A stretch of DNA of 64,000 bases from Ptychodera flava (lineage: Eukaryota > Hemichordata > Enteropneusta > Ptychoderidae): contig NC_091932.1 of NCBI RefSeq assembly GCF_041260155.1, positions 10,348,804 to 10,412,803 on the forward strand, given 5' to 3'. Both the position numbers and the translations under genes were made by a program. Under the pieces are notes generated by a model. The model saw only the letters and a program-made list of their open reading frames with translations. It did no database searches and was not told the origin of the DNA. Every line of letters starts with the position of its first letter. Position 1 is the stretch's first letter. This document shows, piece by piece, positions 1 through 64,000 of this stretch.

Positions 1-964
<964 letters not shown>

Positions 965-1530
965 GTGTCGCCATAGGGGATTCAATCTCCGATGATGACG
1001 ATGATGATGATTAAATATTTAAAAATGAAGATAAATAAACATATATTTGGACTCAGTAAATTTGTTGTTATTGTTGTTGTTATTGTTGTTGTTATTGTTG
1101 TTGTCGTTGTTGATACTATTTGCAGAAAAGAACAAAGTATGCGCTGCAAATTTCAACACAGCCTAACTATACATGTGCGTCGCAAATTCAATACAGCCTA
1201 ACTATACATGTGCGTTGCAAATTCAATACAGCCTAACTATACATGTGCGTTGCTGCCTAACTATACATGTGCGTTGCAAATTCAATACAGCCTAGGCTGT
1301 ATAGTTAGGCAGCAACGCACATGTATAGTTAGGCTGTATTGAATTTTCCACGCACATGTATAGTTAGGCAAATAGTATCAACAACGACAACAACAATAAC
1401 AACAACAATAACAACAACAATAACAACAAATTTACTGAGTCCAAATATATGTTTATTTATCTTCATTTTTAAATATTTAATCATCATCATCATCGTCATC
1501 ATCGGAGATTGAATCCCCTATGGTGTCGCC
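965..1530. mobile_element. Foldback element with perfect long inverted arms and target duplication
   Basis: The element spans about 973-1522. Its outer arms, about 973-1125 and 1371-1522, are exact reverse complements as far as I can align them, beginning CATAGGGGATTCAATC and including TGATGA and TTGTTG microsatellite-like parts. The centre holds further inverted copies of a roughly 36-bp unit containing TAACTATACATGTGCG. It is flanked by GTGTCGCC at 965-972 and 1523-1530, read as a 7-8 bp target duplication. There is no coding capacity. The perfect arms suggest a young insertion or gene-conversion-maintained arms. Confidence 0.85.
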
Positions 1531-1964
1531 CTTCACTGCTGTTGAGAATATGTGAAAACTACAAATTGTTCTGGGTTAAAATGTCAGATACCTGTAAAAT
1601 TTCATTATAGTGTAAGGGTCCTTACGATAGGCTTTTGGTCGACAATACATTTCATAAATATTCAAAATAACCCTTCGTGTTGTTATGGATTTGGTGGCAT
1701 TGGTCATCGAAAGGGTGTTTGTATCACCGTCAAACTTGTCAAACCATGTGCAGTATCCGAGAGTGTAGAGACAGGCCTGCGTGCCGTTGCTATATTGTTC
1801 AAAGCAGTGCACTGTTATTTACCTATGACTGACTTCCGTCCGGTGATACCATATTTATACATTTGTTTCAGTTGACTTAGCACGGATGTAACAGACGTGG
1901 TATTTAAATCCTTTCCATGTTGCATAGTGAGTTAACACTACAGGAATAGTCCGATCCGAGAATA

Positions 1965-2130
1965 TCACCAGGAACAAGACTTCTGACCATATACCACCAG
2001 GAACAAGACTTCTGACCATATACCACCAGGAACAAGACTTCTGACCATATATCGCCACGAACAAGACTTCTGACTATATATCACTACGAACAAGTCGTCT
2101 GACCGTATATCACCAAGAACAAGATTTACT
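1965..2130. repeat. Minisatellite, about 29-bp unit, about six copies
   Basis: Units contain CACCAGGAACAAGACTTCTG separated by ACCATATA. The first three copies are nearly identical and the later ones diverge progressively (CGCCACGAACAAG, CACTACGAACAAG). Confidence 0.92.
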
Positions 2131-2276
2131 TCTCAATGATTTTCATATGGAAAGATATGTAACGTGCAAAATTTCCAAATCTCAGTTCGGTAGTATATGT
2201 GGAGGATATCCATAACATAGTGCGTCACGTGACTATGTGACGTACTTTAACCGTAATACTAGGGTTTTTCTTTTAA

Positions 2277-2460
2277 AGGTATACTGTCACCTGTTCCAAT
2301 TTTGCCACAGTTACCATGGAAAGAGAAAATCTAACTAATCACAGATTTTAAGCGGGTGGCCGCTTTTTAATAACAGCGCCCTCACATGGGCATTTTGAAT
2401 ACCAAGGAACGCCCCTTTGACCGTATATGGGCATATTTAGATTACAGGTGACCGTATAGT
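2277..2460 (+). mobile_element. TTAA-flanked MITE, copy 1 (right end decayed)
   Basis: It starts after TTAA (2273-2276) with AGGTATACTGTCACCTGT and is nearly identical over about 170 bp to the copy at 30056-30240. Its right inverted repeat is recognisable only as ACAGGTGACCGTATA, so this end has decayed. Confidence 0.75.
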
Positions 2461-3402
2461 GAGAATTTAGAGGGCCAAAATAGCGCCAGTGTACTTGGTT
2501 ATTCCTATCGTTCCCGCGACTGACAACTTTGTTTCCAACAACAAACGAGGTTTCATTAGAGATCCTCATCACAATGGTCTGGTAACAGCTGGTTTTGCGA
2601 TTACAGCAAATTTTATTGTCTTTTTGGATGTGGTTTTTTTTGAAATTTTAAATTTCAAAGAGCATTTTCAGGTAAGACTGTTCTTGTTTGTATCCATTGG
2701 AATATGGTTTGATATAGAATTGCAACTTATTAAAAGAAGTCGACCTAGGCAACTATATACGTCCATGTCAACATTTTACTTTTTACTACTCTTTGTAAAC
2801 AAAATATCTCTACTTTAACTAACAAAAAAGTGTCAATTTTACCCGTACGGATTCATTTTTGAAAGATTTTATACTAAAAAATTTTGGGGTACTACACGTA
2901 TATATTTCGTATTTACACAGCTGTCGGTAAATAGCACAAACAAATGTGTAAATTCAAACTTTCAGATTTCAGTCACCAGCCAGTGGCATCCATGAGTTCG
3001 CATGCTCATCATGTTGACCGTAATTGCTCATCAGTTGTGATTAGTGATGACAATCGAACCGAGAGAGATGCGATTATAAACTCATTTTCGCAGACAAAAT
3101 TGTGGGCAACAACATTGAAATTTTCATTGAACGTTGATCATTACATTTTACGTTTTAATCACATCGAAACCAAGAAGAACAATACTGTTGATGAGTCCGT
3201 TGGATTGTTAAAGTTGCATTTCATGGTACGAATATTTCGAGACACAATATATCATAATAAATGAGCTTGCTCACAATAGTAACAGCGCCCTCATAAAGAT
3301 GCAAGAATCACACAGTGCATTGCCGAGGGACGATGCATTCAGTATGGCTGAGAAGATACCATGTTGAAACTTTAGCAAAAACACTTCAGATCTTTGGAAA
3401 GA

Positions 3403-3664
3403 ATGTATCATAACTCCGCCTTTAGATATTTTGTAGTTTTAAATATCACGGTTGCAACTTGTATTTTATCGCTGGCGTTGTTGAATCTTGGAAGTGTGAG
3501 CTACGAGACCTATAGATTTCGCTTGTCAGCCCCTTCAATTTACGATGATCCATGGAAGAGAAAAACCAATGGTGGTAACGGGACAAGTCAGATCCAGCGA
3601 TTGGGAAAATCGTTCTCGACGGAAATTTACACCTCAGAAACACATAAACCAATTAAGTCGGTAA

Positions 3665-3747
<83 letters not shown>

Positions 3748-6700
3748 GCATACATATTCTATGTGCATGGTTGTAACTGTGGATGTATATTTTGTCCATG
3801 TAGATACAGTCAAACAATGGAAGTGAGAGGTACCTTCTGTACATCAATGCCTATCAGAGAGGCGGTCCAAATTGTCAATATAATCATTTCTTCGATGCAC
3901 TGACGTATTGCGTCATGGAAAATCGCTCTTTGGTTGACGCGGTTCGATTCTTTGCTCACCATTTGTTCAACGATGGAACGATGACGAGGAGATTTCTGCA
4001 GGAAACATTCGATCTTGAAATCCTACGTCAGATCGTTGATATTGTGTCTCTGGAGAGATTCAAACGAGAATGCAATAACACTGTGGACATTGTGCTCACC
4101 ACTTTTAGTAAGAAACACAACAAACATGAGAACGCGTATAATATGTCGGCAAAAATGTACTTAAAAGCGTTTGGGATTCATATACCGGGCTTCGAAACGC
4201 TGCCCACGACAGAAAATCAAACAAAACAGAGGATCGTTGACGCATCGTCCATGAAATGTGTCGGAGTATGGGTCTTGCGCCCTGATGCATACCAGCGAAT
4301 TCCAACTACAGTAAATGATTTGACAAGGAAACATGTTGTGAATTCTCCTAACATCAGAGCTACGGCAGAATGGATAGCGAATAAAACCATGGAGGGAGAG
4401 CCATACATCACAATGCATTGGCGAAGCAAAGCAAGAGAAAGGTAAAGAATTTTGTCCATTCTGAACACTGGTATAGTATCACTTACTGTATTAATAAATA
4501 GAAGACGATTGGAACTAATATTATTGGATGGTGAAGTAAGGTCATTTTAATCAGCAAATGTAAGCTCATCTGCTTTTATTTTTAAGTAACACACATGTTT
4601 TTATGAGTAATTTGTTAAATTGCAACATTCAGCTCTATGGCACCTAACTCTTTTGAGAAAATTTGAAAAATGTGAAGATACAATTATATCCCAAATTAGT
4701 TCCAATCGTGTTATAGATACGGTCTGATCGACATGTGTTTACAAAGTGGAATATGACATCAAATCAATTCCAGCAATCGTTATCATTCAAGGAAAGTTAT
4801 TCACCAGGTCTTAGAAACAAACAAACAAAACAACAACAACAACAACAACAACAACATCAACAAGCACTGACAGAATCAATAGTGCAATCTCGAACCAATA
4901 AGTTAAATGGTGGTACCAGGTGTCCGGAATCGGTAAGCGTACTTTGACAAAGTGGAATTTTATGACGCCCATAATGGTCCACTGAGTATTTTGAGAAAAA
5001 ATGAGGGGGAAATTCCCGTACGGTACCAGTGTGGTCGGAGCCGTACTCAAATTGTCCATGAACGAATTCAATGTTACTTCAAAGTTTCTTCAAAATGTTT
5101 GTTTTCACTTTTACAATATGACATTCCGGCAAGAGAACAATTTATTAAATAGTATGTGGTCTTCGCAATGGGTGTGTATGGGATCATCAAGAAACGGTAC
5201 TTAAGTTTTCTATTATTTCCATCTGGCTAGTTGGTTTGTATCATGTACACGTGCTGTGCTTTCCAGTAGCATCTTGAGAAACTAATCGAGATGCACATTC
5301 GGCCGACGGCGATTTTCCTATCACGAAGAAGAATTATGGACAAAACTGAGCTCAGGGCTTGTCTTTAGCTCGTCTTTTTTTTCTGTATTTGGATCAAATA
5401 AACTAAAAAACAGAACTGAAGTTACAACAGTCGAAGAGACAACATGTTAAAATATCTTTCTGTTAAATAAAAACCCGCAAACTTCAATTATACAGTTTAT
5501 TTATCAAGAGAACAGCGAGGAGACACAAATGGAATAGATGTCGGCACTAATGTTGACATGAGCCTGATGAGGGAAACACGACTGCCTTCATCTAACGGAT
5601 TTTATGCTTGCAATTTACGTACGAAAAAAGAATTGTTGTCAATATTTCATGCATATCATTTTGTGATTTGTGCTGTGAGGGTGAAATAAATCTGAATAGT
5701 CTGTTCATAACGAAAGACAACACGTTTACGTTCTCTATGGTAACCCGAATATTACCTAAACAGATGATGCCATTTCAGACAGAAACTAATTAAAATATCA
5801 AAGCGTTAAGACGATCAGATGGATGTTATAATTTTGTTCCAAATCGTTTTCACACTATATGGTATGTGGTATTCCGATGTTGGGCAGATTTGATTAATAC
5901 ATCACAACTCAGTAAAAATGTTATCCCATATAGACAATCGTATGAGTTCAAAAGATCCCATTCAAACCGTTGTGACATCAGGTACGTCATGAAGTAATCC
6001 GTTGTGAAGCTATTAGGTGATTTTAGGTTGTACATCGCAGATAATTTTATTCTTATCGCACTCAGACTATCATATACGTATACGAAGGTGCACATGTGAC
6101 TATTTTCGTTTCAAATCATTTGAACACCAGGTACGCGATGAAGTGTGCCGGTGGGCGAATTCCAAAGCGAGGCAATTGTGACGTCATAGGAAGAGAGGTG
6201 ATCACGACGGACGGTGCAGCGGCTCCCGTTGCTAAAGCAGTTCGGGAATTACTGATGCAGTACAATGTAAGGTTCCTGTATGTGGCAACTCCTCCAGTCT
6301 CATCGGTATGTCAGTCTTCTTCAAAATAGAACAATGCTGTCGTTGCAACTATTAAAAACTGTAAACGTGGACGAAGAATTTAAATCAGTGAATTGTTGTA
6401 ACTTTTTAAAGCTATCGACCTGGTTTAGAACAATTACATAAGCTTATTCAAAACTATTATGCTTACGGTGACAGAGTCACCATTTTTGCGTTTCTTTCAA
6501 TATCGTGAAAGAAAAAAATACCATAAAAAACTACTATGGATACTACGGAAGCGTATTCGTGACATTTTTGTAAGAAAAAGAAAATTAAAAAATCTCGTAA
6601 TTACGAGTTTTGATTCTCGAAATTACGAGTTTTTGATTCTCGTTATTACGAATTTTAAAATCTCGTAATTACGATTTTTTTGATTCTCGTAATTACGAGT

Positions 6701-9700
6701 TTTTGATTCTCGTAATGACGAGATTTCAATTCTCTTGATTACTAGTTTCTGACTCTCTTAATTATGAGCCTTGATTTTACTGTATTATGAGACATAAACT
6801 ATAATAAATAGTCTTTCTATGGTGTTTGAGCTCTTTAGTGTGAACCTCTGCTCATACGTATTATTGATCATAATTCAACGAATACAAAGGTTAACGTGAA
6901 TCTTGACTTGATCAGGCGTAGTGAGCAGGTATAGTAAACTCGTTAATGAATAAATGAATGAATATACTTTGGGGTTGTTACATGGCTTACAATTGTAGAT
7001 ATTCAGTAACTTATCCAGCAGATCAAAAGTCACGCAAAGCATCATGCCAAGCATGGCCTATAGATTTTGTCTGTCCTGATAAACAATACATTAAGAGTTA
7101 AAGATGCTGCAATGCATAAGTATGCTATTATGCCAATACTTCACTCCTATAAACACCTATATTTGGGTCTTCTCTGACAAGCTGAAAAGCTCCGCTCTCA
7201 GGAGATAACACCGATATCACATGTGTCTGCCAAAGTGATGTTAACTTTTCACATTTAGCACAGACCGTCAGTTTTTTCATGTTGTGTCTACACTAGAAAT
7301 CATGATGAGAAACCAACATCTTCTGAAATATCCTACTGTATGATTTCTATGTGTCTGTCCGACATCCCCCTTCATATATGAAAAACATATCTAAAACAGC
7401 AGTAGGCCTTAACAAGGAAGTTGGAAAGATTTCTAAGCTTCATTGCTCTAAAAAATAAAGTATGTACATAGACAGATAAAGAGAAGTATGACTTGTGTAT
7501 GATGAGTGTCTTTGCATTGTATCCTCTCAACATAAAATAACACTACACGAAAAATGTGTATTATCTGTTTGATGAACTAATTGAAATTTACATAAAATCT
7601 CTTTCAAGAACATAAGAAAATGGCAAATAAAAGCGAAAAAGTGATGATGAAGTGATGATTTTTAAATGGAAATGAAAAGAACACGAATACGCACGAATAC
7701 ACTTCAGTAGGATACACATGTTGATAAGATACGTGGATACAATTTTAGTGGATGGTTGTCAAGATTAGGGTAAAATATAGCTCACTTTACACATCGGCAA
7801 GGTGTACGATGTGGCAGAACAGTTGTCGGCTCACCATCATCAAATATTTAGTCTAATATTTCTGGCAGATCCCAAAACTGAATGATACTTTCAAGACGCT
7901 GATTAATCATAGATCAATATATAACATAATTCTTAACTTCTACATACTGAAATTGACAAAATCCAAAATAAAACAAAACTTTTGACCTTTTAATTATTCA
8001 AGACGCTGAAAGTTTTGTTGCACAAGAATATTGTGCTTACGTTTCCCACTTAATGTAGAATTCACCTCGGGGACAGATTTCGGACTCAAACTTTTACAAT
8101 TTTTTTCTGATCTACCACTTGTGGGGGTTCATTTTAAAGCTCTTGGTGTAAGAAAATTTTCTACCATCTTATTTTTTCGAAAATTTTATTTTTTCCTCCA
8201 TAGAGTTAACACAGGGACGGTGGCCAGTTTGAATTTCAAATATCAATAAATCTTGGGTAATTTGTTTCTCTAGTGCCAAGAAAATTTGAGCGGTGACCCC
8301 CGATTTTTTTTGTTTTGCATTAAGCAAGAGAATGGTTGAAATATTCCTTGAGGAAAGTTAGAGCAAATGTTTAACTATTTCACTTTCGAGGGGCATACTA
8401 CCTTAAATCTGAACACCCATGCATCTGATTTGAATACCAATGCATTTGTACCGATAATATCCGTGGCTACTAGCTAGAACAGAGCTAGAAAGAGTGACAT
8501 TATGCATGTTTCATCCCAATTAATTCATTATTTGTTTTTCAAGAATATCGTGGAGGTGCTTCGAAATGAAGGTATTCGTAACGTCTTCTCCGCCGAAAAC
8601 ATAACAGTAGATGAGAACCCGTCTATCGCTAGAATGAAGTTGGACAACTACACATGGTCCTTGGTCGAAGAACAAATTTGTATCAGTAAGTTAGCGGTAA
8701 TATGGCGCATTGACATTTTTAGTTCACAACTATATTAGTCATTCTAAAACCTGTAACATGCAAATTTTCATCGATTTCGTTTTACATTAGATGAAAAGAA
8801 AGGTGAAAAGAGTGCGGCAGGCAGAGGTGTTTACAAATTTAAACAAATTTGAAATACTTTGCCGATCCAATAAATTCAAATGGTGACCCCTGGGATTTTA
8901 ATAATGTGATCGGTTTACTTTTCTGTAAACAAAGAATGAGCAAAGTTTAGCCTAAAGATTGGCCGTGTCTTCAATTTTTTCGTATCCACGGCGCCTGTCA
9001 TGGGTTACAAGGAAATTAAAACATGGTTTCCAGAACCTCTACCACTTTTGAAGTTTCCTTATCTTACTGGTATCAAGCCTTATAGAAGGGTAGGCTTTAT
9101 CGAGTTTTCACGTTATTAGCTTAAGCTTGTATTTTTGTTTTAATAAAAGTTTCGTGAAGAGAAATTTTTCAGAGACGTGTTTGTAAAAAGATGATTTCAT
9201 TGTAATCGAATGCCTATTCCATAAATAACAGATTTTACTACACTCTATGCTTCATGACGGAAGACTTTGGATACATGGTGGAGTCGTACGCGTTGACTCG
9301 TATTGACATTGACATCACTAAATTATACCTGCACTTATTTCCATTCAGACCAACAAATGCATCCAGCGATATCTTTTACACTTATTTATACTAGGTTTAG
9401 GATATAAATATTTATTTTGTGTGGAAATACATTGATTTCTGATGACACTTTATCCATGTTTGACATTCATGTACCTCAAATCGTGCACTATATATTTTTA
9501 GATACCATATTCATTCATCTGCAGATTCTAAGATATTCATCGGACAGCCTGGAAGTACCTGGTCGTCTGCTGTGGTGAATGCACGGAAAGTTGCTGCCAA
9601 CCGAACCTCAATACCAATAAATCGGCTAGCCACAACCGTCATGGCTGTGCAAGGCATTCTGGTGAATCAAGATGAATATGAAATGTCCGGATTGAAGCAG

Positions 9701-9739
9701 ATATACGATTCACATCATGCTAACACTTCACTGGTATGA
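3403..9739 (+). CDS. O-fucosyltransferase-family protein (GDP-fucose protein O-fucosyltransferase-like)
   Basis: Five exons join in phase to 475 aa: 3403-3660, 3804-4441, 6131-6305, 8544-8685, 9525-9739. The ATG at 3403 gives a short cytosolic tail and a hydrophobic segment at about residues 8-31 (VVLNITVATCILSLALL), so a type II Golgi/ER membrane protein is inferred. The catalytic domain shows the family marks in order: YLLYINAYQRGGPNCQYNHF at the start of exon 2 (sugar-nucleotide fold, like the GGxNNQR motif), PYITMHWRSKARE ending exon 2 (the HxR motif, H291/R293), FLYVATPPVSS in exon 3, and IFIGQPGSTWSSAVVNAR in exon 5, the conserved late motif. Several N-glycosylation sequons are present. 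Known members transfer fucose from GDP-fucose to Ser/Thr of secreted proteins; the substrate here is unknown. It is not clearly POFUT1 or POFUT2 and may belong to an invertebrate expansion. Exon 1 to 2 is separated by a very short CT-repeat intron. No 5' exon is evident. Confidence 0.82.
3661..3803 (+). repeat. 143-bp intron built mostly of (CT)n
   Basis: Directly after the donor GTAAGT the intron is a CT repeat of roughly 75 bp with one interruption, then a normal acceptor region ending TCCATGTAG. The pyrimidine run lies at the 5' side rather than near the acceptor. Confidence 0.85.
4442..6130 (+). other. Intron 2 of the fucosyltransferase-like gene
   Basis: The intron holds a (CAA)n run (4827-4862) and a weak partial look-alike of the next exon's 5' border at about 5968-6010. 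Exon-like stretches near 4718 and 4950 do not keep frame and are not called. Confidence 0.6.
4827..4862. repeat. (CAA)n microsatellite
   Basis: About eleven CAA triplets with one CAT, within an intron. Confidence 0.9.
6590..6770. repeat. Minisatellite of palindromic units (CTCGTAATTACGAG)
   Basis: About seven copies of a 25-27 bp unit, each centred on the perfect palindrome CTCGTAATTACGAG followed by TTTTTGATT. Copies decay toward 6770. It lies in intron 3 of the fucosyltransferase-like gene. Confidence 0.9.
8000..8402. mobile_element. Degenerate TTAA-type repeat copy
   Basis: The right end reads GGGGCATACTACC followed by TTAA (8403-8406). The inner block GATCTACCACTTGTG ... AAAGCTCTTGG at 8111-8150 matches the element at 11688-11843. 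The left boundary is unclear. Confidence 0.4.
8686..9524 (+). other. Intron 4 of the fucosyltransferase-like gene
   Basis: AT-rich sequence with no recognised element, ending in the acceptor ATCTGCAG at 9524. Confidence 0.6.
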
Positions 9740-10030
9740 GACTCATCATCCTTGAAATCTTCACTTCCCTATGGTGAATCCATGGAATACCTCCTTAAGG
9801 AATTCAAACATAATGCAGACTGGCAGTAGCATTAACTGTTTCTGTTCTAGATATACATACACACATTCTCCATTCTCGCGAGTCATACCATAATTTTCGC
9901 TCCGCGAACCTACGCAAAACTTAACGGGTAGCGCTAAGCTGTTGCCGTAAAGAGGTGCGTAGTTTACGACGAAGACATTCTCAGAACATGATACAGATCT
10001 CGTAACGAGGGAGTTTGTATTTATGTATGT

Positions 10031-10036
<6 letters not shown>

Positions 10037-10107
<71 letters not shown>

Positions 10108-10117
10108 CTTACTTACC

Positions 10118-10168
<51 letters not shown>
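10037..10168. repeat. (TA)n microsatellite in two blocks
   Basis: Two long TA runs are separated by a short TTCTTACTTACCATAA segment that recurs after the second run. A mixed poly-C tract follows at about 10291-10316. Confidence 0.95.
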
Positions 10169-10170
<2 letters not shown>

Positions 10171-11687
10171 TTACTTACCACTAGTAGTCATCCAAAAATG
10201 AATGTATTACTCAATAGCTTTCCTGAAATTTTGTATAAATGTATATACCAGAGCCGTAGACTGCGAGGAGTGGGGGTGTTGTTGGCTGCTGACCCCCCCC
10301 CCCCCCTCCCCCCAAAAATTGGGGGAAAATGCAAAATTTTCGAAGACACAGCAATGCTGATAAAATCACAAATATTACAACTACAGGCAAGGCTTGCCAC
10401 TTCGATGCCTGGTATGCATGTTTTTTTACACACACTACACGTTTTCATATCATTAACAGGAGGGAACCTAATGACTGGCTTGTTTGGATGATTCCCAGCA
10501 CCTGTGCTTTGATTTGATAGTTTAATGTCAAGTGTCTCTGTACTTACACTGACTCTTTGCTATTATTACTATTGTTGCTGTGGTTTATTGTACATGCACA
10601 CTTGTTTAATTGAATCAAGTGTTACATTTTGTAGTCACTGAATGAAATGTAGCTCTTTTGCAGTTTAAACGAATAGTTAGACATCTTTGTGCTGGAAAAT
10701 GCAAAAACATTCGCCCACACGCATGGACTTTTCATTTAGTAAAGTAACATCATCGCATTTGAATTACAGTGATCAGACATGCCATTGAATGGCTTATAGA
10801 TTTGTACCAGGGGTATGGATTGTCTATTGGCAGAGAATGAATAAAGACAAAGTTCACATTCAACATGAAATGTAAATACCTTTTATTAAAATTGGCTAAA
10901 ATAGATTGTATCTTTATCTCTTTTCACAGAACATTTCTGCTGGCTTGGCAGTGAACTTTTTTGTGTTATTAAATTTATCCTGTAAATGAGATGAAATAGT
11001 TCAATTGAATGTAGGTCTTCTTTGATTCGGCATTTCAAACTGGTAACTTTTGCAGAGTAATGCTGTAATTGACAATGAACTACATACTGTACTTGAGAGA
11101 AGCCAGTCTGGTGATATACACATATATAAAGTGTATGATTTGGTACGACAATCATCTACACCAAAGTATTTTCACAGATACTGACATTGTTGAACACTCA
11201 CAGAATGCAGACACAAGTACAGACTCAGGGTCAATGGTCTGACTATGTGCAGCAGCTCAGAAGGTTACATCTGATTGGTCAGATTGTCATTATTTACAGC
11301 CAGTTAAGGAGTCTCAAACTTGGGCTATTTTCTGTCTGATGGCAGTTTCGGAAATGAATCAAGAAGAATGATGCATTTCAGCCAACAAACAAGCTTCTGA
11401 GATGCTGTACATTAGCCCTCTATGGTTGAAGTCAGTTACAAGATATTGAGCCAACATTTCAGATGGAGACAAAACTATCAACAAAGCAAGTCTTCACAAC
11501 AAAAACTTCTACAATAGTGGATAGGTTTACAAAGTTTTTACAAATAATAGCTGAGAGTTGGTGGCCAAGTATGTGACATGTGACCAAAATGGAAGGAATA
11601 CAAAATAGAGTGCATTTAAAGTACCTGTCTGTTGATACAAAAATAACATCTCTATCATCTTGCAGATTTTTGACTTCTTACCATTAA

Positions 11688-11843
11688 GGTAGGATGTGTC
11701 TCAGTTTCTCAATTTTTAATGATATTTTCAGATCTGCCACTTGTGTTGGCTCATTACAAAGCTCTTGGAGTAAATCAAATTTTCACCAAGGAAAGATGGA
11801 AAGTTTGACCAGTCTTTAACTTTGAGACACACACACTATCTTA
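11688..11843. mobile_element. Short TTAA-type MITE
   Basis: It follows TTAA (11684-11687) with GGTAGGATGTGTCTCAG and ends near 11843 with a degraded inverted copy (CTTTGAGACACACACACTAT). The interior block matches the 8.1-kb repeat. Confidence 0.45.
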
Positions 11844-12443
11844 TTCTTGTAAGGCATCTACATCTGCTGTAATTCCTAAAGGAATGTCAAAATTAATTCA
11901 TGAATTTTATGCTTTAATCTGATGTTATTTACAAAACAAGCAGTGTATTTTATGTTGCTGTGTAAATAGAGATAAATTCCATGTTGAGGAAAAATATGTA
12001 CAGTAAAAATTTAATGTGAGGAGGTAATTTTAAAATGAATGTTGCAGTACATAATAAAATGAGAATGGAGAAAAAAGATCTCTAATTGGTAAAAAGAGTG
12101 AAAATGCGTTATTAAAAATGTTTGGGATTTGTTTCCTCCACTTAAAATGCTTTTATGATAAAAGGGACAGAAATCAACTAAAGGGTAGAAATTCCAGAAC
12201 TTATTTTGCATATTTTATATCTGATATCAGCCTGTGGAAATGGTGCTTATTCAGAACACTGGATCAAACAGGGAATGGTTGTCAAAAATCATCAACTGTA
12301 GGGGTCCATTTAAGAATTACTAATACTACCCTAGCCCTAAATTGATATTGACCACGTAAGCCAACGGAATTTCACAACTTCCTCTTCCTTGATCCGGTGT
12401 TCCCAATGCATGATGTACGAACTCTTGTAAATTTGAAATGCCT

Positions 12444-15400
12444 TCAAGCATTGACATCAGCGAGAGGTGAGGTGGCATGATGATGGTCCAAGCTTCGACG
12501 ACTTTTGCAAGGTTTCAATAAATGACGTCCAAACTGTAAACAAACAGAAAATACATGATTAGACGGCACAACAAATACATTGCAATATGATCAAACAGAC
12601 AATTAGGTCTAGAACATTACTAGGTCAATGACAAACCCCTTTCATTTGAAGCCACAAAACACCTCTGTTGTACAGACAGTGCAGAGCAGCAAGGCAAAAT
12701 TCTGTCTTTTGCTGACTTATATCTCAGAAATATTGTGGAAACAGAAACTTAACTTTGGAATTGCCAAAGTGACACCATAGACTAGTACTTTCCACTTTAC
12801 AAATATGTTCAAGACAGAGACAACAAACTAGTAGGGTATTTACAGATGGTTTAATGCAATTATATCTCTTACCAGAGGAGATGGAGGAGGTAGGGGTAAA
12901 CTATTGCAGGTGAATTTTTGAAGGATGAGTGGGGCTATTCTATTACTTTGCAAAGACAGCAACATTGAAAGTAGAACAGTGTATCATACAATAGTATATT
13001 TGCACTTGAAAAAATGCATTTCCAATATCTCCAAACAAGACTTGTTAAACCTCCTCTGTTGATCTTAATTTCAGACCCCTTGCTGTGAATAGTTAAAATC
13101 TACCAATCAGCTTTCACCTACTGAGCTGCTGCACTTTGACAAAAAAAATATTCTTTGCTGCAACGGACAGATAATTCCACAGAAAGTCTTGGAGTATTTC
13201 CTACCTTAGGACTGGCTTTCAGTGGACTGTTCTGAGGAGATGGTGTGAAGCCATGCTCATTTTCTTTGCCTACTGGAGGGCTGTCCATTACACAGCGGTG
13301 TGCAAATTTTTTCTTCAAAGCCCTAGCTATTAGAGCTGCCGGGTCATCGCTGTCACTGGGCTTTGGTGCTTGCCTGATTGGTGTGCCACCTGGAGATCTA
13401 CATTCACAAAAGTTAAAAGCGATCTTCAAAAATATATTTTCACACTAGTGGTTGTAAGTGTATCTTATGACTGAAAACGTATTTTCCTTTGTAAACTGAC
13501 AGCATGTATCTCTGAAATGAATTCTCACCAACCGGCATCCAAAGGGTCAAGACACTGAAAGTCACTTAAAATTCAATGGCTTTAAATTTCAGAGACTTTT
13601 TGAGGTCCAAAAAGCCATTTTCCAGGTATCATTTTCAGAATACAGTATTATTAGTTTTATATATCAATTTACATCTCATTACCGATCATTTGTGATTTTT
13701 AAAAATCATTGGTGGCTTATCGATTTCCCAGGACTTTCCAGGAGTCAATTTCATTTTCCAGATTGTTTAAACACTTTCCCGGAGCATATGTACTCCATTT
13801 ATTGCTAGCCAGGATCATTGTTATTGCATTATTTGGATGAACAGGATTGTAATACCACTATGATAGTCTAGTGGAACAGTAAATACATTGTGCAATGATG
13901 TATAATAAAGAACAAAAATGCAGTATTGCCCCACTAAGTTACTGTACAACCAGATTTCTTTGTAACATACATCATGAGAATCGCTAGATGCCAGGAATGC
14001 AAACTGTTGAACTGAAGGAATTACTGCAAAGCTTTGACCCTGGTCCATATGAACGCTGACTAACCTTGCTATGGACTTGAGTTTGACTGACCCCAGACCT
14101 TTCAACACATCAGCCATGTTTGGCATACCAGCTGGAGTATTTGGTGTTTTCGCTCCCTTAGTCTCCCCTTTGGCAGCTTTGTTCTGAAAGGAAAAAAATT
14201 GGTTATGACGTTACTACACATGAGTTACAGACCGTTAGAGATTTTGTTTGTTCAAACAACAATATTGTTTTAATGTATTGTGTTTAAAGTACTGATTCCC
14301 ATTGCTTTTATTTTTACTTCTATTTATCAACCTAGTAAAATATTTTACAAAAGAAATTTTTCTTCACAAAAGTGGAATTACTGCCCAGTCCCATGGAAAA
14401 TAAAGTGAGATGACCTAGGGATGGAAAACCCATCCATATTAGGCAATCTCAGCTGTAAAGAGGTCCATCTTTTGGTGTCAGATGGACTGACTCTAAGCAA
14501 CCACAGTCATTATTATTATAAAAATGTGACAACCTGTTGCTGACCAAAACCTGGAGAAGATTATTTGTCCTGGAAAAACAGCCGATTAAAAATATTGCAG
14601 TCTACATGGAATTAAAATTACAAAAGGCAGTCCTTTGAAAATGTTTCATTTATTATTAAAAAAAAAGACACACCATATTTGAGACAAATTCAGCAACCAG
14701 TTTAAATATTTTTTGTTATGCAGGTTGCTCTATTTTTAACCAGCTGGCCACAAAATAGCTGAAAATTTTATCACTTTGCCAATTTGTATATACATGTAGA
14801 TAGTCACATGTACTTATTCTGACTTACTTTCTTGATGATTTCAGAGATTGACATCTGTTTAGGCATCAGCAGAGATGGAGGAGGGGGAGGAGGAGGAGGG
14901 GGTGGTGGTGGAGCTGGCGGTGGAGGGGCAAACCTAGGGCAGGTTGGTGTCAATGGTGGTGTTTCGATACCTGGGATACAATTTGGTGTAAACCCTGTCA
15001 CTGGTGTTGCTGTAAAACAATCAAATGTAGAACTGTTAGATGATTTATAAAGTGACAGATATCCAGCTTAACATGGTGTTATGTTATTTGTTAGTTTGTT
15101 TCAGTAAAATGCACTAGGCATGTACAGCCAGTAACTCTTTTCCTGTCAGGTTCATGTGTCACTATCTATCAGGTCAAGTTTGTTGACAAAACATAGCATA
15201 ACATGTCCTGTATGACATTTTGGTAAGACTGCATCATTTAGAGACACTTTATGAAAAGCATACACAGAACAGACTTGTTTGCTGAGACAGACATAAATAT
15301 TGTGATTTTTACTGATTTAAACAGATGGGGATCTTGCATAACATGTTGATGTGTCTCTATGATCTTCGACTTTCATGATTTTGAACAGCGTGACCTGAAA

Positions 15401-18400
15401 TAGGTTAAATGCAGTACTGACTGTGCCATTGTGTGTGTCTAGAATATTTCATATCTTAAATTTAAGTCCCTACCAGGTATCTGTTGTTGCTGCGCCTGAG
15501 TTGACACAATCATTGCTATCTGTGCCCTGAGTTTAGCAAGCTCTTCCTCTAACGCGCTGATCTTTGTCAGAGCGCTGGGATCTGGTGTTGCCATGACAGC
15601 GGGGTTTGTATCCATGGTGTCATGTTCTGGTATCGGCGTGATGGATGCTGATTCTTTTGGTAGTATGCTGGGTCTCACTTTGGCTTTGGTTCGTTTTGCC
15701 CTGGATGGCCAGTACTCAGATCTGTCAAACAAATACAAACAATTGTTAATGCTTAGTGGTGTAGCAAAAGCCAATTTTGTGTGACTGTAACCATTTTTAC
15801 ATATATATGTAAATAAAACATTTTGATATAAAATGAAACTCATATAAAATAATACCTTTTCAAAAACGCCCTCACACTATGATTTTCAAAAAGCAAGCTC
15901 TTCCATCAACACATAGAGATATCCCTATATAACTCTCCCTCCCCCTACTGCAAAACTCACATTTTCACTCTGTTTGTTACATGCTCCTGCTCTTGAGATC
16001 ACCCTTCTAAAATGTTATTTTTAAAAATATCTTTTCGACTGTACATTTATAAAGAAAAAATGTGTTACTGACCATAGACCCTTAAGAAAAATAGGGTCTA
16101 GGTACTGACCAAACAATAGGCAATGATATATTTATCAAAGTGCTAAGAACAACTGCTGAGTCAGCATTTTTCCCCAATTTTATTTCAACCCTTCTTCTTC
16201 TGGGGGTGAAACCCGAATATTCTGGGTGTTGGGGGTCATTACTAAACTGAACCTGGAATAATATATTCCAGGTCAGGGCAGCAGTCAAGGTTACTGTAAT
16301 AAACATCAACAAATAAAAATGATCTGTATGAAATTTAAACGTGTTGTGTCATGTATTGTAAAGTTGGTGGTGATAGGTCAGTCTAGTGAAAATTTGATCA
16401 TGTGATTTGAATGTTACCCGGATGAAATGTCGCAATGTTATGATTTTGAAGGTTGCGCTGTCACGGTGGATTTAAAAATGGCGGCAACAGGTCCTGACAT
16501 CAGTGGATTGCACAATCTTCCCCAGAAATTCGCGAAATTTTCAATGACAAGCATAGTGGAAAATTTTTAGGATTTTCAGATGTCGGCGATGACTCTGACA
16601 ATGATTTTGATGCCGAAAATGCCGAGAACTGATACGACCCCAATGAAATGAAACTCTTATTGGTGCAGTATTTGCTAAGGGACTGGTAACCCACGAAGAC
16701 ATCGGTAACTACTGGTCAACCATTCCCATCCTTGCGACTCCACTTTTTCCATCAATCTTGTAACAAGATTGATTTCTCAACATCTTGTTGATTTTCCATC
16801 TTGCAAATAATGACAATTATATGCGAAGAGAATTTGACGGCTATGATCAGCTGTTCAAACTTGGAGCAGTATACTGGAACATCGTGCGTAACTTCCGGAA
16901 TGTCTGACAGCCAGACAAAAACATCTATGTCAATGAGGGAATGGTCATTCAAATCAGCTGTGAAGATTATAATCCTTTTGTTGCTAAGCAACTTGTCCAT
17001 CAATTTCTCTTGTCACAACTCTCTTTATTCATTTACTGTACATTTACATTTTCAATTGTTGTATCATACCTTTAATAATCTTCATTGCTTTTGACATTGA
17101 ATCTTTTATTTACACAAGCATCAACATAATCAAATGATAGCCATAATGCCAGTGACAGTTTCAGAATGTTGATGAATCAGAGGTGAAGTTTATTGAAGTA
17201 CATTTTCTTCATGAAGTGTTTTCAGCTACTTTATTTGCTTCAAAATTGTATTTTGTAAACTGGTTCCATTTTTCTGTGCAATTCGATATCGCAATATGAA
17301 GCTATTTCAATAACCTATACCATCAATTGGCAGAAAGTCTCTGAACTCGCACAATTGGAGGTGACTGCTCATTTGCATAGCAATCATATATTTATTGTAG
17401 TTTCAAAAATTCTAAACTTTTTTACCATCGGGATACTTTCTCATTGCACTCAATGCTGATGTATCAGTCTATCTTCCCAGACTTTAAATTAAAGTGTAAA
17501 TATTTACATTGCTCTACAGCTACATGTACAAGCTGTTGGAACTTTTGTGAAATGTGAAAACATTTGTATTCATGTTATTACTGCCAATCAAAAGGGGTTG
17601 CTAGGCAACCATTGCATGATTCTGTTCTGGAAAAGTCACACCAGAACATTCTGTTTTGTTAGAAATTGTCAGGATTTTAATTGGCAGCCAATGTTAGTGT
17701 AAATAGTTATGCAGTTTGACCTGTTGTACATATGTATATGGCACAAAGATGTGAACCCGTTATTTTTGACCAAAACTGTCCATTCTTTAAATTCATTTAT
17801 TATCAGAAAATGCAGAATTCACCCCAAAATCCACATCAAAACAAATGTATTAAAGTGAATGTAATTCCAAATTTTAGCCTGTGGTTGCTGGAGTGACTGA
17901 GTAAATTGCCAATTTATGTCCAATATTTTTACACATTAAACAGAAAATCTATACTTGGAGGGTCTGACATATGCATCGTGTACGTGTGTGAACAGTTTTC
18001 ATCAGAGGTTAAACTGGGCATAGTTGTTGTACAAATATATACATAGCTAGTAACAATTAATTCTATTTTATCCTTTACTATTACTAATCATGAATCAACA
18101 CAAATAAAATTTCTAATCTTAACCCCTGGCGTGACACCAAGGGCTGAGCTCTACATAATATTATGATGATGTTATTTGAAAGAAATGATATACATGAATG
18201 CCTTGAATTCTGTACACCTGTACCAGGCAATTCAGTGTATAACATGTATTCCTATGGGACAGTTCAGCAGGAGAAGGGTTAAGGTAAGGAATAATCCTTC
18301 CATTTTATCTTGAAATCTTGCACAGTGACACCGCTTTCTGAAAACGTTTTTCTAAATTTCTTGTACCAAAAGTTTTGTGAAAGCTTCAAGAAAATTACAA

Positions 18401-20591
18401 TCTGTATTTAAACATGCAAAGCCATGGATGGGAAATGGCTGATATTGCTGTATCAATGGCTACTCTGCTATAAACTTAGTAAGTACTACAATTGCCTGAC
18501 ACTGGAATTTTTTGAACTCCTCATGCATGGCGCAAATTTAGACCACAATAAGGAAAAGTGAGTGTACATTATGGCAAATGTACTTTACCTCTTTCTTCAT
18601 TATGAAGCAAATTTTTATTTTTAACTTATTTGTACACTGCAAATCTGACAAAAGCAACAACATATCTCAACACTGAGGGCATCTACTCTCAGAAGTTGCA
18701 AAGGTATTTCACAATGGCAATTAACATGATATAAATAGATTACACCCTGATTTAACTTATAGAAATAACTTACAGAAATAGTTCTTACTTTCTTACCACG
18801 TGTCCGACCGACTATCTGAAACGATTTACCCATAAAAAGTTAAAAATAGTTGTCGTACCCACTATGCCTAGGGTCTGCTGTATCTTACCTCATTCTGATA
18901 TGTTTATCTGGACTGATGTTTGACAGCCATTTGATGTCTGCTAGTGATGACACCACCAAAGGTTCACTGTCCTCTTCGAAGAAAACTGGTTTCCACCCTC
19001 TTCTCTCAGACGCCCTCACATCTTGCAAATCAATCTGTTTTACATCATACAGAGAAAAAAAGTAAAGTTTCTGAGTCTTCAGAACCCACTCTTGCTGCTT
19101 TTGAGGTTTTAGTTATGTATCAAAATATCTTCTTGAGTAAATTAAAGGGATGGAGTCCTTGGAACTGCATCTGTTTGACTTTCTTGTTTACAAACAATAT
19201 ATTTCATGTACTAGATGCATTACATCAATAAAATGTTACAATGAATTATGACAAACATATTTTAACTTCCATCAATAGCCAACACCCCTTACCTTGGATA
19301 CATTGTTTACATTTGTCATATGGGTCCTCTATGACCTTAAATGCACTTCCAACAACCTCCTCCCTTTAAGCAACAGTGAATGCAATAAGTGGTCATAAAT
19401 GGCAAGCGTAAAATGTAACATAGAATCAATTTGTCTATCATTAGTGCTGAAGACATGTTTTAGCCAATATAATTCAAAGGGCCAAAAATCAAACTGCATG
19501 CTCGTCAGCTTGTCAAAAAGCTTATACCATAGAAACTCTGATTTTGCAACTATCATAGGCTTGTACTTGGAAAAAGTTTTTTTATGGGAGCACATGTTCC
19601 TTAAATGTTGTTTACAATGTCATCCATGGTACTACTTACATTGAAGTAGACTCTCTTGCATGGTTCTCAGTGGAAGATGACTTCCAATCACCCTGACAAT
19701 GGACCGCCTTCTTTTTCTCATTCTTTGGTCTCTGTTTTGAGTCAACCAATCCTGCATTGAGTATGAGTCCAAAGAAGAAATGTCAGGGACATGTTTCTCA
19801 TGAGAGGTGAAAATTTTGTTTTGAGTGCCAGTCTGATCCCACTGATGAGTCCATTGTTTTTTATTCAGTTTTTTATAGTAAAACACTGATTCAGTGATGT
19901 ATATATTCAAGATTGAGCATATCCACCAAGTTTTTCTGTAGCCAAAGAATCAGAATAAGCGTACATTCAATACTGCTCAAGCTTTGCTCAGTAGTCCTGT
20001 ATGTAAGTTTCATCACACATCTCAATGAGTAATTAGACTGCGTCCAACAGCAATCTGATTAAATCAAATGTAGAGTATGGGGACGTCTATAGTTACGTGG
20101 TATTCTCTTGCTAGAGGTGAAGGCAAGAGAAGACCGCGTAAGTATAGACGTTGCCGTACTCTACATCTGATTTTAATCAGATTGTGTCCAACAGATACCT
20201 AGAACAGCAAATTCTCTTCCTATCCAGGTACAATATTCAGTGATACTTTCTTGACTGAATATCATCAAATTTACGAACATCCGATGACTAAGATATCTAC
20301 TTTTCTTGTGTAACTACAAAATATCTCCACTTTGAATAAAGTATCATTAATTACCCGACAAGATCATAATTCAATAATTAATAAATATTCATCCAGTCAG
20401 AGTACCTTATACATTTCACAGAAAAATGTACAAGTGAATTTCTGGCAGACCCTGTACATAAAATTTGATGGGTGTATTGTGAAGATATCGTAATTTATAT
20501 AGTTCATAAATTGTTTTACCTGTAGTGAATCTGAATCAACTCCAAAATATTCCAAGACCATTCTCATCACCAATAAGACTGATTCAATCAT
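12444..20591 (-). CDS. MTFR1: Mitochondrial fission regulator 1 (MTFR1 family)
   Basis: Eight exons on the minus strand, in coding order: 20591-20520, 19751-19640, 19021-18889, 15721-15474, 15009-14828, 14183-14065, 13397-13205, 12533-12444. All phases close, giving 382 aa (human MTFR1 is about 333). Blocks match the human protein in order: VMRMVLEYFGV (exon 1), RSIVRVIGSHLPL (exon 2), SSLADIKWL (exon 3), the coiled coil ISALEEELAKLRAQIA (about residues 160-175), a proline run APPPPAPPPPPPP (exon 5), MPNMADVLKGLGSVKLKSI (exon 6), DPAALIARALKKKFAHR (exon 7) and FGRHLLKP (last exon). Family members sit at mitochondria and promote fission; the vertebrate paralogues MTFR1/MTFR2/MTFR1L cannot be separated here and a pre-duplication ancestor is likely. 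The acceptor of exon 3 is the least certain: the stronger-looking acceptor 13 bp upstream would create a stop, so 19021 was chosen by phase. It is divergent to ARMC1. A possible polyadenylation signal lies near 10880. Confidence 0.9.
15722..18888 (-). other. Long MTFR1 intron 3
   Basis: About 3.2 kb without a supported exon. A short frame at 16479 opening MAATGPDISGL soon ends and is followed by an acidic stretch; it may be a relic but has no firm identity. The rest is AT-rich and unremarkable. Confidence 0.5.
20042..20194. mobile_element. Palindromic MITE with 9-bp target duplication
   Basis: The ends CAATCTGATTAAA and TTTTAATCAGATTG are inverted, and about 60-bp arms pair around a short loop near 20115. 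GTCCAACAG at 20042-20050 and 20186-20194 flanks it as a direct repeat. A 9-bp duplication is typical of Mutator-like elements. There is no coding capacity. Confidence 0.8.
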
Positions 20592-21300
20592 CAGCTAAGT
20601 CACTCACTGACCACAGCATGAAAAGTTACAAATCCAGGTGCTGAGTGAAAGGGGATTTGCATGGTAATAAAAAATAAATGGTTCTCAAATTAGTTATATT
20701 TGATTATAAAACTATTAGATGTAAAATTATATAAAATATACATGCACTTACATTCAAGCGTGCTTTGAATGTAATTCAAGGAGGAAATTAGCTCTGCGTG
20801 GCAGGGCTATGTGTTACAGGCGTTATACTATAGAGGCCGTATAATATAACGCAGGTAACACACAGCCCTGCCACGCAGAGCTAGGAGGAATTGAGAACGT
20901 TGAACTAGATTTGTCTGTACATAGCTTCTCGACGAGATCGGTAAAAATACTGACAACATCATGTGGCTTAGAGAACAGTATTGCGACAGCAAATTATCTT
21001 GGCGTCAACAGACGATGTTCATGACCGAAACACTATGAGAACCTGTTGTTGAAACATAAAACCCTCATTAAATATGTTAATAGATCCTGACGTCATCCCG
21101 CCAGCGCCCTCTCGCAACAACCGTTAGCAAGATGATTTTGCTTTGCCCTGGAAAAACATGCAATAGCGTGGGGTCAACTGACTACGCATGCGCAGTCGAA
21201 ACATCAATGTCCAGAGCATATTTCGAGGCTTCTTTTGCCGAAAACCGCTTGAAAATCGACCGATTCTACTGTAAGCAATCGACTTTTTCCCAATCAGTGT
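20592..21300 (-). promoter_or_regulatory. Likely MTFR1 5' region with CRE and NRF1-like sites
   Basis: Upstream of the MTFR1 start codon lie a perfect CRE, TGACGTCA (21088-21095), and an NRF1-like GCATGCGCA (21186-21194), the latter fitting a mitochondrial gene. GC content rises locally. The transcription start is not known. A palindromic element (20789-20883) sits inside the region. Confidence 0.45.
20780..20892. mobile_element. 95-bp palindromic MITE with 9-bp target duplication
   Basis: The element, 20789-20883, starts TAGCTCTGCGTGGCAGGGC and ends with its inverse; the arms cover almost its entire length. GGAGGAAAT and GGAGGAATT flank it (one mismatch). It sits just upstream of the MTFR1 start. 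Confidence 0.78.
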
Positions 21301-21599
21301 AATTTTTAACGTCCAGTTTGGAATTTTGGGCCGAAAATTAGGGTATTTTCAAGATTATGCTGTATTTAGGGCTGATTTTATTCGTGACCTCCAATGTTTT
21401 TTCCGGGTCAAGCATTGCATGATCTATCGTTTTGGCAAAGTTTGAGAGCCGAGTTCGCCCATTATACCATCGAGTTCGGTTTTTATTCATGACCAGTTTT
21501 CCGATTATTTAAATTTCCAGTTTATGGTGTTTGTCGAATGCACTGGTGAAATAAAGTGTTTTTACGATAATTTGTAATTACTCACGATCGTTCATGCCA

Positions 21600-21725
21600 C
21601 AGGCTCTTGACCCAAAGTACAATACAGGCGAACCGCCAGCCGTCAACGATACAACAAAAATCAAACTTGATTTTTATTGTATCAGCGACGGCCAGCGGAC
21701 CGCCTGCACCGAGTCAAGAGCCCGT
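21600..21725. mobile_element. Palindromic element family P1, copy 1
   Basis: The arms begin CAGGCTCTTGA and contain GGCGAACCGCCAGCCGTC, pairing with GACGGCCAGCGGACCGCC. The same family occurs, less decayed, at 25313-25422. Flanks TTCATGCCA and TTCATGCTA may be a target duplication. Confidence 0.75.
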
Positions 21726-22129
21726 GTTTCATGCTAACGTGCATGTGTCCCTCAGCAGGATAATATTCTCCGAGCTCAAAAAAGCGTTTTCTGGTCATTT
21801 TTCTGTGATCGCCTGTGCCTTCAATCAGTGGAATGAATCGAAATTCATCGCACGGCCACGATTTTGCAGCTTCCACGGCCGATCGTAAAGTTTTTAGCGA
21901 GCGTTGTGATTGGCGAGATGAGTGACCTTTAAAACTATACACAATTAAAAGTCGTATTTTTGACATTTACGTCAAATTCTCGCGAAATCTGCGCACGGGA
22001 CTCGACGAGAACAGTGACTGAGCGTGCGTGGCGTTGCTCTCTTGTTTATTTTATGATTCCCTGGAGCCTACGGGCGACTTCTCATAGTGCGAAACAAGTG
22101 ACCTCCTCTACAACCACAGGATGCTTGTG

Positions 22130-22209
22130 ACATATACGACCACAGGCCGAAGGGGATCCAATCGATATTGCCTACTTGGACTTTAGCAAGGCATTTGATA
22201 AAGTTCCGC
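22130..22209 (+). mobile_element. LINE reverse transcriptase, 5' piece
   Basis: The frame GDPIDIAYLDFSKAFDKVPH matches the first conserved block of CR1/L2-type reverse transcriptases. The open frame stops at 22209, where a DNA transposon is inserted, and resumes in the same frame at 24207. The 5' boundary is uncertain and the LINE is 5'-truncated. Confidence 0.85.
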
Positions 22210-22215
22210 ATACCA

Positions 22216-24206
22216 CAGTGTTTCAGCCAGCGTGCGGCATTGCGACATTTGACGCAATTTTTTTGTTTTGTCCCGATAAAATAACCGTTGTGGGTCACCA
22301 TGACGCAATCTGAGCAGGCCATATTTTTGTGGCTATTGAATTTTTAGACAGTGCCTCCTGGGCAGAAAACTACAGCTAACAATAAAATGTTGTAAGATGT
22401 TGAAACAGTTTACCCTCCTTCCTACAAAGTTGCAATGTATTGAAACAGTTTACTCTCCTTTCTACAAAGTTACAAATTCCCTGGTACGTAAAACAAACAT
22501 TGTTGCTGTTCGATACTACTAGTACAATACATCACCGGTGTACAACGTCCGTGAATACACTGACAGTCTGTGAGGCTTGGTTTTGCATAGATGAGTGCCG
22601 CGTACCGGTCGTCCTTGAGTTCAAGTTTTACCTACATTGCTTGCATCAAAATTTGGCCTGCAGCTACTCAGTTTGATAGTAAAAACCATAATTTCTACGG
22701 AAACTTTCACAATCAGAGTCATTGTACAAGTGAAAAGGAGACAAAACTCAGGTTTTCTGAAAGGTCAAATCTGGGTCATTTCACGTGATGTCATGAATGA
22801 AGTACACAATTATGGTTCAAAAGAAACCACCTAGGGAGGGCAATAGGTACAATCTTATGTAAAAGAGAAATTTCTTGGTGCCTTCCAATTTACATGGCAT
22901 TTAGCTTGACTGTCAGTTTTAAATTCTACTTTATTAAGAGTCATGGCAAATGGAGATTGTCAACAGTACTTGCAGTAAGCATATTCATTTTCAAATCTTC
23001 ACATTTGAGAGCTGCAATTTTGCATGGTAACTTAACATCAAAGCAACAATTCAAAAGTAGAGCTATTAAAATTGTCCATTTGGCATATTTCAAACTGCTA
23101 TAACTTATACAAGAAATGGTGTGATTCTGAATGATTTTAATATTTCTGCAGATTCTACCACTTTCATGATATAATAATGAACATCACTAGACATTTCTTG
23201 ATGATATCAAAATATAAATGAAAATATTTCTGGGCTAAAATGTTATCATAATCTTTGAAACAATGATTACTCTAAAACATTGGAAATTAAATGAACAATA
23301 TCATTGTGTATTGTTTTACAGGATTTGGGTTTGGCCAAACCATTTTTGTCTCAAGAAAAATACTTATGCTTAAGATGCTATTGAGCCTGCTTGATCACAA
23401 CTATGACACAACACCAGGGCCTTAAACACCACAATAATTGTATCTACATTGCCACTATGCTACCCAATGCTTTCTTCTGCATGGAAAATTTTATCTGTGT
23501 GGCTCACAAAATTTTCGTCATGACTTACAAACTGCATAAATTTGCCACATTAGGAGCTTGTATCAAGTTGTCATTCTGTGAACACTGACAGAATGCTACA
23601 GAAATATACACTTCACATTGCCACCTAATTTTATTTCTGGTGGTAAAAGTTTACCACCAGAAATGAAAAAAATATACCTATCACTTTAATGTCATAAAAA
23701 CACAGATAATTAATGCAATAAAAGCTGAACAAATATTTCTTTAATGTAAAATACAAAACATCTTGATTTGAAAAATGAAGAACTCCTGAATACCAAGAAA
23801 GTTGTTGCCACACTTGAGATCATAAACTGCCTAAAATTTGTTCAAAGTGGCTACAAGATTTTTGATTTGGCTAATGAGTTGGCTAATCATCTTGGTGACT
23901 TAGGGGGAGCCCTACAGTTTATGTGCATACCACGTGGTAGCAGTAAACTTAATGATACTGCAAGTTTCATGTTGGCACAATTTTGCACAACACCATTGGC
24001 CTACTATATATACTCACCGTTAATGCACTCACCTGACTTGCCTATTGAACACCAAATACAGTACCAGGTCATAATGACACATAATGACACTGTACTGTTG
24101 TTTTATTGAAATACATTACATGTCCCCAAAAATTTAATTTGTCCCCCATTCAGAACTACCATGGGTCACTGTGTCCCCATGCAAGCAAAAGCTGGCTGAA
24201 ACACTG
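22216..24206. mobile_element. 1,991-bp TIR element with 6-bp target duplication, inserted in a LINE
   Basis: The ends are CAGTGTTTCAGCCAGC and its exact inverse. ATACCA flanks both sides (22210-22215 and 24207-24212), and removing one copy restores the LINE frame through PHTRLIAKLEAHG. TIRs starting CAGTG are hAT-like, but a 6-bp duplication is shorter than the usual 8. No transposase was recognised, so it is probably non-autonomous. The interior has two roughly 42-bp direct copies around 22390-22480 (GAAACAGTTTAC...CTACAAAGTT). Confidence 0.85.
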
Positions 24207-25304
24207 ATACCAGGCTGATAGCCAAACTTGAAGCACATGGCATTGTTGGTAAAGTAAAGACATGGATACAAAAGTGGTTGAACGGTAGATTACAGAGAAC
24301 AGTATTAAATGGTTCATCATCAACATGGTCATCCGTCACTAGTGGTGTCCCACAGGGATCTGTGCTTGGACCAGTCTTATTTTTGATTTATATAAATGAC
24401 ATCGATGATGTAGTGAAGTCTCATATTCTTAAGTTTGCAGATGACACTAAACTTGGCAGAATTGTGAAATCAATGGAGGACCGGGATAAATTCCAGGAGG
24501 ATCTTAATAACCTTGAAGTTTGGTCAAAGGACTGGCAGATGTCTTTCAATGTGGATAAGTGCAAGGTCATGCATGTGGGATCAACCAATCCGCAATATAA
24601 TTATACCATGAACAACATAGCTCTTACTCCAGTTGAGGAAGAAAAAGACTTGGGTGTACTAATCCATAATTCCATGAAGACAAGTAAACATTGTGCAGAA
24701 GCAGTAAAGAAGGCGAACAGAGCTCTTGGTTTTATCAAAAGGAATATAAAGTACAAAACAAAATTCAATATTATACGGTTATACAAGTCACTGGTTAGAC
24801 CCCACATTGAATATGCAGTACAGTTTTGGAACCCACATTATATTAAGGATATCACATTAGTTGAAAAGGTACAGAGACGAGCAACAAAATTAATACCGGA
24901 ACTTTGCCATCTTAGCTATGAAGAGAGGCTGAAAGAATTGAAATTGACAACTTTGGAGGAAAGAAGAATGAGAGGAGACCTGATTCAAGTTTTCAGGATT
25001 ATCAAAGGAATTGACAGAGTTTCACCATACAATTTATTCACATTTAGTCAGCATCACAGGACAAGAGGACACACACTTAAACTTGCCAAATCAAGAGTTA
25101 GACTGGACTGCAGGAAATACTTCTTCACTCAGCGGATTGTCTCTGCATGGAACAATTACCAGCATATATTATTGAAGCTGAAACAGTACTGGACTTCAAA
25201 ATAAGACTTGACAGTTACCATGGACATTGAGGGATTATATAAGCCAAGAGGCTTCCTTCCCTGTCTGGCCATGATTTATGAATCATGGCAATCAAGGTAA
25301 ATCA
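24207..25304 (+). mobile_element. CR1/L2-like LINE, 3' piece of reverse transcriptase and tail
   Basis: A 308-residue open frame holds the RT palm (SGVPQGSVLGPVLFLIYIND, ILKFADDTKLG) and the C-terminal VQRRATKLIPEL region. Near 25160 a single frameshift moves the typical ending (IIEAETVLDFKIRLDSY) to another frame. The 3' end has tandem ATCAAGGTAA repeats, as in CR1/L2 relatives. With the 5' piece at 22130 it forms one insertion. Confidence 0.92.
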
Positions 25305-25312
25305 AGGTAAAT

Positions 25313-25422
25313 CAGGCTCTAGAGTCAATGCACTTGCAGGCGAACCGCTAGCCGCCACTGATACAATAATAATATTGTATCAGTGGCGGCTAGCGGTTCG
25401 CCTGCATTGACTCTAGAGCCTG
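25313..25422. mobile_element. Palindromic element family P1, copy 2
   Basis: Almost perfect inverted arms of about 52 bp begin CAGGCTCTAGAGTCAATGCA and contain GGCGAACCGCTAGCCGCC; the loop is AATAAT. It lies directly after the LINE tail. The left arm carries one six-base duplication. Confidence 0.85.
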
Positions 25423-25435
25423 TGTATACGACGGT

Positions 25436-25478
25436 CAAGTTCCGTGAATCACATTTAAAATGTGATTCACGGAACTTG
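25436..25478. repeat. 43-bp near-perfect palindrome
   Basis: CAAGTTCCGTGAATCACATTT is followed by its exact reverse complement with one extra A at the centre. It is separated from element P1 by 13 bp. Confidence 0.9.
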
Positions 25479-25939
25479 AACTTCGAGGATGACTGAGGAC
25501 ACCGCCGTTCGTGGAAGAACACGGTAGCACTGCACCTGTACGGTACTTGCACCTCATCAAGAATATTTGCAAACAGACCACCACCCGTCTACCTAGCCCG
25601 ATTCAGGAGCACATGTACGTTTACAACCCAGGGCGACGTTGAAGCCATAGAACGTTGTAGTTCTGTACAGTGTATAGATGACCTGAACTTAGGTCCTCGT
25701 CGTTCATTCACAGACGCGACAGAGTGAAAACTCACCGGGCACATGCAACGAAATTGACGAAGTGCAAACATGCTTGGCCCAGAATTTTCGTTCTTCAACA
25801 CCAGTTTTCACATTCACTTACCGTTTGTCCTAATGCCGTCGATGTTTTTGCCACAGATATTACCTTTCGAAAGTAAAAATCGACGACATCAACATCTTAC
25901 GAACCCCACGTTCTGCAGAATGACTTTGAATGAAAACAA

Positions 25940-26104
25940 CACTAAGAGTCTAAGCCAATCATGTTTAAATGGAAAAATGGCTAAGCCAATCACGAACAGC
26001 CTCTTGCGGAGGCCCGTATCATCATCGCCGCCATTTTTAAACATACACTCCATGAAAATCCCACAGTCGATGCAGACGAGGTCCGTTTAAACACATTATC
26101 ATCG
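25940..26104 (+). promoter_or_regulatory. ARMC1 promoter and likely non-coding exon 1
   Basis: Two CCAAT boxes (25955-25959 and 25986-25990) are 31 bp apart, each in the same GCCAATCA context. A YY1-type GCCGCCATTTT follows at 26027-26037. A donor GTAAGATT at 26105 fits a 5' UTR exon ending at 26104, spliced to the acceptor at 26755. The whole block looks like a TATA-less promoter and untranslated first exon. Confidence 0.55.
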
Positions 26105-26755
26105 GTAAGATTCTGTATTTTTTTGCATCTGTCTTTCTTAGCCTGTAAATGGACACATGTATTTATTTATGTAATGTTATGATATGATCAAATTTCGTGC
26201 TGTTAAGTAATCGTTTACACGAGATGAATCTGTGCAATGCATTGAAAACTTCCTACGAATCTCCCGGACGTGATCCAGGCATCGGCACGACGGGAAATTC
26301 AGACGTAAACATATTTTTTACAAAACATATAAAAATCTCGGGGTTTTGATATGAACTTTTCGTGTTTCCGTTTTAATAAGTGAGGAAATGTAGCGATAAA
26401 TTTTAATCCGATACCGTATTTCACCACACACGCTCGCGCATGCAAGCACCTGTGACCACAGGCGCTTGGGTCGTCGATTCGCGAAGCCCCTTTATTTCTT
26501 GTTGCAATCACCATGGCCAAACTTTGCACAGCAATATACTATTAGTATACTACAGCGAGCTGAGCATCTAGCATATGAACGTTATTTTCAGCTCATAGCA
26601 CAAACCGTGGTTCCTCCACCAGTAATGAGAAGGGACTTGTACATTGTACTATTAACTATTAAGATTGCAGTGAAGTAACGCGTACTGAACAGTGTGACTT
26701 TGTTTTGAAGACAAAATCTTCAGTCCAGCAACATTTCTCTTTCTGTATCTTGCAG

Positions 26756-26784
26756 CAAACAGCCACCAACTTCAACAATATAAA
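26756..26784 (+). other. ARMC1: ARMC1 5' UTR part of first coding exon
   Basis: A TATCTTGCAG acceptor ends at 26755. The 29 bases that follow, up to the ATG at 26785, are untranslated. This implies an intron of about 650 bp (26105-26755) separating the promoter exon from the start codon. Confidence 0.6.
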
Positions 26785-29700
26785 ATGGATGCTGGAGTTA
26801 TTGTCCAACAGTTGCGAACATTAGCAGCAGATCCTCAAAATAGGGATGCTTTAGTCAAGGTACTATTTTCATTAACATTAATATATCATATATTATTACA
26901 ATGGTCTTGAAATTAGAAAATCATACTAGTAATGATAATAAAAACACATGCCTTTGAAAGTTGAGTAGATATGCCAACAGAGTACTATTAATCTTTTGGA
27001 GACAAAAATAGTACATACACCAGCCCAATTAAGCTAAAGTAAATTTGATTTTGGGTAATTCATTATACTTTCTAATTTTCTATGATGTAGACTAGTACAG
27101 TAATAGGCAACTGATAGACACATAACAATAACACAAATAATAATGGGTCTTTCTGCAGGATCAAGCTTCAATGCAAGGTTTAGTTTATTTTTTGGACAAC
27201 AAAGATAGCAGTGTTATAATGACTTCACTAGAGGTAATGTATCTTGGGTTCAATTCAGATTTCGTGTCAATTGTAACTAAATTTGCAATATTTTGTTTCT
27301 CAAGAATATTTTTTGCCCTCATGGTTATGATGGGTTGTGTGAAACTGATAGTCTCATGAACCATTTGGCTTGCATATACAGCTACAAGTATTTGTTTGGA
27401 CAATTTATTATATAAACAAATTCTATATGTGAAAGTGCCTTTAATTTTGACGATCCCTTTCCATTTTTTCCAGAAAAATCTTCCTTTTTAAAGATTTATT
27501 GGTTGCTTTAATTTTTACCCGTAATTTAGCACAGATGTACACGTGATGTTCACTTTGATGTTTGCATGAATTATCAGCATATCCACATTGCTGGGTACTC
27601 ACACTTTGCGGTTGGCTCTCATATAGAGTAAGTCCTGTTAAAAGAGGATACAGTATTGCCAATTCATCAATACACATGCCACTTCCTTTTCTGTCTTGGT
27701 ACATACATGTATATGTTTTACAATGATCATCAAAACTAAATGTAGGCTGTGAGCAACATATTATACAATTCATACTTTCATTGCAACATCATATTGTCAT
27801 ATCATACCGCACAGTGTAACTGCCAACTTGCCTCTCTCATGTGAGCTTGCCACTGAATGGCTGAACAATAACATCAAGACCCAACACCTTGATTCCAAAG
27901 TCATTGCCTTTTATCAAAAGTTTGGTAGTTTATTCCACAATATGTATGCATGCAACAGTCTTCACAAACTGTCCAGAGCATATGCACTTACAGTACCATT
28001 TATGTACTTCTCACAGGCAACAACCATTGAAATGTGGATGGCTAAAAGTCATGCTATTTACTGATTTAGAAGTATTCTACACTGAGCCACATCACATCAC
28101 TTAAATAACTGTATCTGTTTCAAATTGTCTCAGTGTGGTGGAAGATCCAGACAATCCATGCAACATGAAATATTTAAGCAATAAAGCACAACATGTGATG
28201 GTATACCACAAGATTTTGACTGGTACATGACATAGATGCACAAGCGATAGCGAGTGCACATATGAAGTGAACTGGTCAAATCGAGAGATTTATTGCTATT
28301 ATATCATAACAGTATATTGAAATTCTGGCGTGGAACGTCGAAAGCAGATTTTTGCTAAAGTTAAGAACTCACGTGTATGCTAGCAATGGTATATCGCCAA
28401 TATATCACGGTTCTTTTTGTGTCTCGACCATTAGATCGCAGTATTTGCACCGTCAATATACTGGTATTATATGGTATAATATAATCATTTAGAGGTGTTT
28501 TTCACTACAATATGTCATACAACTTTGAAATTGTCTTTTAATAGGCACTACAAGATCTTTCAGAAAATCCATCCAACAGACCAGTAATGAGAGACTTGCC
28601 ATATGTGGTAGATGCTCTACAAGATACATTGAAAAGGTCAGAATATGATACTTTCTGTATGATAAAATACAAAACATGCCCCTTTTGCTTGAATTGTGAG
28701 CTGTACTATGTCCATCACCAACGGCAAGGAGGAAAGTTGCATATTGCAATGTCACATGGAACACAGAAAGGCACAATGAAGTTACGTCAATACTAACATT
28801 GCAGGGAAATTCCGGCATAAAAATGTTGGAAAAGGACATGAAACTGCATGTGTGGCAATATAGTAATATGATTTCTAGGAAACAGTTTGCTAATCAATCA
28901 TTTTAATACTTCAATAACTTCATTCAATTTTGTGATATATGTAGACAACATGATAAACGAATACAGCACTTGGCCAGGAAGATTTTAAGTCGGATTTCAC
29001 CAGCTAACCACAGTCCCCTGAAAAACCATGTTAATAACTGTAATCAAACAACGCAAGGTAAAACCAACAAATACAAGAAGACACACTTCCTCGGAAATGC
29101 AAACAAAAGAGCAAAAACAGTGACATTACAAGTCAAGGGACTTAATGATCTGGTGAGTAGTGTCTTATGTTCTCATACCTTACATATTCCATCCAGTATC
29201 TAATACTGATATGAGGGGATAAGTTCAAAGATCCCAAGCCAGGTGTAAACACAAGTTTTAGTAAGAAAATACCATAAACTCAAGTTTCTATTTCTAACGT
29301 AAATGTACATCATGTGTTTTATAAAAGTATTCTAGCTTGTCATACAACAATGCCAGTGTGATCCAAAACAAACTGTGGGCAGCCCTTTGTGCTTCATTTG
29401 TCATCAGGCTGTATACCAATCTTGGTAGTATTATTTTGACTGAGTATGTTTGTATGTGTGGGATTCTAAGAATTTCTATCTAAACTGAATATCCAAGACA
29501 TAATATCAGCACAACCACATACTCAGAATGTTGCATTGCTATTAAAGGTAAGTCATAAGGTCTAACAACAGGAGTAACTGTAGACACTCTATGCAAGAGT
29601 GCGTACAGTATTAGTTCAGTATGTGAGTACATGTGTGGCACCGTGCCATTCCATTTATCGTATTTATTACATTAGATTCAATGCATTGACTTGCCATTAT

Positions 29701-31243
29701 ACTGTCTTTTCTCATTTCAGCAATGTCGTAAGATTTGTGAAGAGCTGTTGTTGCCAGTGAAAGGTGTCATCAGTTTCACATTTGACATGTCTAATCGTCG
29801 ATGTATTCTCAGAGTCAAAACAGAACTCAAACCAGAGGTAAGACCCAATCATCGTCTCTGTAAACCAATTACAAGAATCATGAATATGAGAGGGTGTTGT
29901 TTTGAATTCATGAATATTGTTGAATGCCCTGTTTATGTCATCATCTTTGCCTTTTCTTGACACATATCTTTTTAAGAACAGAATTTTGTGTTCTACTCTG
30001 CTTCCTAGGCAAGTCAGGGCATAATCCTTTTACTGCCTTGAGATAGCCCGATTAAAGGTATACTGTCACCTGTTCCAATTTTGCCACAGTTACCATGGAA
30101 AGAGAAAATCTAACCAATCACACATTTTAAGCAGGTGGCTGCTTTTTAAAAACGGCGCCCCCACATGGGCATTTTGAATACCAAGGAATGCCCCTTTGAC
30201 CATATATGGGCATATTTAGATTACAGGTGACGGTAAACCTTTAATATCTCAACGGTGTTCTATATGCTTGACCATCTTCTAAGTGTTCTTTCACATACAT
30301 GACAAATGGCATAAACACAACACCATGTCATTTATCCAATTTAAATCTCTCTGGCCATAATACATTATTTTTAATCTGTGCAGCCATGCGATGAGCCATC
30401 TAGTAGTCGTTTAGGACATGTTAATTTTTCCCTATTATTCTTTGTTGTGTATATCTCATAATGCAATGTTATCTTTGTGTGTGAGTACAGGTGCTTGTGA
30501 CGGCCATTGCTAAATCCAAGATAATGTCAGCAGAGCAAGTTATCAAAGATGAATATGGACAAGAGGTAAGATGAGCCTTTTTTTTAACAGTTGTCAAAGA
30601 GACAACTGTTAAAAAAGGGACTGGTATTGGTTTCAGGTGTATTCTGTTATCTTCTAAAGTATTAGGGAATCATCTACGTCAAGATTTTCAATACAGCCTG
30701 TATATTTATATTGTTTATCATTATAATATGTTTAGAGGCTAATTAATCACTGATAATCTGAAAAATTTATATAAATTGTCAATATTGAAATATATTATAG
30801 CATTACCTCTATAGATTATCTTCTTGTTGGTCTTTATAGTCTACAAGCTTTTCTGGTTATTCAATTTCACAAACTCATAATCTTGGGATTCATGCATGTT
30901 TGAAATGATCATTTTCTTTAGAGTTTAGATATTGACTGTAGTCGAATCCTAGCTCATCATTATGTGAGGACTGATTTGCATAATCACATGATGTGGTCAC
31001 ATGATTTATCTCATGTACTAAAAGTGTATTTCACAATTTCTCTGCACACAGGTATTGCTGTCGTTTGGTGCCAATCCAGCCACTGTGGACAAGGAGAATG
31101 ACTCTCTGCCACAGTATCTACCTGAAGATGACAGTCCCATCAAAGGTGCTGACAAGGCTGTCGTCAGAACTGATAATAAGAAAACTGAAAGTAGCTGGGT
31201 TGCCAGCGCTGCCAAGTTCCTATCACAGTCATTTTACTGGTGA
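26785..31243 (+). CDS. ARMC1: Armadillo repeat-containing protein 1
   Basis: Seven coding exons: 26785-26859, 27159-27233, 28545-28636, 28945-29152, 29721-29837, 30491-30565, 31052-31243, giving 277 aa (human about 282). The start MDAGVIVQQLRTLAADPQNR parallels the human NQLRDLAADPLNR, followed by one armadillo-like helical region (about residues 5-110). FLGNANKRAKTVTLQVKGL and GVISFTFDMSNRRCILRVK (about 130-190) match the conserved second half, which I recall as an HMA-like ferredoxin fold. The acidic LPQYLPEDDSP and the C-terminal SWVASAAKFLSQSFYW are diagnostic; human ends in FLSRSFYW. ARMC1 in mammals is cytosolic and mitochondrial and affects mitochondrial distribution. A 5' UTR exon begins at 26756, after an acceptor at 26751-26755, and pairs with a likely non-coding exon ending at 26104. 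The gene is head to head with MTFR1 and tail to tail with ARFGAP1. Confidence 0.95.
28300..28490. mobile_element. Possible MITE in ARMC1 intron 2
   Basis: Inverted blocks CAGTATATTGA (about 28311) and TCAATATACTGG (about 28456) bound sequence unlike the surrounding intron. Flanks are TA-rich (ATTATA), so the target duplication is ambiguous. Confidence 0.4.
30056..30240 (+). mobile_element. TTAA-flanked MITE, copy 2 (complete)
   Basis: 185 bp between TTAA at 30052-30055 and 30241-30244. The terminal repeats are AGGTATACTGTCACCTGT and the inverse of AGGTTTACCGTCACCTGT. It lies in ARMC1 intron 5 and pairs with the copy at 2277. Confidence 0.85.
30576..30618. repeat. Short perfect hairpin in ARMC1 intron 6
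   Basis: Left arm TTTTTTAACAGTTGTC, loop AAAGA, right arm GACAACTGTTAAAAAA, starting only about 10 bp after the exon 6 donor. Confidence 0.85.
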
Positions 31244-32700
31244 TGTCATTCATGTATGGTCAGCTGCTGTTGTAATATAAATTTGCCAATTTCCTTGCAG
31301 ACACTGCCAGTAGTATAAAAATACAGCATCTTTTATAAATATGTCCTGTAATACAGCATTTGTTGAGTTACCAGGTAGTTAGTTTGAATTCAAAACCGCC
31401 CACCATAGGGAAAAGAAAAATATTCTCTTCTTCATTGTTCATGGCTACACACTAGGTACATATAGAATCTGGTATGCTCATGTGCAAGAAGGAAAGCTGC
31501 ACAATTGGTTAACGGGATATAGTCATCGGAACTGCGCTAAAAGGTCGTTTGGGACCATACGACCCATGGCAACAATGTATCCAAGGCACAGTGGTGATTG
31601 ATGACAGTTCAAACATGTCTGTCATAATCTATCATCGTATAATTTAAATGTTGCAGCTATGACGATGAGATGCATCTTGATATCGTGCACATTGTTTGTA
31701 AACAAGAAACTTGCACAGGCGCACTGCGCCGCAGTTCCGATGACTATCCCTTTAAGATATAAGATTTAGAAGTTACTAGATATTTCAAAAAGTCGTGACA
31801 GCTACTTGAACTGATTGTGAGAATATTTGCCTTGTACAGTACAGTATCGTTAAAACTATCTCAGCCATTTAATGTGCAAAGTCAGTCTTTCATGGAACAC
31901 AGTTCAATTTTGCTATGATCGATTGAGCAAAATGTCCTCTACTGCTGAACATGACAAATCCAATGGAATTAAAACCATGATTCAGTGTGGATACTGTCAC
32001 CTGTACATAATCTTGTTGCTCATACAGGAATGAAACTACAGCTTTCATGATAAGATGAGATCAGCTGACTGCCTGTCTCAGGGTACACTACTGCCTCCAC
32101 TGTCCCACTCCAACATTCCACAAAACATACATCCTTTCAGGAAAGCAACAACATTAACATTCCGTATTTCTTGTAAATATATTTTGAAGTCATTGTTGCG
32201 AATAAAGAGAGCCTTCATGTGTTGATTTTCACTGTAAAGTTCAATTCCTGTTCAATGATATGGTCATTTGTTAATGGATAGTTGTGTCTATGCTGCATGG
32301 TATATGAGTAAGTTTGTTTGGATGTGTTTATTCAGCACACAGCAAAAAGGTTGAAATGAAATGAGGCAGTATCTGAAAGGAACTATAATAAGTATTTTTA
32401 AGATAATTTTTTGTAAATATTTTATTCACAGATTGATTTTTATATGATTAGCTTCTATGTTTTCGGAAATTAAACTTGTGTGAATGATCTTATGGTACTT
32501 TTTTGCCTTCTTTGCAAGACTGCACAACACTTGACCCACGCTAAGTTGAAGTACAATGCAACACTATTCTATCATAGTCTAGGTTTATTCATCACTATTC
32601 AAGCAACTGGGGTACTGATTACCACCGTAAGGAAAATACAGTAAATTGTCCTTCAGATATGCCATTTTTCTCAATGTGTTACCGACTTTTTAGCTTTTAA
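31244..32700 (+). other. ARMC1 3' UTR and downstream sequence
   Basis: It holds a TTAA-type MITE (31513-31751). Downstream AT-rich sequence contains AATAAA at about 32202 that could end the transcript. No further gene is recognised. Confidence 0.5.
31513..31751. mobile_element. 239-bp TTAA-flanked MITE, second family
   Basis: Ends CGGGATATAGTCATCGGAAC and GTTCCGATGACTATCCC are inverted, between TTAA at 31509-31512 and 31752-31755. It is likely within or just past the ARMC1 3' UTR. Confidence 0.82.
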
Positions 32701-33780
32701 AAAGATAAGATAAGATAAAACTTTATTAAATCCCTAAAAGGGCAATTTGAATGCCTGCTTGACGAACGATACAAAAATAAATTCAAAGTCAAAAAGCACA
32801 AAAAACAAGACCATGAAAGCGAAAACAGAGACAAAATGAACATGGCCGTTAATTTCCACGATTAAAATTTGCGTTAAAAAGACTGATAGCTTGTGGAATA
32901 AAAGAGTTTGCGTAACGCTGGGTACGGGCTACCGGTGGCCTAAGTCTGCCACTTCTAACAATGCGTTTATCGACCAAGTCGTGATGTAGAGGATGAGTCT
33001 CATCGGTCAGAGTTAGTGTTAATTTCTTATCAAGTCGGTCATGGTAGATTAGGTCAACTTGTCGCTGTGAATTTCCGATGATTGTTTCCACCTTCTTTAT
33101 GATTTTGTCAAGCCTAGCTTTCTCTTGCTTTGAGATGTTACGACCCCAACAGACAATACAATAAGTTAAAACACTGCTGATAACTGCATTGTAAAATGCA
33201 GACAGGATCTCTTTCCTTACATTAAAAGACCTTAATTTTTGAAGACAATACATACTGGAATTAAGCTTTTTCAACATTGCTTCAACATGAAAATGCCAGC
33301 ATAATATACTATCAATAGTGATACCCAAGTACTCATAAGTCACAACTCTGCAAACATTTTCACCTTTTATAACAACTGGGTCAGGCTCAATTGGCTGCCT
33401 ACGAAAATCAATTAACATTTCCTTCGTCTTATCAACATTCAAAACCAAGTAATTTCTATCACAATAGTTGACAAAGCGTTCAATTTCAAGTAAGTAACTT
33501 GAGTAGTCATCATTGCTAATCAAACCCACCATGGCAGAGTCATCTGCAAACTTAACTAAAGGACACGTCATTTCTGTTGCTCGGCAATCAGCAGTATACA
33601 AGGTAAAAAGAAAGGGAGCAAGCACAGTACCCTGTGGTGCCCCTGTACTTGAATATGTAATTCCTGATGACACAGAACCCAATCTTACATACTGTGCCCG
33701 ATTGGTAAGGTAATTTGTTACCCATGATATCATTGCACTTGGAATTTCCATTGAAAATTGTGAGAAAATTTTCCATTAAT
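32700..33780 (-). mobile_element. 5'-truncated LINE with intact C-terminal RT frame
   Basis: The minus-strand frame 33751-32849 (300 aa) contains SSTGAPQGTVLAPFLFTLYT, LVKFADDSAMVGLI, NVDKTKEMLIDFRRQP and YEYLGITIDS, a non-LTR reverse transcriptase of the jockey/L2 superclade; the exact clade is unresolved. The frame is uninterrupted, so the copy is fairly young. The 3' end (32700-32720 on +) has a tandem TTATC tail. It is a different lineage from the LINE at 24 kb. Confidence 0.9.
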
Positions 33781-36700
33781 AAACCTAAGTTGTAAAAATC
33801 ACTGACTTTCAAAATGAGCTGTTTCACAAAGAAAATTGACGCGGCATAGAAACAGGTTTCTGTGATTGCATATGAGGCCAGATGTCTTTGTTTTGTACTT
33901 GTTGACCAAACTCAACAGAGGACACTCAATGCATGCAAAATCCACATATTTCGGCGAACCTGTTCTTTTTCCTTTGGAAGTTGGGATGTACTGCAAAATT
34001 TACCAGCTTTTTTCATTAACAATCACACTGCGTCTGCTAAACTTGGGTAATTAAAAATGCTACAAATGCACAGCTGTATAAAAAAGAAATCCTGGAACAC
34101 GAAGAAAAGAGCTGCTTGGTCAAATCTTACTGGGAGATCAAAAAAAAGAAGAGATCTTGGCTGCATTCAATAGAGGGCGCCAGACAGACTGGACAACAAT
34201 AGGTGATACTCCTGATGGTGGCATGCATTATTGTGTATAGCTAGCTCAGGGAGCTAGCTGGCTGGGAAAGTAGTCCATACTGCAAAAATATAGTTTAAAT
34301 GGATTTTCTCATGCTTGTGTTTTTCTCAAAGTCCATAAGAAGCACCATATCTTTCTGTTATCAAGTCGCACACAGCCATGTGATTTTCACCATTTTCTCA
34401 CAATTAAATTTGATAATACATCCCAGAGATACAATAGCATATGCCAAAGCTGGATTCTCAATAACTTAAAAATTCACAAACTCTGTGTATAAAGAGATAT
34501 CCTTCAGAGTTAAGAGTTGCTGAATGTATAATTCTTTAAACTTTTTCTGGAGTTCTGCCAGCTGGTGTAACTTTTGCAATAAGTGGTTGAGCAGGTCATG
34601 CATTAGTGTTCGGTGCATGTATCAAAGTTTCATTCCACGAGAAGAATTTCTTTATTCCTTATTTTTGTTTATTTACATCTGTCAATGATCAAGAGCACTT
34701 ACAGAGTATAAACAGACAAAGTTGTAAATACATGTATTGTACATTTGCACATGGTTTAAAAGACAAAGATTTGGGGAAAGAGACCTAGTTTCTCCCATGA
34801 ATGAGCAAAGGCCTTTCTATTTGCTATGTGGGAACCGGGTGTGGGAACTATCATGTGTTTTTGATGCCTTGGTTTTTACATGAAAGCGGAGAACTATACA
34901 CTGTGGGATTTGAAAACCATTATTGATTACAAGTTCTGATGATGACTGAGGCAACACATTCACAATCACTAGAAATATCTTTTGGTCTATTTGGTGGCAA
35001 TCAGGGCTGCCCTTAAAAACTACACAACTTTGCTATCTAGGAGCACACTGTTTTAATGAAGAATATTAGAACTTTATTCACATTTTGATCTGCTCTGGTG
35101 TGCCATCTAACTCTTCATTTTTCTGAACTCATGAATTAAGTGAGATGAGAAATTTCTGGAAATTTTCAGCCCCATGCCAATACATGTGTTATGAAACATT
35201 TTCTTAATTCAAAGAGAGAGAAGTCTGAAGTCAGCGGTAGGCTAAATTGAGTCAAAGGGCACACTGGTCTGCCACATAGTTGGGATCACCACACAGTGTG
35301 TATGGCATTGGCAGTACCTCTCATTTTGATGTAAACATGATCCAATTCAATAATCTATAGGTTAGATCTATCCTAAATCTTGCAATAAACAGCAAAATAG
35401 AACATAACTGGACAAATTGGTTCTAAATCAGAAAGAGTGGGGTCTGAATCTTTGAAAGTCACACACTGCTTTGAATATGAAGTGCTTGATTTTAACTATA
35501 TGATGGCATATTTTTTGAATGCAATACTAAAAGATTACATATTCTGTTTTTTTTGAAATTAAATGTAAAGAAATAACAGAAACTGAAATCCTGAGAAAAT
35601 CATATCACCAAGTAGTATGCATATTCTACAAAAAGAGAATGAATTTTTACTTTCAATGGTATTTCAGATAGTTAAATCAAACACTTTTAACATTCTGTGT
35701 TTGTGTTTTATATCTTCAACCATGAAATTGCATTCAAGATTTGTGGTGCTCCATAGCTAGGCCACAGGAGAGCATTAAAGGAGTGTTTGCCATGCCAACA
35801 TATCTTTGAGAAGTCCAACACTTTAAAATGAAACTGAAAAGTATCTTATTTAGCCAGAGTCACATTGATAAAACTTACAGGAATGCAAATAAACGGAAAT
35901 TCATAAATTGTCCATGCATTTTTCAGTTGGTCTCAAAATATCCATTTTTCTTTCTTCTTATTTTTAACAATTAAATCTAATTAAAATACCACATGGTTGT
36001 ACATTTCACATCACAGAAGACAGACAATTTATGATATATCATATTTCTTGGACTTCATTAATTCTTTCTTGCAAGTATTGCTACAAAACAGTACCTCTGC
36101 TTCATAATTTGGAAAAAGATCTCATCATTGACAGTATTTCAAATTAAAAGAAGCCACATTTTTTTTTCAAAGTCATTCTAATTAATTAAATCTCACCCTC
36201 ATGTGAATTTCTGAAAGAGTACAGCAATATATATTTCTCTCGCAGTTGAAAATACCAGATTTAAAATGTTACAGTTAAAGTACATCCTAAAATAAAAAAC
36301 TTATCGCTGTTCAGGAAAAAGGTTCTTTTTTGCTCATTAGGACCCTTCAAAAAAATATCATGCTACAAGAAAGAAAATCTTCAAAACAGAAAAATTCTGT
36401 CTTTTAGAATTTTTTTATCAAAGGAGAAGTGTACCTGGTGTTCAGTGGTGAAATGATAATCACTAAAGTATGCAGAATATGAAAACCAATAAAGAGGTCC
36501 AAATGGGTAGCTGTTCCGGTCGATTAGTTTACAGCATTGAAAAAACGAAAACCATTAAAAGGATTATTATTTATACACTTGACATTGCACCACTGTGTTC
36601 AAGTGCACATGGCAGTTTTATACACATTAATTAGTAATTAACTTGTTCAACAGTTGATAAATTATTTGGTCAAAGCTTTGCATTTTTGTGTGAATTCCAC

Positions 36701-37540
36701 CTGCCCTATTCTTTATTACATTTCCTGTCTCTACTGTGCAAGTTTTTAATATCAGGCTATACGAAGTTATCCTACAATTGATTAGTGGCACATCCAACAG
36801 CTGCCCCTACTATATTTTGTTTCTTTGTTTTTTAGAACTTAAAAGTGAATCGGTCGTTTTTTTCCTCAGAAATTACTTATACCTTTGAACCAACTTCGTT
36901 CAAACACTGCATTCACACTAATCTATGCCACAAATTTGCAGTCTCCTAAAAAGAGTTTTTTACCAGATCATGCATCGCATTTCAAAGAGCATACACAAGT
37001 CTGTCAGCATGGCTTCTGGTTATGAAAGGATTTCAAATGGTTGTAGAGTTCTCCTATTATAATGAAACTATGCATAAATACCAAACTTGTCCAATATCTT
37101 TTATGTAAGTAGCTTTTTTCACTTTGAGGTACAAGTGGTCAAGTATGGACCAACCACCTTTTTTTTTAATGGCTGTCATAGTTCAATCTTTGAAATCAGC
37201 ACTTTCAATGTCAACAAAAATACCTGGCTTACTTCACTACTGTTTCAAACTATAGTTTTACAAGAATTATCACATTCCCTACTAAAAGTAAAAGCAAAGT
37301 AAGTTATCAATGTAGCAATATTTGTTACTCCACTCAATGCACCCTATTTATTGATTCGGAAGTAAACTATGTGGATGTCGAAATGCACACTAGACTGCTG
37401 AAATGCAAGTCACCATGGTTACCATTCACCTGCGTGGCAACATGTATAGTTCTACGGCAAGGAATTCCAAGGTTCCCTTGCTACCTATGCAAAGTCTTGT
37501 GGAATCAGGTCAAAGTTTAAAGGTCATTCATTGTCAACAT
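33781..37540. other. Intergenic/3' UTR region before ARFGAP1
   Basis: About 3.8 kb of AT-rich sequence with no supported exon or complete element. Minus-strand AATAAA signals (for example near 37345) could end ARFGAP1. Confidence 0.5.
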
Positions 37541-40500
37541 TTAGTCTTTCTTGGCATTTTTCTTTGAATTGTACTCGAGTTCCACAGCTTGCCAGGCGTC
37601 TTCATCCCATCCACCAGCATCATCCCAAGTATCTTCCAGTGTTAGCTTGCCCTTGGGTGCTGAACTTGCCATTTTAGCATTGACTTTGTCCCTGAAATAA
37701 ACGAACAAACTAGAAGTTAGGTATAGTGTGTGAGTTTGGAAAGCAATGTATTTCAGCCCTGTTAATGGTTGTCTCCTGTAGCGTGCATTTTCCCCTCAAA
37801 GTTGACATTGTAAATCAGTCATGTAATTTTCTTCAATTAATTAAAGCAACAACGAACAACATACAGAACTTCATCAAATTCAAAACCACTTGGCATACAA
37901 CATATCCATGACGGAAGCTTTTTTAAGTACTGATTATTTGGATATTTTTCACTTTTGAACTGCAAGATTAAGCTATACAACTTCATCAAAATGTGGAAGA
38001 AAAATTTGGCAATTAGTTTACAACAAATATACTTGGTTTTTGGTTAACTTAATGATTGCATGTTCTTGCAAAATCAAGTAAAACCTAAAAGTATGTTTCT
38101 GGTAAATCTCCACCAAGTCTTCGTTACAGTGGAGTGAATCAAAACACCTATGAGATGTCAAACAACCATGACATTTTGTAATAAGGCCAAACAAAACATA
38201 TATTTCTGGTAACCTGACCCATGCTAGAAAAACTCGCCAACCTTAGACATATTTTTTGCATTTTCAAAAATTTCATGTAGATTCTCTAAATTTTATTGTA
38301 TTTTACGGGTCTCTCTCTCAACAAAACGAAAAGCAAAAAATAATTTTCCTCCGACCTATCAAACCTGATTTTCGGAAGCATGTTACCACAAAGATGCATC
38401 ATTTTATATTTGGCCTAATATATAAAGTTATGACACCTACTAAAATCACACGAATGAGCATGGATTCCTCAAAAATCACCGTTGGGGGCGCTATTGCCCT
38501 AACTAGGTCACAACTTCAGTGGACCTGCTCACATGAACAATTTAATTACACTGCAGGTTGTACTCAAGCAATGATTCAACCCATGTAAAAGGGGTTTGTG
38601 CGACCGAATGTTTAGCTCAATGCTACTGGAGTGGCCTAAGGGAAATGAATCACAGATCTGGGGACATCACATGATTAGAGCTGACTGCATGTATATTCAC
38701 ATACTGTTCATCATCATCATCTAGTCCAAGTAAATCTGCTGTGTTGTCTTCCCATGCATCATTCCATCCATCCGCATTCCCCGTTGGACTCGACGTCTTC
38801 TCTTTGTTCCAATCCGTGTCGTCCCAATTCCAGTTATCCTCGTCCACTTCCCTGGCGGGCGACGGTGGTCTATCATACAATAAAGGTGTATTGCAATCGT
38901 CAGGGTCAATCTCTCTGGATGGAGAAAGATGAGAGAAATGGACGGGAACACAGATGCATGAAATGTTCCCCTCACTCCGTGCATACAACCATTGCCGTAC
39001 AGTGGTGTTAGTACGTGTCGGTGTATATGCTGGCTGCATTGGAGCTAGGGTAGGATGCTGGGTGAAGCAAGATGGGGTACTATGCGTGAATCGTGTGTTA
39101 AGTGAGTCACTGTAAGACAGTTGAAGCAAGCAAGCAAGCACTGAAGCAGGCGAAAAAGTGAAAACATCTATGATAAGAATATAATAAGCAAGGACTTGAG
39201 AGAGGGTGAAGATGCAAAGATATGAGATACTTCCGGGATAAGAAGAGTAAAGAGGCAAAACAAGCCTACCCAGGGCACAAGGAGTGCAACTCAACTGTTG
39301 TTAGACTCTGATCAAACCAAATTTAGAGTGCGTGTCTGTTTGACTGTCATCCAAGTCAATGTGTTTTGCTATACAACACTCATTCATATTTAACTTCATG
39401 CTTACGGTTAGAGACTGATAAGGAAACAATAGTGACTTGGTATATGACAGTTACACTTAAATACCAATAATTCAAACTATGTTCATACAACGGGGAAAAT
39501 TTACAACACAAAATATACATTATGGTCACCATTCCTTGATGATGGCAGGGTAGCACAGTGATGGTAGGAGTTACATTTTGTTGAAGAAGTTTCTAAAGAA
39601 GATTTGACTTCTTTAATTATCTTTATTTTATATTGTGTCTAGGTAGAAAGGGTCAGGGTCAATAGGTATTATCTTGGGATAGATTCATAGATGAATCTGG
39701 TAGTACCAAAACCTTTCACCATGTTTAACGGTCGAGCTTTTGCAGTTTATGGTCGAAAGTTACCAGAATTAAAGTGTATAACAGAAATTGGACTTTTCAA
39801 ATCAAAATTGAAAACAATTCTTTTCAAACAATTTTATCACCTGCACTGATTAGCTATTTGCATTTGAGAACATGAGATTATTATTTTGTTTTTAGTAGTT
39901 TTCCTATTGTATTTTTACTCATTGCATTTTTTTAATGTTCACTTGTAAAGTGCTTTGGAATATTTTTAGTAGAAAATGGGTCATAGAAAACTGTTAAACA
40001 TCGAACATGAAATATTATTTTTGCTCTAACTGCTTTGAAATCAAGTTATCCTGTTTGAGTGTGAGACAGTAGCTAATTTTCTGAACTAAGATTTGTCACT
40101 TACGGAAAGCCTGGTTTCTCAAGGATGGCTACCCTAGGTGATTAATACATTCAGCAGGTAAATAAGGGCTACTTCGTGAATTACAACTACATCCAGGTTT
40201 TGACAGAAAGGCAAGACGCTGAACCCAGGAAAAAAGAGGGCAGCAAACAAGCTTTACACCAGCAAACCAGAAATAGATTGTAAGCAAGAGAGGGATTCCC
40301 AGCTGGACAACTGCCACCAACTTCAGAATACTCTTGTTTGATAACGACACAGAGAACAAGACTGGCCATTTTAAATATCAAATATACATTTTTCATACAT
40401 GAATTTCTCGATTATAATTATCCAGAAGAAATATATTTCTGTGAAAATTGGATTACCGGACAATCTTGTGTACAATATTTAATTTATATTTCTGATTTTG

Positions 40501-43500
40501 CCTCTTCAATCTAAAATTTGTGAATTTAACAAGGTTTATACAAGAGTATTCATGGTAAACGAGAAAAGAAATATATTCTTTTGCATTTTTTGCTGTCAAG
40601 TATTGTTTGATAGGTGTGCAGTAATTGTTTTGAATGTCATATTTCAGTGCAAATCACCATCAGAGCAAAGAGATATTGCTTTTAAGAATTGATTACGAGA
40701 CATGATTTGCAGCACTGGTTTTCATTTGTAGACTCAATGAACATCATGACAACTTATGTAGAAGTCCAGCCATACAGATGACAATTACCAAGACTGAGTA
40801 ATATTAGGCAAATGCTTACCATAGTGATGATTATCATTACCCTAGGGGGTATGTTAATACATTGTGGTGAGGAAGATGGGATCCACTTATCTTACCATGA
40901 ACGTGGAAAACAATGAGTGTCAATGACATGTTCAAATCCTTCTTGTGTGACTACCACATGTTCTCACCTTATCCTTTCTTCACGTTTCTGATTTGCTAGC
41001 AGTGGTGAATCTGTTTGAGGTTGATCATCCACGCTGTCTAATGTTGTGCCTTTATCTGCGAATAAGTTCTGCAAATCTTTCCATCCTTTGGTTGTACCTT
41101 CAGCTACCTGCAAATTTCAATGGTCATTCAAACTCACCACCAAGCTGTGTTACAGAGCAAGCTAATTCACCATCAGAGAAAGTCAGGTACAGCATTATTG
41201 ACCACAGACATTATTGTAAACATTTGCTGAAATAAAAACTTTCAAATTTTGCGAGTGCTGAAAATGGAAAAATCTTAAAGAAATATTACACACTGAAATA
41301 TTAATTCCTTCTGACAAACAAGTACATATTTATAACTTTACAAAAAACAGTAATAATGGTGATACAAATATATGTGCAAAGTTTCTTGAAGTTGCTTCAT
41401 ATATATAGACGGCATGTCATCACATACATATTTAAAAATACAATATCTTTTTATCTTCTAGTTCACAAACACACCTCTTTCCTGCACTCACTGAAATGTG
41501 TTCTGATACAGATGTCATCTGTTGATTATGTAATTGTGACATGAGCACTTACGGTACTATTTTTACCCATTGCAAGTCCACACAATATGGCACTACATTA
41601 TTACGTACCCATAAAACTACTAAAACACTAAAACACAGTGTACAAAATGTAATATGTGAAATACGTTTACATTGAACACAGAATATATGGGTTTTCTAAG
41701 AAAGTACTGATGTAGGCTGAAAAATTTACAACTACTTCCAGAACATTGTTTATCCCCATGTAATCTGATAATAATTCACTGATACTAACATTACCGAAAA
41801 TGGTGTTAAATAAATGAAACAGTAGGGAGACAGGGGTATGGAGGAGTTTACAAATGTTACAACACCAAGCTGTGACTGTAAGATGATAAACCTAACCCAG
41901 AATCAGATACTAGAGTGGAATGAACGGTAAGATGTGAATGTGTTCATTGCGAGAAGTGCATTTCTAAAAGTGCATTTATTCTGAATGTGCACAGTCAATG
42001 TGATTTCACATGCTGAGGCCGACAGAGATGTGTAGAACCCAATACATGTGTTGTTTCTTCAGTTTGTCCAAATCTTACCTTGGTTGCTAATGACTTTGTT
42101 CCAACCGACAAATCTTCCAGTAATTTGCCCTCTTTCATCTTTTCCTTGGTTGGTCTGATTACGCTTTCATTGACTTTAGATGCATATTCTTGTGTCTAAG
42201 AAAACCAAATTGTTTGGAATGTGCTCAAATGTTCCCCACACATCACCAGACATGCCAGTAAGTGTTGTTTATAGTGTTTTTTTGCAGACATGCCAATCAG
42301 TGTTCTTTATAGCATTTTCCTTCAACATTATTTTAAAATGAGATGCATACAGTACTTTTTCCATGGGTATGGTAGCGTATCAAGCATACAGTGTACAGCT
42401 GATATGAAGTACGAACTGGGTATACAGCACAAAGAAACAACTATGTAATTTCAGTATTTGACAAAATTAGTAGTGATCACGGTTTTTATATTCCTAACAA
42501 CTGTAGTGCAGGTTGTATTTTTTGGAGTTACCAGTCCTAGCTAATACCACCAGCACTACAGTGAAGGCACTGTTACGTTATTATTGTTAGAGAATATTGT
42601 ATGCTTTTGTGGAACTTTATTTGAAAAAGTGGGGTAGGTCAGCTATTCTTTGATTTTCATTGTATTACCTTTTGAGATGCTGCTGATCCAAACTTGACAG
42701 CCTACAACAGAGAGAAAGAAAACGTCATTTTTGACCCATTCACCACCATGGTTTGGTCCAAATATATTGTGATCTATTCTGATTGTGGACTTCTTTACAG
42801 GGAAATGGGGGTGAACAGGTGAAAGTGTACTGGTATTCATACGGATTAATGCTACATTATGTGTATGTGTAAAGGGCTATTCTTGACTGCGGAGTAACAT
42901 CAGTAGGTGCAACCTACGTTAACAATCAGACGATACAGAAGAGCGAATGATACAGAAATTGTGTGAAAAAAAAGAAAAGTTATGTCATATATGTATGTTG
43001 AAACTTTGAATATTGGTTTTGTGGTAGAAAAATCCAAACTTCAATTATTTGTTTTCACCAAGCTGTGACACAAAATTGACGTAAGAACCCGCAAGTACCC
43101 GGATGACCTGCAGTCGAGAATATCACATTCATGAAAACTTTTGAAATTATTCTTGTGTTTCTGAGCTACTTGTACAAGCATTCAGGCACCGCATGTGGCC
43201 GATCTAACAACTAATCTTCTTGAATAGCAACAATCAAGATTCATCCATGGAATAAGACACCTACCCCTTCTTTGGTAGCAGCGGCAAATCTTGAAGCACC
43301 TAATGCAAATGTACTCCATCCCTGTAATCAAGAAACGGATCAAATAACAACGAAAATTTCAGCATCTATACATAGGAAATGCCGCTACATAAAATATGAC
43401 AAGATCTGCAGAGCTTGACTGTAGAATGATATGTTGTTCACAAGGGGTATAGACTCCTACGGCTCACAGTTTTATCAATACATTATATTGGACTCTCGCT

Positions 43501-46500
43501 GTTGAGATATTATGAAGAAAACTTTGGATGAGAAAAATCATCAGAATGGAAGAGTATACTCCTTGCAAACTGACAGAGAATGCAAATACAACAATATTCA
43601 TGATGGATGCTGTTTGAGGCCTGCTTTGAAGTAGTCTCTGAAAAGCTATAACACGTGTTCAAGGGTAACTATTTGGCGTTTTGTCCTGGAGATACTATAG
43701 AGTTTGGGAGCCGAGTCAAAATGTATGATATGGGCAGAGATGATGACAGAAATGTTTGACTATATGAAATATCATATCTATACTTCTTAACATACAGGAC
43801 AGAGTGGGGTATGAGTGTGTTAAATGCATGCTTGTACAGTATTGTGCAGGTCAATATTGCAATATTAAGTTTGGGAGACTAACATTTATGATAAAAGTCA
43901 GTCAGTGTACATCAGCTATTGTTGGGTCATGGGTCATTTTATCAATTACAGAATACAGATATATCTTTGTACAATTAACTCAACCGTATCAATACACTGA
44001 AGACAGTGCATACACAAGGCAAGTCATATCTCCTTTCCAATAATATTATGAGATTAGAAAGCAAATACCATGATGAGTGCCAGTGAAGGGTTCATTTCCA
44101 CAAGCGACCAAACAATCATGATTACAAATGTTAATTTATAAATCAGGTTACTCATATCATGAATGAACTTTGTGTATTGATCATTACAATAAATGAGACA
44201 ATTTATCATCAGCTGTTGTTTGCGAAAGCCATGTAGTACTAGTGTGTTAAAAGCACAACATGCAGGGTGTATGGAATCAAAAGGCTTTATATCAACATGT
44301 ACCTCTGCATTTGTGTCATGAGTGTTATCATGAAGATTTGAACATCCGCACAAATATGGAATCCACACACAGAGGTACTGAAGAAAGTAGAGAAAGATTT
44401 GATGGAGAGATGATCAGTCAAAGATAATGTGAACAATGAAGAGGTGTCATGTTGTAATACTGCACATATCATGGCATTTACTCAATTATCTCATAATTTT
44501 CATGTCAGGTGCTTGAAACTAATAAAACTTCTTGTCAATAACTGGACTACTTTTACAAAACTGATCATGTCTTGCCAATATAATTAGTTCACTCTACGGA
44601 GAATGATTATGTTACATTTATGTACATGGATAGGGCAAAAGATCACATTTTCTTAACTGAGCATCATAACCCTTGATATTTTTAAGTACACGACGTAAGA
44701 CTACATGTTATGTGATTTTAAAGGCACAAAATTTCCTGTCTAATGTCACAGTACCTATTGGTATGATAGGTTTGTATATCTCACAAGTAGAGTGACTGAT
44801 TGATTAAAAGCTAAAGAAATGTTGTCCGCACTTATCCAGTACATGTACTTGTAGAGATAAACAAAGTCCGTTCTTTAATAATTTTGATATTTAATACAGC
44901 ACTGCTGTTTTATGTTTTCTAACATGTGACTGTATCAACAGTTCAAATAGTTTACAGACGATGTAATTCAAAATGTGTTCTTTGCCACCAAATTTGGTTT
45001 GGTAGTCATTCACTTTAGTTGTTAATACAAGGTTCTTTTCAACAATTACTATTCATGGAATCACAGTCCCTCATTCCATGGGACTGTGGTAGAATGCTTG
45101 GTAGACTTGATGAGTTTTCACTCACTGTAAAATACAGCGTTCTATGTTCAAATCCATAAAGACAGCATAACTGATAGGTACATTATCCTACTTACAGCAC
45201 TAAGAGATGCCATAGCACTGTCTAGGCCTTCATTGCCACCTGAAGACTTTGGAGGGTCTGGTGTGTTGCCGAAACCTGTGTACCGGCCACCTTGACTGGG
45301 TGGAAGATTTCTGAAGAAGACAAAGAAAACATGATTGATCAAATAGATGAGTGACTGCAGCTGGTAAAGTATACTATGTGTACCTGTAAGAGTGTACCTG
45401 TAACATTTTAGATTAGCTCACTGAACAGTATGTATTTGTATTTATTTATGAATAGATTTTGTAAGCAACAAACTTTTCTTGACATTATTAGAGTATGTTC
45501 ATTGTGAAGTTACAGGATACTGTATAACTTGGACTGTGAAAACCAAATAGACTGATTTGCAAATATATTGGCCTGTTTGTAGTAACGGAATCCTATTTAG
45601 CATCAATTGTTAGAATATTACAGGCATTAGTAGGCAAGATCAGAATGTTTACAAAGCCAAACAAGCATTATTTAAAATTGATTTCAGCTTTATATATGCA
45701 CAAAACAAAGAACAGCGAATTGATTTTTTCAAAGTATGGTACTGACTGAGAAGTCTTTAGAACTGTCATTTCAACTTACTCTGGTCTTGCTGCATTTTCT
45801 CGTTGTGTTCTGTCAAAGAACTCGTCTCTTTGGGCGGCTATTTCTGACCTGAACAAGAGAAAGAGAAAATGCAAATGAGTCACATCTATGGCAGTATATT
45901 TATGCAACCAATTAGAATGAGTGCATTTCAAAATTTACCAGCAAATTTGCCATGCTTTGGTAGAGCATATTCAAGATCTTGGTTCACAAACTTGTGTTTG
46001 TATGACTAAATTGCCATTAATAAGATTACTCTGTCTAATAAAGTTACAAATCAACAGCGTCCCCAATATACTATATACGTATACATATATACACAAAGTG
46101 CACCTTGCGTCCAGTTACTCTTTCGCTCTCTATTCTACGTCACCTTGCGTCCTGTGTAAAGGTACGTACGATGAGTATTTCTCATTTTTCACCCTTTTTA
46201 ATGTAATTCAAATTTCTCTATTGTAAACCCCTGTAACAGCCATGCTAAAGTTTCCAAAGATTTTAATAGAAACTAACTGTCCTTACTTTTTGACAGAGAA
46301 CATAGCATCCCAATCATCTTGTGAACCTTTGGACTGATAGCCAACACTACCACTGTCAAAATCAGAATACACTCCTCCAGAGCTATAACTACCACCACGG
46401 TTGGAGGAGTTTTGAAACGTTGGCGTTGATGCTGAATGGTTTAATTTAAGACTAGAATTGGAAGTAGTATATGGTACATGATTCCTGGCTGCTGAAGTGG

Positions 46501-49500
46501 CTGCTGACCATGTTTTACCCTGTGCTTCTGTTGTGATCTGAAAGAATGATAAAAACATACAAAATATCAGAACAGTCTGGCCAATAGTTCCTGTGTGAGT
46601 ATTGGTATTGTCACCTTCTTCAGCTCATTCACTTCAACACAATTCCATCATTGACCTGTAATATATCTTCACAACAAATACTCAGATGATAGAGTGTTTC
46701 TCAGGTTTTTATGGTGGATGGACATTAATATAATATACAGACACAAAAATGAAGGATACACACTAATCAAAGTAGCTCTACGTACTATACAGACACATGT
46801 ACAGAAAAATGTTGCAACAATAGCAAAGTTGAAGATTACTGGGCAAACTACAGTACCTCGGTACATACATATCCTTAGGTCTCACATGAAAAAGGCTAAA
46901 CTATAACCTGTTATTGGTGCTACCCAACAATGAGAACCATGGAAAGAGTGATGATACAGCAGTATTTATACAGAAAGACGAACAGAAAAATACACAGTTA
47001 TACATGTATGTATAAAAAATACAAAACCGGCTTTAGTTTTACATACCATATCATCAGATGGCATTGTACTTTTCTGATAGAAAGAACATACTTGGGAGTG
47101 ATGTGAAAAGTCTTACCTTATCCCTGTACAGCGCAGCAGCCTTACTATTGTACTTTTCATGGAAAGACCAGCTGGGACTATAATCTGCTTGTGATTCTAA
47201 GAATGACTGAAATTTTCTATTTCCACCAACTTTCATCTTCTCAAGTTCTAGATCTTTCCATTTATCCATTGTTGTTGATCTCACAAAACTGAAAACAAAA
47301 ATTCACATGAGCATCTTGTAACTTTCAGTTTTACAGCAATCTCATCGGGATAGAATGTGAGAGAAATATTGCGATGCTGAGCATCTCAAACTTTAAGTGT
47401 TATACTTGAATTGACTTCACAAAGACTAGATTTTAAAAAAAGCTGCCATTCTTTTGGAAATCTGAGATATTCTTTTATGGGCGCTCTATGTGCAGGAACT
47501 CAAGTACTTGTAAAGAGCAAATTACAATCAGTTACACAAAAAAAAAACTTTTTATTTTACTATTTTACGTCATATAATAATCCAGAATAATTGATATCAA
47601 ATTTGATCTTTTCAGATCAACAATGTCCTTTCACAATGATTGGTGAAATCACAAAGATTTCACAAAGACCTTTGTCTTGGCTTTTCAACATATCATAAGT
47701 GTTACAGGATGAATTGGTGCTTAGGTAAATATGTGAGTGCATCATCAGCATTATTCCTTGCTAACTTTACAAGTCTTTTAACTTTGGGAGGGGGTCACAG
47801 TTCAAACTGCAAAGGTTGGATTTTGTTGACATTGAACCCATTAGTCCGTAAACTCTAATTAGTATACATAAACTATAGTATTCAGTCAGTGGCTCAAAAA
47901 AATTTATTTTGATTTGACATATCATCTATTAGTTATCACCGTCAGTTTGGAAATAGCAGAATTACACTTGGCATACTGGTACATGTATTCTTGGACATTT
48001 CTACACTGCACATGTACTTGTAGGCAGGTGTTCAGCAGCATTGTCATTAGAAAGGAAGACATCGGAATGCTAGTGCAAACTTCAATTTTTTCTGAGAATA
48101 TGATACCTTCAAAGGCCATCACATTTACACTTTGCACCACTCTAAAACAAGGAAATATGCCGGAATATCTATTTTGTGATTTCTAGACTAGGTTTTGCTA
48201 CTCTGTAGCCTCAGTTGTAAACTGCACAGTGTTACAATACACTGACTTACATTGTAGTGGATAATTATTGTACACATTTACTGAGCCATTTAATCATACA
48301 TGTTATTACCATATTAGTGATATTAAAGGGAAAATCCATGGTCATTGGACCACGCAGGATGATTTTAAAGCTTGGTGATGGAAGTTTGCATAGGCATGCA
48401 AAGGCTGCTGAATATATTTACATGACTAAGATTCTTCTACTTCATTTACTTTCTACATTTTTCAGCTTTCTGTTTGGTGACAGTGAAAGGTGAGCAAATG
48501 TTTAAACACAATAGATGGTGGTTTAAACTTTCTCATATCAAGTCCTTCGTATTAAATATAAAAATCAAGGTACATGTCATAAAGACACACACTACTATGA
48601 CAATAAAAACTATGTTCATGTGCTGCATTTCTTATAAAGGAAAGTCACTGAAAATCATGATTGTAAACAGTTTATTTTAGATATAATGATATCAGATCAT
48701 AGTGAAAGACTGGCTTGTTGATGAATTCAAATACTGCAAATGTCACTCTATGATTGTAAAAGAATACACAGCAAAAATTCGTTTTGTATTTTTTTAATGT
48801 TACTCAATGTCAGACAATAAGCAAATAAGGGAATAATTCAATATGGGCATGACTGAATTATGGGATCTTCTTGATCAGGCTTACCTTAAATGAACTCCTA
48901 AAGATCTGTGTTTACCAGAGCATTCCAAACATATATATATTCCATAGTTAACACTAACCCATTGTGGATTGTGACCACCACATTCAAAACATGTCTGTAA
49001 TGATGAAATATGAAAGTATATTACGGTAAAAATCCCCTACATCTACTTATGTAATATTAACATTGTTCAGTGGTCCAGTTATAATAAAGGGAAAGAATGT
49101 AATGGAATTTTCCTATGGAAAATTTTAATACAATTTAGTCTACATGTCATAAAAGTGGGCAGATAATGTCATGATATTGTAAGACACATTACTGGTGTTG
49201 TTATTGCTGTATGATCACAGTTTAATATTTTCACTAGTGTGATACAGTCCTCTGACTAAAATTCATAGACTGCTGTACTCAGTGAAGTTTGGCAACCTGT
49301 TCATTCAGCCATTTCAAATAAGCATAATGAAGTGTAACAAATAAAAAGATTTAATTTTATGACGTCAGATCTGAGCACACATGTGCTGTATCACTGTATG
49401 ACCAGTATCCTGTGTCACATAAGCAATACTACACTGTGTCTGTACAAATAATACGTCACTGGTCTGTCCGTGACGGCATGAGCGTTCACATACGGTATAA

Positions 49501-50170
49501 ATACTACTGTATGCGTGTACCATATATTGGGGATCTTCAAATATTGAAACTTTACTATCAGTGATTTGAAATGCTACACTATGAATAACAATACTTAATT
49601 CAAATTAGAATAAACATTTTATCAGATAATGTGGTTATCGTGGTGAGCGATATTTTTCGGGTGCAGTAAATGGACATGCAACTATGCATTACATTTACAA
49701 CCAACAGTAGCACCAGCATATGGTAATTCAATGACTGGAACATGTGGAGAAAGGGAATGGGGTGAAACTGACAGTGATATAGTGGTTTACAGCAGTATCA
49801 ATACCAGTGACAGTTTGTTCGCTAGGTCTACGATCGAGCAAACTACAGTCACAATTTGTGCCATTACACGGGGAAAGAAATTATGCCGGATTTTGAGTTT
49901 CCATTGATATTTATCACTTTCAAGGATACCACACAACCACTGAACCGGTCTTTGGCACTTCCTGTTTGGCCAACTAAGTAGTTTACATAATTGTTCCGCA
50001 CACGTTATGTGTTAACACTACCGCAACAGCGATCATAACGATTACCTGGTTGAATGAAGTTTGAAACAAATTAAGAATACATGACGGAAGAAAATATAAC
50101 AAATACGTACGTTATTGTTGTCTTTAGGGCGGAGATCCTTCAGTACTCGCCGGGTCCTCGGACTCGCCAT
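37541..50170 (-). CDS. ARFGAP1: ADP-ribosylation factor GTPase-activating protein 1
   Basis: Twelve minus-strand exons in coding order: 50170-50111, 48994-48885, 47288-47117, 46537-46287, 45848-45780, 45310-45196, 43321-43265, 42701-42669, 42195-42079, 41107-40968, 38914-38705, 37691-37541. Phases close to 494 aa. MASPRTRRVLKDLRPKD starts as in human. The ArfGAP zinc finger is intact (C22, C25, C42, C45) with the catalytic arginine finger R50 in CSGKHRSLGVH. GGRYTGFGNTPDPP precedes an ALPS-type curvature-sensing stretch, about residues 250-289 (LDSAMASLSAGWSTFALG, GASRFAAATKEG), rich in Ser/Gly/Ala. The C-terminal part has tryptophan motifs among acidic residues (WNWDDTDW, GWNDAWED, WDEDAW), like the coatomer-binding motifs of the family. 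The enzyme stimulates GTP hydrolysis on ARF1 at Golgi membranes and helps COPI uncoating. Exons 7-9 are very small. A 30-bp in-frame candidate cassette exon lies at 40104-40133. Confidence 0.95.
39697..39985 (+). mobile_element. LINE 3' relic
   Basis: The frame LVVPKPFTMFNGRAFAVYG ... FKSKLKTILFKQFYHLH (39697-39849) is the usual C-terminus of invertebrate non-LTR elements, with a small internal deletion. It is followed by a TGTAAAGTGCTTTGGAA tail, typical of such 3' UTRs. It sits in an ARFGAP1 intron, antisense to it. Confidence 0.7.
40104..40133 (-). other. Possible ARFGAP1 in-frame microexon
   Basis: On the minus strand a 30-nt segment is bounded by CCTAG and GTAAGTG. It would enter and leave in phase 2, matching exons 10 and 11, and would add VAILEKPGFP. 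No similarity to a known ARFGAP1 exon was recognised and the upstream pyrimidine tract is weak, so it is only a candidate cassette exon. Confidence 0.3.
41108..45195 (-). other. ARFGAP1 middle introns
   Basis: Apart from the small exons at 42079-42195, 42669-42701 and 43265-43321, these introns are AT-rich with no recognisable element. Confidence 0.5.
48995..50110 (-). other. ARFGAP1 intron 1
   Basis: About 1.1 kb. No exon or element is recognised. It ends at a GTACGTATT donor just inside the start exon. Confidence 0.55.
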
Positions 50171-50755
50171 CCTAGAACTTTGTCGGCTCCTTTGACGCGT
50201 AAACTTCCGATAATGAAAACGTTAGACGATACAAATGGAATTAACTTGAAAAACTTGACTGTAGAGTGTCCTTTGGATGAATGCAGCGGTTATAATTACA
50301 AATTGTTTGCTTCGATCTGAGGGAGATGATGTGTCACTTGTGTCAATGACGTTTAGATACTGTCGCCATCTTTAATTTCTACCAAACTTGCTTAGAAATA
50401 GCAATACGGCCGCTTAAAATGATGCAAATGCAGAGCTCATTGTTCAAAAGAGGCTTTCATGGATAAAAAACAGAGGGATGAAATTTTCAAGAAAGAAAAA
50501 TCGCGTATTTATCAATTCGTGCCGCTCCAGGCAATAAATCACATGAATATCAACTTCTTTACAACAATTATGAAGACCACTTAGGAAAATGTTATTTCTT
50601 TCACCGGAAATACGTCATCACAGGTCAACTGGAAGAGCAACTTTCAAGTCGTGTGTGGATATCACCGGCGTCTTCGCTGATAAGTCGATCTGTAGACCTC
50701 TTCCGAGACGCACTGAGCGAACAGTCATAATGTTTACTAGCTAACAACAATCAAA
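50171..50755. promoter_or_regulatory. Bidirectional promoter region of ARFGAP1 and TAF2
   Basis: The two start codons point away from each other across 585 bp. The segment has an ETS-like ACCGGAAAT at 50603-50611 directly abutting TACGTCATCA (CRE/ATF-like) at 50611-50620. No TATA box is obvious near the expected starts. A shared housekeeping promoter is inferred from the spacing and motifs. Confidence 0.65.
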
Positions 50756-53700
50756 ATGTCCAAAGTCACTAAGAAGGGAGACAAAGGATTCGAGACTCCT
50801 CGACCTTTTAGATTATAAGTATCGATTTTGTGATTGTTTTTGTTTATTTCTTCAATCTGCTTTGCTGATGAATTTATGGAGGTAGTAGCTCCATTAGATA
50901 TTTTCGTACTCCGTACAGGGTCTGTGTAACCACGTGATTGCAGATCATTTTTCGCCTTGTATTACAGAAGTTATTTGAATAACCGTTAATGTAGTTTCAT
51001 TGAAAGGATGAAAATACAGAATTGGCTTACATGTAAGACTAAGTGTGCAATCATTGATACAAGGGTCAGTCAAGTGTAACAAGGCAAGTTGCAAGCAGTG
51101 GTTGAAACTCTGTAATTTTGAGAATATACTTGAGAATTTACAACATCACCTCAAGATATTTAATCCTTTAAGGTCTGTAGTTTTTTACCTATATATCTTT
51201 CGTCCTATATGCCCAGAAGTGAATAATTTTGTCAATATTGACAAGCAGAATACTGATATTTCAACATATTCGTCGAGTTGGATTGATAACAGTAGGAATG
51301 GGGTAAGAGAGAGAGCCTTCTCCCATCTACCTCCATGCAGTAGGTGATTAATACATTGAATTGCAGTATTCAAGTAAAACGTTACACCTGACTCTTTAAT
51401 GATGTAGCTTGCTAATGAAAAGGCACCTTTCATAAGATTTACATAATAATTCCTTTGCACAAGTTAGCAGTACCAGTACCTAACCATTGTTTTCCTTTTT
51501 CTCTTTACGAGTCATCAGATACTGTGTATCACAGGTGTAAATTTCCAGAGGAAGTCAATTATAGTAAGTACTCATTGAGATAAAAAATATTGCTTTATTT
51601 TTGTTTTTGCAAATTCACTTTTAGCAATTTTCAAAATAATATATCATCCAGAATATTAGAACCATAATTGTTGTACAACTTTTTTTGGTGTTGGTAATAT
51701 GACTTGCCTTTCCACCGAAAGATTCAGATGAAAAAGTAAAGCATGAAAAGGATTGTCAAGTTTGCTGTTCATATTTTCTCAATAGTAAAAACAGTACTAC
51801 TGTCTATTCTCTAAAAGTTTTGATGATTACATGTACATGTTTTTATTACCATGTGTTTTAGTTGTGCACATGAAAGTATATTGCTCAATGCAAATGCTCT
51901 ATTCTATCCTGTATGTTGAGAATTTGCTAGGTATTTGACTGATCTTGTACCTTTGTACTGTGTACTAGGGAAAGTAGTTTTTGTTATGTAGCATAAGTAA
52001 CATGCAAAACAAAGGAGATATCTAAGCTTGACTAGGCAAGTTTTACTGCTGACGAGATTATATTTGCCATATGGGACTGCTGTTGAATTTAAACATTTCT
52101 AGCACATACTCTTACTACATGTATAATAAATTTGTTTAGTATACCTTTGTTCCTCGTAATGATTAGGTAGACTGAAATATATCTTTTAGCTACTTCATTT
52201 GGAATTTTAGTCCACCAATTCATACAGAAATTTGATTGTTGCAATGAAATAGATTAGTAAACATAATCTTTCTTATCATTTTCCAGGGTTACGTGGAGCT
52301 TCATCTTATTCCAAGCAAACCAAATCTCAACAAAATCAAGTTGAACAGCAAACAGTGTAATATCCTTTCACTCAGTAGTGACTAGTCTCAGCCGATATTA
52401 AATGAAATGTGACATTGCTTGGATAAGTATGGATGTACAAACCATAGTTTCAGTGCAAGTGTGGCACTAGCAGTACATCCATCTTCTGCAAAGATTGATC
52501 AATATTCATTAGTCTTTCACCGCAATGAAATACACTTGGTTGATATACATGTGTATTCATCTATGTGGATTGTCTGATCTTGTAACATATATTATTGGTA
52601 TTCAAGGAGCTCTCACCATACATGTATATTAGAGTGACTTTGCTTGAAAGCATTGGTATCTGTAATTGTATAATTCAGTTTTACATTCATTAAGTTAAGA
52701 TTCAAATAGCACTCGAAAATTAACCATGATAGCTCAGTGCCTCGTTATACCACTTTGTTCATGCTGAAGATTAAATTGACAATTCATAAAAATCAAACAA
52801 ATTATGGAAAATTGAGACATTCATGAATGAAGGTAGTATTCATTCCTGCAAATTATCAGACTTCCATGAAATATTTTCATTCTTTCAATTGAATGAAAAG
52901 CAGTTCCGTGACTTACAATACACCGTAGTACAGATATACGCATGTAACTGTAGCCGTTGTATCATTGAATCATGATTTAGTCAGAGTGATCACTGAGTAT
53001 ACTCTCTGTTTTCCACTAAAGGAAAGGCAAGTAGTGTATTTGGCTTTATAAAGATTTACCAAATGTAACACTTTTATGAAGGTTGGTAACTTTCAAATAT
53101 GAGTGTTTCAGTTTCACATAAATACTGCAAGTTATACACCCTTGACTTTAGATTTGAACGGATCTACAGAGTGTGCATCAATGATATTTGGGAAGCTTCA
53201 TTTCTGTACAATGATCCAACTCTAGCAATCTGTCAGAGTGATGCTAAACAGTAAGTATTCAAATCAATGTTCTGAATAGATCATTTGTCAAAGAAGTGCA
53301 TGTCATACAGATGAATAGTAAAATGGATGAGAAGAACCAACTTCGTAGAAATGAACTTGGCATGCTGTATTGTAGTACAGTATTTGGTTGCAGTGAAAAT
53401 CATGAAGTAGTTGAAATCCATGAAGGCATATACCAGTGCATGTGGAAAGTACTTAACTTTGCAATGGTTTCTAAACTCTTTACAGCTTCTTATTGGTTGT
53501 GTAGCATGACTGTATCCTTCTGTCTTTACATTCAATCTCACATTTGTAACAATTGGGCTTAGCATGGCCATTAAGCAAGTTGGCATATGGCAATGCTCAG
53601 CTTTACCACTACTTTAGGCCAGATAAATGAGATTTGTTTGTGATCAAGGAAAGCTGCAGCATTGTGAATATTGCTCCTTTACTCTTCTCAAAATCTGTCA

Positions 53701-56700
53701 TGTTTACTCCGAAGCAGCATACTGATAAACATAAATGAGCTGTTGCACATCTTGCTGAAAATCAATAATCAGACATGTTATCAATATGATAATTTGAAAA
53801 AAGGTGGGAACATATTTGAAAAAAGTGCTCTGGAAAAAAGAAATAAATTTGAAAACTTTTGTGTTTCTTCCGCAGACGTAATTTAAATTTCTTTTCAACA
53901 TGTCACTCTGCTGCGGTGAGTTCAGTGGATGCAGACAGTGGCAATGGAGAGCTGACTATCAGAATCCCACAGGAAGCAATGCATCTTGTTCAAGGTAAGA
54001 GGAGTCTACAGCATTATGATGTAATAATGTGTACATGAAACACTGATGTGTACAGTGTTTAAATCTTCAAGCAAATGCAAGCTTAAACGTTTCTATTCCA
54101 AAATGACATAACTAACATACATAACAATGCATATTGTACTGCTATGAGTCTGAGTCAATTGCCTGGTTGGGAATGAGTTGTAATCTAAAGGAATGGAGAG
54201 AGATATCGATGCATTCATGGTTTAGTGCCACTCCATTTTGCTCTATCCTGGATGTGTTGTTTTTTTCAGACATGAAACCACTGAGAGTTAGCATAGAATT
54301 TTCACTGGAAACACCACAGGGTGGGATTCAGTTTGTGGTCCCTGAATTGGATGGCACTATGGCAGAGGTGAGTTCATGCTTAGATCATTTCATCAAGTCA
54401 ATTACATTATTTTTCAGTCATAGCTAATATATTTGTGACAAAACTATGTACATATAGCAGATGTGGCACAAATTAAATGTCATAACAGTTAAAGGGCACC
54501 ACTTTTGATGATTTTTTTCACAATATTTGTTTTGTATATCAATTTCAAGTTCCTGTTCTTTGCCCAAAAGCATGTTTAAACGCTTACTGTTTGTCAACAC
54601 AGTGTATGTACAAGCAAAATCTAGTGATTTTGTTTACATTTAAATTCTAACCCAAACCAGAATTAGCTTGTCAACAATAACAATAGTAATCTACACATGT
54701 ACGTGCTTAGTTGAGTAGTTACTTTGTATCTCAATAGGCTTCAATTGCCAGTAGGACAAGAAACTGCAGAGGACATTAACCCTTGACTACCTTGAACGCC
54801 GGATATATCCGGCGCCATATTGAATTACCATATACCTTTAGTGCCGGAAATATCCGGCACAGTTAAATAGGCGTATTTGCTTCATTTTTGTCCCTAAAAA
54901 TCCCATAATTTTGGCGTCGGCACGCAGCGCGACTAAGATTGATGTATACCGATCTGGCCTGAATTTGATTGCGCCCCCCTTACGTCCGAGTATGGCCAAA
55001 ATCCGGAAGCAAATGTCGTGACCCATGACCTCGACCCTGAAAGGTCAGGCTGATCACAGAAGCGTCGCGCTGATTGTTTACAGTTTTCAGAAGTACGGAC
55101 GATCGCGAAGATTTTTATGGTTTGTTTTTTTTAATGAAATGAAATGTTTATTTATTGAAAACAAATGATTAATATGTAAATATGTTCTATTAACAGCAAT
55201 ATTCTGTGAATGAAACTGGAGGAAATATAATTTTTTACTATAACCCAGTGAAATTTTATAGCAGCCATATTGTCAATATGACTGGTCACATGACTGGTCA
55301 TGTGATTGGTCATGTGATATGTTGTTCCCTAAAATGTATTTTTAAATATTGTGAATTATTTTTTGATAAATCATAACCATTTTAGATGCATGTTTCTGCA
55401 AGGAAGACATAAAGCAGGTGTTTACAAATAAAATGTGTTGATTTTCAAATACAGAATTATGTCAGATGCTGATGTTTGTGGTTCATTTACTCTGCCTTTT
55501 GTGAGAAAAATCTTAAACAGGTACATCTATAAATAAAGTAAAGGGTAGTTATTATCACATATATGTAAAGACAAAGCCCTGAAAATTGCAAGTGTATTCT
55601 AATTGCGTCATTTTATGGATTCAAAACACGTCCTGATGCTTCAAATATTCATATTCTTTGCCAACTCTGGTCATATGTGTCATGTGACCAGTCACATGAC
55701 CTGGAAATACAAAACTTATGAAAAAGTGGGAAATTTCATGCTGATTCAGAAAATATATGGTTTATTGGTACTTACTTAAATTTTACTCTAAGCAGTGTTC
55801 ATTCAATGACCACACCCAAGATTTTATCAATATTTACATAAGGGGCCTGGTATATAGGAATACATCGGCCTGGTAGTCAAGGGGTTAAAAACAAAAATAC
55901 TCAAAAAAATCATCAAGTTACACCCGTTAGTGATGGTTTGACAGTGAAGCCATGTAATTTTCTCTCAGTAAAAGTGTCTTTTTGGGTGAAGTGTTCTGCT
56001 GTTTACAGTTTGCTTCATTTCTACATCCTTACTTCTGCAAACATCAAAATAACAGTGTAATACTTTTAATGAAAAAGACAGAGTTATGCAGCAGATCAGC
56101 AATTTGATGGTATGAAGTTTTGATCTCATCTGAAACCCATCTTGTTTTCACAGAGATCAGCTCACATGTTCACCTATGGCTATGAGAACTCAGCCAGACT
56201 CTGGTTTCCCTGCATTGACTCATACTCAGAGCCCTGTACCTGGAAGTTAGAATTCACTGTGGATGCCTCCATGACAGCTGTGTCATGTGGAGATCTCATT
56301 GAGACTGTCTACACACCAGACATGAGAAAGAAGACTTTCCACTATGTACTGAACATACCAACAGCAGCACCAAACATTGCACTGGCTGTGGGGTAAGTCA
56401 TCAATACAGTGACTATAATAGTTTGTTAATGAAGTAACCCAATTTCAACCAACATTATTACAATGTCTGGAATCTCTGAAAGTGAGAGGAGAGCTTACAT
56501 TTAATGTACAAACCTTATATCCACTTTGCTCGTTGCATAAAGGTTAGTTGAAAATGCTTCATGCTCGCTCCGTCAGAACATTTACTCTAACACAAAGGCA
56601 TGGACTTTGTAATGTTTGGCAACCAAACTTCTATCGATGTGAAAGAAAGACAGATAACAAGACACAGACAAATGATATCAGAGATAATGTTAAATCTCAG

Positions 56701-59700
56701 AAGAAATAGTATGGTAATATTTATGTCTTCAGGAGAGTTGTTTTGGTCACAAATATTCCCGTCAAATAAAATAGATTTTATTTTTCAAATGAGTCTGTAT
56801 TTTGGAATAAAACTGTAATCAAAGTTGATATATTCTGTGTCAATGGTAAATTTGGCAATGATAGGTTTTTTGGCAAAACTCTAAGAATTTTCACTTTTAA
56901 GTTAACTTTTGAAGCAGTGTAACTTGAGTATTGTGTTAGAATACCATACAATAGAATGGGCAGTTGGGCCTTTGTGAGTCTCTCCACTTACTACATAAAT
57001 TGTAAATAATAACTTCTTAACATAAATTCTTACAGAAAAAGAATCAAAAGAGACTCATTCTCCCATTCTCCTTTTCTCCTTCAGCCCATTTGAGATATTT
57101 GTAGATCCATATATGAATGAGGTGACTCATTTCTGCCTGCCACAGTTGTTACCAGTGTTAAAGCACAGCACAGACAGACTCCATCAGGTAATGACATATC
57201 TCTTTGTTTGCAGTATCAGTGCAACCATCTTCAATCTTGCCAAAGTAGTTGGTGATAGCTACATGAGCTTCCCTAAGAATATTGCAGCTGCAAAAAAGTT
57301 TCATTTTTGTCCTGAGACCTGTTGAATTCAAATTCAAAATCTAGCAACCTTTGATAAAGGTTTCATCCATCTAAGCTTATACAATATATTAGCAATTTTA
57401 TTAATTAATAATGAAAATCAATGAGAGTTCAATGCTATAGATACTCCACTATAGTAGGCTTATTAGTTTTGTACTAGCATTGATTATCAAACAAGGGACT
57501 GAAACTACATTGAAGACAAAATAGGAAAAAATGTACAAGAATACAGTAGGAGAGAGTGACATTGCATCATAGTGACGTATATTCAGTGAGATCAATGTGT
57601 GGTTGAAAAAAATGATCTGTGGATTATTATCCAACTAGTAATAGTGTAATGTTGGATAAAATGGAGTATATGAAGAAGTGGCAAATTTCCATAAAAACAA
57701 TTAGTGTGTTCTGCAATGTCAAGTGTAAAGCATACCATAGAGCATTCTGCTACTGGGTAATGAAAACATCCTACAACTGGTTGTGAACTTTTGGGGTGTG
57801 TATATTTTTCAAAATGTTTAGAGTCAAGTCTGCACTTGGTAGACTGGATTTATAGTCAGGATTGGTTTTTTGTCATCACAGGCATTTGAATTCTATGAAG
57901 AAGTTCTTGGTACTCGATACCCATACAGCTGTTACAAACAAGTTTTCATTGACTGTGCTTACATAGAAGCTGCAGCCTATGCATCTATGACAATATTCAG
58001 GTATTTTTATCTTATCGTATCTCACAGCACTTGTTTCTTTTTCAACCAAACATTTTACAAGACAACACATTCTTTCAACTTGGCTGGAGCCTGTACTCAA
58101 GTTCATGTCAGTCATCAAAATCAAGTCCCCACAAATCTTTATCTCAGTTTTTTGCTAATTTTGGAATACTCTATGTGAAAAGTTGGGGCATTACTGAAAG
58201 GTTTCAGCCAAGGATGTTGATATACTGGTAGATGTGTCTGGCAAGGAAGCAAAACCCTAGGGTTTCTGTTGAAATAATGATTTAACAAAAGGGGGAAAGT
58301 TTGTGGCAAGGAAGTCATTTCTCTACTTCCTATACACAATGTTATTGATTTCCACCATAAAGACAATAACCAATACAGATTAAAACCACTCTGTCTCAAT
58401 CACAGTTACTTTCCCCTCATATTTTTTCAGCACTAACATCTTGCACTCCAGTCATGTCATTGACCAGACTTTCACATCACGTCGTCTGATGGCACACGCT
58501 GTCGCCCAGCAATTCTTTGGTAGTTACATATGCATGCAGTCATGGCCAGATGCCTGGCTTATCAAAGGTATTGCTGAATATCTGAATGGTCTCTATATCA
58601 AGAAGAAGTTTGGTAACAATGAATACAGGCACATGATCAGCAAGGTAAGAAATTTAATTAGACATTGGGTTATTCACAACATGGTAATGTATTGATGGCA
58701 TGGGTATCTAGGTATGACGTATTAGACGAGGCAGAGCCCAAATGTAGTTACATTTGCATATAACCATATTATTGTACACCTTTTATATCAAAACATGAAA
58801 TGATGAGGTACTCTTTTGTAAAAAATTTGGCACTTTGTGTTTTGTACCTACAAGCAGATGGATAAGCATGAGAACTGGGAGTGATATTGCTACAGATATG
58901 ATTTTCATACTACAAAGAATAGACAAAATGCACACACACACACACACATACTCTTTTCACAGCTCCTTGGCTCCTGGACATCTAAATTTGCATATGTAGA
59001 ATTTTACACTCTCAGCGCGTATGTTGTACAAAATGTATGGTAGCGTATTGTATGATTTGAATGCCATAGGTTACAACAATAAACCTGTAATGATGCTAGA
59101 AAAGTAGAACACTAGGATCATGAATATCTCTGTTTCTTATCATCATCACCAGGGCGTTTTCCTTTCTTGTTTTTCAAAGTTGCCTCAAGAATTCAAATTG
59201 TACTGGCATGGAGGATCAACCCATCATTCAATAGGAAATGCCAGAAATTTAACATACATATTATGTACTTCATCTGTGATAAGTAGCCTTTGTGTATAGT
59301 GAGAAAAAAGAAGACTTGTAAATAACACGTTTGTAAACTTGTAAACAAATCAAAAGATGTCAGTTTTCACATGTGAACAGATATGTGTTGAAGGAATTGA
59401 GACGATGAAGAAAAGAATGGTGTCAAGTCTCCTTCGGCAAAATGTTAGGAAATGTTTGAAACTCTCAGTTTTGAAGTGCAGACTGCAATAAGAAGTTTAT
59501 AAATGAATAAACATTATTTTTCTGTAGATTCTGAAAAGAGTTTGCAATGCAGAGGAAGAATACGGAGGATTGATTCTCTATCCAAATGCCAGTGGCAACA
59601 AGACAGAATCCACCAGCTCCAATGGTGGAAAGTTACATTTTCCGAGGAAACACTCACATACAACATCTTGGAAGTATGCCAAGATGATTCGACTGAAGGC

Positions 59701-62700
59701 ACACATTGTTATTAGATTGATTGCTCTCAATATTGGACAACATCTGCTATTACAGGTAAACTTACTCATATGTCAACATATCAGAAAGAGTCTCAGTTTT
59801 TTCCTGCTATACAATCTTTCCACCCCAAAGTCTCTGTGAGTGGAGCCAATCACACCATTAACAATCACCAGGGTGACAACAAATTGGATAATGTATTTGT
59901 TTTTGTGGAGTTGATGGCTGAACATTTTAAGTTTGCAAAACAGCCTGTCAGAAATATCATAATGATACTTTCTCTTTCTGTACAAACATGTTTTTATCCC
60001 GTGTAGTTGATAAAACCATCATAAACCGTTTACTCCATCTGTCGTAACCTTACTGTGTGTAATTGTACATCCACAATGAGTAAGCTATAGGGATGTAACA
60101 AATAGTGAAAGCTTTGATATTTGAATTTTGTGATTAATGAATTTCATCGTTTTCTCCATCTTCAGGCACTGAATAAATTGTTGTCACTGGCATCTGCAGC
60201 AGCTCAGCAGAAGTTTCAAAGTAACAGTTGGTCAAATATGCTGCTATCTACAAGTGGGGTAAGTAGGTTGTGTTGTGTTATTCCTCAAGGATGCAGTTCC
60301 GGTCTACCCGCCTCTTCTAGTTTATGGTCAATAAAATAATAATTTACATGTAAAAGAGTTCAGCTTCTGTATGATGATACAGTCCATCTGCTTGGTATTG
60401 AAGTCTTTACAATACACAATTCCAACATTTCGATATCAAGTTTACATCTTATAAGAAAGCTCTTTTCTGTGTCTTTGTCTTTTTTCAGTTCCTCAAGTCA
60501 GTGGCTACTGTTTCTGGGAAGGACCTTAAGACACTTCTTGACCAGTGGGTTTATCAAGGTGGATGTGTACGTTTCCATGGAAACTTCATCTTCAACAGGA
60601 AGAGGAACATAGTTGAACTAGAACTCAAACAAGATCTTTCAAGCAGTGGTGTTATGAAATATGTGGTATGTCACGTCAACAACACAGTTTTACTTACACC
60701 ATTCCATAGCAGAAAATGTCTGTAAATATCACAGTCATTGTTGTAATTACAGTGCTAATAGTAATACACAGTAGCTTTTGGTTGTGCAGACTTTTCTTGA
60801 CATCTGCAATCACACTAAATCTTCACCAGCAAAATTCTAAGATGTACCTGTTTTATCATAGGATGTAAAAACAGATATTTGCACATATCGGTAGAAGGCA
60901 TGCAGCCCTACATTTGTAGTCATAGAATGTCAACATAATCTTCAAAGAGTCACCCCTATTCAATGCAGCGTACAATTTGCAAATTCTTTCAATCTCCTAT
61001 GATATTGCTATGCTTTCTTTGATGCAGGGACCTCTACAAGTCACAATCCAAGAATTGGATGGTTCATTTAACCATAATGTGCAAATAGAAGAAAACAACA
61101 CCAAACATGAAATGACATGTCATTCCAAGAGTAGAAGGTAATCATACATGTTGTCTGTAACATCCATATGTCTTGAAAGTCATTAGTCAAGAAAGGTCAT
61201 GTGACAAAATAATTGCCAATGGACTGAGGACAAGTGACATATCAGAATAACTGAACCTGTTCAATGGAAGATGGCTGAGGATGGTATTTTTTGCTGCAGT
61301 GTGAAAAAAACTGATACAATGATATGCACTAGCCGTACGCTTATACAATTGTATGTCATAAAATAAGAATTTCTAATTCCTTTATTATCTAAAATCACAG
61401 GAGCAACTTCAAGAAAGATTGTAGCCTCTAGTTAATTAAGCCAGTTGGTTATAAAATCATTTCTCTGTGTGCAAATTCAAATGTAAAATCAGACCTGAAT
61501 GTAAAATCACATCATTTTGATTTCAGACATAAAAAGAAGAAAATACCATTAGCTAATGGTGAGGAAGTAGACATGGATCTCAGTGCTATGGAGTAAGTAG
61601 ACATGTTAAAATATTCATAAAGGATTGATGCAAAATATAATTACTAGTGGCTCTGCTGATGATGATGTCAGTATTTAAGAGTGTCTTTTTGGCTTCCATT
61701 TTGTCCTTCTTTGAAAAAATACTCACAGTTTGTAATGCAGTGTGGGGAGCTGTCATCTTTGATTCTGAAATTCCCAACAAACCTCCCTGTGTTGCCCTGT
61801 CAATCATTTTTACACAAAAAAGCATAAAATGGTGAGACAGGAGAAGTTCACCTATTTAAAATATTATGAAAATGTCCATTTTACAATGGTTCACAGTGAT
61901 TTATATCTACCTTCAACACATTTATTCACAGCATGTATAATGCTTGTGTTGCATTTTTTTTTAAATATATGTATAGTAATATGGACAAAATAATTTGTGT
62001 TCATGTACATTTCAGTGCTGATTCTCCAGTACTATGGATTCGTATTGATCCAGAGATGACTACAATAAGACGTGTTACTTTTGAACAGCCTGATTATCAA
62101 TGGCAATACCAACTGAAATATGAAAGAGACGTGGTGGCTCAGTGTGAGGTATGTCAGTTTTCAACACCCTGTTTATCTACAGCTATGTTGATGGGTTCTC
62201 CACCAGTTACTGCTATCAGGTTTGACAGCTTGTCCAGTGTTCATCTAGACTGGGGGATGGGGGATTCCCCTCCCCCTGTTGACATGTTAGCACCCCCTAG
62301 TAATTTGTCAAGAGGGGACCACCCTCCCATGAAATGGTGCCAGTAACACCTAAGTTAGAGATACAAGTAGAACAAATGAACTGGTGAAATCCCCCCCCCC
62401 CCCCCCAATATTTCTGGTAAAGGGGGAAAATCCCCCCTGTTGATGCCATCCTGGCTGAAACACTGCTTGTCGTAACTTTGATTAAAAGCTTCAAAGTGTT
62501 CCAACCAGTAACAACAATTCAGAGTTTTAAAGCTCACAAGGATTTGTCAGGTTTTAAAGAAGTTAAATACTTCATACAACCAGACATGATGTCTGTATGC
62601 TGGCACTTGCTGATTAAAACAAAGAAAAAATATAAATTATTTCCCACCTTCATGAATGCAAAGTGAATGTCATAATATACATCCAGCAGTATGGAGTTAA

Positions 62701-62954
62701 ACTTTGACAACTGATGTGAATTTTTTTGTTTTGACAGGTACATTATAAATTTAAGTTATTTAGGAGTGCCTGTTTGATAATCATACAAAATTGACCACAG
62801 GTATCTGATAATATTTGCATATTCTATATTCCAGGCCATAATAGCTCTGGAAAATTTTCCCAGTCTAGCAACAAGAACTGTTCTGTCAGATATCTTGGAA
62901 TATGAACAGTGTTTTTACAAAGTTAGGATGCAAGCAGCACACTGCCTGGCAAAG
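50756..62954 (+). CDS. TAF2: Transcription initiation factor TFIID subunit 2 (TAF2), 5' part; runs off the window
   Basis: Seventeen exons: 50756-50814, 51509-51563, 52287-52359, 53160-53250, 53876-53994, 54270-54367, 56154-56392, 57085-57187, 57882-58000, 58431-58644, 59528-59755, 60166-60258, 60489-60665, 61028-61137, 61527-61592, 62016-62148, 62835-62954, giving 699 aa so far; human TAF2 is about 1,200, so the rest lies to the right. [12 protein letters not shown] begins as in human (GDKGFESPRP). The body is an M1-aminopeptidase fold: [36 protein letters not shown], and the site where peptidases have HExxH reads HAVAQQFFG (H341-Q345), so zinc chemistry is lost, as in human. [19 protein letters not shown] and WIRIDPEM follow. 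TAF2 binds core promoter DNA with TAF1 in TFIID. Two introns look like AT-AC introns (see the two intron entries). The 5' neighbour ARFGAP1 is divergent, 585 bp away. Confidence 0.96.
50815..51508 (+). other. TAF2: TAF2 intron 1, candidate U2-type AT-AC intron
   Basis: Exon 1 reads ...RPFR then TTATAA, so any GT donor at 50819 would include an in-frame stop. Ending the exon at 50814 (AGA TT) starts the intron with ATAAGTATCG. Ending the intron at the AC of CTCTTTAC (51507-51508) lets the codon resume as TT|G and gives [14 protein letters not shown], the same length as human RPYK-L-THQVVCINN. ATAAGT is the known 5' signal of U2-type AT-AC introns. A CCTAAC branch-like site and a pyrimidine tract precede the 3' end. 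An assembly error at the donor is the main alternative. Confidence 0.65.
52360..53159 (+). other. TAF2: TAF2 intron 3, U12-type AT-AC intron
   Basis: The intron begins ATATCCTTT, the consensus U12 AT-AC donor. It ends with CCTTGACT (53150-53157 region), a near-consensus U12 branch site, about 14 nt before a terminal AC at 53158-53159. Splicing here joins TGT A | GG ATC TAC to give [13 protein letters not shown], exactly collinear with human SKQCRIYRVRIND. Conventional GT or AG choices nearby break phase or add a residue. Confidence 0.88.
54780..55884. mobile_element. Non-autonomous piggyBac-like element
   Basis: TTAA at 54776-54779 and 55885-55888 flanks ends CCCTTGACTACC and GGTAGTCAAGGGG, matching the piggyBac pattern of TTAA duplication and CCC...GGG termini. 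The 5' sub-terminal part has palindromes around GCCGGATATATCCGGC. No transposase frame was found. It sits in TAF2 intron 6. Confidence 0.85.
56393..58430 (+). other. TAF2 introns 7-9
   Basis: AT-rich introns around exons 57085-57187 and 57882-58000. No mobile element is recognised. Confidence 0.5.
58645..59527 (+). other. TAF2 intron 10 with a short (CA)n
   Basis: 883 bp; the only structure is a CA repeat at about 58930-58950. Confidence 0.6.
62235..62465. mobile_element. 231-bp relative of the 22-kb TIR element
   Basis: The right end CTGGCTGAAACACTG matches the 22-kb element and the left end starts CAGTGTT. CTTGTC at 62229-62234 and 62466-62471 is a 6-bp target duplication. The interior is C/G-tract rich. 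It sits in TAF2 intron 16. Confidence 0.75.
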
Positions 62955-63059
62955 GTCAGTATTTATTATCAACATATCATTAATAAAGGTGATAAATCAA
63001 AGGGTCCATAAATGAAAAATTCTTTGTCAGTGTTCAAAGATTCAGTCAATGAACAGACT

Positions 63060-64000
63060 TCAGATTTTTTAGTCCCCGCGGATGAAGTCCGGCAGGGACT
63101 TATAGATTGGGTCCCGTCCGTCCGTCCGTCAGTCCGCAGCCATTTCTCAGACACTGCTACACAAATTTTGTTCAAACTTGACACAAAGGCATAGCACTAT
63201 GACCTACAGATGCAAATCGATTTATTTTGCGATACGATCCAATATGGCCGCAAGGTGGCCATATTTTTGCGATTTTTCATGTCTTTGAACCATAACTCAA
63301 ACATCCTTGAACCGATTCTGTTCAAACTTGGCACAAAGGCATAACACTATGGCCTACATATGCATGTTGAATTATATTGCGATACAATCCAATATGGGCA
63401 TGAGGCGGCCATTTTGTTTGCAATTTTTCATGTCTTTGAACCATAACTCAAACATCCTTGAACAGATTCTTTCAAACTTGGCACAAAGGCATAACACTAT
63501 GGCCAACATATGCCTCTCAAATTATGTTGCGATACAATCCAATATGGGCGTGAGACGGCCATTTTGTTTGCGATTTTTCATGTCTTTGAACCATAACTCA
63601 AACATTCTTGAACCGATTCTGTTCAAACTTGGCACAAAGGCATAACACTATGGCCTACATATGCATGTAGAATTATATTGCGATACAATCCAAAAGGGCG
63701 TGAGACGGCCATTTTGTTTGCGATTTTTCATGTCTTTGAACCATAACTCAAACATCCTTGAACCGATTCTGTTCAAACTTGGCACAAAGGCATAACACTA
63801 TGGCCTACATATGCATGTTGCATTATATTGCGATACGATCCAATATGGGCATGAGGCGGCCATTTTGTTGCAATTTTTTCATGTCTTTGAACCATAACTC
63901 AAACATCCCTGAACCAATGTTGTTCAGACATGGTACAAAGGCAAAGCACTATGGCATACATATGCATGTATCAATTAAGCTTGCGATAGGATCCAATATG
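63060..64000. repeat. Tandem array with about 150-bp unit, continuing past the edge
   Basis: The anchor TTCAAACTTGGCACAAAGG recurs at 63171, 63321, 63471, 63622, 63772 and (degraded) 63922, so the period is 150-151 bp. Each unit also carries TTGCGATACAATCCAATATG, GGCGGCCATTTTG and CATGTCTTTGAACCATAACT. A CCGTCCGTCCGTC run at 63115 leads into the array. It lies in a TAF2 intron. Confidence 0.92.

Follow-up and report, generated by a model that had tools for sequence, protein, structure and literature searches.

An apparent U2-type AT-AC intron in the TAF2 gene of the hemichordate Ptychodera flava and a U12-like AT-AC intron two introns downstream

Described AT-AC introns and their relation to the TAF2 locus

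The closest described counterpart of the intron discussed here is intron 1 of human TAF2, which is designated a major (U2-type) AT-AC intron and was tested by RT-PCR according to the legend of Fig. 5E in PMC8280824; in the same source, human introns of the major AT-AC class showed no response to CENATAC depletion. Other members of the class are found in sodium-channel genes, all with G at +5, while A at +4 or T at +6 is thought to aid U2 recognition, and one of them, SCN4A intron 21, is stated to need the major spliceosome (PMC2831892). These introns share the AT-AC termini and the G at +5 with TAF2 intron 1 of Ptychodera flava, although the gene family is unrelated. Four AT-AC (U2) introns, each with RNA-seq junction support (4/4), are listed for Drosophila melanogaster in Table 3 of PMC4528330; they belong to the same class and lie within coding sequence. 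U12-type AT-AC introns have the same termini as intron 1 but carry the donor ATATCCTT and a CCTTRAC branch, both of which occur in intron 3 of the P. flava gene and are absent in intron 1. Furthermore, U12 introns are described as having no distinct pyrimidine tract and an optimum branch distance of 11-13 nt (PMC3584512).

The stretch analyzed (the window) comprises 64,000 nucleotides of P. flava contig NC_091932.1 (positions 10,348,804 to 10,412,803). Its AT-AC intron is the first coding intron of TAF2, and it agrees with the human one in gene, ordinal position, termini and class, a likeness that rests on the published naming in the part of PMC8280824 cited above. Since intron 1 of the same gene is named a U2-type AT-AC intron in human, the P. 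flava intron is very probably its orthologue, identity of position being deduced from the gene and the ordinal number that the source gives. In this respect the idea of a U2-type AT-AC intron, which had been put forward in the sequence-only reading of this DNA, is supported and is not new in kind, the human case being already in print. PMC8280824 was the only literature match for TAF2 combined with AT-AC terms.

Gene model and reading frame at intron 1

TAF2, subunit 2 of TFIID, is encoded on the + strand from the ATG at 50756, with exons 1-17 spanning 50756..62954 and the gene continuing beyond the window end. The joined N-terminal 390 residues gave an E-value of 2.5e-184 against the PDB chain of human TAF2 (66% identity, 254/384 aligned residues, window residues 5-389), and 303 residues further along the protein matched human TAF2 with E 1.5e-128. 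The model contains 16 complete introns, 14 of them GT-AG and two (introns 1 and 3) AT-AC. For exon 7, searches of viral_contigs (viruses, 13 pattern matches) and genome_contigs (bacteria and archaea, 93 pattern matches) yielded no confirmed relative, and Rfam produced no match in the window at gathering scores.

Several other features were observed in the window. An ARFGAP1-like gene is arranged head-to-head with TAF2 (50168-50756), with about 585 bases between the ATGs; the resemblance to ARFGAP1 lies in MASPRTRRVLKDLRPKDNN, encoded by ORF 50042-50221 of the - strand. TAF2 intron 6 holds nested inverted repeats (54505-55916) placed 1.1-1.4 kb apart, the outer one of 29 nt and 86% identity (54505-54533/55888-55916) and the inner one of 12 nt and 100% identity (CCCTTGACTACC, 54780-54791/55872-55883), which might represent the termini of a mobile element. 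In TAF2 intron 17 a tandem array made up of 5.5 copies of a 150-base unit with 89% matches (alternatively read with a 301-base period) occupies 63161-64000 and runs past the window end. Two ORFs encode reverse transcriptase, 24200-25204 on the + strand (Pfam RVT_1, E 1.5e-17) and 32849-33775 on the - strand (E 3.9e-9), and are probably retroelement remains. Finally, the + strand ORF 3804-4445 matches PF10250, the GDP-fucose protein O-fucosyltransferase family, scoring 32.0 bits (E 1.3e-7) where the cut-off is 31.5, and a 23-base unit containing TCTCGTAATTACGAG is repeated at 6589-6768.

The coding part of TAF2 exon 1 (50756-50814) can be aligned with the human protein from window residue 5 onward and ends in CCT TTT AGA TT, that is, with two bases of a Leu codon that is completed by the beginning of exon 2 (51509-51563). 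As exon 1 matches the human N-terminus, there is little need to invoke an alternative first exon. Beyond 50814 the exon 1 frame meets an in-frame TAA at 50816-50818, which is immediately followed by a GT (50819-50820), as the sequence-only reading had pointed out in stating that the sole GT near the end of exon 1 is placed after a stop; the only other GTs between the ATG and this one are at 50758 and 50765, and GC is absent from that interval.

All junctions with a donor first base at 50786-50934 and an exon 2 start at 51251-51513 were enumerated, and those in frame and free of stops were kept. Donors before 50786 were omitted because the conserved GDKGFE block would be lost, and exon 2 starts before 51468 are closed by a stop in the exon 2 frame at 51465-51467. 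The 511 pairs kept include six AT-AC, three AT-AG and four GA-AG, and no GT-AC. Canonical junctions were sought in the same set and rejected, neither GT-AG nor GC-AG occurring in frame among the 511 pairs. Eleven registers leave the initial 18 residues intact and still place HQ after 21 residues, and two of them give PRPFRLS: AT-AC (50815/51509) and the adjacent TA-CG, which encodes the same protein. The product aligns with human TAF2 gaplessly over the junction (PRPFRL-SHQILC/PRPYKL-THQVVC), and equal spacing is seen in the Taf2 chain 6hqa, a yeast protein (FKIAHQ; a stretch weak by itself, 12.4 bits, i-Evalue 0.62). A rough, post hoc estimate based on window frequencies puts the chance of ATAAGT together with YYYAC in one of the 11 registers at 2.3e-5.

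The intron delimited in this way (50815..51508, + strand) has 694 nt and is in phase 2; it begins with ATAAGTATCG (50815..50824) and its last bases, ending at 51508, are TTTCTCTTTAC. The AT and AC termini are set by the reading frame, which confirms an apparent AT-AC intron. The earlier claim that an AT-AC cut restores both the phase and the length of the human protein held, and the limits then proposed (50810-51520) were correct within about a dozen bases. In the predicted mRNA CCTTTTAGATT would be joined to GAGTCATCAG.

Two other ways of reading the same bases have to be considered. One assumes that 50815, which is read here from a single assembly, should be G, its A being due to faulty sequencing or assembly, and that the true intron is GT-AG with its AG ending at 51511. 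This acceptor is indeed in frame with a donor at 50815 and the product would read PRPFRFHQIL; nevertheless, it drops one residue of the spacing kept in human TAF2 and, in a weak alignment, in 6hqa, and requires a GAG acceptor, which is an unfavoured form. An error at the donor also leaves unexplained both the matching AC end and the AT-AC intron 1 reported in human, and we consider it very unlikely. The other assumes an odd pair different from AT-AC. The pair AT-AG (50815/51512) is in frame and drops, again, one residue from the conserved spacing, while TA-CG, shifted rightward by a single base relative to AT-AC, yields the identical protein but fits no splice consensus, and we know of no precedent for TA-CG introns; use of either pair appears highly improbable. 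The three junctions are predicted to differ in their codons, TTG AGT CAT for AT-AC, TTT CAT for AT-AG and TTA AGT CAT for TA-CG.

Spliceosome class of introns 1 and 3

The donor of intron 1, ATAAGTAT, has A at +4, G at +5 and T at +6 and is of the U1 type. Positions +2 to +8 can form seven contiguous pairs with the U1 5' end (in its commonly given form), with a duplex energy of -4.5 kcal/mol; each of the 14 GT-AG introns gives a stronger duplex (-5.3 to -11.9) and intron 3 a weaker one (-1.4). A putative branch site, CTAAC, is located at 51480..51484. Its A (51483) lies 25 nt upstream of the final base of the intron, without an AG in the interval, and the site is followed by a pyrimidine tract and acceptor (CTTTTTCTCTTTAC, 51485..51508) in which 18 of 20 bases are pyrimidines, the tract ending 3 bases before the intron end. 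This arrangement fits U2 geometry. A 5/5 match to CTRAY is not rare in the gene, being found in 5 of the 16 TAF2 introns, and the tract scores of the 16 introns overlap widely (0.55-0.95), so that pyrimidine fraction does not discriminate between the classes. Regarding U12 motifs, intron 1 contains neither an RTATCCTT donor nor, near its end, a U12-like branch that includes an A.

That intron 1 might nonetheless be removed by the minor spliceosome deserves attention, considering that most AT-AC introns are U12-type (PMC7072748) and that intron 3 of the very same gene resembles a U12-type AT-AC intron. However, ATAAGTAT differs from RTATCCTT at +4, +5, +6 and +7, and the rule quoted from PMC2846911 accepts T at either one of the two C positions, which would allow the change at +6 alone and not those at +4, +5 and +7. 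The best 9-mer against the U12 branch consensus, TTCCTTTTT, agrees at 6/9 positions and lacks the branch A, a score that about 45% of random windows reach. In addition, a branch candidate at 25 nt combined with a strong tract is unlike the U12 introns portrayed in PMC3584512, and the legend in PMC8280824 assigns the human counterpart to the major class. Taken together, a U12-type intron 1 is most improbable.

The U1-like donor, the branch and tract and the lack of U12 motifs identify intron 1 as U2-type by sequence, in agreement with the class assigned to it in the sequence-only reading. We estimate at roughly 0.9 the probability that 50815-51508 is a U2-type AT-AC intron, in all likelihood orthologous to intron 1 of human TAF2, a published member of the class. 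Both splicing at this junction and the spliceosome responsible for it are inferred from the DNA. In the mechanism that can be proposed, U1 would pair with +2 to +8 of AUAAGUAU, U2 and U2AF would make use of the branch CUAAC and of the tract that follows it, a non-canonical contact between the first A and the terminal C would replace the G-G contact of GT-AG introns, and the exons would be joined at UUUAC|G.

The second AT-AC intron, which was absent from the finding of the sequence-only reading, is intron 3 (52360-53159, + strand, 800 nt, phase 1), U12-type by sequence. It separates exon 3 (52287..52359, + strand), which ends in IKLNSKQC plus the first base of an Arg codon, from exon 4 (53160..53250, + strand). 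Its donor is ATATCCTTTC and its acceptor TTTGAAC, and a match to RTATCCTT, ATATCCTTT, begins at 52360 and occurs nowhere else on the window's + strand. A candidate branch, CCTTGAC, occupies 53140-53146, which puts the branch A at a distance of 14 nt from the terminal AC; as background, CCTTRAC occurred within 6-26 nt upstream in 156 of 200,000 random ends. The tract of intron 3 (13/20 pyrimidines) is equalled or undercut by several GT-AG introns of TAF2. The U11 duplex does not discriminate either, with -4.9 for intron 3 and values of <=-4.0 in 8/14 and <=-5.1 in 6/14 of the GT-AG introns.

Enumeration for intron 3 gave 1311 in-frame pairs, including eight GT-AG, one GC-AG and nine AT-AC. The AT-AC pair 52360/53160 produces SKQCRIYRV, identical to human, and the same protein results from an AA-AA register; the predicted exon 3-exon 4 junction joins CAGTGTA to GGATCTAC. 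Of the GT-AG pairs, the one closest to it in product length (52355/53152, donor GTGTAA) was rejected, as it gives SKQFERIYRV against the human SKQCR. Intron 3 looks like a typical U12-type AT-AC intron in its sequence marks. With intron 1 U2-type and intron 3 U12-type by sequence, both classes of AT-AC intron appear to be represented in TAF2. A U12-type TAF2 intron was not named in the literature searched, among the matches listed, supplements and most subscription papers lying outside that search.

Origin and meaning of the TAF2 AT-AC introns

Since the human intron has already been reported as of the same kind, intron 1 of P. flava is most likely an old inherited oddity and not a new phenomenon. 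An ancient trait present since the common ancestor with vertebrates is the simplest view, because both ends must change together for GT-AG to arise. In PMC2831892, Lin et al. (2010) proposed that an AT-AC U12 intron may become a U2-type AT-AC intron by a C-to-G change at +5 followed by A at +4 or T at +6, and U2-type AT-AC introns would be trapped, since both termini must change at once. Intron 1 displays A+4, G+5 and T+6, all three bases of that path. All 87 U2-type introns in the conversion set of the same source have GT-AG termini, and the AT-AC path thus remains a proposal.

The occurrence of introns 1 and 3 in one gene, together with the class reported for the human intron, fits, as judged from their sequences, the idea of a trapped U12 descendant, although it points to neither the direction nor the age of such a change. 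Based on this evidence it can be hypothesized, tentatively and with considerable doubt, that TAF2 has held a U2-type intron 1 and a U12-type intron 3 since before the vertebrate split, and that intron 1 is the relic of a U12-to-U2 conversion with AT-AC termini throughout, locked in place over hundreds of millions of years by the need for a joint change of both ends. If true, TAF2 would be a case beyond the sodium channels for testing the AT-AC trap. Sodium-channel genes with U2-type AT-AC introns also contain U12-type introns.

U2-type AT-AC introns are very rare and readily overlooked by gene predictors. The added value of the present locus resides in the probable depth of conservation and in the coexistence, within a single gene, with an AT-AC intron of apparent U12 type. 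The presence of the intron in TAF2 of human and of a distant animal argues that U2-type AT-AC introns can be stable rather than passing errors, and the U12-type AT-AC intron two introns downstream may offer a natural side-by-side test of how AT-AC termini are read by two spliceosomes, as well as of the U12-to-U2 path.
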